A stretch of 64,000 bases of DNA from Portibacter lacus (GTDB lineage: Bacteria > Bacteroidota > Bacteroidia > Chitinophagales > Saprospiraceae), in NCBI RefSeq assembly GCF_021533215.1, contig NZ_JAJNKA010000002.1, positions 547,001-611,000 of the forward strand, in the 5' to 3' direction. This document shows, in pieces, positions 1 through 64,000 of this stretch. Under the pieces are notes generated by a model. That model had not been told where the DNA came from and searched no databases. It saw only the letters and a program-made list of their open reading frames with translations. The translations under genes were made by a program, and so were the position numbers. Numbering within the stretch: position 1 is the stretch's first letter; each line of letters opens with the position of its first letter.

Positions 1-266
1 CTGGAATAGCTTATAAAGCATTGAATAGTGGAACATATAGCAACTACCTAGCGCCGGTTGCAAGATTTGCCATACTTGGAATATTCTTAGCATTTGGACT
101 TCATACTATGGGTATAGCTCAATCTATTGTCAATTTAACATTTGGCCTTACTTTAGGTGCACTTGCAGTAGCTTTTGCTCTTTCATTTGGACTAGGAGGA
201 CAGAAAGCAGCAGGCAAGCAAATGCAAGCATTCTTTGACAATATCAATAATAAAAAAGAACTATAA
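1..266 (+). CDS. C-terminal part of a TM-helix protein (MscS-associated type), partial
   Basis: The frame is open from base 3 to the left window edge, so this is the 3' end of a longer gene; the TTG at 21 is not a real start. The visible ~87 residues hold two hydrophobic helices joined by a short turn, with a glycine-rich stretch (LTFGLTLGALAVAFALSFGL) followed by GGQKAAGKQM and a short charged tail. This pattern is that of the 'conserved TM helix' repeat found in mechanosensitive-channel-like membrane proteins of Bacteroidota. It would sit in the inner membrane. The assignment rests on a short fragment; another small polytopic membrane protein is possible. Confidence 0.6.
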   Translation, partial: GIAYKALNSGTYSNYLAPVARFAILGIFLAFGLHTMGIAQSIVNLTFGLTLGALAVAFALSFGLGGQKAAGKQMQAFFDNINNKKEL

Positions 267-355
267 ACGCAAATTTTAGAGGTTAGCGGTTGCTCACATA
301 AACATAATTAAATTGTATTTTCTAATACACAAATTAAAGTGAGTAGCCGCATTTT

Positions 356-1069
356 TTATTTTGACCAGATATTATACTTCAGAATGCACCAAATGGCTCT
401 AAAGCCATCTCTCCAGCCTATTTTCTTGCCATCTTCATAAGAACGACCATAATATGATATTCCTACTTCATAAATCCTAATCTTAGGAATTCTCGATACT
501 TTTGCCGTAACTTCTGGCTCAAAACCAAAGCGTCGTTCCTTTAATTGTATAGACTGTATCGTTTCTCTCTTCCACATTTTATAACACGTTTCCATATCTG
601 TCAAATTTAGATTCGTAAACATATTAGACAAGGAAGTCAGAAATTTATTACCGATAGAATGCCAGTAAAAAAGGATTCGATGAGGCTTACCACCCATAAA
701 TCTCGAACCATACACAACATCAGCATGACCTTCAAGTATCGGTAATAGTAGCATATTAAACTCTTCCGGATCATACTCTAGATCTGCGTCTTGAATAATA
801 ACGAAATCACCAGTCACTTTACTAATTCCAGTATGTAGTGCAGCGCCTTTTCCTTTATTAATATCATGTGAAAACAAATTAATATTATGTTCAGGATGTT
901 CCTTGATGTAAGTTTCTACCTTCGAGTACGTATCGTCAGATGAAGCATCGTTAACTACTATAATCTCTTTTGTAAGATCACCTAATAAATTGACCTTCAA
1001 AACTTTATCCAAAATCTTATGAATAGTCGGTCCCTCGTTGTAAGCAGGAATAATAATTGATAATTGCAT
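356..1069 (-). CDS. Family 2 glycosyltransferase (polyprenyl-phosphate mannosyltransferase-like)
   Basis: 237 residues with the GT-A/GT2 fold signature: the N-terminal [10 protein letters not shown] motif, VNDASSDDT, and the metal/nucleotide-sugar motif [13 protein letters not shown] near residue 90, followed by YGSRFMGG. There are no C-terminal membrane helices, as in the short soluble Dpm1-type enzymes that transfer a sugar from a nucleotide donor to a lipid phosphate. The start ATG shares one base with the TAA stop of the upstream monooxygenase gene (TAATG), so the two are translationally coupled. The sugar and acceptor cannot be read from the sequence. The coupling to an alkane-type hydroxylase hints at a lipid substrate, which is inference. 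Confidence 0.88.
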
Positions 1070-2109
1070 TAGCTATTGTAAGCTTTAACTTTTGGGTTCA
1101 TAACTTTAAACCACATGGGTGGAACTAAAGCCAGTAATATAGAGCCAGGATAACCATAAGGAAGTTGAGGGCTACTTTCTATATTTCTTAATATTTGATA
1201 TTTTCTATTGGCATTCAAATGATGATCTGTATGCCTCGTTAATTCATAAAGAAAGATTCTACCTAACTCATGATCTGAATTCCAAGAATGACGCTCATTA
1301 ACTCGTTCATATTTTCCAGATTTTAATTTCTTTCGCTGAAGACCATAATGCTCCACATAATCGATACATTCTAAAAGAGAAAAACTGATAACAGCTGCAA
1401 CTAAGCAAAACAAGAATACATGTAGTCCTCCTATTAAATAGTAAGATGTAAACAATACTAATTGTGCTAACATCATCCAAATGAGCTCATTCGAATAATG
1501 AAACCGAGGCTTTCCTGCCCTTTTCATCTGGGTGAATGAAATTTCCCAAGCTTTAGTAAAGACACCAGATACTGCTGTACCCCAATATGAATAAATCGAC
1601 TGTCCATATTTTGCAGTGACTGGATCATCTGGAGTTGCTACCCATTTATGATGACCGTTATTATGTTCAATAGTAAAGTGGCCATATAGGCTTGGAATCA
1701 AAAGTAATCCTGATGCAATTTTGTTCCATATTCCTGGTCGATGCCCTATTTCATGAGCCACATTAATCCCAGCCGTTGCCATAACAATTCCTAGATTTAA
1801 CAATAAACCTAATTGAGTAACCCAAGAAATATCTGTCTGGATAATAGCGACTGTTTTAAAAATCAAAAAATAAACAATAGGAATATTTAAATAAATTATC
1901 CAATCAAATAAACGATTCAACTTTCTTTGTTGTTCTACTTCTGGAGAATCATTTATATGGTTAGATTTAATAAATCTTTCAGACACAGGTAGGATTACAA
2001 ATGCAAGAATGACGGTACTAAAACTCCAATAGTTTAAAAATTCCAACGCTAAATAAGCTGAAAAAGGAATTAAGTAAGCTAACAAATATTTTAAGTCTCG
2101 TATCTTCAC
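1069..2109 (-). CDS. alkB: AlkB-type non-haem di-iron alkane/fatty-acyl monooxygenase
   Basis: 346 residues, integral membrane, with all histidine boxes of the AlkB family in order: HEIGHR (residues 119-124), EHNNGHH, the YVEHYGLQR signature, and RHTDHH near the C-terminus. These ligate the di-iron centre that hydroxylates terminal carbons of alkanes or related chains using O2 and electrons from a reductase chain. Several hydrophobic segments precede and separate the boxes. The start read here is GTG with a GGAGG only one base upstream, which is too close for a good ribosome site, so the exact start is uncertain. It is divergent from the flavin/[2Fe-2S] reductase 26 bp away, its likely electron donor, and coupled to the glycosyltransferase downstream. 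Substrate range cannot be predicted. Confidence 0.9.
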
Positions 2110-2135
2110 GCCTCCAAATTAATAAATAACATTCA

Positions 2136-3224
2136 ATGAGTAATACATTTCGTTCTTTAAAGGTGCAAAAAATAGTTGAGGAAACAACCGATAGTAAGAG
2201 CATATACTTCCATATTCCAGATGATTTATCTGATGATTTCGAATACAAGGCAGGCCAATATATAACGATTAAATTAGAGATCGATGGACACGAGGAAAGA
2301 CGTTCTTATTCTATCTTTACTAGTCCGATAGAAGAGGAATTCGGTGTAACTGTGAAAAGAGTAGAAGGTGGAAAAGTTTCTAATTATCTGTGTGATAACA
2401 TAGAAGCAGGTTCCACTTTAGAAATAATGCATCCAGAAGGAAGATTTATTTTCGAGCCCGATGGTGATAAAAGAAGAGATCTTATATTCTTCGCTGCCGG
2501 AAGCGGAATTACACCTATATTTTCAATTATTAAGGCAGCTTTAGAGCAAGAACCTCTGAGTAAAGTTTACCTATTCTACGGAAATAAGGATTCTTCAAGT
2601 GCTATTTTCAAGGATACAATTGATGAAATTTCTAAAAAGTACGAGGACCAGTTTGAAATAGAACATATTTTCACTCGAGAAAAATCAGATAAAAAGTCAT
2701 TTTCTCTTTTCAAAAAGGATAAGACTAAATCTGGAAGAATAGATGGTGGAATGACGAAGCAAATTCTTAAGGAATTAAAAGGAAGGAAATTCGAGAGACA
2801 ATACTACTTATGTGGACCTGGTAATATGGTAGAGACGGTTGAAGCTGCTTTAATTAAGCATGGAACTGAGAAAAAATTTATCCATAAAGAATTGTTCGCA
2901 ACAGCAGGAAAAGCGGTTTCAGGATCCGAAGCAACTACTCCAGATGGAAAGATCAACCTAGAAGTTACCTTAAATGGTGAGCATTATAATATGGTAATGG
3001 ATGGAACAAAAACCATCTTAGACACACTCTTAGATAAGAAATTAGATCCTCCATATTCATGTACGAGTGGTGCATGCTCTTCTTGTATGGCAAAAGTTAC
3101 AAATGGTGAAGTTGCAATGGATAGTTGTCTTGCGTTAGATGATGAAGAAGTGGAGGAAGGATATATATTGACATGTCAAGCTAGACCGCAAACTAAGGAT
3201 GTAGCGATTACTTATGATATTTAA
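2136..3224 (+). CDS. Ferredoxin-NADP reductase fused to plant-type [2Fe-2S] domain (PaaE-like)
   Basis: 362 residues. The N-terminal FAD domain carries [10 protein letters not shown], the NAD(P) domain carries [15 protein letters not shown] and a CGPGNMV motif, and the C-terminal ~90 residues form a plant-type ferredoxin with CTSGACSSC (CX4CX2C) and the fourth cysteine in ILTCQARP. Such proteins pass electrons from NAD(P)H through FAD and the cluster to an oxygenase; PaaE of phenylacetyl-CoA epoxidase is the named relative. The divergent position next to AlkB and the absence of Paa genes make it the probable AlkB reductase here (inference). It has no signal peptide and is therefore cytoplasmic. 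Confidence 0.9.
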
Positions 3225-3391
3225 TATTCATAGAAAGAATTACTAAGCAATTCACAATTCGAAAATAGCATTGTCTGCATTCTAATTAGGAAAATAGAAA
3301 ATATCGAGGGCGTATCAACTCTTGTTATATTTAGTATTACAGGAGTTAATATGCCATCAAAGGAATAAAAAACTTAAGAATATTTTTATTT
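3225..3391. other. Intergenic region upstream of the yceI operator
   Basis: About 170 bases between the reductase stop and the palindrome. It is AT-rich, with no open frame longer than a few codons and no clear intrinsic terminator after the reductase gene. It presumably holds the promoter region of the YceI gene, but no convincing TAnnTTTG element was found. Confidence 0.3.
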
Positions 3392-3416
3392 GTTGTAAAC
3401 AAATGTTGTTTACAAC
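3392..3416. promoter_or_regulatory. Perfect 11-bp palindrome, candidate operator of the YceI gene
   Basis: Left arm GTTGTAAACAA (3392-3402) and right arm TTGTTTACAAC (3406-3416) are exact reverse complements separated by ATG. It lies 41 bases before the YceI start codon in an otherwise unstructured AT-rich leader and has no following T-run, so it is not a terminator. The size and symmetry fit a dimeric winged-helix repressor site (MarR-type sites have similar spacing), but no regulator gene is adjacent and the binding protein is unknown. Confidence 0.55.
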
Positions 3417-3456
3417 TGTTATCATAGTATTCAAAAATTAAATTAATACGAATATT

Positions 3457-3978
3457 ATGGAAGCAACAACAAAATGGGTAATAGATCCGACCCACTCGGA
3501 AGTAGGATTTAAAGTAAAGCACATGATGATTTCAACCGTAAAAGGACATTTTGAATCCTTCAATGCTACAGTAAAGTCAGATTCTGATGATTTCCAAAAT
3601 GCACAGATAGCGGTATCTATTGACGTAGATTCAATAAGCACAAAGAATAAAGACAGAGATGGTCATCTTAAATCCGATGACTTTTTCAATGCTGGTGAAT
3701 TCCCACAAATCGTTTTTAAATCAAAATCATTTGATGGAAATCAGTTAGTAGGAGACCTTACAATTCGAAACACAACTAAAGAAGTAACCCTAAATGTTGA
3801 TTATAATGGCACCGCTGTAGACCCTTATGGAAACACAAAAGCTGGATTTGAAATATCAGGAGATATCAGCAGAAAAGAATATGGATTGAAATGGAATGTA
3901 GTTACCGAAGCTGGAAGTATCGTGGTTTCAGATAAAGTAACCTTAGTGATTGATGCCCAATTTGTAAAACAGCAATAG
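3457..3978 (+). CDS. YceI family protein (lipid-binding lipocalin-like), cytoplasmic form
   Basis: 173 residues. It opens with KWVIDPTHSEVGFKVKHMM, continues with VKGHFESF, DFFNAGEFPQIVFKS and LTIRNTTKEVTL, and ends with the DKVTLVIDAQF strand, the canonical YceI beta-barrel sequence. Family members bind isoprenoid or amide lipids. There is no signal peptide, unlike periplasmic E. coli YceI, so this is the cytoplasmic type common in Bacteroidota and often induced by stress or a MarR-type regulator. The gene is monocistronic: an operator-like palindrome stands before it and a strong hairpin terminator follows directly. Confidence 0.9.
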   Translation: MEATTKWVIDPTHSEVGFKVKHMMISTVKGHFESFNATVKSDSDDFQNAQIAVSIDVDSISTKNKDRDGHLKSDDFFNAGEFPQIVFKSKSFDGNQLVGDLTIRNTTKEVTLNVDYNGTAVDPYGNTKAGFEISGDISRKEYGLKWNVVTEAGSIVVSDKVTLVIDAQFVKQQ

Positions 3979-3996
3979 ATTAAGCCTTCAGATCAA

Positions 3997-4033
3997 ATAA
4001 AGGGTATTTCAATAAGTACCCTTTATTTTTTTT
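3997..4033 (+). terminator. Intrinsic terminator of the YceI gene
   Basis: ATAAAGGGTA (3997-4006) pairs with TACCCTTTAT (4017-4026) around a 10-base loop, followed by eight T. The T tract overlaps the start of the convergent aldo/keto reductase stop region, so both transcription units end here. Confidence 0.85.
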
Positions 4034-4934
4034 CCATAAATGTTTTCAATAGCTTTTTTTGTAAATCTTTGCCCACAGATAAATTATATCCTGCTTGCAT
4101 ATTGTCTATAGCATGCTCTACTTTACCTGTACCGGGTATAACACAAGTTACAGAAGGGTCGGCAAGAATATATTTAAGAAAAAATTGGGCCCAAGAATTA
4201 ATGCTATAATCTTTACACCACTCTGGTAATTTCTTGCCTTTCGCCCACTTGAAAAGTTCTCCTCCACCAAATGGCCTATTAATAACTACTGCTGTACCAT
4301 GCTCTGCTGCAACACCAAGTAATTTTTGCTCAGCATGTCTATCATTAATCGAGTAATTAAACTGAACGAAATCAGGGTTTTCTGCTTTTATAATTTGTGC
4401 TAATTGATCATGAGATCTATCGGTGTAATGTGTTATTCCCCAGTATTTAATTCTTCCTGCATCTTTCCACTCTTTCAATATTTTCACATGAATCTCCCAG
4501 TCTACAAGATTATGTATTTGCATGAGATCCATAGTCTCTCTTTTCATGAGCCGAAATGATTGATTCATTTGATCTATTCCATTCTGCCTGCCGCTAGTCC
4601 AAACTTTTGTAGCATAAAAAAAATCTTCTTGAAAATTCAGTTCGGAAGCTATGTCTCCTACGCATTCTTCTGAACTTCCATACATGGGAGAACAATCTAT
4701 GAATTTGCCACCTTGTTTGTATACTTCAGTCAATACCCTTTTGAGTTCCAACCGCTTTTTGACATCATTACCCACGTCAAATGTTTGCCAAGTTCCTATA
4801 CCTACAACTGGCATCATTTCCCCGCTAGATGGAATGGCTCTTTTCTCCATATCTGCAAAATCAAAATTTAATGAAGTCAGACTTAATCCAGTTGTGCTCA
4901 CCAAGATGTTTTTTATAGCCCTTCTCCTTTTCAT
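4023..4934 (-). CDS. Aldo/keto reductase with N-terminal export-like leader
   Basis: 303 residues of the AKR (alpha/beta)8 family. The catalytic tetrad is intact: Asp80 and Tyr85 in FIDCSPMYGSSE, Lys110 in FYATKVW, His141 in LMQIHNLVDW. It would reduce a carbonyl with NADPH. The first ~25 residues (MKRRRAIKNI then a hydrophobic stretch) resemble a weak twin-arginine leader, so it may be a periplasmic AKR as seen in other Bacteroidota; the leader lacks the full RRxFLK consensus. The conserved final segment IPGTGKVEHAIDNM belongs to the cofactor-binding end. It is transcribed alone and convergent with yceI. Substrate unknown. Confidence 0.85.
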   Translation of the reverse strand: MKRRRAIKNILVSTTGLSLTSLNFDFADMEKRAIPSSGEMMPVVGIGTWQTFDVGNDVKKRLELKRVLTEVYKQGGKFIDCSPMYGSSEECVGDIASELNFQEDFFYATKVWTSGRQNGIDQMNQSFRLMKRETMDLMQIHNLVDWEIHVKILKEWKDAGRIKYWGITHYTDRSHDQLAQIIKAENPDFVQFNYSINDRHAEQKLLGVAAEHGTAVVINRPFGGGELFKWAKGKKLPEWCKDYSINSWAQFFLKYILADPSVTCVIPGTGKVEHAIDNMQAGYNLSVGKDLQKKLLKTFMEKK

Positions 4935-5005
4935 TTTTGTAATATGTTATCTTTAAATAAAAAACGACATCGTGGCATAATGTATTGAGTATTAGCCCAA
5001 AAAAT

Positions 5006-5926
5006 TTACGAAGAGAAATTAATATTCCTTCGTAGACCTTCATATTTAGTTCGCTTCACAGGTGTGCCTTCGAAGAGATGGTTGAATACTTCTTCGGTGA
5101 TTTCTTGCCAGTCAGTCTTGGTCATTTCAAGTAATTCTGCCTTGGGTTCGAATTCAGATTCGTTATGTCGCTCTGCAAATCGATTCCATGGACAGACTTC
5201 TTGACAGATATCACAGCCAAAGATCCAATCCTCCATTTGATCCTTGAATTGCAGAGGTATGTTTTCTTTTAACTCAATGGTCAAATAGGAAATACACTTA
5301 CTTCCATCTACTACATAACCATTTTCTGATATCGCATCAGTAGGGCAAGCATCTATACACTTGGTACAAGTTCCACAGTAATCTTTTATCGGCTCGTCGC
5401 TGACTAAATCCAAGTCTGATATGATTTCAGAAAGAAAGTAATAAGAGCCTACCTTAGGATTAATCAACAATGTGTTTTTACCAATCCAACCCATGCCCGA
5501 GCGCTTCGCCCAGTCTCGCTCTAGAACCGGTGCTGAATCTACGAAAGCCCGGCCGTCTATTTCTCCTATCTCTTCCCTAATAAAAGCAAGTAACTGCTTC
5601 ATTTTTTTCCTGACTACTTTGTGATAGTCTCTTCCATATGCATAAGTTGAAATCTTATAGGAAGATTCCAAAGGTTTCAAGTCCGTATGATAATTATACA
5701 TCAAAGAAATTACAGACTTAGCTCCCGAAACTAGTTTCGTCGGATCCGTTCTAAGTTCGAAGTGATTAGCCATATAAGCCATGCCTCCATGATGATTCTT
5801 ATTAAGCCAGTCTTCTAACCTTTGAGATTCTTCATCCATCTTTTCAGCCTTAGCAATTCCTACGAATGAAAAACCTAAGTCATGTGCTTTCGCTCTGATC
5901 AGATCGGTATGTTTATCTTTAGTCAT
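5006..5926 (-). CDS. queG: Epoxyqueuosine reductase QueG
   Basis: 306 residues, the usual length for the family. QueG is the cobalamin- and [4Fe-4S]-dependent enzyme that reduces epoxyqueuosine to queuosine in tRNA. Two ferredoxin-like clusters are visible: CGTCTKCIDACP (Cys184, 187, 190, 194) and CDICQEVCPWN (Cys238, 241, 245) plus Cys211. The region VDSAPVLERDWAKRSGMGWIGKN, with Asp130, is the conserved substrate pocket. The gene overlaps the end of the upstream helicase gene by 8 bp, so the two are co-transcribed. Cytoplasmic. Confidence 0.95.
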   Translation of the reverse strand: MTKDKHTDLIRAKAHDLGFSFVGIAKAEKMDEESQRLEDWLNKNHHGGMAYMANHFELRTDPTKLVSGAKSVISLMYNYHTDLKPLESSYKISTYAYGRDYHKVVRKKMKQLLAFIREEIGEIDGRAFVDSAPVLERDWAKRSGMGWIGKNTLLINPKVGSYYFLSEIISDLDLVSDEPIKDYCGTCTKCIDACPTDAISENGYVVDGSKCISYLTIELKENIPLQFKDQMEDWIFGCDICQEVCPWNRFAERHNESEFEPKAELLEMTKTDWQEITEEVFNHLFEGTPVKRTKYEGLRRNINFSS

Positions 5927-8210
5927 CTAGAATCTGAAGCTTAGCAAATCGAAGCATGATTCTTCGCTCAGGACTATCTAACTGGCTAAAGTGGATACTT
6001 GCTACTTTATTATCTCTTTCTCCATCGATAGCCTTCACAACTCCCTCACCAAATTTCAAGTGCATTACTTTCATCCCTTCCTTAATCGTGTGATTAGGAC
6101 TTGGCTTAAAAGTGGATGGATCGATTGCAAGCATCGCTTCAGTCTTAGGGGAAAGCTTCTTAAAGTTTCCTAATAACTTAGGCGTTCCAAAACCTTCATG
6201 ACTATGCTCATTATTGTGAGTAGGCATTGCGGAATCTACATTTTCCGCAGAAATTTCTTCAAGGAAACGCGATGGATCATTGAAACGCATATTTCCGTAC
6301 TGATATCTACTATTCGCATAACTTAAGGTTAAGTATTGCTCCGCTCTCGTGATGGCCACATAAAACAACCTTCGTTCCTCATCTATTTGCTTAGGATCAG
6401 ACATCGACATAAAAGATGGAAAGAGATTCTCTTCCATTCCTACGACGAATACTGATTTAAACTCAAGTCCTTTCGCAGCGTGTGCAGACATTAGAGTAAC
6501 AAAATCTTCACTCTCCTCTTCCTTGTCAAAGTCCGTTATTAGAGCAATACTTTGAAGGTAAGTAGCGATACTTTTATCTACAACCGCTTCCTCCCCTTCT
6601 GGAATCTCATCGTCGTTGATAAACTCATTTATACCATCTAATAGTGCTGTTACATTTTCCATTCTTCCAGCACCTTCCATACTATCATCGCCTTTTAGCA
6701 ACATCATTATCCCTGATTGCTTATAAACATGATTCGCCAGTTCATAGGCATTCATCGATTGCGCTTTCGCTCTGAAACTTTGTATAAGCAATAAGAAATC
6801 ACTCATTAATTTATTCGCACGACCGGTAAGTTTGATCTGAGGAATTGCTTCATACATGGAGATTTCATGCTCGTCAGCAAATTCAGCCAGCTTGTCTACA
6901 GTGGTTTTCCCTATTCCTCTTTTCGGATAATTGATTACTCTTTTTAGGGCTTCGTTGTCTTTTTCATTAACAGAAAGTCTTAGATAGGCGATCATGTCTT
7001 TGATTTCCTTTCTCTGATAAAAAGATAGACCTCCGTAGATTTTATATGGAATATTCTGACGTCTTAAATGCTCCTCGAAAACCCTAGATTGCGCATTCGT
7101 ACGATATAGTATGGAAATTTCTGAGTTAGAAAGATTGTATCTGTTTTTTTGTTCAATAATGCCATCAGATACTCGCCTTCCTTCTTCATTATCGGTCATA
7201 CATTTTACGACCTTAATTTTTTCTCCCTCATCTTTGTCCGTCCAAATTTCCTTCTTAATCTGCTTCTCATTAAAAGAAATCACTTGATTTGCAGCTTGGA
7301 CTATGTGGTGAGTTGACCTGTAGTTTTGTTCCAATTTGAAAGTTCGGACATCTGGAAAGTCGTTCTCGAATTGAAGAATATTCTCAATTGTAGCACCCCG
7401 GAAAGAGTAGATCGATTGCGCATCATCACCCACAATACATACATTTTCCTTACTTCCAGGATAATGAACTAAAAGTTTTATGATCTGGTATTGTAGGTAA
7501 TTGGTATCCTGAAACTCATCCACCATGACATGTTGGAAAGATTTCCTGTATCGTTCTAGTACATTATCTGGATTCTGATATAATAACCTAAACATCTGAA
7601 GTAAAAGATCATCAAAATCCATCGCACCAGACCGAAGACATTTATTAACATATTTCTGGTAAATAATGTGAATCATCGGCCTTCTGTTCATTGAATCATA
7701 AGACATTAGATCCTCATTAAGTGCGTAGGCTTTCGGCGTAATCAAATTAGACTTCGCCATTGAGATTCTAGATCGAATCGCAGCAATATTATACTGCTTT
7801 CGGTCCAAGCTCATCTGCTTGATAATTTCTGAAAGGACACTATTCGTATCATCGGTATCATAAATCGTGAAATCATTCGGATATCCGATGCGGTGTGCAT
7901 CTTTACGAAGCATTCTTGCAAAAATAGAGTGAAAAGTTCCTGCCCATACTCTTTGTGCTTTCTCTCCGACCACTTTACTGATCCGCTCTTTCATTTCTCT
8001 TGCGGCCTTATTCGTAAAGGTCAATATTAGAATTTCCCAAGGTATCACACCTGATTCTATCAAGTGCGCAATTCGGTATGTTAGCACTCTTGTCTTTCCG
8101 GAACCAGGACCAGCAATCACCATTACTGGGCCTTCGATAGCCGTTACGGCTTGGCGTTGAATATCATTTAGTTCGTCTAGATAAGACTGTTTGTTGGTTG
8201 TACCGGACAT
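5919..8210 (-). CDS. UvrD/PcrA-type superfamily I DNA helicase
   Basis: 763 residues from the ATG at 8210; a TTG six bases upstream is less likely. Helicase motifs run in order: Q motif region DELNDIQRQAV, Walker A AGPGSGKTR, motif II VDEFQDTN, GDDAQSIYSFRGA, QNYRST, SAHAAKGLEFKSVFVVGMEE and YVAITRAEQ. The C-terminal KEGMKVMHLKFGEGVV segment is the Tudor-like domain that in PcrA/UvrD contacts RNA polymerase, which separates it from the second helicase in this window. It unwinds DNA 3'-5' in repair and restart. Cotranscribed with queG. Confidence 0.95.
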   Translation of the reverse strand: MSGTTNKQSYLDELNDIQRQAVTAIEGPVMVIAGPGSGKTRVLTYRIAHLIESGVIPWEILILTFTNKAAREMKERISKVVGEKAQRVWAGTFHSIFARMLRKDAHRIGYPNDFTIYDTDDTNSVLSEIIKQMSLDRKQYNIAAIRSRISMAKSNLITPKAYALNEDLMSYDSMNRRPMIHIIYQKYVNKCLRSGAMDFDDLLLQMFRLLYQNPDNVLERYRKSFQHVMVDEFQDTNYLQYQIIKLLVHYPGSKENVCIVGDDAQSIYSFRGATIENILQFENDFPDVRTFKLEQNYRSTHHIVQAANQVISFNEKQIKKEIWTDKDEGEKIKVVKCMTDNEEGRRVSDGIIEQKNRYNLSNSEISILYRTNAQSRVFEEHLRRQNIPYKIYGGLSFYQRKEIKDMIAYLRLSVNEKDNEALKRVINYPKRGIGKTTVDKLAEFADEHEISMYEAIPQIKLTGRANKLMSDFLLLIQSFRAKAQSMNAYELANHVYKQSGIMMLLKGDDSMEGAGRMENVTALLDGINEFINDDEIPEGEEAVVDKSIATYLQSIALITDFDKEEESEDFVTLMSAHAAKGLEFKSVFVVGMEENLFPSFMSMSDPKQIDEERRLFYVAITRAEQYLTLSYANSRYQYGNMRFNDPSRFLEEISAENVDSAMPTHNNEHSHEGFGTPKLLGNFKKLSPKTEAMLAIDPSTFKPSPNHTIKEGMKVMHLKFGEGVVKAIDGERDNKVASIHFSQLDSPERRIMLRFAKLQILDD

Positions 8211-8216
8211 GTGCAA

Positions 8217-8435
8217 TTAGCTTTGTAAAACTTGACACGCTAAGGTACAAATGTATCTAGATATACTGGAAGAGCTTGTTCAGAATTTAGAAATTTACTT
8301 TGTTTTACTGGAAAACTTATAGTTTCTCATCCAGATTCTTTATCGATCTCCGCTCCATAGCTTCTCCAATCCACAAACACACTTATATTCTTTACTTTAA
8401 ACTTAATTCCTTAAATTTAAACAAAACCAAATTCT
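8217..8435. other. Divergent promoter region
   Basis: 219 bases between divergent genes. AT-rich, with no hairpin of note and no ORF. It must carry promoters for the helicase (minus) and the cysteine-rich protein (plus), but no element matches the Bacteroidota consensus well enough to place. Confidence 0.3.
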
Positions 8436-9296
8436 ATGAAAACCCTATTTATAGTCCTTTGTATTAGTTTATATTCTATCTCCTTAATCTCTCAGGATTG
8501 CGATCCTGGTGAAGAACCAGATCCACCCTTTGGCTGTGAAGAATGCGCTCCTGGTACCGCTTCACTTAATGGAGACGCCTGTATACCTTGTGACGTGGGT
8601 TATTTTCAAAATGAATACGCCCAAGATATATGTCTTTTATGCCCAGTAGGAAAATATCAAGATCAGACTGGACAAACTATCTGTAAAGACTGTCCTTTGG
8701 GTACCTTTACTTCCCAAGAAGGTTCTCCTTTATGCTTAGAATGTCCAGCTGGATTCTTTCAAGACGTGAAGGGACAGACTTCCTGTAAGGCTTGTCCTCC
8801 AGGAACATATCAACCTGACCCCGGACAATCCTCTTGCATACCCTGCCCTGTTGGAACATACCAAAGTCAATCAGGAGCTATTTCATGTATTCCCTGTGAA
8901 GCTGGAGAATATCAAGATCAAATAGGAGCTATTTCATGTATTCCCTGTGAGGCTGGAAAATATCAAGATCAAATAGGAGCTTCTTCTTGCATCCCTTGCC
9001 CAATTGGTTCATCTCAAGCTAATACTGGATCAGAATTTTGTGAACAATGCCCAGCTGGCACATATCAAAATCAACTTGGAAGTATCGATTGTTTAATTTG
9101 TCCTTCTAATTCAGCTTCCGATCCTGGTTCTGCATATTGTACCTTCGAAGCAAAAACAGTAGAAATAGGTCATGTGCTTAAACTCATTCCCATTGCTGCT
9201 GAACCTCTAAATCCAGAGGAAGGAATGATGTATTACGATAGTAATTCTGGGAAAATCAGGTATTATAATGGTCAAGCATGGATTACCTTGGATTAA
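8436..9296 (+). CDS. Secreted cysteine-rich GCC2/GCC3 (ephrin-receptor-like) repeat protein
   Basis: 286 residues with a signal peptide (MKTLFIVLCISLYSISLISQ). Residues ~20-235 form about nine cysteine-rich repeats of the form CxxCPxGxYQxxxGxxxC, which match the eukaryotic-type GCC2/GCC3 or ephrin-receptor-like (TNFR-like) module. The C-terminus (GMMYYDSNSGKIRYYNGQAWITLD) is the short beta segment often found at the end of Bacteroidota fibre-like proteins. At DNA level three consecutive 51-bp units starting at 8874, 8925 and 8976 are nearly identical, showing recent expansion. No T9SS sorting domain is visible. An adhesive or structural surface role is inference. Confidence 0.8.
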   Translation: MKTLFIVLCISLYSISLISQDCDPGEEPDPPFGCEECAPGTASLNGDACIPCDVGYFQNEYAQDICLLCPVGKYQDQTGQTICKDCPLGTFTSQEGSPLCLECPAGFFQDVKGQTSCKACPPGTYQPDPGQSSCIPCPVGTYQSQSGAISCIPCEAGEYQDQIGAISCIPCEAGKYQDQIGASSCIPCPIGSSQANTGSEFCEQCPAGTYQNQLGSIDCLICPSNSASDPGSAYCTFEAKTVEIGHVLKLIPIAAEPLNPEEGMMYYDSNSGKIRYYNGQAWITLD

Positions 9297-9521
9297 CAGA
9301 TTTTTAAGAATCAAGTCCTATAATCCGACCAAAAAAATTCTCGACTTTACTTCCTGCGAAGCTATAGTTGTTTATAGAATTGAAGAGATCGAAGATGAAA
9401 GATCTATCCGCTGGTTAGCGAAAAATTAATTTCGTTACCTGATAAACAACGAAAAATCCACTAATTTATAGATGTCATCGCGGAAAGCGATAACATCAGA
9501 AGATCAGAGGCACTTAATTAC
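9297..9521. other. Convergent intergenic region with one dispersed hairpin
   Basis: 225 bases between convergent genes. The only structure noted is the dispersed hairpin at 9471-9497, which lies in the 3' region of the minus-strand PLP enzyme. No T-tract terminator is apparent for the cysteine-rich gene. Confidence 0.4.
9471..9497 (-). repeat. Dispersed 3'-end hairpin, type 1, copy A
   Basis: Read on the minus strand, arm GATGTTATCGC, loop TTTCC, arm GCGATGACATC. The arms pair except for one internal mismatch present in most copies. It begins 24 nt past the stop of the minus-strand PLP gene and is in sense orientation with it. There is no T-run, so this is not a classical terminator. Confidence 0.75.
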
Positions 9522-10667
9522 CTATATTGCATTCAAGGCTGTATCTAAATCCGATTTCAAATCCGAAATATCTTCAATTCCAACACTGAGCCTAATTAAC
9601 GAATCGGTCAAACCCACTTTAAGTCTTTCTTCTTTAGGAATAGACGCATGGGTCATTGTTGCTGGATGACCTATCAGCGATTCAACTCCACCTAGTGATT
9701 CTGCTAATGAAAAATAGTGCGTATTGCTTAAGACTTTATTTGCTGCTTTGATATTATTTTCAACCAAGTCAAAAGACACCATTCCTCCAAAGTGCTTCAT
9801 TTGTTTCTTAGCAATTTCATGGTTAGGATGGTCTTCGAATCCAGGCCAGTAAACTTTCGAAACTTTGTCGTGACTCTTTAAGAATCGAGCAATGGATTCA
9901 GCGTTTTGGCAAGCTCTTTCTACTCGAATATGTAGTGTTTTAATTCCTCTCAAAATTAGAAAACAATCCTGTGGACCAGGTACTGCACCAGCAGCATTCT
10001 GAATGAACTTTAATTCTTCATGAATACCCTTATCGCTTGTTATAACACAGCCATGAATCACATCAGAGTGACCACCTAAGTATTTCGTAGCAGAATGCAT
10101 CACCATCGTCGCTCCTAAATCCAATGGGTTCTGCAAGTATGGAGAAGCAAATGTATTATCTACACATGACCAGATCCCCTTTTCATTTGCAATACTACAT
10201 ATAGCCTCGATGTCTACGATGTTCAACATCGGATTAGTCGGTGTTTCTAACCAAACCAACTTAGTTTTATTCGTGATATGTGCTATTATATTACCTGCCT
10301 CTGAAAGATCTACGAAGACCATCTTAATTCCGTACTTCGAAAACAACTTCGTCATTAACCGATACGATCCGCCATAAAGATCATTCGTAGCAACTACTTC
10401 ATCTCCAGGATTCAGCATTCTTAGAATCGCATCCATTGCTGCCAGACCACTGCTATAACAAACCGCGCCCACTCCATTTTCAAGCGCAGTAAGATTAGCT
10501 TCTAACGCTGCTCTAGTAGGATTCTGAGATCTTGCATATGCATATCCTTTATGCTGACCAGGTGCATCTTGTACATAGGTAGACGTCTGGAAAATAGGCG
10601 TCATAATGGCACCGGTAGAAGGGTCGGGTTCGATTCCAGCGTGTATTACTTTTGTGTTAAATCTCAT
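9522..10667 (-). CDS. Cys/Met-metabolism PLP enzyme (cystathionine gamma-synthase/lyase type)
   Basis: 381 residues. Motifs of the gamma family of PLP enzymes: TRAALEANLTALENG, ATNDLYGGSYRL, WLETPTNPML, and the PLP lysine in MHSATKYLGGHSDVIHG near residue 195, ending with ESLIGHPATMTHASIP and RLSVGIED. The family makes or cleaves cystathionine or homocysteine; synthase and lyase cannot be separated by eye. It is divergent from a larger PLP enzyme of the same superfamily. Its upstream region on the minus strand holds two inverted repeats (10797-10836), which may be a leader. A dispersed hairpin lies just past its stop. Confidence 0.9.
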   Translation of the reverse strand: MRFNTKVIHAGIEPDPSTGAIMTPIFQTSTYVQDAPGQHKGYAYARSQNPTRAALEANLTALENGVGAVCYSSGLAAMDAILRMLNPGDEVVATNDLYGGSYRLMTKLFSKYGIKMVFVDLSEAGNIIAHITNKTKLVWLETPTNPMLNIVDIEAICSIANEKGIWSCVDNTFASPYLQNPLDLGATMVMHSATKYLGGHSDVIHGCVITSDKGIHEELKFIQNAAGAVPGPQDCFLILRGIKTLHIRVERACQNAESIARFLKSHDKVSKVYWPGFEDHPNHEIAKKQMKHFGGMVSFDLVENNIKAANKVLSNTHYFSLAESLGGVESLIGHPATMTHASIPKEERLKVGLTDSLIRLSVGIEDISDLKSDLDTALNAI

Positions 10668-10766
10668 TTGTGTTTCTGCATTATTGATTCTAAATAACTA
10701 CTTACTAAGTTTCAAAAGTTACGCCAAAGACCTTCCGATAAACCTCCTTCCATACTTTTCTTCGTT

Positions 10767-10808
10767 AGGTCAATGTTTTAATGGCTTCTAGGAATCAAAC
10801 ATTGACCT
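10767..10808. repeat. 12-bp perfect inverted repeat in the upstream region of the PLP gene
   Basis: AGGTCAATGTTT (10767-10778) and AAACATTGACCT (10797-10808) are exact reverse complements around 18 bases. It lies 100-140 bases before the minus-strand start codon at 10667. The same AGGTCAATGTT word follows two intrinsic terminators elsewhere in the window (48058 and 63344, minus strand). Function unknown. Confidence 0.5.
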
Positions 10809-10812
10809 ACAC

Positions 10813-10836
10813 AAAAAAAACTTTCTGATGTCAGAA
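10813..10836 (-). terminator. Weak hairpin plus T8 on the minus strand (terminator or attenuator candidate)
   Basis: On the minus strand TTCTGA, CA, TCAGAA is followed after two bases by eight T (10820-10813). The stem is short. No minus-strand gene lies upstream, since the next gene at 10940 points the other way, so if active it would act in the leader of the PLP gene at 10667, provided that a promoter lies beyond 10840. Confidence 0.35.
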
Positions 10837-10910
10837 GAGAAACTTTTCGATACGTTTCAGATTATAACAAAACGTCTTCCACCACTCCTAAAATAAATAT
10901 AATTAATGTA

Positions 10911-10918
10911 TACCTTCG
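10911..10918 (+). promoter_or_regulatory. Bacteroidota -7 element candidate (TACCTTCG)
   Basis: TACCTTCG differs from the Bacteroidota -7 consensus TAnnTTTG by one base and is placed 21 bases before the ATG at 10940, giving a short 5' UTR typical of this phylum. The -33 TTG is not clear. Confidence 0.45.
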
Positions 10919-10939
10919 CGCTTTCTAAAGTTGAGAATT

Positions 10940-12796
10940 ATGCAAGAAAATAAAATGCTAGAATATATTAGCGACGTAATAGAAGCAATGCCAGCTGATT
11001 GGTTAAGATTAACAACCCATCGACTTGATATCTATAATGAAGAATTGGCCAAGGTTCAGTTCTTAGAGCAGTTTGAAACCTTATTCCATTCGAATAATTC
11101 TAAAACTTCAGCTCTTAGTATTTTACCTACCGCTTACGATTATATTCGTCTTGGGCATCCATTATCTTGTATTCTTGAATGGGCCATTGCTAAGCTAAAT
11201 CACATCCAATCAGAAAATGTCATCAGCTTTTCATCAAGAACGATTCCTATTTTAGCTATTCTGAGAACAAATTCACTAGATAATAAAGGTACTCAGATCT
11301 ATTATTCTGGAAAATTACCTACGTTTTTTGATGCTGAAGTATTAAGGGCCGTTTATGGTTATAAATTTGATCTTAAGCAGATTGAAAAAGAAGAAGACAT
11401 ATCTAATTTCTCTAAAGGTGACGACTCGGTCATTTTTATTTCACAAGACGATGCGTTTTCTACTATCGATCCCGATTCCATTATTGATTTCTATGTCAAT
11501 ATTCATGATCACTATGGCAGTATTTTAATTGTGAATGGTGAACAGAATGAAAGTTACATCTCAGACATTCAGCATGTTCGAAGAAGAGAGACCATAGCAA
11601 TGACGCCAGCAGATTGCCTTTCTGCATTAAAGTTTTTAATAAAGGGCGCTTCATTTAACCGTACGGAAAATCCTAATGTTGCGAGCAACAAATCGCTAGT
11701 CCTAGATACCATATCAGCCATTACCGATACAGATACCAAGGTATTACTGGCATCTAGTGGGCTATCTATACAGTATGCGATTATGATGGGTCTCGTTCAT
11801 AATGCATTAGAAAATCATAAAGGAAAAGATATCAAATTTGTCGTTCCTCCGAATTGTTATGGCGGAACTAATGACCAAGCTAGGCGGGTTGCAGCGTGCA
11901 TAGATATTGTGGAAGTGGTTGACTTGCCAGTGGATGGAGACAATGATATGGTTAAAAGCATTGATACTGTTCTGAATAAGATCGCCAGTGAGAATGCGGT
12001 TCCTTATATCATTGCTGAAATCCCAACGAATCCTAGAGTTGAAGTACCGGATCTTATCAAGTTAAATGAGGCATTAAGAAAAGTTAGAAAAACTCCAAGT
12101 GGCGAAATAGCAATCGATCCCGTGTTTATATTAGATCAAACATTCTGTCCTAATGTGCACTTTCTAGGGGAAGGTGAAATTCTTTCTGCAGTCAGAACGA
12201 TTTCGTATACAAGTGGGTCGAAATTTCCAAGTGGTGGCCTTTGTAATGCTGGATATTGCGTAGGCAATAAGAAGACGGAAGATTTGATGGAAAAGATTGA
12301 ATTGCATCTTAGACTTTGTGATAACGAGGCTACTAATTTGCAAGTAGAAATATTAGCCAAGCAATTGCCTTCCATGAATGAAAGAATTGCGAAAGCGTAT
12401 AAGAATACACGTGAATTTGTAAACTTCATTTCCGATACTTTACCGGGCGCGAAGATCAATTTTGTTTCGGAAGAATTAGCAGAACAAGGATTTACGCCAT
12501 CGGTGTTTTCACTAGACCTTCCTTCGAAAGGAAGTACTGCAGAAGAAAAGGAAACTTATAAAAGAGCGTTAAATCATAAGTTGATCAATTTAATGATTAC
12601 AGAAATTCCGAATGAAAGTAAGTATTGTGTAAGTTATGGTCAGCTAAAAGGTTGTTACTGGACGATACCAGCAACTTCGACACAAGGAACGACAAAGGAG
12701 GGCGACAAAGATTATATTGCTCGAGTGGCACTTTCACCAGATATGGATCTAGATCTTCATAAGAAGGTGTTCTTAGATTTCGTGAAAAGTATATAG
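10940..12796 (+). CDS. Large PLP-dependent enzyme of the Cys/Met metabolism superfamily
   Basis: 618 residues from the ATG at 10940; the TTG at 10931 is unlikely because it crowds the promoter element. The C-terminal two-thirds look like a gamma-family PLP enzyme: KFVVPPNCYGGTNDQARR, AEIPTNPRVEVPDL, and FILDQTFCPNV for the cofactor aspartate region. YTSGSKFPSGGLCNAGY holds the probable PLP lysine near residue 427. The N-terminal ~240 residues are an extra domain not found in MetB or MetC. Proteins of this size and order occur in Bacteroidota annotated only as Cys/Met PLP enzymes; I do not know the reaction. It is divergent from the 381-residue relative. A composite repeat element lies just past its stop. 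Confidence 0.8.
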   Translation: MQENKMLEYISDVIEAMPADWLRLTTHRLDIYNEELAKVQFLEQFETLFHSNNSKTSALSILPTAYDYIRLGHPLSCILEWAIAKLNHIQSENVISFSSRTIPILAILRTNSLDNKGTQIYYSGKLPTFFDAEVLRAVYGYKFDLKQIEKEEDISNFSKGDDSVIFISQDDAFSTIDPDSIIDFYVNIHDHYGSILIVNGEQNESYISDIQHVRRRETIAMTPADCLSALKFLIKGASFNRTENPNVASNKSLVLDTISAITDTDTKVLLASSGLSIQYAIMMGLVHNALENHKGKDIKFVVPPNCYGGTNDQARRVAACIDIVEVVDLPVDGDNDMVKSIDTVLNKIASENAVPYIIAEIPTNPRVEVPDLIKLNEALRKVRKTPSGEIAIDPVFILDQTFCPNVHFLGEGEILSAVRTISYTSGSKFPSGGLCNAGYCVGNKKTEDLMEKIELHLRLCDNEATNLQVEILAKQLPSMNERIAKAYKNTREFVNFISDTLPGAKINFVSEELAEQGFTPSVFSLDLPSKGSTAEEKETYKRALNHKLINLMITEIPNESKYCVSYGQLKGCYWTIPATSTQGTTKEGDKDYIARVALSPDMDLDLHKKVFLDFVKSI

Positions 12797-12819
12797 TTAA
12801 TGATGTCAACGCCTTCTTC

Positions 12820-12848
12820 TGATGTTAGCGCTTTGTGCGATGACATCA
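12820..12848 (+). repeat. Dispersed 3'-end hairpin, type 1, copy B1
   Basis: TGATGTTAGCGC, TTTG, then TGCGATGACATCA. It starts 23 nt past the stop of the 618-residue PLP gene, sense orientation. It is the first part of a composite element that continues to 12980. Confidence 0.75.
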
Positions 12849-12867
12849 GTTTTCTAAGCCCATTCTC

Positions 12868-12898
12868 TTGATGTTAGGACTTTGCGCGATTACATCAA
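12868..12898 (+). repeat. Dispersed 3'-end hairpin, type 1, diverged copy B2
   Basis: TTGATGTTAGGAC then TTTGC then GCGATTACATCAA. The outer seven pairs are intact and the inner arm has decayed. Same orientation as B1, 19 bases after it. Confidence 0.6.
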
Positions 12899-12911
12899 TT
12901 TTACGAAAAGA

Positions 12912-12942
12912 GATCTAACATCGCTTGAAGCGCTGTCAGATC
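12912..12942 (+). repeat. Dispersed hairpin, type 2, copy B3
   Basis: GATCTAACATCGCT, TGA, AGCGCTGTCAGATC. The reverse complement matches the element at 57730-57760 at 29 of 31 positions as read by eye. Type 2 differs from type 1 by GATC ends. Confidence 0.7.
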
Positions 12943-12980
12943 GATAGCGTACTGTCAGATCTAAATCGTGCTGTCAGATC
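12933..12980 (+). repeat. Three CTGTCAGATC iterons with 19-bp period
   Basis: CTGTCAGATC occurs at 12933, 12952 and 12971, exactly 19 bases apart, with unrelated 9-base spacers. The first is the right arm of hairpin B3. The same 19-base spacing is seen at 57711/57730 in reverse orientation, next to the sulfatase gene. Confidence 0.75.
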
Positions 12981-12984
12981 AATT

Positions 12985-13023
12985 ATAAAATAAAAAAGGC
13001 TGCTCGATTACTCGAACAGCCTT
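12985..13023 (-). terminator. Intrinsic terminator of the HU gene
   Basis: AAGGCTGCTCGA (12996-13007), loop TTAC, TCGAACAGCCTT (13012-13023). On the minus strand the single non-Watson-Crick pair is a G-U wobble, and the stem is followed by a T6 tract then a T/A run. It lies 25 bases past the HU stop. Confidence 0.88.
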
Positions 13024-13047
13024 ATTTTTTTGGTTAACTAAACTCAA

Positions 13048-13320
13048 TTAGTTTACTGAATCTCCCAATGCTTTTCCTGCTTTGAATTTTACAACATTCT
13101 TTGCAGCAATTTTAATTGTTTTTCCAGTAGCAGGGTTTCTACCATCTCTTGCAGCTCTTTTAGAAACTGAGAATGTTCCGAATCCTACAAAAGCAGCTTT
13201 ATCTCCGCTTTTTAAAGCACCTTCGATGCTATCAAATACTGCGTTTACTGCATCTGCAGCTTGCGCTTTAGAAATTCCAGCAGCACTTGCTACTGAGTTA
13301 GTTAAATCTCCCTTGTTCAT
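13048..13320 (-). CDS. HU/IHF-family histone-like DNA-binding protein
   Basis: 90 residues, the family length. MNKGDLTNSVASAAGISKAQA forms the N-terminal helical dimerisation part, and VGFGTFSVSKRAARDGRNPATG is the diagnostic HU/IHF arm signature that wraps into the DNA minor groove. It compacts DNA and aids architecture in the nucleoid. A near-perfect Bacteroidota promoter lies 39 bases upstream and an intrinsic terminator directly downstream, so it is a strongly expressed single-gene unit. Confidence 0.96.
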   Translation of the reverse strand: MNKGDLTNSVASAAGISKAQAADAVNAVFDSIEGALKSGDKAAFVGFGTFSVSKRAARDGRNPATGKTIKIAAKNVVKFKAGKALGDSVN

Positions 13321-13358
13321 GTCAACTTTTTTTAAGGTGAATAAATCTATAAGTGAGG

Positions 13359-13388
13359 CAAATATATATAATAATTAACCTCATACAA
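13359..13388 (-). promoter_or_regulatory. Promoter of the HU gene (Bacteroidota consensus)
   Basis: On the minus strand TTG (13388-13386), 19 bases, then TATATTTG (13366-13359), an exact match to the TTG-N19-TAnnTTTG consensus of Bacteroidota primary sigma promoters. The -7 box ends 38 bases before the HU start codon. Confidence 0.8.
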
Positions 13389-13502
13389 CAATTTTATACT
13401 TTTTTTTCATCTTTAAAGCCCCGATATATGGGCTTTTTAGCAAATAAGGCACTAAATTGCTAGGGTAAAGCGTTTATTCTATGTCTATTATTGTATAAAC
13501 AG

Positions 13503-13703
13503 ATGAAAAAAATAATATTTATTCTTGGCGTATTTTTACTATTAGTCACCGCTAATACTACCTTTTCGTCATGTTCTCCTAAGGTTGGATGTGAATTAAA
13601 TGAAGGAATGTCGCCTAAAACAAATAGAAAAGGAGAATTGTCTACTAAAAGAGGCAGCTCTAATCTTTTCGACAAAAAGAAAAGAAAGAAAATGGGCTAT
13701 TGA
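13503..13703 (+). CDS. Small basic lipoprotein-like protein
   Basis: 66 residues from the ATG at 13503; an ATG four codons earlier is possible. MKKIIFILGVFLLLVTANTT is a signal sequence followed by SSCS, a plausible lipobox cysteine. The mature part is short and very basic, ending GSSNLFDKKKRKKMGY. Similar short proteins with a basic NLF-K-K-RKK tail occur in Bacteroidota without known function. It overlaps the convergent permease gene by 7 bp. Confidence 0.65.
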   Translation: MKKIIFILGVFLLLVTANTTFSSCSPKVGCELNEGMSPKTNRKGELSTKRGSSNLFDKKKRKKMGY

Positions 13704-14722
13704 GCCGCTTCTTCTCCTATTATATTCAAGCTAAGTATTAATCCAAACAAAGCTATACCTGGAAAAATGGCTAACCACCAAGCAGAAAAATTTCCTTGAG
13801 CTTCTTTTAACATTGTCCCCCAACTCACTTCATCGATCGGAATTCCTAGTCCAAGAAATGACAACGTTGATTCTACTAATATCGCCGCAGATATTGAAAA
13901 TGCAATAATCACTGAAAGACTGGTAAATAATTTAGGTAGAACATGCTTCCATAAAATCCTCAAATCCGAGGCCCCATATGCTTTCGCTGCAAGAATATAT
14001 TCTTGTGAAAGGACTTTAAGTGCCTCAGCTCTTACATATCTTGAAATCCCAGGCCACATCAAGAAAGCAAGTATCAGGATCAGACCGTTCACATTGAACT
14101 CTTCGAAAATACTGATGCAGGCAAGGATTAAAATTAAACTAGGTAATGCTTTCATCGATTCCACTACCCTTAAGTAGAAGCCATCTATCGGCAATACCCA
14201 CTTCTTTTTCTTTTTTCTAGTCAAATATTGATAGCCTCCATTGATAATAACCACAAAAATTAAAGCGACAACTACATATATATAAGATGTATACGAACTG
14301 ATCCATAAATAATAGACTAAACAAATAGCACTTAATAAGTACAAGAATCCTGATATTAAGTCAATTTTGAAAGGGTTAATCTTCGAATATGCCGCAAACA
14401 AACCCATACATAATGCTAAAATTGTAGCTAGAAGAACAGACAAAAACCCAATCTTAACAGCGATTTCCGTCCCTTTAAGTATTCCAGCAAATGTGTCCCT
14501 ACCGATGATGTCCGTACCTAATAAATGTCCATTTTTTAATGGTGGCGAATAACTAACCGTCTCATCTATCGTATTATATGAATATGCTACTGGTGCTGAA
14601 ATAGAAAACTTCTTCCCTAGTATTGAAAAATTATGTGCATTTTCATTTGCAATAAAAGGATGAAAAACAGCTATAAAAACATAAAAGCCCACGATCCAAT
14701 ATGACAATTTTCTCTTCTTCAT
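13697..14722 (-). CDS. ABC transporter permease, DppC/OppC type
   Basis: 341 residues. The N-terminal membrane segment is followed by GTDIIGRDTFAGILKGTEIAV, diagnostic for OppC/DppC permeases. The EAA loop is EALKVLSQEYILAAKAYGASDLRILWKHVLPK. Six membrane helices are visible. It forms the inner-membrane channel with the DppB-type protein, whose gene ends 4 bp inside this one's start. No ATPase or substrate-binding protein is nearby, so the remaining parts of the transporter must be elsewhere. A longer extra loop (residues ~105-165) holds additional hydrophobic segments. Confidence 0.92.
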   Translation of the reverse strand: MKKRKLSYWIVGFYVFIAVFHPFIANENAHNFSILGKKFSISAPVAYSYNTIDETVSYSPPLKNGHLLGTDIIGRDTFAGILKGTEIAVKIGFLSVLLATILALCMGLFAAYSKINPFKIDLISGFLYLLSAICLVYYLWISSYTSYIYVVVALIFVVIINGGYQYLTRKKKKKWVLPIDGFYLRVVESMKALPSLILILACISIFEEFNVNGLILILAFLMWPGISRYVRAEALKVLSQEYILAAKAYGASDLRILWKHVLPKLFTSLSVIIAFSISAAILVESTLSFLGLGIPIDEVSWGTMLKEAQGNFSAWWLAIFPGIALFGLILSLNIIGEEAAQ

Positions 14723-15834
14723 GATATTCTAGGATCTACTGTACGATATAAAATATCCGCAATGAGAAAAGAAAGGAAGGTAAAGCAAGCAATGATCATT
14801 ACCACTGGAAACACAACTGGCCAATCATAATTAAGGATCGATTTATATAAGAGTCGACCCATGCCAGGAATATTGAAAATAATTTCAATAACTAAGGAGC
14901 CACTAATTGCAGCAGGAATTGCAGAGGTGACAGAAGTAATTAGCGGAATCAAGCTAAATGGCAATACTTCTTTAAATAAGACTTCTTTTTTACTGAAACC
15001 ATATGCTTTAGAAGTTGTAACAAAACCCATCTTCTTACTCTTGTCTATATTTCGCTTCGTAAGCGTACTTATAAAAGCCAAATTATGAAGGACTAACACT
15101 ACAGTAGGTAGAATTAGTTGACTGCCGTATTTACTTAGCCGAAGATACCATGGGTCGCCGACATCTATAGGACTTAAGCCAACCGTAGGGAAGATATTCG
15201 TCCATGCTCCATATTCCTTAGTTGTAAAAAACACCAACAATAAAGTTGCTAACCAAAAAACAGGTATCGCGTAAATTCCAAAAAGTAAGCCCTCTAACCA
15301 TCTCACCACTTTTTTACTTCTTATACTGCTAAGTAACAAACCGATTCCGATACCGAAGAAGTAACTAAATATGATACTTGTCAATACCAGAAATACAGTC
15401 CACACCATCGCCCGCTTAATCTTATAGTTCACAGGACTACCATCTGAAATAGAAAGACCGGAATTAAATAACCATTTATGATATTGATTCTGAAGACCAT
15501 GCCAACGTAAAGTTGGAAGAAACAAACCTCTGTCTGAAAAAAAGTCCTTGCGCTTGGCCTGGACGTCTGCTTTACTTGCTAGTGCTTGAATATCCTTTGG
15601 AAAATGATTAGGAGCCAATGCAAAGTAAAAATACGGCAGATCTAGAAATAGTTCTTTTTTCAGCCTTGCGTATTCTTTTTCATAATTCCCTTCGAAAGTG
15701 GTATCGAAATTTAATGCTAATCGATCATCTACAGGATCTCCAGGTACAGCTTTGGACAATAAAAAAATGAGAATGGAAATAATCCATAAGCTTAAAAACG
15801 CTGCGCCAATTTTTTTTAGAATAGAGATTAACAT
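14719..15834 (-). CDS. ABC transporter permease, DppB/OppB type
   Basis: 371 residues. It starts with the typical FLLSKAVPGDPVDDRLA segment and has the EAA loop KAYGFSKKEVLFKEVLPFSLIPL and the end motif YDWPVVFPVVMI, then ILYRTVDPRIS. The ~100-residue periplasmic region after the first helix (LFLDLPYFYFALAPNHFPKD) is longer than in E. coli DppB. It overlaps the DppC-type gene by 4 bp (ATGA), so they are translationally coupled. Peptide uptake is the usual role; the substrate here is not readable. Confidence 0.92.
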   Translation of the reverse strand: MLISILKKIGAAFLSLWIISILIFLLSKAVPGDPVDDRLALNFDTTFEGNYEKEYARLKKELFLDLPYFYFALAPNHFPKDIQALASKADVQAKRKDFFSDRGLFLPTLRWHGLQNQYHKWLFNSGLSISDGSPVNYKIKRAMVWTVFLVLTSIIFSYFFGIGIGLLLSSIRSKKVVRWLEGLLFGIYAIPVFWLATLLLVFFTTKEYGAWTNIFPTVGLSPIDVGDPWYLRLSKYGSQLILPTVVLVLHNLAFISTLTKRNIDKSKKMGFVTTSKAYGFSKKEVLFKEVLPFSLIPLITSVTSAIPAAISGSLVIEIIFNIPGMGRLLYKSILNYDWPVVFPVVMIIACFTFLSFLIADILYRTVDPRIS

Positions 15835-16070
15835 TACAGATTAAAGATAGTTGGAAAGTTTATAATTGTGCTTTATCAGAATCATAATGTGTAATTCGAA
15901 TAAAATTAATTGAAAACAACCTAGGAAACAACCAGTTTTAGCCACTGTATAATTTAGATTGTCAATGTAGGTACTTGAATTATTTTGCTTATCTGCTACA
16001 GATCAAAAATATGTTTTTAAATCACTTCTATAATACTCAATCAAATTTCTTCTTATATTCCGAGTTAATT
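15835..16070. other. Divergent intergenic region
   Basis: 236 bases holding the promoters of the permease pair and the symporter. An in-frame stretch from 15975 reads into the symporter but has an un-membrane-like, Asn/Phe/Tyr-rich sequence, so I treat it as leader. No hairpins of note. Confidence 0.35.
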
Positions 16071-17438
16071 ATGGATAGAATTGAAAATTTAATGGTCGGC
16101 TTTGGAAATGCCGCGTGGGGAATGCCTTTACTTGTATTGCTAGTTGGAGGTGGATTATTTTTTAGTTTTTACATCAAATTACTACCGTATCGATACATCG
16201 GTCATGCAATCGATATCCTGAGGGGGAAGTTCGACAAGAAAGAAGATGCTGGTGACATCAGCCACTACGAAGCGCTTTCTACTGCCCTTGCTGCGACTGT
16301 AGGTATGGGAAATATTAGTGGTGTCGCCATAGCCATAACAATGGGTGGACCAGGGGCATTATTTTGGATGTGGATCAGTGCGCTAGTTGGAGTGAGCACC
16401 AAGTTTTTCACTTGTACGCTGGCCATTATGTATCGAGGAAAAGATTCAAAAGGGGAACTTCAAGGTGGTCCGATGTATTTCATAACGGAAGGACTAGGTA
16501 AAAAGTGGAAACCACTTGCTGTAGTATTTTGTATCGCAGGAATGTTCGGACCACTTCCTGTATTTAATGCGAATCAGCTGACCGCGGCATTTAATGATAG
16601 TCTGTTTATTCCTATGGGAATAGAGCAGTCCACTACAACTAATCTAATTTTTGGATTGGGATTAGCGGCTCTTGTAGCATTAGTCATATTTGGTGGAATT
16701 AAACGAATAGGTAAAGTTGCATCGAAATTAGTGCCATTCATGGTTGTTGTTTATTCTGCAGCTGTCCTATATATTATATTTTCCAATTTTACATTAATAG
16801 ATGATTGTTTCGCATTGATTTTTAGTGATGCATTTTCTGGAGAAGCTGTTTCAGGTGGAGTTATCGGAGCAATCATTATAGCTGGTGTAAGAAGAGCAGC
16901 ATTCTCTAATGAAGCTGGATTAGGTACGGCACCTATGGCACATGGAGCTGCTAAAACAGATGAACCAGTAAGAGAAGGACTCATCGCAATGATGGGTCCT
17001 ATTATAGATACCATTATTGTATGTACGATGACTGCATTAGCGATCATAATTACGAACTCATGGCAAGACGCTTCTGAAAGTGGTATTAATATTACTTTGA
17101 ATGCCTTTGACATTGGACTTCCAGGAATCGGAAAATACGTGTTGATGCTATGTATTCTAATATTCTCTTTGACTTCAATGTTTTCGCTTTCTTACTATGG
17201 ATCGAAGTGTTTTAGTTTCTTATTTGGTGCGGAGTACAAAAACATCTTTAATGTGTTTTATATCTGCTCGATCATCGCAGGATCTGTCGCTTCATTGAGT
17301 GCTATTATTGGTTTTATCGATGGTATGTATGCTATCATGGCGGTGCCTACGATGTTATCTGCGATATTACTTGCACCTAAAGTGAAAGCTGCAGCGAATG
17401 ATTATTTCAAAAGGATGAAGGCGGGAGGGGTACTATAG
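16071..17438 (+). CDS. Alanine/glycine:cation symporter (AGCS family)
   Basis: 455 residues from the ATG at 16071 (MDRIENLMVGFGNAAWG); a start 32 codons earlier is open but gives an atypical N-terminus. AGCS signatures: ALSTALAATVGMGNISGVA, ALFWMWISALVGVSTKF, ELQGGPMYFITEGLG and RRAAFSNEAGLGTAPMAHGAA. About ten membrane helices. The family imports alanine, glycine or related amino acids with Na+. Inner membrane, single-gene unit. Confidence 0.93.
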   Translation: MDRIENLMVGFGNAAWGMPLLVLLVGGGLFFSFYIKLLPYRYIGHAIDILRGKFDKKEDAGDISHYEALSTALAATVGMGNISGVAIAITMGGPGALFWMWISALVGVSTKFFTCTLAIMYRGKDSKGELQGGPMYFITEGLGKKWKPLAVVFCIAGMFGPLPVFNANQLTAAFNDSLFIPMGIEQSTTTNLIFGLGLAALVALVIFGGIKRIGKVASKLVPFMVVVYSAAVLYIIFSNFTLIDDCFALIFSDAFSGEAVSGGVIGAIIIAGVRRAAFSNEAGLGTAPMAHGAAKTDEPVREGLIAMMGPIIDTIIVCTMTALAIIITNSWQDASESGINITLNAFDIGLPGIGKYVLMLCILIFSLTSMFSLSYYGSKCFSFLFGAEYKNIFNVFYICSIIAGSVASLSAIIGFIDGMYAIMAVPTMLSAILLAPKVKAAANDYFKRMKAGGVL

Positions 17439-17672
17439 TAATATTAAATAATGGTTACAATGGGCTGATATTATTATGAGGATATAGGACTATATTTTTT
17501 TTCAAATGTAGTATTTCTTATGTCAATTTAAATCTGTCTTTTGCTTATTTTTTAAGGGTAAGGATTATTCGAGTATTTCCTTTCTGAAGTACAAATGCTT
17601 CTATAGCTTTATATACGCTCTAATTACAAATCTGTAGATATTTATTTATCTTGAATGCAAAATCAGTTTGTT
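17439..17672. other. Intergenic region before the S46 peptidase
   Basis: About 230 AT-rich bases with no ORF, hairpin terminator or clear promoter element recognised. Confidence 0.3.
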
Positions 17673-19835
17673 ATGAAATTCATCAAATTACAGATCATTA
17701 CTTTTTTATTTCTATTTGCAAATCCTTTGCTTTTTGCAGGAGAAGGAATGTGGCTCCCGCTTTTACTGAAGTCTCTGAATGAAGCTGAAATGCAATCCTT
17801 GGGAATGAAAATGACTGCAGAAGATATCTATAGTGTAAACCAAGGCAGTCTTAAGGATGCAATCGTTCACTTTGGTGGTTTTTGTACTTCGGAATTAATC
17901 TCTAATGAAGGTTTACTATTAACAAATCATCATTGCGGTTATGGAGCCATTCAATCTCATACAAGTTTAGAAAATAATTTTCTAAAAGAAGGTTTCTGGG
18001 CAAAAAGCAAAGCGGAAGAAAAACCGAATCCAGGCCTATTCGCCAAGTTTATCGTAAGGATCGAAGATGTAACTGATCAGGTTCTTAAGGGTGCCAAAGA
18101 CAAGATGAACGAAAAAGAATTGCAGTCGCTTACAGACAAGAATATAGATGCCATTCGAAAGTCTACAAAATTAGAAAAGCATGAAGAATTAGAAATCAAG
18201 CCCTTTTTCAAAGGCAACCAGTATTTTATGTTTGTAACCATGACTTATACCGATGTTCGATTGGTCGGCGCTCCACCTGAGAGTATAGGGAAATTCGGTG
18301 CCGATACGGACAACTGGGAATGGCCAAGACACACTGGAGATTTTTCTTTGTTTCGAATCTATGCAGGACCGGACAACATGCCAGCAGAATACAGTGAAAA
18401 CAATATTCCTTACCAGCCGAAACATTTCCTACCGATATCTTTGGACGGTGTAGCAGAAGGAGACTTCACGCTTATCTTTGGTTTTCCAGGCAGGACAGAT
18501 CAGTATCTGCCTGCTGTCGCTATCGAACAGACGGTCGATGTTCTCAACCCTGCAAAAATAGGAATTAGAGACAAGGCTTTGAAGATCATCGGAGCTAAGA
18601 TGCGTGCGGATGAATCGGTTAAGATTAAGTATTCTTCAAAATTTGCAAGCACAGCGAACTATTGGAAAAAGTGGATCGGTGAAAGTCAAGGTTTAGTAGC
18701 TACTAATGCGGTCATGAAAAAGAGAGATCAAGAGGCTGATTTTCAAGATAAAATTTATAAGAAGAGAAAACTTAAAAAGAAGTACGGGATGCTTTTGGGA
18801 GAATTTGAGACTGCTTATAAGGATATAGAAAAATTAGCCTATTCGAGGGATTATTACAGTGAAGTAGTAGGGCGAAATATTGAAATTTTTCGAATTCAAG
18901 GACTGCTTTCACGACTGCTTAACATTTACCAAGAAAATGGTGAAGCTGGTTATGAGAATTATAAGAGGCGGCTCATTCCCTATTTTGAAAATTTCTATAA
19001 AAATTACGATGCTAACATTGATGAAGAAGTGTTCGCAGCATTGCTAGAAATGTATGTTGAAAATGTAGACAATGAATATATTCCGCCTACTATATTTAAC
19101 TACGCTATGGGCTATGACGAAATAGCACAAGAGTTATATTCTAAAACCTTATTTAAGAATTCTGAAAAACTGATGGCTCTACTTTCATTACCAGCAGCAG
19201 AAGCTGCCGAGCAATTAAAAGAAGACCCTATAATGCAATTAGGCGAAGAATGGAAAGAGCTCTATGATGAGAAAGTGGCTACACCTTATAATATAAAAAA
19301 GGACAAGATTAATGCTTTGCAAAAGCAATACATGGCAGCTCTGATAGAGGCTTATCCTGATAAAACGTTCTGGCCAGATGCGAATAGTACAATGCGGGTA
19401 ACATATGGTCAAGTGGCAGGATATCATCCTAAAGATGCAGTCTACTACCTACCTGTTTCTTACTTAGAAGGCGTAATGGAAAAATACAAACCTGGGGACT
19501 ACGAATTTGATGTATCAGCAAAACTTATTGACCTCTTTAAGGAAAAAGATTATGGTCAATATGCAGATCAAAGTGGGAAAGTACCTGTTTGTTTCTTAGG
19601 GACTAATCATACGACAGGAGGAAATTCTGGCAGTCCTGCGATCGATGCTCATGGAAATCTAGTTGGACTTAATTTTGATAGAGTTTGGGAAGGAACGATG
19701 AGTGATCTGAATTATGACAAATCAATATGTAGAAACATTATGGTAGATATTCGGTATGTATTATTTATTGTGGATAAGTATGCTGGTGCAAGTCACCTGA
19801 TAGAAGAAATGAAGCTGGTGCATCCTAAGAAATGA
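17673..19835 (+). CDS. S46 family dipeptidyl-peptidase, DPP11-like (Asp/Glu-specific)
   Basis: 720 residues from the ATG at 17673, giving a clean signal peptide (MKFIKLQIITFLFLFANPLLFA); the ORF opens six codons earlier. Family features: GEGMWLPLLL at the mature N-terminus, His in LLLTNHHCGYGAIQSH (about residue 85), Asp in DNWEWPRHTGDF, Ser in TTGGNSGSPAIDAHGN (about 650). The residue 18 after the catalytic Ser is Arg (GLNFDRVWEG), the position that is Arg673 in P. gingivalis DPP11 and Gly in DPP7. This predicts release of dipeptides with acidic P1 residues in the periplasm. The neighbouring amino-acid symporter fits a peptide-feeding role. Confidence 0.93.
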   Translation: MKFIKLQIITFLFLFANPLLFAGEGMWLPLLLKSLNEAEMQSLGMKMTAEDIYSVNQGSLKDAIVHFGGFCTSELISNEGLLLTNHHCGYGAIQSHTSLENNFLKEGFWAKSKAEEKPNPGLFAKFIVRIEDVTDQVLKGAKDKMNEKELQSLTDKNIDAIRKSTKLEKHEELEIKPFFKGNQYFMFVTMTYTDVRLVGAPPESIGKFGADTDNWEWPRHTGDFSLFRIYAGPDNMPAEYSENNIPYQPKHFLPISLDGVAEGDFTLIFGFPGRTDQYLPAVAIEQTVDVLNPAKIGIRDKALKIIGAKMRADESVKIKYSSKFASTANYWKKWIGESQGLVATNAVMKKRDQEADFQDKIYKKRKLKKKYGMLLGEFETAYKDIEKLAYSRDYYSEVVGRNIEIFRIQGLLSRLLNIYQENGEAGYENYKRRLIPYFENFYKNYDANIDEEVFAALLEMYVENVDNEYIPPTIFNYAMGYDEIAQELYSKTLFKNSEKLMALLSLPAAEAAEQLKEDPIMQLGEEWKELYDEKVATPYNIKKDKINALQKQYMAALIEAYPDKTFWPDANSTMRVTYGQVAGYHPKDAVYYLPVSYLEGVMEKYKPGDYEFDVSAKLIDLFKEKDYGQYADQSGKVPVCFLGTNHTTGGNSGSPAIDAHGNLVGLNFDRVWEGTMSDLNYDKSICRNIMVDIRYVLFIVDKYAGASHLIEEMKLVHPKK

Positions 19836-19872
19836 TGTGATTAGAGGAAAGTAAACTCGGAATGCAGTGTAG

Positions 19873-20948
19873 CTAAAGTTGAATCTGTAACCGAGCTGTG
19901 TTTCGTGCGGTGGCTAGGATTGCAGAGTCGACTTGAGCTTCCTTGGATTTCTCCATTTCACATTCAGCTCTGCAATCCTCCCTGCCCAATAGGCTACTCT
20001 CGGCTTACAGATCTAAATGATCTGATGGTCTGATATACAGTTCAGGCTATCAGATGATCATGAACTTATAGTTTAACAATACAACTCATTTTATAACTTA
20101 CTAAAGTTGAATCTGTAAGCCGGGCAGTGTTGCGGGCGATGGCTAGGATTGCAGAGTCGACTTGGGCTTCCTTGAATTTCTCCATTCCACATTCAGCTCT
20201 GCAATCCTCTCTGCCCACTAGGCTACTCTCGGCTTACAGATCTAAATGATCTGATGGTATGACATACAGTTCAGGCTATCAGATGATCATGAACTTATAG
20301 TTTAACAATACAACTCATTTTATAAATTGCTAAAGTTGAATCTGTAAGCCGAGCTGTGTTTCGTGTGGTGGCTTGGATTGCAGAGTCGACTTGGGCTTCC
20401 TTGAATTTCTCCATTCCACATTCAGCTCTGCAATCCTCCCTGCCCAATAGGCTACTCTCGGCTTACAGATCTAAATGATCTGATGGTATGACATTCAGCT
20501 CAGGCTACCAGATGATCATGAACTTATAGTTTAACAATACAACTCATTTTATAAATTGCTAAAGTTGAATCTGTAAGCCAAGCTGTGTTTCGTTAGGTGC
20601 CTAGGATTGCAGAGTCGACTTGGGCTTCCTTGAATTTCTCCATTCCACATTCAGCTCTGCAATCCTCTCTGCCAACTAGGCTACTCTCGGCTTACAGATC
20701 TAAATGATCTGATGGTCTGACATACAGTTCAGGCTATCAGATGATCATGAACTTATAGTTTAACAATACAACTCATTTTATAACTTACTAAAGTTGAATC
20801 TGTAAGCCGGGCAGTGTTGCGGGCGATGGCTAGGATTGCAGAGTCGACTTGAGCTTCCTTGGATTTCTCCATTCCACATTCAGCTCTGCAATCCTCCCTG
20901 CCCACTAGACTACTCTCGGCTCACTAAGCTAATTGATCTGACTTCCAG
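19873..20948. repeat. Tandem array of ~229-bp units (four full plus one partial) with nested inverted repeats
   Basis: Units begin CTAAAGTTGAATCTGTAA at 19873, 20101, 20330, 20559 and 20788 (periods 228, 229, 229, 229). The fifth unit is cut near 20920, after CTCGGCT. Within each unit, ATCTGTAAGCCGAG pairs with CTCGGCTTACAGAT, and inside it GGATTGCAGAG pairs with CTCTGCAATCC. The inner stem is perfect in all five units; the outer 5' arm varies. A third imperfect inverted repeat (ATGATCTGATGG with CTATCAGATGATCAT) lies in the linker half. There is no conserved reading frame. The array begins 37 bases past the S46 stop and ends against a truncated yoeB. Function unknown; a structured RNA or recombination-driven DNA element are both possible. 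Confidence 0.92.
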
Positions 20949-20950
20949 CC

Positions 20951-21109
20951 TTAGTCATAATGTTTTAGTGGTTCAGGTTTACCTAATCCTTCAAAAGGAT
21001 TTCGAGAAATGTCTTTCAAAAGATCATTTATTTTCTTAAGCTTTTTCTTGTCTATCTTTTGCCAATATAAATAATCCTCCCATGACTCGTCCACAAATAT
21101 ATACTTCAC
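20951..21109 (-). pseudogene. yoeB: Truncated YoeB/Txe-family toxin
   Basis: From a GTG at 21109 the minus strand encodes 52 residues (VKYIFVDESWEDYLYWQKID then KKKLKKINDLLKDISRNPFE and GLGKPEPLKHYD) and then stops. This matches the first two-thirds of YoeB (about 84 residues), including the conserved ESWEDYLYWQ and PFEGxGKPEPLKH motifs. The C-terminal third, which carries the catalytic Arg/His/Tyr of the ribosome-dependent mRNA interferase, is missing, and the 229-bp repeat array begins about where it should be. It should therefore be inactive. Confidence 0.8.
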
Positions 21110-21110
21110 T

Positions 21111-21210
21111 TTAATTATCAATTAAGTCCTTTTCAAATGACTTTTACTCTTCAGTTTGTCGATTGCTGAGTCTAATCTCAATTCATTTTTTCTAGAGTCA
21201 ATCATTTTCA
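21111..21210 (-). pseudogene. Probable frameshifted C-terminal remnant of a YefM-type antitoxin
   Basis: Upstream of the yoeB remnant, minus strand, a short frame reads MIDSRKNELRLDSAIDKLKS then KSHLKR. A shift of one frame near 21125 continues as LIDN and stops one base before the yoeB GTG. YefM-type antitoxins end with a helix of the form RLxxAIxxLKxG followed by a short acidic LID/LIE tail and sit directly before yoeB. The N-terminal DNA-binding part is absent. The identification is inferred from position and the tail pattern. Confidence 0.4.
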
Positions 21211-21229
21211 TATAACAAAACAGTAAAAT

Positions 21230-21787
21230 TTACCACCTAGAATAAATTCGTTCTACTTTTCCTGTTTTTTTGTTATAAATTATAGTCAAGCCTCCTACAT
21301 CAGCAACTACTGTTCGACCATTAATATCTACCACACTATTTAAAAACATCTTCCTAAGATTACTAACAAAGTCTCGAGACCTAGAATAACTTAATGGATA
21401 AAGTTCTTTCACCACGTTTATTGGCATGCCAACATAAAATTGAACATTATGATTATCTACTATAATTATGGAGGCATCTAGAATTTCTGAGTTCCCCAGC
21501 TGATTTTGCTTCAGTGCTTCCTTTTGCAGAAACGATTTTCCTCGAAACAACCTCGTTTCATTAACTCCGTCATACTCATTTAGATAGGCCTCACTACGCC
21601 ATTCATCCTTTATAAGCTCATAGAATTGACTAAACTCATAAACTTTATCATTGCTCCTCGTTCTATCAATTATATGAAAGTCCTCGATATTTATTAGTTC
21701 ACGTAAATCTCTGTCCACTATTTCTTGCGAAAAGACATAGAATATTGTACAATTGACCAATAATAATATGAAAACAAATCTAATCAA
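21230..21787 (-). CDS. Secreted protein of unknown function
   Basis: 185 residues. The start codon is TTG (21787) and the first ~20 residues (MIRFVFILLLVNCTIFYVFS) form a signal peptide ending before QEIVDRD. The mature part is mixed charged/hydrophobic, ends with two beta-like strands (VVADVGGLTIIYNKKTGKV, then ERIYSRW), and has one isolated segment NVQFYVGMPINVVKELYP. No family recognised. No partner gene shares its direction closely; the sterol-desaturase-like gene downstream of the gap is also on the minus strand but separate. Confidence 0.6.
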   Translation of the reverse strand: MIRFVFILLLVNCTIFYVFSQEIVDRDLRELINIEDFHIIDRTRSNDKVYEFSQFYELIKDEWRSEAYLNEYDGVNETRLFRGKSFLQKEALKQNQLGNSEILDASIIIVDNHNVQFYVGMPINVVKELYPLSYSRSRDFVSNLRKMFLNSVVDINGRTVVADVGGLTIIYNKKTGKVERIYSRW

Positions 21788-22054
21788 GATTATACTTTTT
21801 ATATATAACAGCTACTGCTTAAACTTATTGTTTCTTAGCAAGCTGCTCACCCTAAAGGGGCGAGATCCTATACCCTAAACAACTTTCCTACACCCCCAAA
21901 ATCTAAAAGGAAATTCACTCGATCTTTGATCTCGCTCTTTATCCCTCGGAATAAATTCCAAGCTCCATTAAGATTATCTCTCTTCCTCTCGCCCTAAAGG
22001 CAAAGTTCCTGTACTAACTTAATACTCACAACTAGCACCTCAATACTGTCTCAT
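21788..22054. other. Intergenic region with two CCCTAAAGG hairpin words
   Basis: 267 bases. CTCACCCTAAAGGGGCGAG (21846-21864) is a short imperfect hairpin, and a related CTCGCCCTAAAGGCAAAG lies near 21988. GCGAGATC (21860) recurs inverted as GATCTCGC (21932). No ORF is supported. Such CCCTAAAGGG words are common in Bacteroidota intergenic DNA, but I cannot assign a role. Confidence 0.4.
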
Positions 22055-22864
22055 TCACCTATACTTTTTCTTCTCTACCGGCACTTTCAACAACTTCCCT
22101 AGATTCTGAGTCTCCCCTTCGAAAACATCAAGTCCAAAAACAATGTCTTCTGCAGGCATGTCATGGTAAGTTCCGAATAATCTATCCCAGAAAGAAAACA
22201 CATTTCCATAATTCGTATCGGTCTGTGGTCTTTCGAAGTGGTGATGAATTCTATGCATTCCTGGAGTAACAATCACAACTCTAATGATCTTATCCAACCA
22301 ATTCGGCAACTTCATATTGGCATGATTAAATTGGGACAGCACCGCAGAAATACTCTGGTATAACATCACCATCCATATCGGCGCACCTGCAAGCAAAACC
22401 GCTAAAGTCGTAAAGACTGCTCGAAATACGGATTCTCCTGGATGATGCCTCAGTGCCGTTGTCGTATCCACTTTTTCATCTGAATGATGGATCACATGAA
22501 ATTTCCACATAAACGGAATCTTGTGCTCCACCCAGTGAATCGTATATGCACCCACTAAATCCATTATCAATAAACCCACAATTAATTGCACCCATATAGG
22601 CATCGCAAATAAGTGTATGGCACCAAAATCATTAGCCGTTACCCAGTCACTCGTTTTAACGATTAGGAATGCGAATGCAAAATTGATAATAATCGTCGTT
22701 AGTGTGAAAAACAAATTGGGACCAGCGTGCTTAAATTTTTTATAGCTAAATTTAGTAATGGGAATAATTCCTTCTAAAATCCAGAAAAAAGTGATCCCTC
22801 CAACCAATATTATGGTTCTGTGCAAGGAAGGAATCGTCTCGAAATAGGTAATTATAGCATCCAT
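22055..22864 (-). CDS. Sterol desaturase/fatty-acid hydroxylase superfamily protein
   Basis: 269 residues with four to five membrane segments and the histidine clusters of the di-iron FA hydroxylase superfamily: HWVEHKIPFMWKFHVIHHSD in the middle, LRHHPGES, and HRIHHHFERPQTDTNYG near the end, followed by FWDRLFGTYHDMP. It should hydroxylate or desaturate a lipid in the inner membrane. Substrate unknown. Single gene, divergent from the sugar isomerase. Confidence 0.88.
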   Translation of the reverse strand: MDAIITYFETIPSLHRTIILVGGITFFWILEGIIPITKFSYKKFKHAGPNLFFTLTTIIINFAFAFLIVKTSDWVTANDFGAIHLFAMPIWVQLIVGLLIMDLVGAYTIHWVEHKIPFMWKFHVIHHSDEKVDTTTALRHHPGESVFRAVFTTLAVLLAGAPIWMVMLYQSISAVLSQFNHANMKLPNWLDKIIRVVIVTPGMHRIHHHFERPQTDTNYGNVFSFWDRLFGTYHDMPAEDIVFGLDVFEGETQNLGKLLKVPVEKKKYR

Positions 22865-22931
22865 ACTGAAAATTTTTCTAATTTAAGTTAATATTTCTAA
22901 TTTCACAGTTTACCAATTTAAATTAAAAAAC

Positions 22932-23984
22932 ATGAAAACAATAAAAGGACCAGCAATATTTTTAGCACAGTTTATGGCAGATGAGGCGCCATTCAATTCT
23001 TTGGATGGAATATGTAAGTATATGGCTGACCTAGGTTATAAAGGAATTCAGATCCCAACTTGGGACGCTAGGCTAATAGATCTTGAAAAAGCGGCGACAA
23101 GCAAAACTTATTGTGATGAACTTAAAGGTAGAATTGCAGAGCACGGGTTAGAAATAACGGAACTCGCTTCCCACCTTCAAGGACAGTTGGTTGCTGTGAA
23201 TCCAGCATACGATGACTTGTTTAATGCTTTTGCTCCAGCAGAAGTGCACGGAAATCCTAAAGCGCGAACCGAATGGGCGATCCAACAAGTAAACTGGACC
23301 ACTCAAGCTTCTAATAATATGGGCTTGACATCTCATCCTACATTTTCTGGTGCGTTAATATGGCAGACCATGTACCCTTGGCCACAACGTCCAGCTGGAT
23401 TAGTGGAAGCGGCTTTCGAAGAACTTGCGAAAAGATGGGTTCCGATTCTAGATGTAGCGGAAGACAACGGAGTAGATCTGTGTTATGAGTTACACCCTGG
23501 TGAAGACTTGCACGATGGAATTACCTTTGAAATGTTCGTGGAAGCTTGTAAAGGTCACAAAAGAGCAAACATCAATTACGACCCTTCGCATTTCGTGTTA
23601 CAGCAAATGGACTACTTAGATTTCATTGACATTTATCATGAACGCATTAAAGCCTTCCATGTTAAAGATGCAGAATACAATCCGACTGGAAGAAGCGGTG
23701 TATACGGAGGTTACCAGAACTGGGCAGATCGACCAGGAAGATTCCGTTCATTAGGTGATGGACAAGTAGATTTTGGTGCTATCTTTAGTAAATTATCCCA
23801 ATATGGGTATGATGGATGGGCAGTCTTAGAATGGGAATGTTGCATAAAAGATTCAAGCCAAGGTGCGGCAGAAGGTGCGCCATTTATAGAAAATCATATC
23901 ATCGAAACAGTGAAGCGCGCATTTGATGATTTCGCAGGGCAAGATGTAGATAGTAATTTATTAAATAAAATAATGGGTCTTTGA
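22932..23984 (+). CDS. Sugar phosphate isomerase/epimerase-like TIM-barrel protein
   Basis: 350 residues of the xylose-isomerase-like TIM-barrel superfamily. It shows GYKGIQIPTWDARLIDL, LCYELHPGEDLHDG, NINYDPSHFVLQQMDYLDFI, IKAFHVKDAEYNPTGRSGVYG, and WAVLEWECCIKDSSQGA; the Glu/Asp/His residues are the expected metal ligands. Family members isomerise or epimerise sugars, inositols or keto-acids. The stop codon overlaps the TTG start of the following receptor gene (TTGA), which ties it to an outer-membrane uptake function. Exact substrate unknown. Confidence 0.85.
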   Translation: MKTIKGPAIFLAQFMADEAPFNSLDGICKYMADLGYKGIQIPTWDARLIDLEKAATSKTYCDELKGRIAEHGLEITELASHLQGQLVAVNPAYDDLFNAFAPAEVHGNPKARTEWAIQQVNWTTQASNNMGLTSHPTFSGALIWQTMYPWPQRPAGLVEAAFEELAKRWVPILDVAEDNGVDLCYELHPGEDLHDGITFEMFVEACKGHKRANINYDPSHFVLQQMDYLDFIDIYHERIKAFHVKDAEYNPTGRSGVYGGYQNWADRPGRFRSLGDGQVDFGAIFSKLSQYGYDGWAVLEWECCIKDSSQGAAEGAPFIENHIIETVKRAFDDFAGQDVDSNLLNKIMGL

Positions 23985-26200
23985 GAGTAGCAACATTAAT
24001 TCTATTTCTTTTTTTAGGTCAATGGGCTTTAGGGCAAGCTGATATTACCATTATCGATAAGGATACGAAAGATCCATTAATCGGGGCTAATGTCATTGCC
24101 AAATCAGAAGGAAATAGCATACAATTGATCACAGATATGGATGGCAGAATCCGTGTTGAATTAGGCTATCCGCTTGAATTAAATATAACTTACTTAGGTT
24201 ATGTTCCTATGCAAGTTAAATTGGCAGAGCGTACGGAAGACTTGGTCATCCAGATGATCGTGGACGAAATGAACATTGCCGTGAACCCAATCATTATTGC
24301 GAATCCATTTCTATCGGATAATGTCTCCTTTAATAGGAAGGAATTTCAGGTTTTGCCTGGAGCATATGAAGATCCATCGCGTCTTATATTAAAAGCGCCA
24401 GGATTTTCTACATCCAATGATCAAGCCAACTCCATATTATACAAAGGGATGCCTTCTAACTTTGTTAATTGGACACTTAACGATGGACTTATCGTTAACC
24501 CGAATCATCAAAGCAACGCGGGTACTTTATCAGATATTAGCAGTCCGAATGCAGGAGGGGTCAACATGATCAGTGCTCAAGTCATCGGTTCTTATGATTT
24601 CCAAAGCGCTCCATATTCCACGCCTAGGAACAATTCCATTGCAGGAAACTCTAATGTAAATTTTTCAAATTTCAACAATTCTTACTTGAATCTAAGTTTA
24701 GTGGGATTAGAAGCAGGCTTAGGATTTGAAGGAAAGAAACTTCCAGGTTTTCAAGCGAATTATCGATATTCAACGGTAGGAATTCTTACGGGTGTATTAG
24801 GACTTGATTTTGGTGGTGAAGAGATCATATACCAAGATCTATTTACCAAGTTTGATCTGATCGATAAGGAGGATACCCAATTGAGCGGTTTCGTGATCTT
24901 GGGGAAAAGTCACAACTACAAAGATGCGCTTGCAGAAAAGGATTCCGTAAAAACATTTAAGGATATTCAAGATATTTACTTCGATTCAGAAATCATCCTG
25001 AGTGGGCTGACATTTTCTAAGAAATGGAACGGTCTGAGTTTAAAAAGTGCTTTAAATTTCTCAGCGAAAGAAGATCAATGGCGTTCAGAAATAGACGATC
25101 CTTACTTACTTAGAGGCGTTCATCTTAAACAAACGGTGACTAGTGCTTTGTTTGATTTCAATAAGAGGAACTTTCATTTTGGTGCAAACATGCATTACAT
25201 CGATGATTCGCGAATCAATAGCAGACATGTGTTAACAGGCACTGATAATAACGGTGTAGGTTTTAGTAATTTCAACATCATGCCTTATGCTAATTATGAA
25301 TGGCAGACAGATAAACTTTATATTTCTGGAGGGAGTGGCTTAACATTTAACAGTGTAACAAGTCATTTCAACTTAGAACCACACTTGAAAGTCATCGGGC
25401 AATTGGGTAATTCATTAGAAGCAGAAATCGGAGCCAGAAGGAATACACAAATTCTTACAGCCTCTTCCTTTTCATATGAATTTAAACCAGAAGAGATCAA
25501 AGCATTGCATTTTGAAGGTATTTTAAGATTGAAAAAGAGAAAGTATACCGTATTTATGAGTGCTTTCAGCCATCACATGAACAATATTTTGATGGAAAAA
25601 ACATCGAATTATTCTCAATATACGGGATTAGATCATCCGCTGATGGGTGAGTATGACTATAGTGGAAATGCTAGATCGCAAGGCGTTTCACTAGGATTTA
25701 GTTCTATGAACCTTTGGTTGAATGGGCTTTCTTTATCAGCTAACGGAACTGTATTTAATTCCGATTATGGGCGCGATGGGAATTTCGACTTGAACAATAC
25801 CTTTGATTTTGAGAACAGCTATAATGTAATTGCGAGTTATAATCGACCACTAAGAAAAGACAAAGAGTTAGTGACTAGTATTTCATATCACGTTAGAGGA
25901 GGATTGAAAGAATTTCCGATTGCTGCAGTAGCAGGATCTACTAATTTCATGACATCATATGATTTTTCAAGTGCGCCGGTGGTTCAGCTAGCAGATTACG
26001 AGCGAATTGATTTTAGGATTGTCTACAATCTTAGAAAAGGGAATTATCGGAAGTTTGCAAAAAGTATATCATTAGATATTCAGAATCTTGCGAATAAAGA
26101 AAATGATGCTTCTACAGATATAGATTTTCTGACTGGTGAAAGCTATGTACGAAAGCAACTGGGAATGATTCCAATATTGGCCTATAGAATAGAATTTTAA
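23981..26200 (+). CDS. TonB-dependent receptor-like outer membrane protein with CarboxypepD_reg domain
   Basis: 739 residues. Start is TTG overlapping the isomerase TGA; MRVATLILFLFLGQWALGQA is the signal peptide. Residues ~22-95 are the N-terminal carboxypeptidase-regulatory-like domain (ITIIDKDTKDPLIGANVIAK, NITYLGYVPMQVKL), ~110-210 a plug domain, and the rest a beta-barrel ending in the aromatic terminus AYRIEF. It imports a ligand, probably a carbohydrate or siderophore-like compound, with TonB energy. No SusD partner is present. The coupling to the isomerase suggests that the ligand is the isomerase substrate or a precursor (inference). Confidence 0.82.
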   Translation: MRVATLILFLFLGQWALGQADITIIDKDTKDPLIGANVIAKSEGNSIQLITDMDGRIRVELGYPLELNITYLGYVPMQVKLAERTEDLVIQMIVDEMNIAVNPIIIANPFLSDNVSFNRKEFQVLPGAYEDPSRLILKAPGFSTSNDQANSILYKGMPSNFVNWTLNDGLIVNPNHQSNAGTLSDISSPNAGGVNMISAQVIGSYDFQSAPYSTPRNNSIAGNSNVNFSNFNNSYLNLSLVGLEAGLGFEGKKLPGFQANYRYSTVGILTGVLGLDFGGEEIIYQDLFTKFDLIDKEDTQLSGFVILGKSHNYKDALAEKDSVKTFKDIQDIYFDSEIILSGLTFSKKWNGLSLKSALNFSAKEDQWRSEIDDPYLLRGVHLKQTVTSALFDFNKRNFHFGANMHYIDDSRINSRHVLTGTDNNGVGFSNFNIMPYANYEWQTDKLYISGGSGLTFNSVTSHFNLEPHLKVIGQLGNSLEAEIGARRNTQILTASSFSYEFKPEEIKALHFEGILRLKKRKYTVFMSAFSHHMNNILMEKTSNYSQYTGLDHPLMGEYDYSGNARSQGVSLGFSSMNLWLNGLSLSANGTVFNSDYGRDGNFDLNNTFDFENSYNVIASYNRPLRKDKELVTSISYHVRGGLKEFPIAAVAGSTNFMTSYDFSSAPVVQLADYERIDFRIVYNLRKGNYRKFAKSISLDIQNLANKENDASTDIDFLTGESYVRKQLGMIPILAYRIEF

Positions 26201-26206
26201 TGGACA

Positions 26207-26578
26207 ATGCTTAGGAAAATATCACTTTCATTGCTTGGAACAATATTTCTTTTGTTCGCCTACTTTCAATGGAATGATCCAGACAGCGTGAAATGGATTA
26301 TTTATTACTTGCTCGTAGCTGGAGTTATTTTCGGAACAGCTTTTCGGATCAATAGAAAGGCATACATCTACATAATGCTCGCTGTTTCTACGATTTGGAT
26401 GTTTACCTTATTACCGAATGCAATGGAGTGGGTGAATGACGGAATGCCAAGTATTGTAGATAGTATGAAGGCAAGTTCGCCTTATATTGAATTGGTTCGC
26501 GAGTTTCTAGGGCTTTTTATTTCTATTGTTGTGCTGGTGACATTGCTGGTTGTGGAGCGGAAGGGGGAAGGTAATTAG
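26207..26578 (+). CDS. TMEM220-family membrane protein
   Basis: 123 residues with four predicted membrane helices. FLLFAYFQWNDPDSVKWIIYYL is the signature of the transmembrane family 220, conserved from bacteria to mammals with unknown function. The gene starts 6 bp after the receptor stop, so it is the third gene of that operon. An inner-membrane location is expected. Confidence 0.75.
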   Translation: MLRKISLSLLGTIFLLFAYFQWNDPDSVKWIIYYLLVAGVIFGTAFRINRKAYIYIMLAVSTIWMFTLLPNAMEWVNDGMPSIVDSMKASSPYIELVREFLGLFISIVVLVTLLVVERKGEGN

Positions 26579-26775
26579 TGCTCATATAATGGGACTAACA
26601 ATCAAGACGTTTTTTGAAAAAGTAAGGACTAGCTAAAGAAGTAATTTGGTCTGTCAAAGTTGAAAATGATTTAATCATAATATTAAATTTCTAAATAATA
26701 TTTCAAATAAAGATCGTGTCCCTCTGAATTAAATTGTACATTTTCTACAATTCATTTTTTTAAATTGCATTTTGG
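26579..26775. other. Intergenic region
   Basis: About 200 very AT-rich bases. No hairpin terminator, repeat or promoter element could be placed with confidence. Confidence 0.3.
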
Positions 26776-26796
26776 ATGCTTATTCTAATTCAGAAA

Positions 26797-27543
26797 ATGA
26801 AAATTAATTTTTATGAAAAAAGTCTTACTTTTTTCAAATTATTCCTTCCAGATAACATTTATAGAAAATTAAAATCGACTATAAGATCACTAACTTATGG
26901 AATATATAAAGGGAATAATGTTTGGTGTAATATCTGCGGAACTTCATTTAAGAAATTTTTTTTAGCAGCTAATGGTAATGAGATTTGTCCTCGTTGCGGA
27001 AGCATAGGTAGGGCAAGAAGTATCTGGATGTACCTTAATTCTATTGGGCTAGACAACTATAAAACTATCCTGCATTTTTCGCCTGATTCATCTTTAATGA
27101 AAAAATTTAAAAATGTTTATAGCGGTCATTATTTATCAACTGATTATAGTAGTGAATTTGAAGCAGAAGCTAATTTAGATATTACAGACACACAATTACC
27201 TGACAATTCTTTTCAAGTTGCTATTTGCTTACATGTTTTAGAGCATATAATGGACGATCATTTGGCCTTTTTAGAATTATACAGAATTTTAACACCAGAC
27301 GGGATTTGTCTTATTCAAACACCTTATAAAGAAGGCGAAATATATGAGGACAAAAATCTAGTTACTGAAAGTGAAAGACTTATTCATTTCGGGCAAAAGG
27401 ATCATGTTAGAGTCTATTCTTATAATGGATTGAAAGAAAGACTTGAAGAAGTCGGATTTAAAATTGAGAAATTAACATTCTCCGAACTTGATATTAAGAA
27501 ATATAAGTTGAGTAATTCTCCAATCATTATTGCTAGGAAGTAA
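26797..27543 (+). CDS. Class I SAM-dependent methyltransferase with N-terminal zinc-ribbon
   Basis: 248 residues from the ATG at 26797 (an ATG seven codons upstream is also in frame). Residues ~40-70 carry CNICG...CPRCGSIGRAR, a zinc-ribbon that precedes many methyltransferases acting on surface sugars or lipids. The Rossmann part has TILHFSPDSSLMKKF, DYSSEFEAEANLDIT, and FQVAICLHVLEHIMDDHLAF, which corresponds to motifs I-IV of Methyltransf_11, then IQTPYKEGEIYEDK. The gene is more AT-rich than its neighbours and stands alone, as glycan-modification genes often do when transferred. Substrate unknown. Confidence 0.8.
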   Translation: MKINFYEKSLTFFKLFLPDNIYRKLKSTIRSLTYGIYKGNNVWCNICGTSFKKFFLAANGNEICPRCGSIGRARSIWMYLNSIGLDNYKTILHFSPDSSLMKKFKNVYSGHYLSTDYSSEFEAEANLDITDTQLPDNSFQVAICLHVLEHIMDDHLAFLELYRILTPDGICLIQTPYKEGEIYEDKNLVTESERLIHFGQKDHVRVYSYNGLKERLEEVGFKIEKLTFSELDIKKYKLSNSPIIIARK

Positions 27544-27573
27544 ATTAAAGATATAAATTATAATAGCATTGCC

Positions 27574-30500
27574 CTACTCACACCCATCCTTCTTCACCGA
27601 CACCACCACATTCGGCGGCAATACCACATTTCCGTTTATTTCCACAATTGGTGCATCGAAAATCGCTGAATTCACCACATTTGAATTACCCATTACCATG
27701 ATTTTCTGTCCTGCCAAAAAAGAAGCATCTATGATCGGTGTATGCGAAATCATTCTCGTTTCTACGCACGATCCCAATAAATCAATATTAAGTCCAGTGA
27801 CTTGATCTAAAATCGGATATCCTTTCGCTGCTACCTCGGTCATCATCGGAGCTGAGCGATCAAAGTAAAAACTGGTGTTTGTTACATTTCCAGAAATCGC
27901 CCTCACCTTAACTTTAAGCAAATTTCGATTGTTACTCGGCCCGTTTCCCGTAGTTCCTCCTGCAAAATGGAATCGACTATTGCCTGGTACAATTTCAGAC
28001 ATCAAAACATCAGACCAGCCGTAAACATCCACTACCTCAAGAACTTCCAGTAATCCAGCATCATATACCATTCGAATATCTATTCCATCCACAGGTACAT
28101 TTCCTGCATTTTCTATAGCTATATAAAAAGATGAAATTTCGTTTTCTGCAAGAGATATGCTTGCTGGAGTCGTCTTCAGATTGACCATAGAAACATTGTT
28201 GTTCTCACTTTGGGATTGTGTGCCAGAGCAAGCGATTTTTCCTGTATTCCCGTAATTAGATGCCAAGATAGAATAGTCCTCTATGGTTACTCCTCCGTCC
28301 GAATTCAGATCAAGATCCGCATCAAAGGAGGCATTTCCACTGAAAAAATAATATCCCGACTTCATCAAATTCAAGTCTGTATTGTTCACGCTATTCGAAT
28401 TGTTAATATCGCCTGCTCGCAATTCCTTGCCTTGACTTTCCAATAATGAAAGTGAATTTGAACCTGCCGCAATGCTTAAATTGGTCACTGCCTTTCTCAA
28501 GTACCCCGTTTTACCTAAATAAAGTTTATAACTGCCCACAGGAATATTCGGAACGCTTATGTTTCCATTTGCATCTGCGGTAAAAGAACTATTTATAATT
28601 TGTTGATTAGACGCGTTGCAAAGCTGGACTAAAACTGGACCACTATGATCTGATTTTCCTTGAAGTTCCAATGTTAATTGTAATGACCCCAAGTCCTCTG
28701 CCGTCGTTATTGGAATCCCTAATGTAACTCCATCATCATAGGCGACATTCAATGTTGCACTCTTTCCTCCTTGGCTTCCATTGTGATAAACTATAATGTT
28801 TTTTGAGGTCCCAGCCTTTAAAAATGCAAAGCTAAAAGACTGGTCGGTGGAAAATTCTGCTGCATTTGTTCCCGAAATGCTTATACCTTTTAAGGCAACG
28901 CCGACATTACCATTCACCGCTGAAAGATTAAAAGCCAACGTTCCTCCAATGGGAACTTCCAAGGACGAAGGTCCCGTCAATTCGCAAGCATCAGAAGCTG
29001 AGCCACTAGGATTATCATCTCCAAAATATTCCATTTTCTTAATTCTACCTCCTCCCAATTTATCAGAACCCGAAGTCACATGAATTCCAGTCCCTGAAAC
29101 GATGGCTTGTGTTCCATGTCGTTCCGTTATTAGATTGGCTTCTGTGGACCATTGACCAGTGGAAGGATCGAATGATTCTGTTGTTTTTACCGCATCATTG
29201 ACCGACTGACCATTCAGGTCGGTTTGGATTTCGCCTCCCATGACATAAAGCTTTCCTCCAAGATTAGCAACTGCTGGCGCAGCTCTAGGCGTAGGAATAT
29301 CTGCAACGGATGTCCACTGGGAAGTATTAAAATCATAGACATCGACTTCCGCTATCAAAGGAGCAAATGTTCCACCTGCTCCGCCCGACCTTCGTCCTCC
29401 TGCCACATAAAACTTATCTCCTATCACTTGAGCATGGAAGTGATCTCGAGTTCTAGGTGCATCTATAAGTTGTGTCCACTGCCCTGTCGCTGGATCGAAT
29501 TCATCAAACCAAGACACATATCCACCATTATGACCAATGGTATTTCCACCCACGATGTAGAACTTATCATTATATACGCCAATTCCTGCAGAACCACGTC
29601 TTCTGTTCGCAGGAATTGCAGGCCCTTCTATCCATTCATCATTCGCTGGATTATACATCCAGATATTTTCTTCAGGCGCTTCATTTGGAAATCCATTATC
29701 CTTAAATGCACAAATTATCCAGATCAGTCCATTGTATTCCGTAGCCTGAAAATGGTTAAATTCTTTCGGTGCTGAATTGGAAATCGTAGACCATGTTTTG
29801 TTTCCAAAATCATAAATATCCAGGTTTTTAGGACTTTCTCGTCCACCCATCAAGTAGAATTTGTCCCCAGCCTGAACAAATGAGCATTCATGCCTCGCCG
29901 TATAATTTTCATCATCTGACTGATCATGCCATGTCTGTGCAGCAACTGCCCAGTTAAAAGTGGTCGTTGCGGGAATACTTCCATTCCTTATGACGGTAAT
30001 TTCAGGATTATAAGGACTATTCGCTGCTGCATTTGTGGTTAGTGTTCCGAAAACAAGACCTGTGCTTGGTTCTATCTGAATACCATCGGGCAGTCCTGAA
30101 GCAGTAAACTGGTAAGAACCTGTTTTTCCCCCGCTAGCATAAACTGGCATATTGATCAGATCTCCACTCTCATTAGACATATTTGAAATAGGCTGAATAG
30201 CCACCGGATATCCTAAAACTTCTATTCCATAAACATTCGGATTTTCCACTTCATGTTCAAATAAGATATTTAATGTTCCATCATTGACCACAACATCATG
30301 TTCGACCATACCGCCAGTTTCATTTCCGAATCTCGCTACAGGATCAAAATTATTTTCCACTATCTGACCTTCCATACGAATATCGAAGATGCGTTCACCT
30401 ACTTGATTTGTTCCTGAATACCAATTTCCCAAGTAAAGCCTTACCTTATATTCCGCATTGGTTAAATTGATGTCAAACTGCATTTCTGGGCCATCAGAAT

Positions 30501-33500
30501 TATCCCATCTTTCCTTATTAAACAGTGACATTGGAACATAAGCTGGTAGCGAGGCATGTCTATTTGAAAAGGCTTCTCCCGCAATATTTCCAGTATTCAC
30601 ACTGAAATTTTGACCTACATAACTACCAGTATTAGGAATACCTTGCCATGTTGGTGTATCTGCAATATCACTTCCTCCAGGCCGAATTCTTATGATGGAT
30701 GTAGGTTCTTGGTCATCTGCAACATTGACCTGAAAACTCTGCTGGACATAAAGTCCATTCTGATCTGTCGCCCGAATAATAATCGAAGCATTTTCTTCTG
30801 AATTAGGATAATCTAAGGTCAATGTATTTCCAGATACAAAAGCATTAATCGCCGAATTGGAATTGTACTGCAAATTGTAATCTAGATTTGCGTCGCCATC
30901 GTTATCATTAAAATAATTATCCAAGTTAAACTGATTATTGGGTGCGTTCACCGCAACATTAATATCTGGGAACACTTGCTCTATCGTCGGTTGTGAACCT
31001 TCTACTTTGAGGTAATCCCATGAACCTTCTAATTCCACATTACTTTGATTCGATGTCCCAATTAGTCCAACTGCCAGAGGTGTGTTCGAATTTTGAATGG
31101 CTTGAAGGATCGAGCCTTGAGCACTTATGATGCCGACAGTCTGAAACGAATTCCCTTGATCAAAAGAGTAAAGTGCTTGAACAGATCCTGTTTCTGGATT
31201 GACACTAAATTTAAAAATGACGTTATCATTCGGATCTTGAGGACGATTACCAGCAGAAATATTTAGGTCAATGGGCGTCTGGGCTACATCATTAATTTCT
31301 TGTTGGAAGCGAATTCCTGACTTTTTCAGGACTAGTTTGATGTAGTTCGACTGTGTCCCATCACCCATAAAAATTCCCAATTCACCATCCACTGGAGATG
31401 AAGTATGGTACAATTGAAGTGGAGCGTGAAAATTAAAAAGCCGACCAGAAATGATAAATCCTCCAGTAGATTGGTCCACATTCACACCATATTGGAAAGC
31501 TTTTCTTTGATTATTTGTAGAACCTAAAGCTGTTCCCGATCCCATGTGCATCGTCATTGCGCCAACTGCTCCACCTAACAAGTCATTTGGATTCGGCCCG
31601 TCACCTGGAAGGTCTATCCAGTCCAACCAATTCGGACTAGTCGCGCCATTATTCATCATTCCCGTTAAGCCAAGACCCAGATAACCTTGTAAAGTACTGT
31701 TATCAGAAAATAATTCATTAATAATGGGTAAGTTGAAAGCATCTGTTCCACCAGTTAAAAAATCACCTAACTGAAATGGATCATTGGAATCTGGGATACC
31801 ATCGTTGTCATCGTCGTGATCATTCAAGTCAGAAACCAAGTTTCCACCCGCATCTTTATCGAAATCATTCGGTTGATTTCCAGGACTGCAAATTACACTT
31901 TCTATCGTCTGTGATCCTCTGTTATCTATTTCATCTTGATTCGTATATCCATCTGCATCGTTATCCCCACTTGCGGAATAACTCGGATGTCCAGGCAAGT
32001 AGCAATTAATCGCATCCGCTGGTTCTAGCACTTTAATATTTCCGTTAAAAGTAGCGACCCAAATGGTTCCTGGATGAGGATCATTATCTCCATTACAAGT
32101 CACTCCCAATGGGTTTCCTCCCAGATTTGTCTGGAAAGATTCATTGAGACTAGCAAGATTGCCGCTTCCATTTAATGCTACCCTGAACAACTTCCCTCCA
32201 CTTTTTCCAGCGATTAAATTACCTTTCATTGCACCACCAAAATTGGATGCAGTATACTCATCGATACCGTTTGTATTCGTACTCCATGTCGTGACATAAA
32301 TATCATTCGTGCCTTCTGGATTCGAATCTCCTGTGGATCTAAAATCTCCTTGTATGGGATCTGCCGTTGGAACTGGCGGCCAATTTGCAGGCAGGCCTTG
32401 ATTAACGTTAGAAGTAGAACCTGGTGTAGAGCCATTCGGATCATAGGTATTGGTCCTGAAATAGGCAAGAGAGGAAATACTATTCACTCCGGGATTCGTA
32501 TACAGTCCAGCTCCATTCGGATTCGCCCTAATCGGCGAAGGATGTCCTCCATAAAAAGACCCAAAAGTATAGGTCTGTATATTGTCTGTGACTTTTGTTA
32601 AGTGATCTCGATTATTGACTTGCTCTCCCCCAGTAGAACTTGAACTTCCTGGTTCATTACTAAGATATTGGTTCGTCACACTTCCTCCACCTTCATTCTG
32701 TGGCAATCCACCCCAGCCACCATTTGGTCCGTTATCTGTAACATAAACCCGACCGTTTTCTGTAACGACTAAGTCATATGCATTTCTATATCCCGGGGAA
32801 AAAATCTGCACTGGTCCACCAGGAACGATCATCGCTTGGTTTAGTCCGTCGTTCCCTCCGAAAGGATCATTGATATCTATTGGCGAATAATTTGCACTAT
32901 TAGGATCTTCCGATGCTGCTGAACCATTCGCATGCACATTATCTCTAGTCGGATCATCTAATGTAGGAATATCATAAGGGAGGCTCATTCCTTCGAGCAT
33001 TGTTAAATTTACCGATAAAATCGCTGCAGATAAGGCATATTCTGTTGTCCAAGCAAAATTATCTGATGGAGAACCTGCATTCGTATGACCTCCAGAACAA
33101 ACAATTAAATAATCCGAGCCATTAATGGTGACATATTCTAGCCCGTTCGTTGCATGATTTTCTTCTGATCTAGGCAATCCTCGAACTAAATCTATTGCGA
33201 CCCAAGAACCACCATTCCACATTAGTCTAGATATAATCCCAGAATTAGTATCTAAATTCAGGTCACCACTGGGACCACCAATTCTGGAATCACTTGATGT
33301 AACATAGATCACTGGATTATTTGCTGTTCCTGCTACGGTTAGTCCAGTAGCCTCTCGTATATTCACACTGTTATTAACGCTTCCATCATCATCGTGATTC
33401 GTTAGGTTTTTAACATAATTAAGTGTTTCCGAAGCAGTAACTTGATAATTGTCTTTGGCTATTCTAAGAATGGAGTAGATATTAATCTGACCATCGATAT

Positions 33501-33660
33501 CCAATGTATACAATCGACCATCAGGTCCATATGTTAATGACGTTGCGCTATTGACAGGTGAAAATCCATTATAATCAAGATTTGATTGACTAAAATTTTG
33601 GGCGCTACAGGTATAATATACCATACACAGAAGTATGGTAAAAAGGGTACTACTTCTCAC
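27574..33660 (-). CDS. Giant multidomain secreted protein: propeller, malectin, Kelch, dockerin and cohesin-like modules
   Basis: 2028 residues, GTG start, signal peptide ending CSAQ. Approximate domains: 25-555 sorbosone/glucose-dehydrogenase-like beta-propeller (PDGRLYTLDIDG, SPGYRNAYDLVVTENGRVYV); 560-625 Asp-rich thrombospondin-type-3/EF-like calcium repeats (DNDADGYTNQDE, DHDDDNDGIPDSNDPF); 640-880 LamG-like region; 890-975 cadherin-like; 985-1150 malectin (IRPGG, YKVRLYLGNWY); 1155-1235 putative Ig; 1243-1520 Kelch propeller (DKFYLMGGRE, NKFYIVGG-like repeats); about 1690-1740 CarboxypepD-like; 1745-1810 dockerin-type (GDINNSNSVNNTDLN, DLNSDGGVTIEDY); 1820-1920 cohesin-like. The last 60 residues end VVSVKKDGCE; no canonical T9SS domain is seen. 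It looks like a carbohydrate-binding cell-surface or extracellular protein. Transcribed alone. Confidence 0.8.
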   Translation of the reverse strand: MRSSTLFTILLCMVYYTCSAQNFSQSNLDYNGFSPVNSATSLTYGPDGRLYTLDIDGQINIYSILRIAKDNYQVTASETLNYVKNLTNHDDDGSVNNSVNIREATGLTVAGTANNPVIYVTSSDSRIGGPSGDLNLDTNSGIISRLMWNGGSWVAIDLVRGLPRSEENHATNGLEYVTINGSDYLIVCSGGHTNAGSPSDNFAWTTEYALSAAILSVNLTMLEGMSLPYDIPTLDDPTRDNVHANGSAASEDPNSANYSPIDINDPFGGNDGLNQAMIVPGGPVQIFSPGYRNAYDLVVTENGRVYVTDNGPNGGWGGLPQNEGGGSVTNQYLSNEPGSSSSTGGEQVNNRDHLTKVTDNIQTYTFGSFYGGHPSPIRANPNGAGLYTNPGVNSISSLAYFRTNTYDPNGSTPGSTSNVNQGLPANWPPVPTADPIQGDFRSTGDSNPEGTNDIYVTTWSTNTNGIDEYTASNFGGAMKGNLIAGKSGGKLFRVALNGSGNLASLNESFQTNLGGNPLGVTCNGDNDPHPGTIWVATFNGNIKVLEPADAINCYLPGHPSYSASGDNDADGYTNQDEIDNRGSQTIESVICSPGNQPNDFDKDAGGNLVSDLNDHDDDNDGIPDSNDPFQLGDFLTGGTDAFNLPIINELFSDNSTLQGYLGLGLTGMMNNGATSPNWLDWIDLPGDGPNPNDLLGGAVGAMTMHMGSGTALGSTNNQRKAFQYGVNVDQSTGGFIISGRLFNFHAPLQLYHTSSPVDGELGIFMGDGTQSNYIKLVLKKSGIRFQQEINDVAQTPIDLNISAGNRPQDPNDNVIFKFSVNPETGSVQALYSFDQGNSFQTVGIISAQGSILQAIQNSNTPLAVGLIGTSNQSNVELEGSWDYLKVEGSQPTIEQVFPDINVAVNAPNNQFNLDNYFNDNDGDANLDYNLQYNSNSAINAFVSGNTLTLDYPNSEENASIIIRATDQNGLYVQQSFQVNVADDQEPTSIIRIRPGGSDIADTPTWQGIPNTGSYVGQNFSVNTGNIAGEAFSNRHASLPAYVPMSLFNKERWDNSDGPEMQFDINLTNAEYKVRLYLGNWYSGTNQVGERIFDIRMEGQIVENNFDPVARFGNETGGMVEHDVVVNDGTLNILFEHEVENPNVYGIEVLGYPVAIQPISNMSNESGDLINMPVYASGGKTGSYQFTASGLPDGIQIEPSTGLVFGTLTTNAAANSPYNPEITVIRNGSIPATTTFNWAVAAQTWHDQSDDENYTARHECSFVQAGDKFYLMGGRESPKNLDIYDFGNKTWSTISNSAPKEFNHFQATEYNGLIWIICAFKDNGFPNEAPEENIWMYNPANDEWIEGPAIPANRRRGSAGIGVYNDKFYIVGGNTIGHNGGYVSWFDEFDPATGQWTQLIDAPRTRDHFHAQVIGDKFYVAGGRRSGGAGGTFAPLIAEVDVYDFNTSQWTSVADIPTPRAAPAVANLGGKLYVMGGEIQTDLNGQSVNDAVKTTESFDPSTGQWSTEANLITERHGTQAIVSGTGIHVTSGSDKLGGGRIKKMEYFGDDNPSGSASDACELTGPSSLEVPIGGTLAFNLSAVNGNVGVALKGISISGTNAAEFSTDQSFSFAFLKAGTSKNIIVYHNGSQGGKSATLNVAYDDGVTLGIPITTAEDLGSLQLTLELQGKSDHSGPVLVQLCNASNQQIINSSFTADANGNISVPNIPVGSYKLYLGKTGYLRKAVTNLSIAAGSNSLSLLESQGKELRAGDINNSNSVNNTDLNLMKSGYYFFSGNASFDADLDLNSDGGVTIEDYSILASNYGNTGKIACSGTQSQSENNNVSMVNLKTTPASISLAENEISSFYIAIENAGNVPVDGIDIRMVYDAGLLEVLEVVDVYGWSDVLMSEIVPGNSRFHFAGGTTGNGPSNNRNLLKVKVRAISGNVTNTSFYFDRSAPMMTEVAAKGYPILDQVTGLNIDLLGSCVETRMISHTPIIDASFLAGQKIMVMGNSNVVNSAIFDAPIVEINGNVVLPPNVVVSVKKDGCE

Positions 33661-34045
33661 GGGTTTAGGTTCTAAGGTTTAAGGCAGTGTTAGGTCCGTG
33701 TAAATTCGCCTAAATCATTCTAATTGTCAACATTTCACCTCGATTTTCGACGATATGATAGGCAATTTACATTTGTGGAAGAGTAAAATATCTATTTACA
33801 GATCTGTATGACTTAGGTAAATGTTTTGATTTAATCTAAAAAGATGAATAAATGTGGAATTGCTAGGTTTGATGTGTTTTCTCACTAGATATAATTCTAT
33901 ATCAAATTTGTCTCTTTATTTTATATGAATTTAATCTAGAATCGTCAATATTATAATTTCGTCGGAGCTTTATATAATCAAAATCATCAATCGGAATTCA
34001 AATGTTCCTAAATAATACGAACTATATTTCGTAAATTTACGTTTA
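33661..34045. other. Intergenic region between the giant protein and the toxin-antitoxin locus
   Basis: 385 AT-rich bases holding the divergent promoters. No ORF, hairpin terminator or repeat was recognised, apart from the -7-like box at 34023. Confidence 0.35.
34023..34031 (+). promoter_or_regulatory. Possible -7 element of the toxin-antitoxin locus
   Basis: TATATTTCG, a one-base variant of TAnnTTTG, lies 15 bases before the toxin start codon at 34046. The spacing fits a short leader. Confidence 0.35.
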
Positions 34046-34384
34046 ATGAAGATAGCATCTTTAAATATTCTTGAAAAACATCTCAAAAAGAAAAGAGGTA
34101 ATAGAAAGCTTAAAAACGAAGTTGATAAACTAATAGAAATATTAAAAAGTGCAAATTGGTGAAAACCAGAAGAAATTAAAATGATTAGACCTGATGCAGA
34201 TAAAGTACATTCGCAAGGTTTTTATTTTTTCAACATTTCTTTTGACAGAACAATGATTTTAATTGAATTGGAAGATGATCAAGCTACAATTATTTGATGT
34301 GGAAACCATGATGAATATGAATCTACCTTCAAAAACAATAAGAACACAATCCGTAAATGGCTTCAGGCTAAAAATTGGATATAA
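34046..34384 (+). pseudogene. HigB/RelE-superfamily toxin frame interrupted by two in-frame UGA codons
   Basis: 113 codons in one frame from ATG 34046 to TAA 34384, broken only by TGA at 34160-34162 and 34295-34297. The reading is MKIASLNILEKHLKKKRGNR..., KSANW(TGA)KPEEIKMI..., QGFYFFNISFDRTMILIEL..., QATII(TGA)CGNHDEYEST..., ending WLQAKNWI. The pattern ANWxKPEEIK, FNI, and GxHDEY is that of HigB-like mRNA interferases (compare ADWKTPADIK, VFNI, GTHAEYD). The antitoxin ATG follows two bases after the stop. Either the toxin is recently dead by two nonsense mutations, or the UGAs are read through; other genes in the window use TGA as stop. Family assignment is moderate. Confidence 0.6.
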
Positions 34385-34386
34385 TT

Positions 34387-34947
34387 ATGAATAATGAATT
34401 TAACATCGATCAACTTATCAAACGAGGCGAAATTAATAATGAACTGGAACTAGAAAGAGCTTCTATGGCTGAAAGGAAATTAAGATTAATGACAAATGAA
34501 TTTCCTGAAGCCAAGATAAAAAGGAAGCAGATAAGAGAACTAATTTATGCATATGAGGCCAAATATTGGACTAATAGGGACAAAATAACAGATTCGCAAG
34601 TTGATGAAAATGATGAAGCTGAAATCATTGTTCAAAATGAGAATGAATTTATAAATGCGAGAAAAAAGCTTATCATCTCCAAACTCAAAAAACTTGGATT
34701 GAATCAACAAGAGTTTGGAAGTATTCTAGGACATAACAGCAAATCATACATGTCAGAATTAATGAATGGTGTTGTTCCTTTTACTTTAAAAGATTTAATA
34801 ATTATTAGCAAGCTATTGAAAATAAATTTAAGTAAACTTATCCCAACTCAAATTCCAGATGAAGACAAAACCAAGATTGTAAATTCAATCGAGAAACTAG
34901 GCAAACCTAAATTAAAAATTGATAAGAAAGAGTTTGCATTCCGTTAA
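34387..34947 (+). CDS. HTH (XRE-type) antitoxin, HigA-like
   Basis: 186 residues from ATG 34387; the in-frame TTG at 34375 lies inside the toxin frame. The N-terminal half is charged and helical (ERASMAERKLRLMTNEFPEA). Residues ~100-165 form an XRE helix-turn-helix (LGLNQQEFGSILGHNSKSYM, SELMNGVVPFTLKDLIIISK). Antitoxins of this build neutralise HigB toxins and repress the operon. It directly follows the interrupted toxin frame, so it may now be an orphan antitoxin. The region is more AT-rich than the flanks, consistent with transfer. Confidence 0.72.
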   Translation: MNNEFNIDQLIKRGEINNELELERASMAERKLRLMTNEFPEAKIKRKQIRELIYAYEAKYWTNRDKITDSQVDENDEAEIIVQNENEFINARKKLIISKLKKLGLNQQEFGSILGHNSKSYMSELMNGVVPFTLKDLIIISKLLKINLSKLIPTQIPDEDKTKIVNSIEKLGKPKLKIDKKEFAFR

Positions 34948-35249
34948 AAGTGCGAAGCACAAAATAGAACATGCTCAATTTTCTTCATCTGATGTTATCA
35001 CTTTCCGTAATGACATCATTATCATAAAGTATGATTTATTAAATCTTGTTTGGCGATAGCAGACAATTCAACTTCTAAGTATTCTAATAATTAACTTGGC
35101 TGGTTTTTAGTAAGTTTAACTATTCTTACCCTATATTTCATATTAAAGACATGGCGTTTCCATTGGTTTCGGTTTCAAATTATAGAACAAAAATTCCGTT
35201 GTTCTTTAGCTTAGTAAGAAAAGAAGAAATAAAACACAAATCCATCTTT
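34948..35249. other. Intergenic region with one dispersed hairpin
   Basis: 302 bases between convergent genes. It carries the type 1 hairpin at 34990-35018 and otherwise only AT-rich sequence without ORF or T-tract terminator. Confidence 0.4.
34990..35018 (+). repeat. Dispersed 3'-end hairpin, type 1, copy C
   Basis: TGATGTTATCAC, TTTCC, GTAATGACATCA, 42 nt past the antitoxin stop and sense to it. Compared with copy A the inner stem has a C-G pair replaced by an A-T pair on both arms, plus a G-T wobble, so pairing is kept while sequence changes. Confidence 0.75.
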
Positions 35250-36581
35250 TTACAAATTGGCCTTCAAAATTCTTAAAACTCGATCCATTCCTCCTTTTAA
35301 TTCTCGGGTAGATACCAGATAATTACTGTTCATCAAACTAAATACATAAACCTTCCCGCTATCGCCGATTAGAAATCCACTTAAGGAATGATTATTACTG
35401 AGACTACCTGTTTTCGCATGTATAAATGGCTTTTCTGCAGCATACAAATTTCGGATCGTGCCCGTTTCACCTCCAGTAGGAAGCAATCGAAATAATCTTT
35501 CTTGATCTACTTTTTCATATATCAGCTCCAGTAAGTGTACCATGTTTCCAGGTGTCGTCATATTATACCTGGATAATCCAGATCCATCTACCCACTGAAA
35601 CGGATGAGGCATTTCGGAAAGCAAATGCTCTTTTGACCAATCAATGATTTTCCTAGTATTCATTGTATCGAACAATTCTGAGCTGCAATTTAATAACAAC
35701 TGTTCAGCCACAAAATTATCACTTGGATGCAGCAATAACTCGTATAAGCTGTCCACTTGTGCAGTTTTTATTTTTTCGGCTTCGCCAATGTGTTTTTGTT
35801 GATCAATCAGTGTTACCTCTTTTCCAATAAGATCTCTTAATAATTCAACAACCAATTGATCCGACGTCAAAAATGGAACATATCTATTAACATTCCCTAT
35901 CTTATTCAATTTATTATAATCGTAGTTAAAGATGTTCTGTTGTTCTTCCCTGATAAATGTCGAGCGTTGAGCCTCCACATTGGGCACTAAAAGTTTTTCA
36001 AAATATGCTGGCACCACTTCTAAGTTAGAAGTTCGTAGTTTTTTTCTGAAATTCACCAGATTACCATACATTGGCAATCCACTTTTATCTGCCTGGTAGC
36101 CATAATTATAATCATCCCAAGACCAACCTGAACCAAAGTGTTTATCGTGAAAATTAGAAGTAGATAAATATATTGGCTTCTTCGTTGCTCTCAATCGTTC
36201 CGTGATAAAGTCATTCTCCTTGAGATAATGGTTCATAAAAGTAGGATCTCCAGTTCCCCAAATAATCAAAGAATCTGCACTTTCAAAAACCTTTAAACCA
36301 TTGATCCGATCATCAAGAATATTAAGCGATGTATAGAATGTGAGTAACTTAGTATTAGAAGCAGGCGTAAAATATTGATCAGTTTTAATTTTTATTATAT
36401 CTTCATTGGTCGAGATATCTCTTACTAGTAATCCAGTATGAGAATTTCTGAAGATAGAATCATTTGAAATTATTTGTTCTATTTTATTGATGTAATTGTT
36501 CTTATCGTTTAACTTGTGCGTGGTCTTACACGCTGAAACCATGAACAAAAGCGTTAAAAAGCTAAAAATTTTTATATACAT
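35250..36581 (-). CDS. dacB: D-alanyl-D-alanine carboxypeptidase/endopeptidase, PBP4 (S13) family
   Basis: 443 residues with lipoprotein signal (MYIKIFSFLTLLFMVSAC, Cys18). Penicillin-binding motifs: SxxK as PASNTKL (Ser75, Lys78), SxN as HPSDNFVAEQ, and KTG as HAKTGSLSNNHSLSGFL. The GTGDPTF and VDGSGLSRYN motifs are typical of S13. It trims peptidoglycan peptides in the periplasm. Single gene; convergent with the toxin-antitoxin locus. Confidence 0.93.
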   Translation of the reverse strand: MYIKIFSFLTLLFMVSACKTTHKLNDKNNYINKIEQIISNDSIFRNSHTGLLVRDISTNEDIIKIKTDQYFTPASNTKLLTFYTSLNILDDRINGLKVFESADSLIIWGTGDPTFMNHYLKENDFITERLRATKKPIYLSTSNFHDKHFGSGWSWDDYNYGYQADKSGLPMYGNLVNFRKKLRTSNLEVVPAYFEKLLVPNVEAQRSTFIREEQQNIFNYDYNKLNKIGNVNRYVPFLTSDQLVVELLRDLIGKEVTLIDQQKHIGEAEKIKTAQVDSLYELLLHPSDNFVAEQLLLNCSSELFDTMNTRKIIDWSKEHLLSEMPHPFQWVDGSGLSRYNMTTPGNMVHLLELIYEKVDQERLFRLLPTGGETGTIRNLYAAEKPFIHAKTGSLSNNHSLSGFLIGDSGKVYVFSLMNSNYLVSTRELKGGMDRVLRILKANL

Positions 36582-36629
36582 TTTACAATCCCTATTTTAG
36601 AAGGGAAAATAGATCATAAAACTTTATAA

Positions 36630-36995
36630 ATGAAACTTGTTTTTGGAATTCTAATTTTTTTACTAATTATCAGTTGTAATTCAAAAACTGAAGTTGCCGA
36701 ATCTACCTTTTGGAAAGTATCTGATGTAACAAAGAATGAAGAGAGAATTGCAGTTCTATTAGACGAGCAACCAAAAATTCTTAATATTTTAGTGAAAGGA
36801 GAAGTAGACGCGCCATTTCAAATTATGGCTAATGGTCTTGGAGAAAGAAAAATTTACGATTTTAAAAAAGGAGCAATAGATACCACATTATCCGACTACT
36901 GGAAATCAAGTGTATGTAAGACCATATATGTGCCTAAAGGCGTAAAAACAGGAGATATTAACATTAGTGTTTTACTTTACTCGAAAGAACAATGA
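36630..36995 (+). CDS. Small lipoprotein of unknown function, leader of the PSD1/DUF1501 operon
   Basis: 121 residues. MKLVFGILIFLLIISC is a lipoprotein signal with Cys16. The mature part is a small beta-rich domain without a recognised family. Its stop overlaps the start of the PSD1 gene by 4 bp (ATGA), so it belongs to the same operon and may be an accessory subunit of that surface or periplasmic system. Confidence 0.65.
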   Translation: MKLVFGILIFLLIISCNSKTEVAESTFWKVSDVTKNEERIAVLLDEQPKILNILVKGEVDAPFQIMANGLGERKIYDFKKGAIDTTLSDYWKSSVCKTIYVPKGVKTGDINISVLLYSKEQ

Positions 36996-39178
36996 ATAAA
37001 AAACTTATCATCATCGTCGGCGTAATCGGGTTAGCCTTGTTTGCTTATTTTATTTCAGGTAATTCTGGTGAAAAAGTAGATTTCAACGAACAAGTTCGAC
37101 CGATTTTAAACAAAAATTGCTTAGGATGCCATGGAGGTGTTAAGCAACAAAGTGGGTTAAGTTTTCTGTTTATAGAAGAAGCATACGAAGCAGCAAAATC
37201 AGGGAAAAGAGCAATCGTTCCGGGCAATGCTTCTAAAAGTGAAATGATTCATCGGATTAAATCTACTGATCCGGACCTAATGATGCCTCCAAGTCAAGAG
37301 CCTTTAACACCAAAAGAGATAGAAATATTAGAAAAGTGGATAGACCAAGGCGCTAAATTTGAAACCCACTGGGCATACGTCATGCCTGAAATAGAAGAAC
37401 CATTAAACATAGATGCATATGTGGAAGAAAACCTAGTAAAAAATGGACTAAGCTTTTCTGAAGAGGCATCGAAAGAAACGTTGTTAAGACGTGTCAGTAT
37501 AGATCTTACAGGACTTCCTCCTACATTAGAAGAAACAGAAGCCTTTTTAAATGATACCGATCCCAATGCCTATGAAAACTTGGTAGATCGCCTACTTTCT
37601 TCTCAGCACTATGGTGAAAGATGGGCTGCCATGTGGATGGATCTTGCTCGATATGCAGATTCACAAGGTTATCAAAAAGATAGATTAAGAAAAAATATTT
37701 GGCGGTACAGAGATTGGTTGATTCATGCTTTTAATCAAGATCTGCCTTTTGATGAATTTACCATCGAGCAATTAGCCGGAGATTTATTACCAGAGCCTAC
37801 AGAAGATCAAATTCTGGCTACCGCTTTTCATAGAAATACTATGACCAATGATGAAGGTGGAACAGATGATGAGGAATATAGAGTGGCTGCAGTAATAGAT
37901 CGATTAAACACCACTTTCGAAGTTTGGCAAGGAACAACAATGGCTTGTGTTCAATGTCATAGTCATCCATACGATCCGATTCGCCATAAGGAATTCTACA
38001 ATGCATATGCCTATTTTAACAATTCCGTCGATAGCGATCTATCTTCGGATGTACCTAAAAAAGTATTGTTTTCTCCAGCGCAAAAAGCATATCGTGCAAG
38101 TTTAAAAAAACAAATAGAATCCATAAGCGATACGCTTTCTGATGAGTATAAAGCTAAAATTAGCGAATTCGTATCCCTGAAAGCTGGAGCCGTTCCAATC
38201 ATGGAAGAACTTAAGGGCGACTCAAGTCGTGTAACGCGAGTCTTCGTAAGAGGTAACTGGTTATCACATGGTGATACGGTCATTGCAGATACTCCTGATT
38301 TTCTTCCTCCTTCTGAATATTCTAAAGATCGACTTGGATTTGCTAAGTGGCTGGTAGATGGAAAAAATCCACTAACTTCTAGAGTTATTGTGAATAGATT
38401 TTGGGAACAAATCTTTGGTAATGGCTTAGTGTATACATTAGAAGATTTCGGAACACAGGGTGTAAAACCTGAAAATCAAAAATTGCTCGATTACTTAGCA
38501 CTCCGATTCCAGAACGAACACGACTGGAGTTTGAAATCCTTACTGAAAGAAATAGTGCTTTCGAGAACATACAAGCAATCTTCTGTGGTCAACGATGAGC
38601 TACTCGAAAAAGATAAATACAACTACTTGCTTGCTCGCGGACCACGATATAGATTAACCGCTGAAAATATTAGAGATCAAGCGCTTGTTGCAAGTGGATT
38701 ATTTAGTGATAAAGTGTATGGACCTAGTGTTAAGCCGCATCAGCCAGATGGTGTATGGAATGTAATTCGTCATGTAGATCGATGGACTACCTCTGAAAAT
38801 GGAGACCAATACAGAAGAGGATTGTATACCTTCTGGAGAAGAGTAAGTCCTTATCCTTCTATGATAACATTTGACGTTCCTAGTCGAGAAGTTTGCGTTT
38901 CGAGGCGAATCAGGACGAATACGCCATTGCAAGCACTTGTTACCATGAACGATCCTGTATTTGTAGAAGCATCCGAAGCATTAGCCGAGCGAATGATGAC
39001 GGAAGGTGGGACAGAATTAGAAAGCCAATTAAAATACGGTTATAAATTAGTCCTGATGAAGGAACCTGATGATAAAAGATTAGAAGAATTAGTCAAATTA
39101 TACCATACTTCAGATGGCGCGATGAGTTTAGTGGCCAATGTGCTCTTAAACTTAGATGAGGTCATTATGAAGAGTTAA
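36992..39178 (+). CDS. PSD1/PSCyt1 (DUF1549/DUF1553) protein with N-terminal cytochrome-c motif
   Basis: 728 residues. After one membrane anchor, residues ~30-115 form a planctomycete-type cytochrome c domain with CLGCH (Cys43, Cys46, His47). DUF1549 follows (LRRVSIDLTGLPPTLEETE, ERWAAMWMDLARYADSQGY, FTIEQLAGDLLP) and DUF1553 (RVIVNRFWEQIFGNGLV, VSRRIRTNTPLQALVTMNDP). These proteins are best known from Planctomycetes and Verrucomicrobia, always paired with DUF1501 as here. The biochemical role is not established. CVQCHSHPYDP may bind a second haem. Confidence 0.9.
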   Translation: MNKKLIIIVGVIGLALFAYFISGNSGEKVDFNEQVRPILNKNCLGCHGGVKQQSGLSFLFIEEAYEAAKSGKRAIVPGNASKSEMIHRIKSTDPDLMMPPSQEPLTPKEIEILEKWIDQGAKFETHWAYVMPEIEEPLNIDAYVEENLVKNGLSFSEEASKETLLRRVSIDLTGLPPTLEETEAFLNDTDPNAYENLVDRLLSSQHYGERWAAMWMDLARYADSQGYQKDRLRKNIWRYRDWLIHAFNQDLPFDEFTIEQLAGDLLPEPTEDQILATAFHRNTMTNDEGGTDDEEYRVAAVIDRLNTTFEVWQGTTMACVQCHSHPYDPIRHKEFYNAYAYFNNSVDSDLSSDVPKKVLFSPAQKAYRASLKKQIESISDTLSDEYKAKISEFVSLKAGAVPIMEELKGDSSRVTRVFVRGNWLSHGDTVIADTPDFLPPSEYSKDRLGFAKWLVDGKNPLTSRVIVNRFWEQIFGNGLVYTLEDFGTQGVKPENQKLLDYLALRFQNEHDWSLKSLLKEIVLSRTYKQSSVVNDELLEKDKYNYLLARGPRYRLTAENIRDQALVASGLFSDKVYGPSVKPHQPDGVWNVIRHVDRWTTSENGDQYRRGLYTFWRRVSPYPSMITFDVPSREVCVSRRIRTNTPLQALVTMNDPVFVEASEALAERMMTEGGTELESQLKYGYKLVLMKEPDDKRLEELVKLYHTSDGAMSLVANVLLNLDEVIMKS

Positions 39179-39228
39179 TAAGATATAACTACAACAATAA
39201 ATAGGTAAAAAAATAAGAATTTAGATCC

Positions 39229-40653
39229 ATGAAAATATTAAATGAACTACAAGGTCGGGCTCAAAGTGCAATGAAACGAAGAGAGTTTCTAAAGAATACC
39301 TCTTTAGGATTAGGCGGAATGGCGCTGAGTGGTTTGTTAAGTAATGTTCAAGCGAAACAAGTGATGCCTAAGGCCAAAAGGGTTATATTCCTGCACATGG
39401 CTGGTGCTCCATCACAATTGGAACTTTTCGATTATAAACCATTGCTTCAGAAATTAGATGGAAAGCCTTGTCCGCCTTCTTTATTGAAAGGGAAGCGTTT
39501 TGCATTTATTCAAGGTGTTCCTGATATGCTTGGACCTCAGTTTCCTTTTAAGCAGTATGGCCAAACCGGTTCTTGGGCGTCGGATCTGCTTCCTAATTTC
39601 TCAAAGGTGGTAGATGATGTTTGTTTTCTAAAAGCGGTACATACAGAAGAATTCAACCATGCCCCAGCTCAATTGTTTATGCATACGGGCGGTCCTAGAC
39701 TAGGAAGGCCTGCCATGGGAAGTTGGGTAACGTATGGATTAGGAAGCATGAATGAAAATCTACCAGGATTTGTAGTGCTTGTTTCAGGACAATCAGCTCC
39801 AAGTGGAGGGAAGAGTTTATGGGGAAGCGGGTTTCTACCTTCACACTACCAAGGTGTGGAATTGAGAAGTAAAGGTGATGCCGTACTTTATGTTAAAAAT
39901 CCAGATGGCGTTTCCAGAGATCTAAGAAAAGAAGCTATTACCACGATCAATAATATCAATAAGCAAGAGTACGACGAAGTCGGTGATCCTGAAATTCTTG
40001 CAAGGATTAAGCAGTATGAGCTAGCATTTAAAATGCAAATGACGGTTCCTGAAGCAACGGATATTTCTTCTGAACCAGATTATATCCATGAATTATATGG
40101 AACAGAACCTGGGAAAATCTCATTTGCCAATAATTGTTTGCTAGCACGAAGGTTAGCAGAACGAGATGTCAGATTTATTCAGCTTTATCATAGAGGATGG
40201 GATTCCCACGGCTCTAATAATTTCGAAAGTTTGCATGGAGGATTTCTAGAAAGAGTAGAGGAAATCGATAAAGCGATGACAGGATTAATCATTGACCTAA
40301 AACAAAGAGGATTACTAGAAGATACATTAGTAGTCTGGGGTGGAGAGTTCGGAAGAACACCGATGCAAGAAAACAGAGGAGGTGTTTCAAATAAATTCAA
40401 AGGTCGAGATCACCACGGAGAAGCATTTACGATGTGGATGACCGGTGGAGGAATTAAGACAGGAATGACTTTCGGAGAAACAGATGATATTGGTTATGCT
40501 GGTATACGAGATCGAGTTCACATTCATGATCTTCAAGCAACTATCTTAAATCAACTTGGTGTAGATCATGAAAAATTGACCTATACTTTCCAAGGAAGAG
40601 ATTTTAGGTTAACAGATGTTCATGGTCGAGTGGTAAAGGACATTATAGCTTAA
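39229..40653 (+). CDS. DUF1501 protein with Tat signal (sulfatase-like fold)
   Basis: 474 residues. The twin-arginine leader is MKRREFLKNTSLGLGGMALS, preceded by 14 extra residues from the first ATG; the ATG at 39271 is an alternative start. Typical motifs: VIFLHMAGAPSQLELFDYKP, ADLLPNFSKVVDD, LYHRGWDSHG, and VVWGGEFGRTPMQEN. DUF1501 belongs to the alkaline-phosphatase-like fold and partners the PSD1 protein encoded 50 bp upstream. Exported folded to the periplasm. Reaction unknown. Confidence 0.92.
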   Translation: MKILNELQGRAQSAMKRREFLKNTSLGLGGMALSGLLSNVQAKQVMPKAKRVIFLHMAGAPSQLELFDYKPLLQKLDGKPCPPSLLKGKRFAFIQGVPDMLGPQFPFKQYGQTGSWASDLLPNFSKVVDDVCFLKAVHTEEFNHAPAQLFMHTGGPRLGRPAMGSWVTYGLGSMNENLPGFVVLVSGQSAPSGGKSLWGSGFLPSHYQGVELRSKGDAVLYVKNPDGVSRDLRKEAITTINNINKQEYDEVGDPEILARIKQYELAFKMQMTVPEATDISSEPDYIHELYGTEPGKISFANNCLLARRLAERDVRFIQLYHRGWDSHGSNNFESLHGGFLERVEEIDKAMTGLIIDLKQRGLLEDTLVVWGGEFGRTPMQENRGGVSNKFKGRDHHGEAFTMWMTGGGIKTGMTFGETDDIGYAGIRDRVHIHDLQATILNQLGVDHEKLTYTFQGRDFRLTDVHGRVVKDIIA

Positions 40654-40699
40654 TTCGTTATTTATTTCCAGTTTTTGGTTTTTTGTGAAATGTCAATTT

Positions 40700-42082
40700 T
40701 TAATGGCGCACATCTGAAAGTTGATCTTTCGAAAATTCCATCACTCCATTTTTATTTTCTACAAATACATTCTTAGCTAGTGGAAACTGGTGAGCTTCTG
40801 ATTCAAAAAAATGCATCATATAGCCAGCGGTATTCGGGAATATCACTAGATCATTTACTTCAGGCAATCTATCTAAACTAATTTTTCGTTTTAATAACAC
40901 ATCCCTTTCTAGACAGTATGCACCAGTAAAATAGACGTCCACTGGTTCCAGATTTTCTGAATTGTTGTATAAGACAATCGGGTCAAGGAGAAAGTCTGCA
41001 CTTCCACTTAGCATCTGTGTCATATTCATTTCTAGACCTATGTGATGATCACCATTCTGATCTTTTTTCCTATGAATAACTTTAGCAATGGTGAAGCCCA
41101 CTTGATCCAATAATGATCTACCAGGCTCGATTCGCAATTCTATGCCAGCCGCTCTTAATTGATCCGCAATTTCACCTTCCAAAATATATTGCAAGGCATT
41201 ATCCTTGTTTAAATTATTATAGTACGGATAAGTCTTCAGCTTTCCTGTAACCTGACCATTGACCAATTCATAACCTAACCCATTATTTCTATAGGTCACC
41301 TCTTCAGATTTCCCAGATATTCCTTGCCTTAACCGCTTATCAAATGCTTCCCACTCTTCCTCAGACTGAAGGTAATTCATCAACAATCCTCCACCTATAT
41401 CAATAAATTCCGTTCCTTCTAAATCTCTACTGAGAGCTATGCAATCCGATAAAGCCGACCTTCTCTGATCTAAATCATATCCATCCAGATGAAAGTGAAG
41501 CCCTTTATAGATGAGATTCGGATGCGATGCTAAATGCTCCGTTATAAAATCCTTGGCATCTAGAATATCTATTCCGAAACGACTATAAGCCTTGCTTCCA
41601 TTAAATTTAAATCCACTCAATCGAAATCCAACATTAACCTTCTTTCCATCAGCTAATCTACTTATCGCTTGGACTTCATCCTGATTATCGATGATAATAA
41701 GCACATCATTTTTTATGGCCAATTCCAGTAACTGATCGGGCTTAACAGCAGCTGTCACTACAAGATTGTGAGAACTTACACCTTGGTCTAGGCTTTGCTT
41801 CAATTCATGATAACTGGCAGTATCAATCCCATAATTATGCTGATGAGTACCCGTCAAAAGAGATAGACACCTATTCGCCTTTCTTGCAAAGAAGGCCTTC
41901 CCTTGGATATTTAAGTTGCTGAAAACCTCATTATACTTATTGACATTCTCGTAGAATGGTTCGAGGTTATGAATATTGAGCGGTGATCCGTATTCTTCGA
42001 TCGCTTCACGTAGTAAGCTAGGCTGAGACTTTAAGTTTTGGACCCAGTTGTGAAGAATCGGAGTTAATTTTGTAGTGCTCAT
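40700..42082 (-). CDS. Y4yA-type fold-III PLP enzyme (DAP/ornithine decarboxylase-like)
   Basis: 460 residues from ATG 42082 (MSTTKLTPILHNWVQNL). It is an alanine-racemase-like TIM barrel with the PLP lysine in AFFARKANR (Lys68), FHLDGYDLDQR, FIDIGGGLLMNYL, LRIEPGRSLLDQVG and GAYCLERDVLLKRKI at the C-terminus. Family members decarboxylate diamino acids; the Y4yA subgroup (named after a Sinorhizobium fredii plasmid gene) is uncharacterised. It overlaps the end of the FAD protein gene by 65 bp, unusually long, and is the last of three tightly linked genes. The likely substrate is the product of the upstream two enzymes (inference). Confidence 0.8.
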   Translation of the reverse strand: MSTTKLTPILHNWVQNLKSQPSLLREAIEEYGSPLNIHNLEPFYENVNKYNEVFSNLNIQGKAFFARKANRCLSLLTGTHQHNYGIDTASYHELKQSLDQGVSSHNLVVTAAVKPDQLLELAIKNDVLIIIDNQDEVQAISRLADGKKVNVGFRLSGFKFNGSKAYSRFGIDILDAKDFITEHLASHPNLIYKGLHFHLDGYDLDQRRSALSDCIALSRDLEGTEFIDIGGGLLMNYLQSEEEWEAFDKRLRQGISGKSEEVTYRNNGLGYELVNGQVTGKLKTYPYYNNLNKDNALQYILEGEIADQLRAAGIELRIEPGRSLLDQVGFTIAKVIHRKKDQNGDHHIGLEMNMTQMLSGSADFLLDPIVLYNNSENLEPVDVYFTGAYCLERDVLLKRKISLDRLPEVNDLVIFPNTAGYMMHFFESEAHQFPLAKNVFVENKNGVMEFSKDQLSDVRH

Positions 42083-43661
42083 ATTCGAAATCTTTTTGTA
42101 TTTCTTTAATCCAGTTGATTGCATAGTTGTTGTGATTCGTGGATAATGTATCGTTGTTATAGGTTATCCCTTCGGTAGGAATTCCATAAAAAGTGAGTTG
42201 GCTGATAACCATTCCATCCTCACTAACGCCGTGACCATCTGAGTCTAAATCTATACAACCCATGTCGTAGTCACCATTTCGTGCTGTCCTGATCAATCCT
42301 GAATTCAGCATATTCCGATAAAGTTCAGATGGATTATTCAATATGTTATTAGAAGGAATTCTAGCATCTACTAAGTAGGTAAACGAAGTGCTAGATTGAC
42401 CATCATGGTTTGTTATTTTTTTACGCTCAAAATCAATGCTTGGACTTTTCGAAAAGGCAAAATCAAGTATTCCAGCTTCATATACAGCTTGAATTTTCTT
42501 ATAATTTATCAATGGAGGGCCGTAACTTACTCTCTGCATTTTTCCTTTCCAGTATTGATCAAATTGTCTATGAGCAGATGGATTCAGTCCGCGGTTACTA
42601 TATATTTTATTGAATGCTGTTGAGAATAATCTCCAGATCAATGATGCAACGATCTTTTCTGAAAACGAATTTCCCTCAGCGATATTTACCAGTTCATCTA
42701 TCGTAAAATCACTTAGTGAAGCTGCATCAACAAACTTTCCTTTGCCTCCTTGTTGGGCAAATTCATCCTCTAATGCTGGAAGAATATCTTCTTCAAAATC
42801 CAATTGGCCCTTCCTGTTCTTAGCTATCTGGTTAAGAGATTTGCTTCGTAATCTAAAATTAGGTGGAAGTTTTGTCTCCATTCGTGGCAACATCAATTCA
42901 CCTGTTCGTGAAAAAGGAATGATCGTTTTCGGTTCATTTCCTGATTTTATGTATTTCAATTTTTGCCCATCTGCTGTAAAGCGACCGTCTCTCCCTTCCG
43001 TCAATCCTAAAACAGTATCTATAAATGTTAATCCTAATCCCTTGACGATGACCACATCTTCTTTAGCAATAGATTTTAGTTTCTGCTCTGGCGGGTAGAC
43101 AAAATTGATCATCTGATCAAATGTCTGCTTACAAGCATTGCAAGTATTATGACCTGAAGTAATCATAACCTGGTCGAAAGCAATGTGATCAAATTCTGCA
43201 TTAGCCGTTTCTAAGAACAGCTTATCCTCTGATTTCTTGATATTAGTGACCGCATCTTTAACTTCTTGAATATTAAAACATCCCAATGACTGGATTTTTA
43301 AGTCATTATAAAGATCTAAGAGATAACGACCGATTTCGCCTCTCGAAGAAAAATGCTCTTTCGGTTCTGCAATCTGATTATAAGTTTTGCGACGATCATC
43401 CGAGATGTATAAAGAAGAATGATCGATATGGACATTTTCGTAATTCATCAATAAATACTTCGGCTGATCCAAGTTATAAACTGGACCAGTCCCGAATTGA
43501 CCTGACTTATCAAACAAGTAAACATTTACCTCTTTGATATTCCTTGATAATAGGAACTTAGTGAGTTCAGCGAAGGCATATAAGCCTTTAGGCCCTAGTC
43601 CGATAATCGCTATGTTGTATTTAGATATCGATGAATTATGCTGCATGAACCATGGTTTCAA
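42018..43661 (-). CDS. FAD/NAD(P)-binding oxidoreductase (NAD_binding_9 type)
   Basis: 547 residues. N-terminal dinucleotide fold: YNIAIIGLGPKGLYAFAEL and VYLFDKSGQFGTGPVYNL, followed by NYENVHIDH. These are hallmarks of the FAD/NAD(P)-binding family found in natural-product and siderophore loci. ITSGHNTCNACKQ and VVIVKGLGLTFID lie in the second half-domain. Start at 43661 or at the internal ATG 43646; either overlaps the SbnA-like gene (26 or 11 bp). It overlaps y4yA-like by 65 bp. It probably oxidises or dehydrogenates the conjugate made by the SbnA-like enzyme, taking the place of SbnB (inference). Confidence 0.8.
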   Translation of the reverse strand: MKPWFMQHNSSISKYNIAIIGLGPKGLYAFAELTKFLLSRNIKEVNVYLFDKSGQFGTGPVYNLDQPKYLLMNYENVHIDHSSLYISDDRRKTYNQIAEPKEHFSSRGEIGRYLLDLYNDLKIQSLGCFNIQEVKDAVTNIKKSEDKLFLETANAEFDHIAFDQVMITSGHNTCNACKQTFDQMINFVYPPEQKLKSIAKEDVVIVKGLGLTFIDTVLGLTEGRDGRFTADGQKLKYIKSGNEPKTIIPFSRTGELMLPRMETKLPPNFRLRSKSLNQIAKNRKGQLDFEEDILPALEDEFAQQGGKGKFVDAASLSDFTIDELVNIAEGNSFSEKIVASLIWRLFSTAFNKIYSNRGLNPSAHRQFDQYWKGKMQRVSYGPPLINYKKIQAVYEAGILDFAFSKSPSIDFERKKITNHDGQSSTSFTYLVDARIPSNNILNNPSELYRNMLNSGLIRTARNGDYDMGCIDLDSDGHGVSEDGMVISQLTFYGIPTEGITYNNDTLSTNHNNYAINWIKEIQKDFEYEHYKINSDSSQLGPKLKVSA

Positions 43662-44601
43662 CTTCTGAAGCTATATTTTCTTTCACCCAATTCTCATCAT
43701 AAATGGTATCGAGGTATCTTTCCCCTCGATCACAAATTAACATCCCGCATCTACTTCCAGGTTTTATGTTGCTCGCATATCTATTGATCGCGGTATAAAC
43801 TCCCCCGCTAGATCCTCCAGCGAAGATTCCTTCGTTCGTTAAAAGGTTTTGGCAACCGGAGACACAGTCATAGTCACTTACTAGAACGACTCCATCTACT
43901 TGGCTTTTATCTAATAACTGAGAAGGCTTGCTTGCTCCATGTCCAGGAATCACTCTTTTTCCAGGTTTATTACTAAAAATTACACTTCCTTTCGCGTCGA
44001 CAGCGATCAGTTTTGTGTTCAAGTTTTGTTCTCGAATAAATTTGCTGCATCCCATTAAAGTGCCACAAGTACTTGTTGCAATGAAAACGTAGTCTAATTC
44101 TGCATCTAAGCCATTATGAAACTCCTTCATCGTCTGGTAATGTGCCATCGGATTCATCTTGTTCTTGTATTGATTGGGCCAATACATGTCACCAGATTCT
44201 TTAAGCAGTTTCTGAATGATATTTATTCTTGCACCCAACCATCCTGTTAATGGAGAGGGCTTTTCTACCTTAATTACTCTAGCTCCATAGGCTTTAATAA
44301 TCTTAATATTCGTTTCTAACGCGAACGGATCCACTACGATTATTAGTTTCAATTTATGGTAACGGCAAAACTGAGCTATACCGATTGCCATATTTCCAGA
44401 ACTAGATTCAATAATGGTTGAATTTTCATTTATTTCGCCGCTACTGAGCGCATGCTCCAATATACTTAGGCTGGTTCTATCTTTAATAGAGCCTGCAGGA
44501 TTTAAAAACTCAAGCTTAGCATAGAGATTTATATCCAACATTTCGCTGGAGTTTTCAAGTTTGATTTGAGGGGTATTCCCCACTGTCGTTAGTATTCCCA
44601 T
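43636..44601 (-). CDS. SbnA-like PLP enzyme (O-phosphoserine-using cysteine-synthase fold)
   Basis: 321 residues of PLP fold-type II. PLP lysine Lys40 in NPAGSIKDRT; VIESSSGNMAIGIAQ is the substrate loop. The segment YWPNQYKNKMNPMAHYQTMK, ATSTCGTLMGC, GKRVIPGHGAS, and ICDRGERYLDTIY matches SbnA of staphyloferrin B biosynthesis more closely than CysK. SbnA joins O-phosphoserine and glutamate to make the precursor of 2,3-diaminopropionate. No SbnB gene follows; instead two overlapping genes encode an FAD/NAD(P) protein and a Y4yA-type decarboxylase. First gene of the operon. Confidence 0.85.
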   Translation of the reverse strand: MGILTTVGNTPQIKLENSSEMLDINLYAKLEFLNPAGSIKDRTSLSILEHALSSGEINENSTIIESSSGNMAIGIAQFCRYHKLKLIIVVDPFALETNIKIIKAYGARVIKVEKPSPLTGWLGARINIIQKLLKESGDMYWPNQYKNKMNPMAHYQTMKEFHNGLDAELDYVFIATSTCGTLMGCSKFIREQNLNTKLIAVDAKGSVIFSNKPGKRVIPGHGASKPSQLLDKSQVDGVVLVSDYDCVSGCQNLLTNEGIFAGGSSGGVYTAINRYASNIKPGSRCGMLICDRGERYLDTIYDENWVKENIASEVETMVHAA

Positions 44602-44773
44602 GATTATTTTGTACGCTAGTTTTCGAATAAGTTTAGAAATTCAAATTTGTACTTAAGTAAGTTTAATGGGTAGATATTTGTTCGACAGGAAAATTACTTG
44701 AAACGGGAAAGGCTTTAAATTCTGGTATCTAAGTATGAAAAAAACTCATCGAAGTAAATCTGTCCTTGAAAAA

Positions 44774-44806
44774 TTGTTGTCATCGCCGTGAAGCGCTAAC
44801 ATCACA
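44774..44806 (-). repeat. Dispersed 3'-end hairpin, type 1, copy D
   Basis: On the minus strand TGTGATGTTAGCGC, TTCACG, GCGATGACAACA. It begins about 6 nt past the stop of the 235-residue OMP-like gene, in sense orientation. The surrounding ~50 bp (44759-44809) are nearly identical to 45726-45776. Confidence 0.7.
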
Positions 44807-44812
44807 AGCTGA

Positions 44813-45520
44813 TTATATAGTATGCAAATTATATCCTACTCGAAACCTGATCTTAAACGGATTGTAAAAATCTAGTTTACTGCCATTATTTTCAATAGCC
44901 TCATCTAAAAATTTCATATGGACTGCACGGAAATCGAGATGAAAACTTCTCCTACCTTTTTGTAAACCAGTACTTATAAATAATTCATTCGCGAATGGCT
45001 CTAAAGTTACTCTACTAAATCTATGCTGAAGAAGAAAGCCTGAATTGTACATAGACTTAAAGAGTGAAAGACTGAATGTATTGTTAATTCCGACGTAATA
45101 ATTCCAGTCTCCATGATTAAGAATGTTTCTCTTTATACCTAAATTCGGCTGGAGGCTGGTATTAAAATACCATCTATTCCACCATCCTTTTAGTTGTTGA
45201 TTTCCAGGAAAAAAGTAAGTATAATCAATTATACGACCAGCATCATTGAATATGATCGAAGTTCCCATACCGATAGTCAGAAAGAATTTCCTTTTGAGCC
45301 TAAAATCTGCGGAAAATTGATAATAATATTCATTTAACAAAGAAATTCTTTCACTCTTAAGCCGTTCAATGATAACGGGATTGTACCTTATAAATATTCT
45401 TTTGTCAGGCTTTGTAATTGATATCCCAGCATTAAAATTTAAAGCCCTCTTCTGTCCTTGCGCTAAAATGGCTAAAGAACAAAAAAGTAATAGAAACGAG
45501 AAACTTAATTTGGTTTTCAA
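44813..45520 (-). CDS. Outer-membrane beta-barrel-like protein of unknown function
   Basis: 235 residues, TTG start, signal peptide MKTKLSFSFLLLFCSLAILA then QGQ. Alternating hydrophobic/aromatic strands (LNFNAGISI, KFFLTIGMGTSIIF, WNYYVGINNTFSLSLF, FHLDFRAVHMKFL) and a terminal IRFRVGYNLHTI strand suggest a small outer-membrane barrel. No named family recognised. The gene is flanked by ~50-bp direct repeats (44759-44809 and 45726-45776), one past its own stop and one past the stop of the next upstream gene. Confidence 0.65.
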   Translation of the reverse strand: MKTKLSFSFLLLFCSLAILAQGQKRALNFNAGISITKPDKRIFIRYNPVIIERLKSERISLLNEYYYQFSADFRLKRKFFLTIGMGTSIIFNDAGRIIDYTYFFPGNQQLKGWWNRWYFNTSLQPNLGIKRNILNHGDWNYYVGINNTFSLSLFKSMYNSGFLLQHRFSRVTLEPFANELFISTGLQKGRRSFHLDFRAVHMKFLDEAIENNGSKLDFYNPFKIRFRVGYNLHTI

Positions 45521-45689
45521 TTGATCTTAAATTAAATACTAGAGCGAGAACATTTAAAAGCACTATAAATATAAACCTCGGAAATCTAGAAATATTGTTT
45601 TATGAGAGTATCTAATTTATGGCCAAAGACTATAAATTTAAGTCGCAAGGGATGAATTTGTTCTTGAACTAAATTTGTTCTTCGGGAAA

Positions 45690-45720
45690 TTGATGTCATC
45701 GATGTGAAGCGCTAACAGCA
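45690..45720 (-). repeat. Dispersed 3'-end hairpin, type 1, copy E1
   Basis: On the plus strand TTGATGTCATCG, ATGTGAA, GCGCTAACAGCA; one arm is diverged (CAGCA for CATCA). It lies about 114 nt past the stop of the second helicase gene, after copy E2. Confidence 0.6.
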
Positions 45721-45740
45721 GAAAGCTGTCCTTCTGAAAA

Positions 45741-45773
45741 TTGTTGTCATCGCCGTGAAGCGCTAACATCACA
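45741..45773 (-). repeat. Dispersed 3'-end hairpin, type 1, copy E2
   Basis: Sequence nearly identical to copy D (TTGTTGTCATCGC, CGTGAA, GCGCTAACATCACAA on the plus strand), with the similarity reaching 15-20 bp upstream. It begins 60 nt past the helicase stop, sense orientation. Confidence 0.7.
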
Positions 45774-45833
45774 AGCCTTGCTCCAAAACCAAACTGATAG
45801 GATGACTAGAGGTCATGCTATCAAATGTTTTTT

Positions 45834-47861
45834 CTAAGAAAAGTCCATTCCGAAATCAAAGTCGAAGTCGTTCGCAATCGGAGCATCGACACTCTCTCCT
45901 TTTTCTTGACTGTAGAAGACCTGATCAGTTAACTCTTCAGGGAATTCGTTCAGAAAGTAAGTTGGTACAGCACTTCCATCTTCAGTAACATGATCTTCTG
46001 CATATATAGAACTCGTCCTTCGGGTGATGAATAACTCATCTTTAGCTCGGGTGAGCGCCACATACAATACTCTTCGATCTTCCTCTACCTTCTCAATGTC
46101 TCCTAGTGACCAAGCCGATGGATACACTTTCGGAGAAACATTCAACACAAAACAAGTGCTTGCTTCCAGACCTTTCGCGGAGTGGACAGTGGAAATGATA
46201 ACCGCATCCTCTTCCTTATTCTCCTGAATTTCAGACTTCTTCAGCGTAGGAGAATTATTGATTTTCGTAGAATTATCTAATAAGCATTCCGTAATAAACT
46301 CACTAAGATTAGAGTAATTTCTGGCTAAAAGCGTCAAAATTGGAAAATCAGGTTTCCGTTTTTTATCCCAGTCTTGAACATATTTCATTGCTAATCGTGC
46401 TTGCATCGTTCCGTAAGCTGCTTCGACCGCTTTATCTATTTTGTCCATATTCGAAGCAATGCCTTTCAGGGTTTCTATCATTTCAAATGGGCCTTTACTC
46501 CCTTCTTCTAACCACTGAATACACTCTTCTATATCTTCCTTATTAATTAACTCCTGAATGTACTTCGCTGCCGAAATTTCTCCGATCCCTTCCCAGAACG
46601 TAAGAAAACGGACCCATGCAATTTCATCCAAGTTATTATTTACTACTCGGAAAGCTGAAAAAACATCTTTTAAGTGAGCTGCTTCCATAAAACTACGGCC
46701 TCCATAGGTTTCGAAAGGAATTTTCTTCTCTATAAAAATGGCTTGCAACGAACGTGTATAATTCTGAGATCTAGAGAGAATAAGGTGATCATTGTACTCC
46801 TTGTCCTTTTCTGTAAAATTCTCAATGATCTTAGCAGCGATGAAGTATCCTTCTTCCCATTCATTCGGAACATTAATTATTTTTGGTTTAATACCACTGC
46901 CTCGTACCGCTGATAATCGTTTTTCATAATTCAAGGTAGACTTGTCCAATAACCAGTTCGAAACATCGAGTATCTCAGACGTAGATCTATAATTCTCCTC
47001 CAGCCTGAAGACCTCAGCATCCTTCACATTCTTCTTGAAATTATGAATATTTTTGAAATCTGCACCTCTGAAAGCATAGATGGATTGGGCGTCATCACCT
47101 ACGCAGAACAAGTGGCAAATTTGCTGAAATGGTCTGATTAATTCCCACTGAAGTGGATTCGTATCTTGCATCTCATCGATCAACAAATGTTCGTACTTCT
47201 TTCCAATAATTTGCCTTGCTTTCGGGTCTTTATTGAGTCGATTCGCCACGACCTGGATCATGTCATCATAATCTAGATACTTCCTTTCTCGCTTTTTCAT
47301 CTCGTACTTACGGAGAATCGATTCGACCAGTGGTTTTACTTCTGCTAATCTTTCTTCTAATTCATTCTCAGGTACGTCATCGAATAACTTGACGGTTAAG
47401 GTGTCTGTTAGGTTCCGCTTAGTATTCCTTGCGAAAGAGTACAGATCTACCAGTTTCCTTGGCTTTAATCTTAGTTTTTTAAAGGCTTCTTTTTGATTTC
47501 CGCACACCATTTTCATAATGGAGACTTGATCATCTTCATCTATAATGGTAAATTTTGCGGTACCGAAAACATTAGGAAAGTTATAAAGTAGCTGATTACA
47601 CCAAGAATGGAAGGTAGAACCGGTCGGATTCTTACCTGATTGCTCTCCCATGGAAGCTTTCACCCTGGATACGATCTCACTTGCAGCTCTTTTGGTGAAG
47701 GTCAATATTTGAATTTTACTTGGATCAACTCCTTTGCTAATGAGATATACCGCTCTTGCGATTATGGTACGCGTCTTCCCTGTCCCTGCTCCAGCTAGAA
47801 CCAGCAAATGTTTGCCTTCGAATTGTGCGGCCTTGAGTTGATTTGTGTTTAATTCTGACAT
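45834..47861 (-). CDS. Second UvrD/Rep-type superfamily I helicase
   Basis: 675 residues. Motifs: LNTNQLKAAQFEGKHLLVLA, Walker A GAGTGKTRT, LLIDEMQDTNPLQW (motif II DEMQD), GDDAQSIYAFRGADF, ENYRST, STVHSAKGLEASTCFVLN, YVALTRAKDELF. It is shorter than the first helicase and lacks the C-terminal Tudor-like domain, ending instead with an unusual Asp/Phe repeat (DFDFDFGMDFS). It is a 3'-5' DNA helicase of repair or plasmid/phage-type metabolism; role not specified by context. Two copies of the dispersed hairpin follow it. Confidence 0.92.
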   Translation of the reverse strand: MSELNTNQLKAAQFEGKHLLVLAGAGTGKTRTIIARAVYLISKGVDPSKIQILTFTKRAASEIVSRVKASMGEQSGKNPTGSTFHSWCNQLLYNFPNVFGTAKFTIIDEDDQVSIMKMVCGNQKEAFKKLRLKPRKLVDLYSFARNTKRNLTDTLTVKLFDDVPENELEERLAEVKPLVESILRKYEMKKRERKYLDYDDMIQVVANRLNKDPKARQIIGKKYEHLLIDEMQDTNPLQWELIRPFQQICHLFCVGDDAQSIYAFRGADFKNIHNFKKNVKDAEVFRLEENYRSTSEILDVSNWLLDKSTLNYEKRLSAVRGSGIKPKIINVPNEWEEGYFIAAKIIENFTEKDKEYNDHLILSRSQNYTRSLQAIFIEKKIPFETYGGRSFMEAAHLKDVFSAFRVVNNNLDEIAWVRFLTFWEGIGEISAAKYIQELINKEDIEECIQWLEEGSKGPFEMIETLKGIASNMDKIDKAVEAAYGTMQARLAMKYVQDWDKKRKPDFPILTLLARNYSNLSEFITECLLDNSTKINNSPTLKKSEIQENKEEDAVIISTVHSAKGLEASTCFVLNVSPKVYPSAWSLGDIEKVEEDRRVLYVALTRAKDELFITRRTSSIYAEDHVTEDGSAVPTYFLNEFPEELTDQVFYSQEKGESVDAPIANDFDFDFGMDFS

Positions 47862-48160
47862 TGAAATCTAAAAATACAGAGATTTTATAAGAATAATAGT
47901 CGAGCTCTAGTTAAAAGAAATTAAACCAGAATTTAGAAGTATTGTTCTTAACCTTCTAATATCATTTAGAGGCAAAGTAAAAGTGAAAATATAAATGAGT
48001 GAGTTTTTTCTATGCGAAGAATAAGGTTTTCTAATCAATACCACTATAACATTGACCTAAAAAAAACACTCCAGCAACTTAATGCTGGAGTGCTTCTATT
48101 ATACCATATAAGCTTAATAATGGTATTCATAAACACATTACTTGCTATCTTGAAATACGC
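47862..48160. other. Intergenic region with terminator
   Basis: 299 bases. The strong hairpin and T8 tract at 48059-48092 end the peptidase gene; the word AGGTCAATGTTATAGTGG follows the T tract on the minus strand (48058-48041). The rest presumably holds the helicase promoter. Confidence 0.4.
48059..48092 (-). terminator. Intrinsic terminator of the clostripain-family peptidase gene
   Basis: CACTCCAGCA (48067-48076) pairs perfectly with TGCTGGAGTG (48083-48092) around a 6-base loop and is followed on the minus strand by eight T (48066-48059). Confidence 0.9.
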
Positions 48161-50368
48161 TTAATGCTGAATCACAATTCCTTGACCCAATATGCCTTTA
48201 CCTGATATAATTTGTACTCGATAATAGCCATTTGTGAAATCAGAAGTATTAATTACAGCTCTATCTGAATTTGATACTCTTGTAAATACAAGTCTTCCTG
48301 CTTGATCAAAAATTCTAATTTTATAACTTTCATTCGCAGAAACTTCAATATTCTCTATTGTAATCTGCTGATTCGCTGGGTTAGGGAACATTGCGATGTT
48401 ATGATCAGCAAATGTTTCTTCCACAGAAGTACTTGTTACAGTAAATACCTTGTCATCAAAAATGATGGTATCGTTCTGTGAATGATCCATTAAGATGTAA
48501 CCTAGTTTATAATTCCCTTCGAATAACTCATCGTATTCTAACATTAGGTCGTCATTACCATTTTCAATTGTAAAAACAGCACCATCGTCTACCACAAAGA
48601 ATTCTTCGTCTGTTACTTCGTTAAAGCTTTCATAAAGCAACTGAACAACATCACCAGGGACAAGCTCTAAACGCTCTTTAGGAACAATTCTTACTGAATC
48701 TCCATATACTTCTGGTACAATACTCTCTAATGTGATATTAAAATCTTCATCGTAACTATATGAGATGATAATGTCTCTCTCATTCTCTGTATCAGGGTGT
48801 AATATTGCTGGAATATGAACTCTTGTATGATATTGGAAATTACCATCTTCATCTTCTACTTCATAATCTTGAATATCAGAAATGTAAGCTGGGTATCCAT
48901 TAATTCCTAACCAAGCTCCGTCCCATTTGTAAGCATAAGTTTCTGTTCCGTCATCATTAGAAACGATTGTATCAGGGAATGTAGCACCTAAGAAAATGTA
49001 TTCATTAGGAAAGCCTTCGAATTCTTCTATCAGTACGATCTGAACTTGTTCTAAATCGTCATCATGAGCGATTCTAATGGCGCTAATAGAATCCCCAGTG
49101 AAATTTCTCGTTGCAGACTCCCCTTTTTTGCCTGAAAATGTAAAGTCAGGATCTGTCATTCCTGAAGGAGGAGTAATATCAGAACTCGCTAGTGGGATAT
49201 AAGTATTCACAATAAAATCACTTAATGTTGAATCTACCCCGATAGGAATGTAGACACTATCTATTAGGTAATAAGTTTCTCCTTCATCTATAAGCACATT
49301 ATGAGGTAAGTACATAGATATACCTGTCGCTAATGGTCTAGTGCTATCTTTCTTATTGTATACAACTGTGCTGTCTAAAGCTACCAAAACAGAATCAATT
49401 TCTGCGCTCAAGCTCGGGTCGACTTTTTTCAACATTTTCATCATATCTCCGATATCTACCATGTCTTCAGAATACTCTGGGTTCTTAATAGACTTCGAAT
49501 ACTCTTCCGCTTTCCCACGTGCTTTCTGTAGAGATCTTACTTTGTCTTCATCTTTGATCTTGTTAAAAAGCGTGGTAATCTTAGATTCTAGGTTAGAAAT
49601 ATGTGCTAGATTCATCACTCCTAAAGTCACATTAGAAGTTTCTTGATCTTCAGATTGGGCTTTGTAGCTATCTACGATGATGGTTCCAAGTTTGTCTCCT
49701 GTTAGTGCTTCTCCAGATTCCATTGCATTCACTATCGGTGTGTAATTCCAACCGTGACCAGGCTCCGTTTCTTCTGACCCTACGAAGTAATTAGCAAAAT
49801 CTTTCAAGCTTGTCTGCACTTCTAATGTTGCCATAAGACAAGCATCAAATCCTAGTAATTCAAAAAGGTTACCATCCTTAATAAATTCTGAATCGCCTAT
49901 TGCTTTCTTGATCGTCTGTACTTTTAAGCTTTTGCCAGATACTTCATCATTTCCGTAACCTCTGATGTCTCCTCCATGATTCCAAAAATCCATCATAAAC
50001 TGATGAGCTGGGTAGTTCTCCGTCGCCCAATTAATGAATTCCGTGATATTATTAGGATCCGCCATGTCTGTATTAGAAGGAACGAAATCTAACTGAATTT
50101 GCTCTCCTGCTACAACCAAAAAGGTCTTCGGTTCTTGCCAGCCTTCTTTCATCGAACCACCTCTTAATACAATCACGTTCACATAATCAGTAAAATCAGC
50201 ATCCATCATTTCTTGGATATCTGTAGATCCTGCATCAGATCCTGATTCAAGGTCTGAACCCACTAAATAAACTAGTAGCGTCCAGTCTAAGGTATCTTGT
50301 GCGGTGATCTTAGCCGTCATTCCACACAAAAACATCAATGTTAATAGTGTAAAAATTAATTTTTTCAT
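48161..50368 (-). CDS. Clostripain-family (C11) cysteine peptidase with T9SS sorting domain
   Basis: 735 residues. Signal peptide MKKLIFTLLTLMFLCGMTAK. The catalytic His lies in FMMDFWNHGGDIRGYG (about residue 128) and the catalytic Cys in LLGFDACLMATLEV (about 178), the His/Cys pair of peptidase family C11 (usually Arg/Lys-specific). Beta-rich domains fill residues ~400-650. The last ~75 residues (MFPNPANQQITIEN, YKIRIFDQAGRLVFT, FTNGYYRVQIISG) form a type A T9SS C-terminal domain, so it is secreted or surface-anchored. It has its own terminator. Confidence 0.93.
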   Translation of the reverse strand: MKKLIFTLLTLMFLCGMTAKITAQDTLDWTLLVYLVGSDLESGSDAGSTDIQEMMDADFTDYVNVIVLRGGSMKEGWQEPKTFLVVAGEQIQLDFVPSNTDMADPNNITEFINWATENYPAHQFMMDFWNHGGDIRGYGNDEVSGKSLKVQTIKKAIGDSEFIKDGNLFELLGFDACLMATLEVQTSLKDFANYFVGSEETEPGHGWNYTPIVNAMESGEALTGDKLGTIIVDSYKAQSEDQETSNVTLGVMNLAHISNLESKITTLFNKIKDEDKVRSLQKARGKAEEYSKSIKNPEYSEDMVDIGDMMKMLKKVDPSLSAEIDSVLVALDSTVVYNKKDSTRPLATGISMYLPHNVLIDEGETYYLIDSVYIPIGVDSTLSDFIVNTYIPLASSDITPPSGMTDPDFTFSGKKGESATRNFTGDSISAIRIAHDDDLEQVQIVLIEEFEGFPNEYIFLGATFPDTIVSNDDGTETYAYKWDGAWLGINGYPAYISDIQDYEVEDEDGNFQYHTRVHIPAILHPDTENERDIIISYSYDEDFNITLESIVPEVYGDSVRIVPKERLELVPGDVVQLLYESFNEVTDEEFFVVDDGAVFTIENGNDDLMLEYDELFEGNYKLGYILMDHSQNDTIIFDDKVFTVTSTSVEETFADHNIAMFPNPANQQITIENIEVSANESYKIRIFDQAGRLVFTRVSNSDRAVINTSDFTNGYYRVQIISGKGILGQGIVIQH

Positions 50369-50588
50369 AATTGTTATAATCTGTTTAAAATAAGTGTTGT
50401 TTTAAAAAAAATTGATTTTCCATGGTTTTGAGCCGCGAAGTTATTATTAATAAGCATCAAAGTAAATAGCAATGGGGTAGACAAGAAGGTGGACAATGAT
50501 AATATGCCACGCTGAAAATTAAATAGGTGCCTATTTTAGGGATTCTTAAAGGAAAAAATACCGTGAAAAAAAAATTATAATTCTGAAA
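50369..50588. other. Intergenic region
   Basis: 220 AT-rich bases upstream of the peptidase gene and downstream of the MepB-like gene. No ORF or clear hairpin terminator seen. Confidence 0.3.
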
Positions 50589-51098
50589 TTATTCTTGAAA
50601 TAACCTTTTTACGATTTTCAGATCTTGATGAATATCAAATTCAATAAAATAATGTATTTGCCATGCTTGCGTTTTCACAGCTTGTTTGCTTTGAGGGTCA
50701 TCCCAGGATGGATATACCCTAAATCCTCTTTTTCCTTGCCTTTGATTCGTGGTTAAAATTTTATTTTGGATGAGTGCAGCCTTGGGAAATATAAACTGAC
50801 CAATTCTTTTGTCATTAATAACACTGATAAGAATGAAATCTATCTCATCCGTATCACAATAAGGTTCTGTTTCCCCACTTACTCCTCGTTTCCAAAGGGT
50901 TACAAACTGACCAACTTTCTTCGGAGTAATCTTGGCCTTTCTATGCACCATATTCTGGTCGTTCATTCTGAACTGGCAAGCATGATACGCTTTACTTTCC
51001 TTTTCTATTTCTATATCAGAAATTTGAAAACCACAGGGAGCATATACCATTTCACTTATCCAATTCAACTCCCTATTCAATTTTTCAGATTTCTTCAT
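50589..51098 (-). CDS. MepB-like protein
   Basis: 169 residues. The sequence KESKAYHACQFRMNDQNMVH, RKAKITPKKVGQFVTLWKR, GQFIFPKAALIQNKIL, and KGKRGFRVYPSWDDPQSKQA is the core of the MepB family (named from a gene in the S. aureus mepRAB locus). MepB proteins are small, cytoplasmic and of unproven function. No signal peptide, no MepA or MepR neighbours. Single gene. Confidence 0.8.
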   Translation of the reverse strand: MKKSEKLNRELNWISEMVYAPCGFQISDIEIEKESKAYHACQFRMNDQNMVHRKAKITPKKVGQFVTLWKRGVSGETEPYCDTDEIDFILISVINDKRIGQFIFPKAALIQNKILTTNQRQGKRGFRVYPSWDDPQSKQAVKTQAWQIHYFIEFDIHQDLKIVKRLFQE

Positions 51099-51217
51099 GA
51101 ACTGTTAAAATAGGAAATAGAATCGAAGGAGGAAACTTATAATTCTCAAAGTTAATTCGGAGGCTTGCTTATAGGGCTGCTGATGAGAGAAAACCTAACC
51201 CTATAACTTATGATCTT

Positions 51218-52135
51218 TTATTCCACCTTTTTCTGAGCTAAGAATTTTTCTTCTAAAGATAAAAGATGGTTCTCTAAGCTTTCAAGTTTCTCTTTTAAAG
51301 CGCTATTTTCTTCTTGTAAGATTTTTATGGCTTTAACATTTTCTTCGTCATCTTTTGTTTTTCCATTTACATTATTATCTAACTGCGTTAAACCACCTGG
51401 TGTTTTGCCATAAAAATGACCATCGAAATAGAATATCGTTCCATTGTCTTCAGCCGCACCATTAGTGTGACCAAGCTTAAGGGTTCCATTGATATATACA
51501 TTATTACTTTTTACTTCCATAGCGCTGTATATTGCATTTCCGATATTAATACCCCATGAACTTGTAGTCTGATTATAAAAGGTAAAGGCTGCTGGAACAC
51601 CATCTACACTATATCCATAAAATGGTTTAGAATTTAATCCTCCTTCAACATCGATATACATTCCTCCAAATGTATTGACCTTTGATGACTTAATCGTAAA
51701 GTCTGTATACTGGTTAAGCTGTGTATTCGTATTCAACATGGTCCCACCATAAAGAACAGAACCTCCGTTAACCCTAAGTGCTGTATTTGCTACTAAGTTA
51801 TTCAGAACATGCGTAGTATCTGGACTTACTTTCAATTGATCACCTTCAACATATAATCCCCAAAAGTTTTCTATTCCATTATAATAATGCCAAACCTTTC
51901 CTACATTTCCAACTGCATATCCGTAAAATGGAATCGCAGCACTCGTACCTAGTGAATTAATATACATCCCCCCATATCCTTCTTTAGGTTGTGTCAATGT
52001 AAAACTTGCAGCTCCAATCTGAGGACCTGAATGATTTAAAAAAAGCTGGTCTTGGTTATTAAACTTACTAAGTCTTAATTGAGCATAAGTAACTGTCTGA
52101 AGGAATAGTAATAATGAAATGAATATGAATCTCAT
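51218..52135 (-). CDS. Secreted fibre-like protein with C-terminal coiled coil
   Basis: 305 residues with signal peptide (MRFIFISLLLFLQTVTYA). Two similar ~90-residue beta-rich blocks (GGMYINSLGTSAAIPFYGYA and GGMYIDVEGGLNSKPFYGYS) indicate an internal duplication. The C-terminal ~40 residues (VKAIKILQEENSALKEKLES, LENHLLSLEEKF) form a leucine-zipper-like trimer or dimer coiled coil. This resembles Bacteroidota tail-fibre-like proteins whose S74 chaperone domain has been reduced to the coiled coil. Surface location inferred. Confidence 0.65.
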   Translation of the reverse strand: MRFIFISLLLFLQTVTYAQLRLSKFNNQDQLFLNHSGPQIGAASFTLTQPKEGYGGMYINSLGTSAAIPFYGYAVGNVGKVWHYYNGIENFWGLYVEGDQLKVSPDTTHVLNNLVANTALRVNGGSVLYGGTMLNTNTQLNQYTDFTIKSSKVNTFGGMYIDVEGGLNSKPFYGYSVDGVPAAFTFYNQTTSSWGINIGNAIYSAMEVKSNNVYINGTLKLGHTNGAAEDNGTIFYFDGHFYGKTPGGLTQLDNNVNGKTKDDEENVKAIKILQEENSALKEKLESLENHLLSLEEKFLAQKKVE

Positions 52136-52239
52136 AATTGAAAAATATTTAAAAAATGATTAAATCCTATTCCTTAGTCGAATCTAAATCAATGAGGTTA
52201 ACAAGCTTGAAAACTAAATTAATATCTTTCTATGTAAGA

Positions 52240-53013
52240 TCAGTATTTTTCAAAAACCAAACTTTCCACTTCCCAAACCACTCGATTTCTTCTTAAGTCT
52301 AGCATTTCTTCAATATTAAAATTTCTTCGATGGATGATCTTAAGTCCGCGATCTTCTATTTTTGAAATGATCTTATCGATCGGATACCAAGTTTTCCATC
52401 CTTCCGAGCCAAGGTAATTAAATGGTGAGATGATCATGATTCTGCCTTGTGGCTTTAGGACTCTTAGTTTTTCTTCTAGCAACTTGTTGGGATCAGCGAC
52501 TCGGTCCCATAGAAAACACGAGAAACAAAAATCTACTGATTGATCAGGAAGTGGTGTCATACAGGCATCACTTAATGCGAATTCAATATTCGATAAATTT
52601 TGGTTAGGAATTTCCATGTCTGCCATTCCATTCTGTAGTGCTTGAATCGCCGAATTTCCCAGTTTCTTATTTCTAAAAACTTGAGCTGCCATTTTTAACA
52701 TTTGGTAGCTATAGTCGAAACCAAAGCACCTGAAATCCGGGTTATTTCGAGCGATGTTTCCCAACAAATAACCACTCCCGCATCCGAGTTCGACAATATT
52801 TTGATCATTTCCTGTAGGTAAATATTTGGAAACTTCTTCTAGCAGGACCTTTCCATAATTACCCTCATAGAAATTACGACAACTCCTTAACACATTGGGG
52901 TTATAGATCTCGTAGTTATCGGCTTTAATTTCCGCTTCCGTTTTCGGATAATAAAGCGGAATATCCTTTCGATAACCAAGAGGCGGTGGAAGTTTTAATG
53001 AAGAGTTAGACAT
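52240..53013 (-). CDS. Class I SAM-dependent methyltransferase
   Basis: 257 residues. Motif I VELGCGSGYLLGNIA, motif II CFGFDYSYQMLKMA, ALSDACMTPLPDQSVDFCFS for motifs III-IV, and VLKPQGRIMIISPFNYLG for the post-motif. The opening PPPLGYRKDIPLYYPKTEAE is not part of the methyltransferase core. It starts 10 bp after the second GH20 gene stop and is likely co-transcribed with it. Substrate unknown. Confidence 0.85.
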   Translation of the reverse strand: MSNSSLKLPPPLGYRKDIPLYYPKTEAEIKADNYEIYNPNVLRSCRNFYEGNYGKVLLEEVSKYLPTGNDQNIVELGCGSGYLLGNIARNNPDFRCFGFDYSYQMLKMAAQVFRNKKLGNSAIQALQNGMADMEIPNQNLSNIEFALSDACMTPLPDQSVDFCFSCFLWDRVADPNKLLEEKLRVLKPQGRIMIISPFNYLGSEGWKTWYPIDKIISKIEDRGLKIIHRRNFNIEEMLDLRRNRVVWEVESLVFEKY

Positions 53014-53023
53014 AATTAAAATT

Positions 53024-55312
53024 TTATTCTACCATAATTTCATCAATAAATATAAAAGCTCCTCCGCCTTTAGGTGGGCTTCCGATATTCTGAATCATCA
53101 CTTTGACATATCTAGTATTCTGACGTTCGAATGATATCTCAAAGTCCTCTATCGTAGGAAATCCATTTTCCTTAAATGGTCGCTTAAGTTCTCCGGCCTT
53201 CTTATAAATACTTCCATCCTCAGATAAAGAAACAATCATATTGATCGGATAGAATATCCCTGCTGCTTGAGTTTCCATAGCACCTATTCTAACGGCTGAA
53301 ATTTCTGTTTTTTCTTCTAGGTCAATGATTATTTCTACTTCATCATCAAGCCAAGCTAGCCATTGGCCATCATGGAAATTTTTACTTCCTCTGATAATAT
53401 TCCCCAATGTTAAGTCTCCTATTCCTGCATAACTTTTATTGTACTTAGGCTTATAAGACATCTTCTTGCCAAATGCTTTATGGAAGATTAAATTTTTATA
53501 TAGGGTATCGCCCAATGCCACATTATCTTTAAATACTGCGGTCTTAATCAAGGTTGTTTCTTTCAGCGAAATCGGTGATGTGTATTTTAATGAACTAGCG
53601 TTCAATGGTTCATCATTAAAGGAATATCTAATTTCTGAACTTGGTATTTCATTTTTTAATGTCACCAATAGTTCTTTGCTAGTCGTGTCATATTTGCTAC
53701 TGGCAGTAACCGCAAATACACTTTTCGAATAATTAATTCCCATATGGTCTAACCGTTCGAATAGAGGGTCAATTTTCTTAGAAAAATTATCCCAACTTTT
53801 CTTATCCTTCGGTGTCCATACCATTTCAGATAAGGCAGCAATTCTTGGAAAAATCATGTATTCAGATATCTGCTCATCCACAATAAACTCAGACCACAAA
53901 TTGGCCTGGGCCCCTAAAACGTGTTTCTTCTGCTCAGCAGACATCGAATCTACCATAGGCTCGAAGGAATATACTCGGCTTAAAGGAACATATCCTCCGA
54001 AAGCTAATGGTTCGTAATCTGGCTCTCCTTGGTATTGATTAAAATACAAGTAATCACCGGGCGTCATCACCACATCATGTCCTTGCTCCGATGCCTCCCA
54101 TCCACCTTTCGTGCCTCGCCAGCTCATAACAGTTGCTCCGGGAGCTAATCCGCCTTCTAATATCTCATCCCATCCAATTAAAATCCTGCCTTTAGAACTT
54201 AGAAACCGCTCCATTCTTTTGATGAAATAACTCTGTAATTCAGCCGTATCATCTAAACCTTCTATAGCCATTCTTTTCTGGCAATCTTTACATTTTTCCC
54301 AATTCGTTTTTGTAGCCTCATCTCCACCTACATGGATATACTTCGATGGAAAAAGCTCCATCACTTCATTCAGCACATCTTCTAGAAATTGAAATGTACT
54401 TTCTTTTCCAGGGCAATAAATATCTGTAATTGGCCACAACCCTCCTGATGGAACTCCAACTGGTATTTCTTGGCAAGAAAATTCTGGATAAGCGGCGATT
54501 GCGCTGGTCACATGGGCTGGCATTTCTATTTCAGGCATCACTGTTATACCTCGTTCTGATGCATACTGGACAATTTCCTTAATATCTTCTTGGGTATAGA
54601 ATCCTCCATAAGTCCCTTTCTCACTTGGCTCATTAACCAATCGCGCATCCCAAGGTTTATCTTCTTGATCTACCCTAAATGCACCGATTTCAGTTAGTTT
54701 AGGATACTTCTTAATTTCTATTCTCCATCCTTGGTCATCTATCAAATGCAAGTGGAGCGTATTCAACTTGAAGTAGGTCATCCGATCGATGGTTTTCAGA
54801 ACGTATTCTTTCTCGAAAAAATGTCTGGAAACATCCAACATAAAACCTCTCCAAGGATATTGGGGTTCATCTTTTATGGTCAGTGTCGGAAGAATAAGTT
54901 CTTTACTTTCTATGGGTAAGAGCTGCCTGATCGTCTGAATAGCATAAATAAATCCGCTAGGCTTACTAGCTTTAATACTCATCATTTCAGGAGTAATTTC
55001 CAATTCATACCCTTCATCTGCAATATCTTTCTCTATTTCAAATCGGACAAAATTATGCTTAGTAGTATCATTGGTAACTTGGTCATCACTTAATCCATTA
55101 AAGCTAGAAAGGAGTAACAAAGCTGCTTGTTTCTCAATTTCGTCGCTCGTTATAATCTTAGTATTAGAAACTAATTGGAAACTGCCATTTCTAATGGTCA
55201 TTTCAGCAGGTTCTGGAATTACTGTAATTTCTTGTGGTAGTTCCGTCTTATTATCACATGCCCACAATGTAATGATCAAGAGAAGTAAGCTTAATTTTAG
55301 AACTGCATTCAT
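53024..55312 (-). CDS. Beta-N-acetylhexosaminidase, GH20, lipoprotein (copy 2)
   Basis: 762 residues. Lipoprotein signal (LLLLIITLWAC, Cys19). Residues ~30-145 are the GH20 N-terminal domain; the TIM barrel holds RGFMLDVSRHFFEKEYVLKT, LHLHLIDDQGWRIEIKKYP, and the catalytic Asp-Glu in HVGGDEATKTNW (about residue 330). The C-terminal ~150 residues look like an F5/8-type discoid domain (GGGAFIFIDEIMVE). It releases terminal GlcNAc/GalNAc from glycans. It is the paralogue of the gene upstream, 45 bp away, same direction. Confidence 0.93.
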   Translation of the reverse strand: MNAVLKLSLLLLIITLWACDNKTELPQEITVIPEPAEMTIRNGSFQLVSNTKIITSDEIEKQAALLLLSSFNGLSDDQVTNDTTKHNFVRFEIEKDIADEGYELEITPEMMSIKASKPSGFIYAIQTIRQLLPIESKELILPTLTIKDEPQYPWRGFMLDVSRHFFEKEYVLKTIDRMTYFKLNTLHLHLIDDQGWRIEIKKYPKLTEIGAFRVDQEDKPWDARLVNEPSEKGTYGGFYTQEDIKEIVQYASERGITVMPEIEMPAHVTSAIAAYPEFSCQEIPVGVPSGGLWPITDIYCPGKESTFQFLEDVLNEVMELFPSKYIHVGGDEATKTNWEKCKDCQKRMAIEGLDDTAELQSYFIKRMERFLSSKGRILIGWDEILEGGLAPGATVMSWRGTKGGWEASEQGHDVVMTPGDYLYFNQYQGEPDYEPLAFGGYVPLSRVYSFEPMVDSMSAEQKKHVLGAQANLWSEFIVDEQISEYMIFPRIAALSEMVWTPKDKKSWDNFSKKIDPLFERLDHMGINYSKSVFAVTASSKYDTTSKELLVTLKNEIPSSEIRYSFNDEPLNASSLKYTSPISLKETTLIKTAVFKDNVALGDTLYKNLIFHKAFGKKMSYKPKYNKSYAGIGDLTLGNIIRGSKNFHDGQWLAWLDDEVEIIIDLEEKTEISAVRIGAMETQAAGIFYPINMIVSLSEDGSIYKKAGELKRPFKENGFPTIEDFEISFERQNTRYVKVMIQNIGSPPKGGGAFIFIDEIMVE

Positions 55313-55357
55313 TTGATAAGTTTATAGATTTTTATCTGGACTTTATAAGACCGTTAG

Positions 55358-57667
55358 TTATTCCACAGTGATTTCATCTAAGAATATCCAAGCTCCTCCT
55401 CCTTTTGGTGGGCTACCCAGATTTGTGATTTTGACCTTTATAAACTGAGCATTTTGTTTTTCGAAACTAATCTTGAAATGCTCTAGTGTAGAGAGCACAT
55501 TATTCTTAAAAGGGCGCGATATTTCACCAACTTTATCAAATTGGCCTCCATCAGAAGAAAGAAAAACTTCAAACTTTATTGGAAAATATATGCCGGAGCC
55601 TTGATTTTCCATCGAACCGATACTTACTGAAGTCATTTCCGTACTTTCTACCATATCCATGATGATTTCTACTTCAGGAGACAGCCAAGCTAGCCATTGT
55701 TTATCGTGGAAATTTTTACTTCCACGGATGACATTAACCAGCGTTTTATTTCCAGTTCCAGAGTAGCTTTTGTGGTACCTAGGATTGTAACTTAGATTCT
55801 TGCCAAATGCTTTATGAAAATTAAATTCTTTTTCAAGAGTTCTCCCAACAGGTTTACCATTTTCGAAAACAGCCGCTTGAATAGTTGCTGACTCATTAAT
55901 TAGAAAAGGCGCTGTATATTTAGTAGCCTCGGCATTCAATTCATCGTCGTTAAGTGCATACCTAATTTCGGAATTTGGGATTTCATTTTTCAGAGAAATG
56001 GTTAGCTCGTTTTTAGCTGTATCCAATTGACTATTAGAAGTCACGGCATATACACTTTTCGAATAATTAACATCCATCTTATCAAGTCGCTGGAAAAGAG
56101 GATTGATTTTTTTAGAAAAATTTGTCCAGTCGGTCTTATTCTTTGGAGACCATAACACTTCCGCTAAAGCAGGTAATCGAGGGAAAATCATATACTCAGA
56201 GATATCCTCGTCTGTAATATATTCTGACCACAAATTGGCCTGAGCGCCTAGTACATGGTTTTTCTGCTCAGCAGACATAGAGTCTACGATTGGGTCAAAA
56301 TGATAAACTTTGCTCATCGTTGTATATCCTCCGAATGCAAGTGGTTCATGATCCGCTTCCCCTTGGTACATATTAAAATACATGTGAGATTCAGGAGTCA
56401 TAACCACGTCGTGTCCTTGTTCAGAAGCTTCCCAGCCGCCTTTAGTTCCTCGCCAGCTCATTACTGTTGCGCCAGGTGCCAATCCTCCTTCGAGAATTTC
56501 GTCCCATCCGATAAGAATACGTCCTTTAGAGTTCAGGAATTTTTCTATTCTTTTAACGAAATAACTTTGCAGTTCTTCCGTATTATCCAGTCCTTCTTGC
56601 TTCATTCTATTCTGACAATCATCGCAAGTCTCCCAGTTAGTTTTAGTCGCTTCATCACCTCCAATGTGAATATATTTAGAAGGGAACAAATCCATTACTT
56701 CAACTAATACATCTTCTAAAAATTCAAAAGTGCCTTCCTTTCCTGCGCAGTAAATATCTGTTATAGGCCAAAGTCCGCCAGAAGGAACTGCAACTGGTGT
56801 TTCGAGGCATGAAAATTCTGGATACGAAGCAATAGCGCTGGTTACGTGAGCTGGCATTTCGATTTCTGGAATAACTGTTATTCCGTATTTCGAAGCATGT
56901 GCTACTATTTCCTTGATGTCTTCTTGCGTATAAAAACCGCCAAATGTTCCTTTTTCATTCGGGTCATTTTTAGGTCTTGCTTGCCAATGTTTATCTTCTT
57001 GATTTACTCTGAATGCACCAACTTCCGTAAGTTTCGGATATTTCTTTATTTCAATTCTCCATCCTTGGTCATCTATTAAGTGCAGATGTAAAGTGTTAAG
57101 CTTAAAGTAAGACATTCGCTCTATTGTTTTCAGGATATATTCTTTTTCGAAGAAATGTCTAGAGACATCGAGCATTAATCCTCTCCATTGAAAACGAGGT
57201 TGATCTTTAATGGTCAATGTAGGAAGGAAGTGGTTACCTCCAGATATAGGTATTAATTGACTGATGGTCTGAATTCCGTGAACAAAACCGTTGTGGTCAT
57301 TTGCTTTAATGGTTATGGCGTCTGGAGTGATTTCCAGTTCATAACCTTCGGCTAAAATTTTATCATTTGTTTCAAACAGAAGGTAATTTGATTCGGGAAT
57401 CTCACTTGAGAATTGGTTATCATTAAGATTGTCAATACTTGCGATCAAGAGATTTGCCGCTTGTTTCTGCATATCATTGTTGGCAACAATTTTAGTTTTA
57501 GAATCAAATTTGAAACTGCCATCACCGATGGTCATTTCTGCCGGTTCAGGAATAATAGAAATTTCTTGGAGCGTATCTCGGTTGCTTTCTTCCTCACAAG
57601 CATAAAAGGAAAAGAGGGAGATGACAGCAATAACTTTTATAATGACATTCATATATTTCGTTTTCAT
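55358..57667 (-). CDS. Beta-N-acetylhexosaminidase, GH20, lipoprotein (copy 1)
   Basis: 769 residues, lipoprotein signal with Cys (SLFSFYACEEES); the ATG five codons in is also possible. Same domain order as copy 2, with the catalytic pair in HIGGDEATKTNW (about 339). The two proteins are alike along their whole length (for example LNTLHLHLIDDQGWRIEIKK in both), so they arose by tandem duplication. Substitutions cluster in the N-terminal and discoid domains, which may have shifted substrate preference. Downstream of the sulfatase gene in the same direction. Confidence 0.93.
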   Translation of the reverse strand: MKTKYMNVIIKVIAVISLFSFYACEEESNRDTLQEISIIPEPAEMTIGDGSFKFDSKTKIVANNDMQKQAANLLIASIDNLNDNQFSSEIPESNYLLFETNDKILAEGYELEITPDAITIKANDHNGFVHGIQTISQLIPISGGNHFLPTLTIKDQPRFQWRGLMLDVSRHFFEKEYILKTIERMSYFKLNTLHLHLIDDQGWRIEIKKYPKLTEVGAFRVNQEDKHWQARPKNDPNEKGTFGGFYTQEDIKEIVAHASKYGITVIPEIEMPAHVTSAIASYPEFSCLETPVAVPSGGLWPITDIYCAGKEGTFEFLEDVLVEVMDLFPSKYIHIGGDEATKTNWETCDDCQNRMKQEGLDNTEELQSYFVKRIEKFLNSKGRILIGWDEILEGGLAPGATVMSWRGTKGGWEASEQGHDVVMTPESHMYFNMYQGEADHEPLAFGGYTTMSKVYHFDPIVDSMSAEQKNHVLGAQANLWSEYITDEDISEYMIFPRLPALAEVLWSPKNKTDWTNFSKKINPLFQRLDKMDVNYSKSVYAVTSNSQLDTAKNELTISLKNEIPNSEIRYALNDDELNAEATKYTAPFLINESATIQAAVFENGKPVGRTLEKEFNFHKAFGKNLSYNPRYHKSYSGTGNKTLVNVIRGSKNFHDKQWLAWLSPEVEIIMDMVESTEMTSVSIGSMENQGSGIYFPIKFEVFLSSDGGQFDKVGEISRPFKNNVLSTLEHFKISFEKQNAQFIKVKITNLGSPPKGGGAWIFLDEITVE

Positions 57668-57710
57668 GTAATAGTTCGTAAATATATGTTTTATCCATTA
57701 AATCACGATT

Positions 57711-57760
57711 GATCTGTCAGCACCTTCTCGATCTGACAGCGCTTCTAGCGATGTTAGATC
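57711..57760 (+). repeat. 19-bp iterons and dispersed hairpin type 2, copy F1
   Basis: GATCTGTCAG at 57711 and GATCTGACAG at 57730 are 19 bases apart. The second begins the hairpin GATCTGACAGCGCT, TCT, AGCGATGTTAGATC (57730-57760). This is the reverse complement arrangement of 12912-12980. Confidence 0.7.
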
Positions 57761-57775
57761 TCTTCCTAGAAACAT

Positions 57776-57804
57776 TGATGTCATCGCGGGAAGCGATAAC
57801 ATTA
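57776..57804 (-). repeat. Dispersed 3'-end hairpin, type 1, copy F2
   Basis: On the plus strand TGATGTCATCGC, GGGAA, GCGATAACATT. It lies 7 nt past the sulfatase stop (57812), in sense orientation to that gene when read on the minus strand, and 15 bases from hairpin F1. Confidence 0.72.
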
Positions 57805-57811
57805 GGAAAGT

Positions 57812-59299
57812 TTACTTATACAATCCTGTATTTCCTTGCTCTAAAACTGGCATGAGTTGAGCAACTAAATCCGGGTTTTCTTCAGCTATATTATTCGTTT
57901 CATTCGGATCTACTTCATGATCATACAATTCAATCTGTGGACTTGCCTCCCTAAAATATTTAGTTAATCGATATCGATCCGTCCGAAGCGTGATCCCATT
58001 CCTATAATATCCGTACGATCGATCCTTCCAACTTTCCCCACTACCATCTAACAATGAAACTAGACTTTCACCATCCGTTTCATGAGGCATTTTTAAGCCG
58101 CATAGCTCAACCAATGTTGGGTAGAAATCCACAGTGCTCACTATTTTCTCTACTGACTTAGCCTTGCTTTCTCCTGGAGCCTTAATAATAAACGCACTAT
58201 TTAATGAACGTTCAAAAATCGTATGTTTTCCCCAAGAAGCATAATCTCCTAGATTCCAACCATGATCACCCCAGAGGACAACAATAGTATTATCATATAA
58301 TTCTAATCGCTTTAATTCCGCCATTAACTTACCAATCTGGGCATCTACATAACTGATACTCGCAAAATAACCGTGCCTTAACTTCCTCGCATAATCATCG
58401 CTTACTTTCTTTTCGAAACTTGCTTTCTCTTCCCCTAATTGATAACTATTGAACTCGCCACTATTATTAAGACTAGCTTTATTTACATTCGTAGGGATCG
58501 TATCAAATGGTGCCAATGGCAGAGATGATTCATCATATAAATCCCAATACTTTTGTGGCGCATTAAAAGGTAAGTGCGGTTTAAAGAAACCTACGCCCAT
58601 GAAGAATGGTTGATCTTGTCCAGCAACTTCTTTAAGCTTCTTCAGTGCCAAATTCGCAGTTAAGCCATCAGGATATCCATCATCCGCTACGTCTCCGTTT
58701 TCATAGGGTTTCACTTGACGTTTCATACTTTGCCTATTCTCCCCATTTGAATAAGCAAAAAAGGCATTCCACCCAGTCCCCCATTTGCCTGCATCGAATG
58801 CAAGATCACTCCAACTCTCAGGAAGCTCTCTTTGCTCACTTACAGGTTCTTCATAACCATACACATATCCATCAGCAGAATGACTAATCTTTCCTATTCC
58901 TACTGTATGATAGCCATTGTTCTTCAAGTGATGTATAAAAGTCTCCGGAAGTTGTCTTGTGGTATCATTCGATATAAACTGTACCGCAGCATTATTTCCC
59001 AAATGCTTCCTTGTCGTCGGCAACATTCCTGTCAACATTGCATACCGTGATGCTCCACAGGTTGGAATCTGGACAAAATGTTTGGTAAAAACAGTACTTT
59101 CTTTTGCGAGTTGATCGATGTTAGGAGAGTGTATATAATCTTTACCATAACAGCCAAGTTCTGGACGAAGGTCGTCGATACTGATGAATAGGACGTTAGG
59201 TTTTTGCGGGTTATGCTCTTCCTGCTTATTGTTTCCACATGAGGACAACAGGATCGGTAATAAAAGAAGTAGTAGTTTTACGTTGGTCTTGAAATTCAT
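57812..59299 (-). CDS. Family S1 sulfatase, lipoprotein (iduronate-2-sulfatase-like)
   Basis: 495 residues. Lipobox LLSSC (Cys21). PNVLFISIDDLRPELGCYG contains the metal-binding aspartates; PTCGASRYAMLTGMLPTTR holds Cys81, which becomes formylglycine. Other metal or catalytic residues are in GIGKISH, GFFKPHLPFNAPQKYWDLY and VLWGDHGWNLGDY. It hydrolyses sulfate esters on a polysaccharide. Gene order sulfatase - GH20 - GH20 points to a sulfated amino-sugar polymer such as a glycosaminoglycan or mucin glycan (inference). Confidence 0.93.
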   Translation of the reverse strand: MNFKTNVKLLLLLLPILLSSCGNNKQEEHNPQKPNVLFISIDDLRPELGCYGKDYIHSPNIDQLAKESTVFTKHFVQIPTCGASRYAMLTGMLPTTRKHLGNNAAVQFISNDTTRQLPETFIHHLKNNGYHTVGIGKISHSADGYVYGYEEPVSEQRELPESWSDLAFDAGKWGTGWNAFFAYSNGENRQSMKRQVKPYENGDVADDGYPDGLTANLALKKLKEVAGQDQPFFMGVGFFKPHLPFNAPQKYWDLYDESSLPLAPFDTIPTNVNKASLNNSGEFNSYQLGEEKASFEKKVSDDYARKLRHGYFASISYVDAQIGKLMAELKRLELYDNTIVVLWGDHGWNLGDYASWGKHTIFERSLNSAFIIKAPGESKAKSVEKIVSTVDFYPTLVELCGLKMPHETDGESLVSLLDGSGESWKDRSYGYYRNGITLRTDRYRLTKYFREASPQIELYDHEVDPNETNNIAEENPDLVAQLMPVLEQGNTGLYK

Positions 59300-59436
59300 T
59301 TGAGCAAGATATAAAAAGGCGTTGAAAATTGAATGCTTTATAAATGAAGATCTAAGACTTTAATACAAGAACTTAGTTTTCGAAAATATAAAATGCTAAT
59401 TTCCTTTAAAGAACTATTTGGGTTTGGAAGTGCGGC
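59300..59436. other. Intergenic region upstream of the sulfatase
   Basis: About 140 AT-rich bases between the sulfatase start and the ATP synthase operon terminator. Presumed sulfatase promoter; no element placed. Confidence 0.3.
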
Positions 59437-59468
59437 AAAAAAAAACCCAAAGGCTTACACCTTTGGGT
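59437..59468 (-). terminator. Intrinsic terminator of the ATP synthase operon
   Basis: ACCCAAAGG (59445-59453) pairs with CCTTTGGGT (59460-59468) around CTTACA; on the minus strand a run of nine T follows. It lies 107 bases past the atpG stop and shows that atpD/atpC are not part of this operon. Confidence 0.9.
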
Positions 59469-59575
59469 CTTGGTAATAGTTGTTCGTATTGTAAAGTTGA
59501 TTATTCTCGATCTAATTTGATACTAGAATTTTATTTTCAACTTGTGAGCTTTTAGCATATTGCTCAAAGCTGTTT

Positions 59576-60478
59576 TTATCCTTCTAATGCAGCTGCTCCA
59601 CCAACGATCTCTGAAAGTTCTTTCGTAATCGCTTCTTGTCTCGCTTTGTTGTAAGATATTTTCAGATCTTTAACCAACTCTTCTGCATTTTCAGTTGCAT
59701 TATCCATTGCTGTCATCCTCGCTCCATGTTCTGAAGCTGCTGTGTCCAACATGAACTTATGCATGCTTGTTCTTAATATTGTAGGAACCAATTCTTCTAA
59801 TAATTCTTCTTTACTAGGCTCGAAGATGTAGTCAGCTTTCAACTCTTTACTACTATTATCTTCATGAATTGGTTCAATCTTTTCTACTGGTAAAAATTGA
59901 ACTTGTTCTGCAAACTGTAAAGCTGCATTTTTAAATCTACTATAAGTTACATAGACCTTATCTAGTTCAGCAGTTTCAAATTTCTCGATTACTTCTGAAG
60001 CTAAAACAGCAACATTTTCAAAATCAAGGTCAGTAAATAGATTCAGATATTCTTTATTTAATTCAATATCCGTATATCTCTTTCTGAAATAGTCGTATCC
60101 TTTTTTACCTACAAAGATTAGACTTAAATTCCCAGCTGCTTTTACATCACTTAACTCTCCTTCGATTAACTTAATCGTTTCTTTGATGATGTTCGTATTA
60201 AAAGCACCTGCAAGACCTCTATTAGAAGTAATGACAACAACAGCAGCTTTTTCAACTGGTCTTTCTACTCCTAATTTAGTAGAAGCATCATCGCCAAGAT
60301 TAGAAATAACATTCTTTAAAATAAGATCTAATCTATCAGAATACGGTCTAAGATCAGTAATTGCTTGTTGTGCACGTCTCAACTTAGCAGCAGATACCAT
60401 CTTCATAGCACTAGTAATCTGCTGTGTGTTCTTTATAGATTGAATACGATCTCTTACTTCCTTTAACTGACCACTCAT
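59576..60478 (-). CDS. atpG: F1 ATP synthase gamma subunit
   Basis: 300 residues. Diagnostic ends: MSGQLKEVRDRIQSIKNTQQ with ITSAMKMVSAAKLRRAQ at the N-terminus, and ARMTAMDNATENAEELVKDL with YNKARQEAITKELSEIVGGA at the C-terminus; these two helices form the rotating coiled-coil shaft. Last gene of the operon; 130 bases separate it from atpA and a terminator follows. Confidence 0.97.
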   Translation of the reverse strand: MSGQLKEVRDRIQSIKNTQQITSAMKMVSAAKLRRAQQAITDLRPYSDRLDLILKNVISNLGDDASTKLGVERPVEKAAVVVITSNRGLAGAFNTNIIKETIKLIEGELSDVKAAGNLSLIFVGKKGYDYFRKRYTDIELNKEYLNLFTDLDFENVAVLASEVIEKFETAELDKVYVTYSRFKNAALQFAEQVQFLPVEKIEPIHEDNSSKELKADYIFEPSKEELLEELVPTILRTSMHKFMLDTAASEHGARMTAMDNATENAEELVKDLKISYNKARQEAITKELSEIVGGAAALEG

Positions 60479-60608
60479 TTTTTAATAGTTTATGGTTCAA
60501 AGTTTATAGTTTAATGGTCTTAAGTCCAAAATGAAAGTTAAATTCAAGAATGCAACAACCATGAAAAAGTCCTGCAATCTTTAAACTTTCAACTATAAGC
60601 TTTACACT
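60479..60608. other. atpA-atpG spacer with imperfect inverted repeat
   Basis: 130 bases, longer than the other spacers of the operon. AAGTTTATAGTTTA near 60497 is roughly inverted as TAAACTTTCAACTATAAGCTTT near 60582, so the spacer may fold into a long AT-rich stem. Function unknown. Confidence 0.35.
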
Positions 60609-62192
60609 TTATTTGTATTGTGCAGCAATATCAGCAGCAATTCTTTCTGTTGTTGCAATAGCTTCATCAGATAATTTTCCTGCTTTGAAATCCGCTAATG
60701 CTTCTGCTCCATCTCTTTCCATCGCTGCTAAAAATGTAGCTTCGAACTCTCTAATCTTCTCTACAGGTACAGCTCTCATTAATCCTTTCGTTCCTAAGTA
60801 GATTATTGCAACTTGCTTTTCTACTGGTACTGGAGAGTATTGAGGTTGCTTAAGCATTTCCACATTTCTCTTACCTTTCTCGATAACTACCATCGTAGCA
60901 GCATCTAGATCAGAACCGAATTTCGCAAATGCTTCTAATTCTCTATATTGAGCCTGGTCCAACTTAAGTGTACCAGATACTTTCTTCATTGATTTAATCT
61001 GTGCATTTCCACCTACTCTTGAAACCGAGATACCTACGTTAATCGCTGGTCTTACACCTGCGTTAAATAAGTTCGACTCTAAGAAAATCTGACCATCAGT
61101 AATCGAAATTACGTTAGTTGGAATATATGCAGAAACGTCACCCGCCTGTGTTTCGATAATCGGAAGTGCTGTTAATGAACCACCACCTTTTACGATACCT
61201 GCTTCTTTTAATGACTCAGGAAGATCATTCATTCCTTGAGCAATCTCATCATTAGCGATAACCTTTGCAGCTCTCTCTAATAATCTTGAGTGAAGGTAGA
61301 ATACATCACCAGGGTAAGCCTCACGTCCTGGAGGTCTTCTTAATAAAAGCGATACCTCTCTATAAGCAACTGCCTGCTTAGATAAATCATCAAAAATGAT
61401 CAATGCAGGTCTTCCTGTATCTCTGTAAAATTCTCCAATAGTTGCTCCTGTAAATGGTGCATAAAACTGAAGTGGTGCAGGATCTGCAGCTGAAGCAGAA
61501 ACGATTACTGTATAAGCCATTGCTCCATTATCTTCTAATACTTTAGCAACTTGTGCTACAGTAGAAGCTTTCTGACCTGATGCGACATATACACAGAAAA
61601 CAGGTTCGCCTCTATCGTAGAATTCTTTTTGGTTAAGAATCGTATCAATAGCGATCGCTGTTTTACCAGTCTGTCTATCACCAATGATTAACTCTCTCTG
61701 TCCTCTTCCGATCGGAATCATGGAATCAATCGCCTTGATACCTGTCTGAAGTGGTTCAGTTACTGGTTGTCTGTAAATTACACCCGGAGCTTTTCTCTCT
61801 AATGGCATAGCATACTTCTTTCCACCGATAGGACCTTTTCCGTCTATTGGCTCACCAAGTGCATTTACCACTCTACCTACAAATTCTTCTCCTACATCAA
61901 TAGAAGCAATTTTTCCAGTTCTCTTCACATTCGAACCTTCTTTAATCCCTTCACTACTTCCTAAAAGTACTACCCCTACATTGTCCTCCTCTAGGTTCAA
62001 TACGATAGCTTGTACACCGTTGTCAAATTCAACAAGCTCTCCAGCTTGTGCTTTTAACAATCCATATACTCTTGCAATACCGTCACCTACTTGAAGTACT
62101 GTTCCTACTTCTTCTAATTCCGTTTGCGTTTTGAATCCTGAAAGTTGTTGCTTTAGGATTGCGGATATCTCATCGGGCTTTACATCAACCAT
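60609..62192 (-). CDS. atpA: F1 ATP synthase alpha subunit
   Basis: 527 residues. [17 protein letters not shown] start, Walker [17 protein letters not shown] near residue 167, [40 protein letters not shown], and [19 protein letters not shown] (the alpha-subunit signature). Forms the non-catalytic sites of the F1 hexamer. 21 bp downstream of atpH. Confidence 0.98.
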
Positions 62193-62213
62193 TTGAATAC
62201 TTTTTTTATATTA

Positions 62214-62774
62214 TTAAAATGCTTTCACATATTTATTTTCAGAAAAATCTTTTTTTAGCTCATTCAACTTTCGTTGTACAGATGCATCATATAATTTATC
62301 ACCTATCTTAATAACAAGACCTCCGATTATAGAAGGATCTACATTCGTAGAAAACTCGATGCTTTCATCTGTAATGTCACTTGCAATCAATTTAGTTCTA
62401 ATTGCTTCAAGTGCCTGCTCTGTAAGAGGTGTGGCCGTTGTAATATGGACTTTAGAAATCCCTTTAAGCCTGTTATATTGATCTATAAATGCAGTAGCTA
62501 TTTCCGGCAAATAAGCTTCTCTACCTTTCCTAAGAATGATATCAAAAAAAGACATCGTCAACTTATCAAAGTTTCCTTTAAATATCTGATCGAAAATTGC
62601 TTGTTTTTTGCTTAGAGAAACAATCGGGCTTTTTGTTAATAATAACAATTCCCTATTTTCCATCGCTTGCTTGAACGATTGAATATCTCCTAAAACTTGC
62701 TCTACATTATTTTGCTCCTTTGCTAAGTCTAATAATGACTTTGCATATCTGGAGGCTACTTTAATTACAGACAT
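62214..62774 (-). CDS. atpH: F1 ATP synthase delta subunit (OSCP)
   Basis: 186 residues. VASRYAKSLLDLAKEQNNVE at the N-terminus and PSIIGGLVIKIGDKLYDASV at the C-terminus are the conserved OSCP motifs. It joins F1 to the peripheral stalk. Start is adjacent to the atpF stop without spacer. Confidence 0.95.
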   Translation of the reverse strand: MSVIKVASRYAKSLLDLAKEQNNVEQVLGDIQSFKQAMENRELLLLTKSPIVSLSKKQAIFDQIFKGNFDKLTMSFFDIILRKGREAYLPEIATAFIDQYNRLKGISKVHITTATPLTEQALEAIRTKLIASDITDESIEFSTNVDPSIIGGLVIKIGDKLYDASVQRKLNELKKDFSENKYVKAF

Positions 62775-63287
62775 TTAGTTTAATTTAATCTCGTCTACTA
62801 ACTGATTAACATATCCTACTTGTGCATTATCACCTTGAAGTTCTTTTTTCAATACTTTCTCAGCAATTTCTAATGCCATTGCTCCTACTTTATTCTTCAC
62901 TTCTACGATAGCTGCATTTTTTTGATTGTCAATTTCCACCTTAGCGTTTTCAATCATTTTCTTAGCCTCTTCTCTCGCTTTATCTTTTGCCTCATTAACT
63001 ATTTCTGCTTTCGTATCAGTAGCTTCTTTTAACATTTTAGCACGCTCTGTTCTAGCTTCAGCTAACAGACGCTCATTTTCAGCATTAAGATTCTGCATCT
63101 CAGCTCTTGCTTTAGCAGCTTCATCTAAAGCGCTTTGAATATCACCTTCTCTTTTTCTTAAAGCTTCTGCGATAGGTTTGAATGCAAATTTACCAATCAA
63201 TACCCAGAACAAAATAAAGATTAATGTCGTCCAAAAAATTAGACCTAAGTCTGGTTTGATTACTGAAAAGTCAACTAAATAAAACAT
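62775..63287 (-). CDS. atpF: F0 ATP synthase subunit b
   Basis: 170 residues. One membrane helix (LGLIFWTTLIFILFWVLIGK) followed by a long charged helix (REGDIQSALDEAAKARAEMQ, EAKDKAREEAKKMIENAKVE) of the peripheral stalk. 121 bases separate it from atpE, including a terminator-like hairpin. Confidence 0.96.
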   Translation of the reverse strand: MFYLVDFSVIKPDLGLIFWTTLIFILFWVLIGKFAFKPIAEALRKREGDIQSALDEAAKARAEMQNLNAENERLLAEARTERAKMLKEATDTKAEIVNEAKDKAREEAKKMIENAKVEIDNQKNAAIVEVKNKVGAMALEIAEKVLKKELQGDNAQVGYVNQLVDEIKLN

Positions 63288-63344
63288 TATATATAAAATT
63301 TAATTTTTGTCAATTTGTTAATTAGGCCACTAAAACATTGACCT

Positions 63345-63385
63345 AAAAAAGAACGGTCTGTAAGCAACCCTTACAGGATCCGTTC
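63345..63385 (-). terminator. Terminator-like hairpin between atpE and atpF
   Basis: GAACGG (63351-63356) pairs with CCGTTC (63380-63385), and CTGTAAG (63358-63364) with CTTACAG (63370-63376). On the minus strand six T follow (63350-63345). This is the form of an intrinsic terminator inside the operon. It lies 24 bases past the atpE stop and would reduce transcription of atpF and beyond. Confidence 0.75.
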
Positions 63386-63408
63386 CTTAATTTTTGATTG
63401 GGTTTTTC

Positions 63409-63618
<210 letters not shown>

Positions 63619-63634
63619 CTATTTATATATTAAA

Positions 63635-64000
63635 TTAATGGTGATGCTCTTCCACCGCCGCTCCGATATACGAAGTGGTTAGAATTGCAAACACAAAAGC
63701 TTGTATAAACGCTACTAATAATTCTATTGCCATCATAAACATGGTCAAAACTGTTGACCCAACTGCTCCTCCATATGCACCCACAGGACTTGTTCCTACG
63801 TTTCCAAATATGAAAATCAAACTTACAAATATGATAACAACGATGTGCCCTGCAGTGATATTCGCGAACAATCGCAATGTCAATGTAATAGGCTTTATAA
63901 ACATACCCAAAAACTCTACGGGTGTTAATATTGTCTTAACCCAAGCTGGCACACCTGGCATCCAGAATATATGCTGCCAATAATCTTTCTTTCCACTTAA
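63635..64000 (-). CDS. atpB: F0 ATP synthase subunit a, partial
   Basis: C-terminal ~121 residues; the frame is open to the right window edge (SGKKDYWQHIFWMPGVPAWV precedes the internal Met at 63961). TLRLFANITAGHIVVIIFVS holds the essential Arg of the proton channel; the last membrane helix is ELLVAFIQAFVFAILTTSYI, followed by GAAVEEHHH. 22 bp upstream of atpE. Confidence 0.95.
   Translation of the reverse strand, partial: LSGKKDYWQHIFWMPGVPAWVKTILTPVEFLGMFIKPITLTLRLFANITAGHIVVIIFVSLIFIFGNVGTSPVGAYGGAVGSTVLTMFMMAIELLVAFIQAFVFAILTTSYIGAAVEEHHH

Follow-up and report, generated by a model that had tools for sequence, protein, structure and literature searches.

The window analysed here is a stretch of 64,000 nucleotides of Portibacter lacus DNA. 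An open reading frame at 17655..19835 (+ strand) encodes an S46 peptidase (Pfam PF10459), and 37 bases separate the end of this gene from a tandem array that occupies 19873..20941. On the other side of the array lies a 185-aa ORF at 21230..21787 (- strand), convergent with the peptidase gene, for which we found no Pfam or NCBIfam match at an E-value of 0.001. We kept 80 named relatives of the peptidase, which had 54-66% identity in the best segment; when the orthologous site was sought, neither of two same-genus genomes had a match to the S46 gene.

Repeat geometry and composition of the 229-bp unit

Tandem Repeats Finder delimited the array at 19873-20941 with a period of 229, 4.7 copies, 92% matches and a score of 1837, confirming the 229-bp tandem repeat reported in a preliminary description of this DNA. 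The units start at 19873, 20101, 20330, 20559 and 20788, and the resulting spacings (228/229/229/229) agree with the near-constant period noticed there. The array had also been described as non-coding, and no ORF in it reaches 100 aa; no tRNA or tmRNA was found, and there were 0 Rfam matches above the gathering scores in the window. When one unit was folded with RNA parameters, a check proposed in the same description, the + strand gave -79.8 kcal/mol (z -6.2 against 200 shuffles), and the - strand gave a z of -5.1.

Each unit had been said to hold two nested stems and a third, imperfect inverted repeat in the linker. The outer 14-bp stem was recovered in part of the units: unit 3 has all 14 nt paired perfectly (20340-20353 with 20457-20470), unit 4 has 93% matches over 14 nt and unit 2 a perfect stem of 12 nt, while the search gave none of at least 12 nt for units 1 and 5, where our reading of the sequence is that the 5' arm of unit 1 is one base short and the 3' arm of unit 5 is changed. 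The inner stem of 11-12 bp is perfect in all five units, being 12 nt long in units 1, 2, 4 and 5 (inverted-repeat search, at least 12 nt) and 11 nt, GGATTGCAGAG, in unit 3, as read from the sequence. The nested stems correspond to two inverse copies of one hairpin, module A, and the third inverted repeat turned out to be a separate conserved hairpin, module B, matched in units 1-4 at an E-value of 7.7e-12 or better (three of these four rows belong to the alignment of the module B model itself). Shuffling of unit variants was borne out as well: unit 5 is identical to unit 2 across columns 1-45 (0 differences), and over columns 46-110 its closest match is unit 1, with 1 difference, a pattern that is compatible with recombination, by conversion or exchange between units.

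The unit is thus composite, with the order A(+), A(-), B(+), linker. Module A is a 67-nt hairpin of roughly ACATTTAGATCTGTAAGCCGAG, some 20 variable bases and AGGATTGCAGAGCTGAATGT, and module B is a 50-nt hairpin of roughly TGATCTGATGGTCTGAC, a few bases and GTCAGGCTATCA..GATCA. We located both with covariance models, R1 for A and R2 for B, that were built from copies of the organism's own genome, those of the window included, so that scores on the training copies (marked "training row" below) are high by construction. Unit 1 comprises module A at 19872..19937 (+, R1 61.0 bits), inverted A at 19958..20023 (-, R1 67.9 bits, training row) and module B at 20015..20066 (+, R2 66.7 bits, training row). 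The corresponding matches are at 20100..20166 (+, 70.5 bits, training row), 20187..20252 (-, 70.5 bits) and 20244..20295 (+, 65.7 bits, training row) in unit 2; at 20329..20395 (+, 65.8 bits), 20416..20481 (-, 68.5 bits, training row) and 20473..20524 (+, 57.5 bits) in unit 3; and at 20558..20624 (+, 58.9 bits, training row), 20645..20710 (-, 67.3 bits, training row) and 20702..20753 (+, 70.3 bits, training row) in unit 4. The partial unit 5 has module A at 20787..20853 (+, 70.0 bits) and an inverted A with a diverged 5' end at 20874..20939 (-, 43.1 bits). The succession of A, inverted A and B is found in each of the four full units, giving the array the inverse pairs and tandem units that characterize BIMEs. 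The linker, of which 20754..20786 is one of four copies, had no match at an E-value of 1e-5 in the other multi-copy clusters of the genome (56 in all, the array being cluster C22_566872).

Two further repeats lie in the window. At 45686-45835 there is a second, smaller composite element with two TGATGT..GCGCTAACATCA-like inverted repeats (by eye), after which comes a single B hairpin (45786-45831, - strand, 40.1 bits), and a GCGCT-type module similar to this element occurs in arrays on other contigs. A tandem repeat of period 51 (8841-8981, 2.8 copies, 84% matches) is contained in a 286-aa ORF (8436-9296).

Hairpin structure and genome-wide spread of modules A and B

We drew the stems by hand from the consensus and evaluated them in alignments of own-genome copies, with 41 copies of A (alignment A3) and 22 copies of B, 20 of them distinct (alignment A4). 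In the A stem 90.6% of the cells were paired, and 8 of 15 pairs showed changes in both partners; in the B stem 96.3% were paired, and 4 of 16 pairs showed such changes. The covariation score and the percentage paired were reached by 0 of 500 shuffles for A and B alike, a statistic that should not be read as a probability because rows from one array are related. Sliding the stems out of register gave at most 43.7% paired and a score of 0.089 for A, against 90.6% and 0.173 in the true register, and at most 48.0% and 0.047 for B, against 96.3% and 0.098. Counted by further pair types, the stems did not exceed the shuffles (185 of 500 reached the value for A and 297 of 500 for B).

The A stem carries irregularities that are nearly fixed. 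These were counted in the 99 of the 128 genomic A matches (see below) that are 67 nt long, 97 of them distinct, leaving aside the 29 of other length. A12xG57 was unpaired in 97 of 97 distinct copies and G20xA49 in 95 of 97, T17.G52 was a wobble in 91 of 97, and the A.G and G.A mismatches as such were each present in 94 of 97. The pairs around the mismatches were kept in 82 to 96 of the 97 copies, and column pair 15-54 was seen as T-A, G-C, A-T and C-G; the outermost five pairs were looser (5-64 to 9-60, paired in 60 to 73 of 97). As judged from sequence comparison, the fixed irregularities suggest that a folded single strand is recognized. As imperfect palindromes able to fold as hairpins, both modules resemble REPs; however, the GT[AG]G foot of classical REPs was not conserved at the 5' end (5 of 128 A copies and 19 of 132 B copies, with about 6% expected by chance), and at the other end of the hairpin it was seen in 27 A and 9 B copies. 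Because the foot is not conserved, we call the array a variant and not a classical member of the REP class.

The preliminary description had recommended a search for the unit elsewhere in the genome, and in the 6.31 Mb of the assembly (43 contigs) such a search gave 75 DNA matches, 74 of them partial. Many of the matched places were other tandem arrays with other periods in which the modules recur, a point absent from that description. At E-values of 0.01 or less we computed at least 128 copies of A with R1 and at least 132 copies of B with R2; both are lower bounds, since 150 first-look candidates were scored in each search (of 1557 for A and 3456 for B). R1 scores ranged from 26.9 to 82.8 bits genome-wide and from 43.1 to 70.5 bits in the array. 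The copies group in 97 clusters, of which 56 are multi-copy, 41 are single and 8 contain both types. Of the 56 multi-copy clusters, 42 had between-copy pieces that recur in other clusters, and the array belongs to the 14 that had none; as counted, these "linkers" take in flank sequence (up to 150 bases) as well as other repeat modules. Further modules that other arrays have in common are D, E and short-period tracts. In loci L016, L019, L025 and L031 of the same genome we also saw TTTCGCAGATTTCGCAGATT-like tracts between the hairpins of several arrays, and in L014, L031 and L041 there were B-type copies whose stem is preceded by an A run and followed by a T run (e.g., AAAAACTCATGG..CTATGAATGTTTTTT), which have the look of two-way terminators.

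The copies are dispersed between ORFs. Although ORFs of at least 150 aa cover 70% of the DNA fetched, none of the 260 copies lay by half or more inside one, and 4 of 260 touched one, with an overlap of 1-5 bases. With ORFs of at least 100 aa, which may be spurious, 13 of 260 copies overlapped one, 8 of them by half or more. High copy number, dispersal and extragenic position are thus found for A and B as for REPs. With context taken from the nearest ORFs and not from annotated genes, 36 clusters were convergent, 10 divergent and 43 co-directional, and 8 had no ORF on one side; the excess of convergent over divergent clusters (36 vs 10) has a p-value of 1.6e-4. In the 43 co-directional clusters there was no clear strand preference relative to the neighbours (A, 9 same and 5 opposite, p 0.42; B, 16 and 14 with 2 ties, p 0.86).

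The modules were not detected in other genomes at the thresholds used: R1 had a match in 0 of 29 other genomes at an E-value of 0.001, including both same-genus genomes and 16 others from the family, and R2 in 0 of 19 at an E-value of 0.0001, again including the two of the same genus. These searches scored 150 candidates, and under the same scoring the own genome returned 127 A and 103 B copies. The preliminary description had named, as grounds for refutation, the lack of a transcript, the absence of the unit from all relatives and copy-number differences explained by assembly error. The absence from relatives held in part, for A in 29 and for B in 19 genomes at these thresholds; since A or B modules make up 97 clusters of the genome, this points to a lineage-specific expansion rather than to an assembly artefact.

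RAYT-like genes and the repeats at their flanks

Besides two plain IS200-type TnpA genes, a PF01797 search of the genome turned up a weak match that led to further RAYT-like genes. Seven proteins matched NF047646 (REP_Tyr_transpos) at 37.8-70.8 bits, all seven being below the 80-bit cut-off of that model, and 4 of the 7 matched PF01797 at an E-value of 0.001. The four main proteins carry NHFH and an invariant Tyr, that is, the HuH motif and catalytic tyrosine expected of a RAYT. Their profile had TnpArep (4er8) as its best solved structure, but the match was weak (E 0.007 over 47 positions), and next in rank, at 0.014, was a superoxide dismutase, which is unrelated. Across the wider family, RAYT genes of the same kind were present in 18 of 41 genomes, the own genome included (E 1e-10).

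Ten Y1-type loci were scanned with both R1 and R2. At an E-value of 0.01 or less R2 matched in only two of the ten: two B hairpins flank the RAYT-like gene C2:96710 on either side (52.6 and 43.5 bits; 52.6 and 38.7 bits), and C13:73864 has one, on one side only (35.4 bits). R1 likewise matched in only two of the ten, at an E-value of 1 or less. At C2:184996 both ends carry an A-like hairpin (24.3 and 20.7 bits; E 5.7e-5 and 6.9e-4), with a 5-base overlap between one of them and the end of the gene, and in an alignment read by eye the A.G and G.A mismatches are kept while the pairs between them have changed in compensation. C4:122787 has 15 A-like matches over both sides (14.0 to 23.6 bits), 8 of the 15 at an E-value of 0.01 or less with at least one such match on each side. 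These A-like hairpins are weak overall (14.0-24.3 bits, 10 of 17 at an E-value of 0.01 or less) against the 26.9-82.8 bits of the genome-wide list, so that none of the RAYT genes found is flanked by the exact A consensus; the cognate RAYT of exact A may have been lost or may be missing from the 43-contig assembly. Repeats on both flanks, as in a RAYT/REPtron, are accordingly seen for B at C2:96710, and for A only as diverged A-like hairpins at C2:184996 and C4:122787. The plain IS200-type TnpA genes, C2:17006 and C42:183631, were dropped as candidate mobilizers because R1 and R2 had no match at an E-value of 1 or less in their loci (L035 and L036).

Another RAYT-like gene, C38:204201, sits among 129-bp repeats of its own. 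Runs of 7-, 14- and 21-bp units (AGTCTTG, GACTTTA and similar) occur near it as well as in or beside A arrays (L012, L013, L032 and L037).

A repeat common to both flanks, not necessarily a hairpin, was present at 11 of 19 RAYT loci (3 of 4 in the own genome and 8 of 15 in relatives), compared with 1 of 69 S46 control loci; the remaining 8 of the 19 had none. Both sets were picked by hand. The RAYT loci were chosen for long matches and flanks (L222, L231-L234, L238-L243, L246 and matches without a locus were left out, and L225 and L230, which were kept, have internal stop codons), and the controls were chosen for flank length from the 80 relative loci and a second S46 search (6), which makes them one gene family from mostly other genomes. 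Two RAYT loci of different genera, L219 (genome G005) and L220 (genome G003), have a near-identical palindrome on both flanks, CGTTTACTAAACCT..AGGTTTAGTAAACG, so that a RAYT and its palindrome may be inherited or transferred together; the repeats listed for the other loci look different from each other.

Origin of the array

Hairpins that occur by the hundred in the genome, and beside some of its own single-strand transposase genes, make it most likely that the array is a cluster of non-autonomous mobile DNA, of a general kind already known but in a bacterial group that has received little study. In particular, we consider it a hybrid BIME-like cluster of REP-like hairpins A and B that would have been served by RAYT-type HuH/Y1 transposases and then amplified in tandem, a reading to which we give a probability of about 0.8 and in which mobilization is inferred. 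A and B would be the non-autonomous elements of RAYT-type single-strand transposases encoded elsewhere in the genome. Such an enzyme would bind the folded single-stranded hairpin of just one strand, given that its G.T pairs turn into A.C in the complement, and would cut and rejoin at the hairpin, so seeding new copies between genes, behind genes more often than before them. A module of A, inverted A and B that had arrived behind the S46 peptidase gene would then have multiplied in tandem, either through RAYT-driven circle replication, as proposed for BIMEs, or through slippage, and unequal exchange would have shuffled the unit variants. It is conceivable, but we hold it only tentatively, that the genome has two RAYT systems whose substrates were fused into the composite tandem units, with A recognized through its internal mismatches in place of a foot tetranucleotide and the unit movable or amplifiable by either enzyme.

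Among the options offered by the preliminary description, a recombination structure comes nearest to what we found, namely genome-wide, intergenic, strand-asymmetric hairpins of which some flank RAYT genes; a repeated structured RNA fits less well. The hairpins might nevertheless act mainly as RNA, in ending transcription or protecting mRNA 3' ends, with the array kept for its effect on the peptidase mRNA: the + strand folds strongly (z -6.2), the array starts 38 bases past the last base of the peptidase gene, convergent clusters outnumber divergent ones by 36 to 10, and some B-type copies are edged by terminator-like A and T runs. We think this improbable, as orientation relative to co-directional genes shows no clear preference (A 9:5, B 16:14 with 2 ties, small numbers), there is no Rfam match, A and B were not found in the same-genus genomes at the thresholds used, and the conserved mismatches would be unexpected in simple terminators. 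Alternatively, the array could be satellite-like, generated by slippage during replication or by unequal crossing over, with no dedicated transposase and with the likeness to RAYT flanks due to coincidence or parasitism. This would account for the very regular period with its 92% matches, the shuffled variants and a linker that none of the other clusters compared has. It is hard to square with 97 dispersed clusters, hairpins on both sides of three RAYT-like genes, and flank-shared repeats at 11 of 19 RAYT loci vs 1 of 69 controls, and we regard it as very improbable, although slippage or unequal crossing over may explain the tandem step alone.

We also considered an integron-like cassette array. 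The attC sites of integrons contain RYYYAAC and GTTRRRY words, and by eye the linker has one of each. We rejected this reading, to which we attach next to no probability, for want of an integrase over the cut-off: there were 8 matches to the integron integrase model, 0 of them over its cut-off, the model also matches below cut-off in 14 of 14 control genomes, and the best match was, as read from the sequence, a Xer-like recombinase on another contig, C5. Moreover, none of the other 55 multi-copy clusters matches the linker. The Xer-like protein (L247 1073-2788) has 571 aa with a long N-terminal extension, and a pair of B hairpins (C5:169745-169930) lies some 0.5 kb from its gene.

The reading as a RAYT-served hybrid BIME agrees with several described systems. 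In the available part of Nunvar et al. 2010 (PMC2817692), BIMEs are tandem modules of alternating REPs, some of them hybrids with the REPs of two different RAYTs. The Stenotrophomonas hybrid BIMEs described there share with the present case the head-to-tail tandem modules, the alternating orientation, the combination of REPs of two different RAYTs (putatively so here) and arrays that in some cases adjoin rayt genes, and the inter-REP segment of the present array is specific to the array as well. In contrast to that account, as far as the available text extends, our organism belongs to the Saprospiraceae (Bacteroidota), its hairpins are longer (models of 67 and 50 positions), no GT[AG]G foot is conserved, A has two near-fixed mismatches, and between-copy pieces are common to other clusters in 42 of 56 multi-copy clusters, whereas the inter-REP segments there are unrelated. 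For E. coli, the accessible part of PMC8266576 describes a conserved AA-GC mismatch in the REP that TnpAREP needs. Imperfect hairpins with a conserved mismatch and tandem BIMEs are common to both cases, and the strand-specific recognition there has its parallel in strand-asymmetric hairpins here; the E. coli REPs, however, have 29-37 nt, the AA-GC mismatch and a GTAG foot, while module A has A.G and G.A mismatches, a stem of 18 positions and a 24-nt loop region. A survey of GTAG/CGTC palindromes (PMC3733652, available in part) likewise reports dimers and clusters reiterated in tandem.

Among the enzymes, a candidate counterpart is TnpAREP subclass 2.6, or RAYT group 5, for which Quentin et al. 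2018 (PMC6006769, in the part available) report Bacteroidetes hosts, "atypical secondary structures" and flanking hairpins without GT[AG]G. The present case resembles it in the phylum, in gene-flanking hairpins without GT[AG]G, in copies elsewhere in the genome and in HuH and Y motifs of the class 2 type. It differs from what that text gives in having NHFH where the subclass has NH[LIV]H, and in Y motifs (YLHHNP, YVHHNP, YIHENP and YIIHNA, 3 of 4 being Y-x-H-x-N-P) of which 0 of 4 is exactly YIH[QN]NP; the four main proteins also lack a W at the place of the WQ motif. The word "tandem" occurs 0 times in the available text of that paper, and among open-licence papers we found no description of such arrays in Saprospiraceae.

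In the literature, as far as the sources available to us reach, RAYTs and REPs are known mostly from Proteobacteria and from hairpins with a GT[AG]G foot. The genome of P. lacus is a rich Bacteroidota case: its two hairpin types together number at least 260 copies, and it has several RAYT-like genes, some of them flanked by palindromes, as well as mosaic tandem arrays. The near-fixed mismatches of module A provide a testable hypothesis of how a RAYT without a GTAG guide may pick its strand and its substrate.
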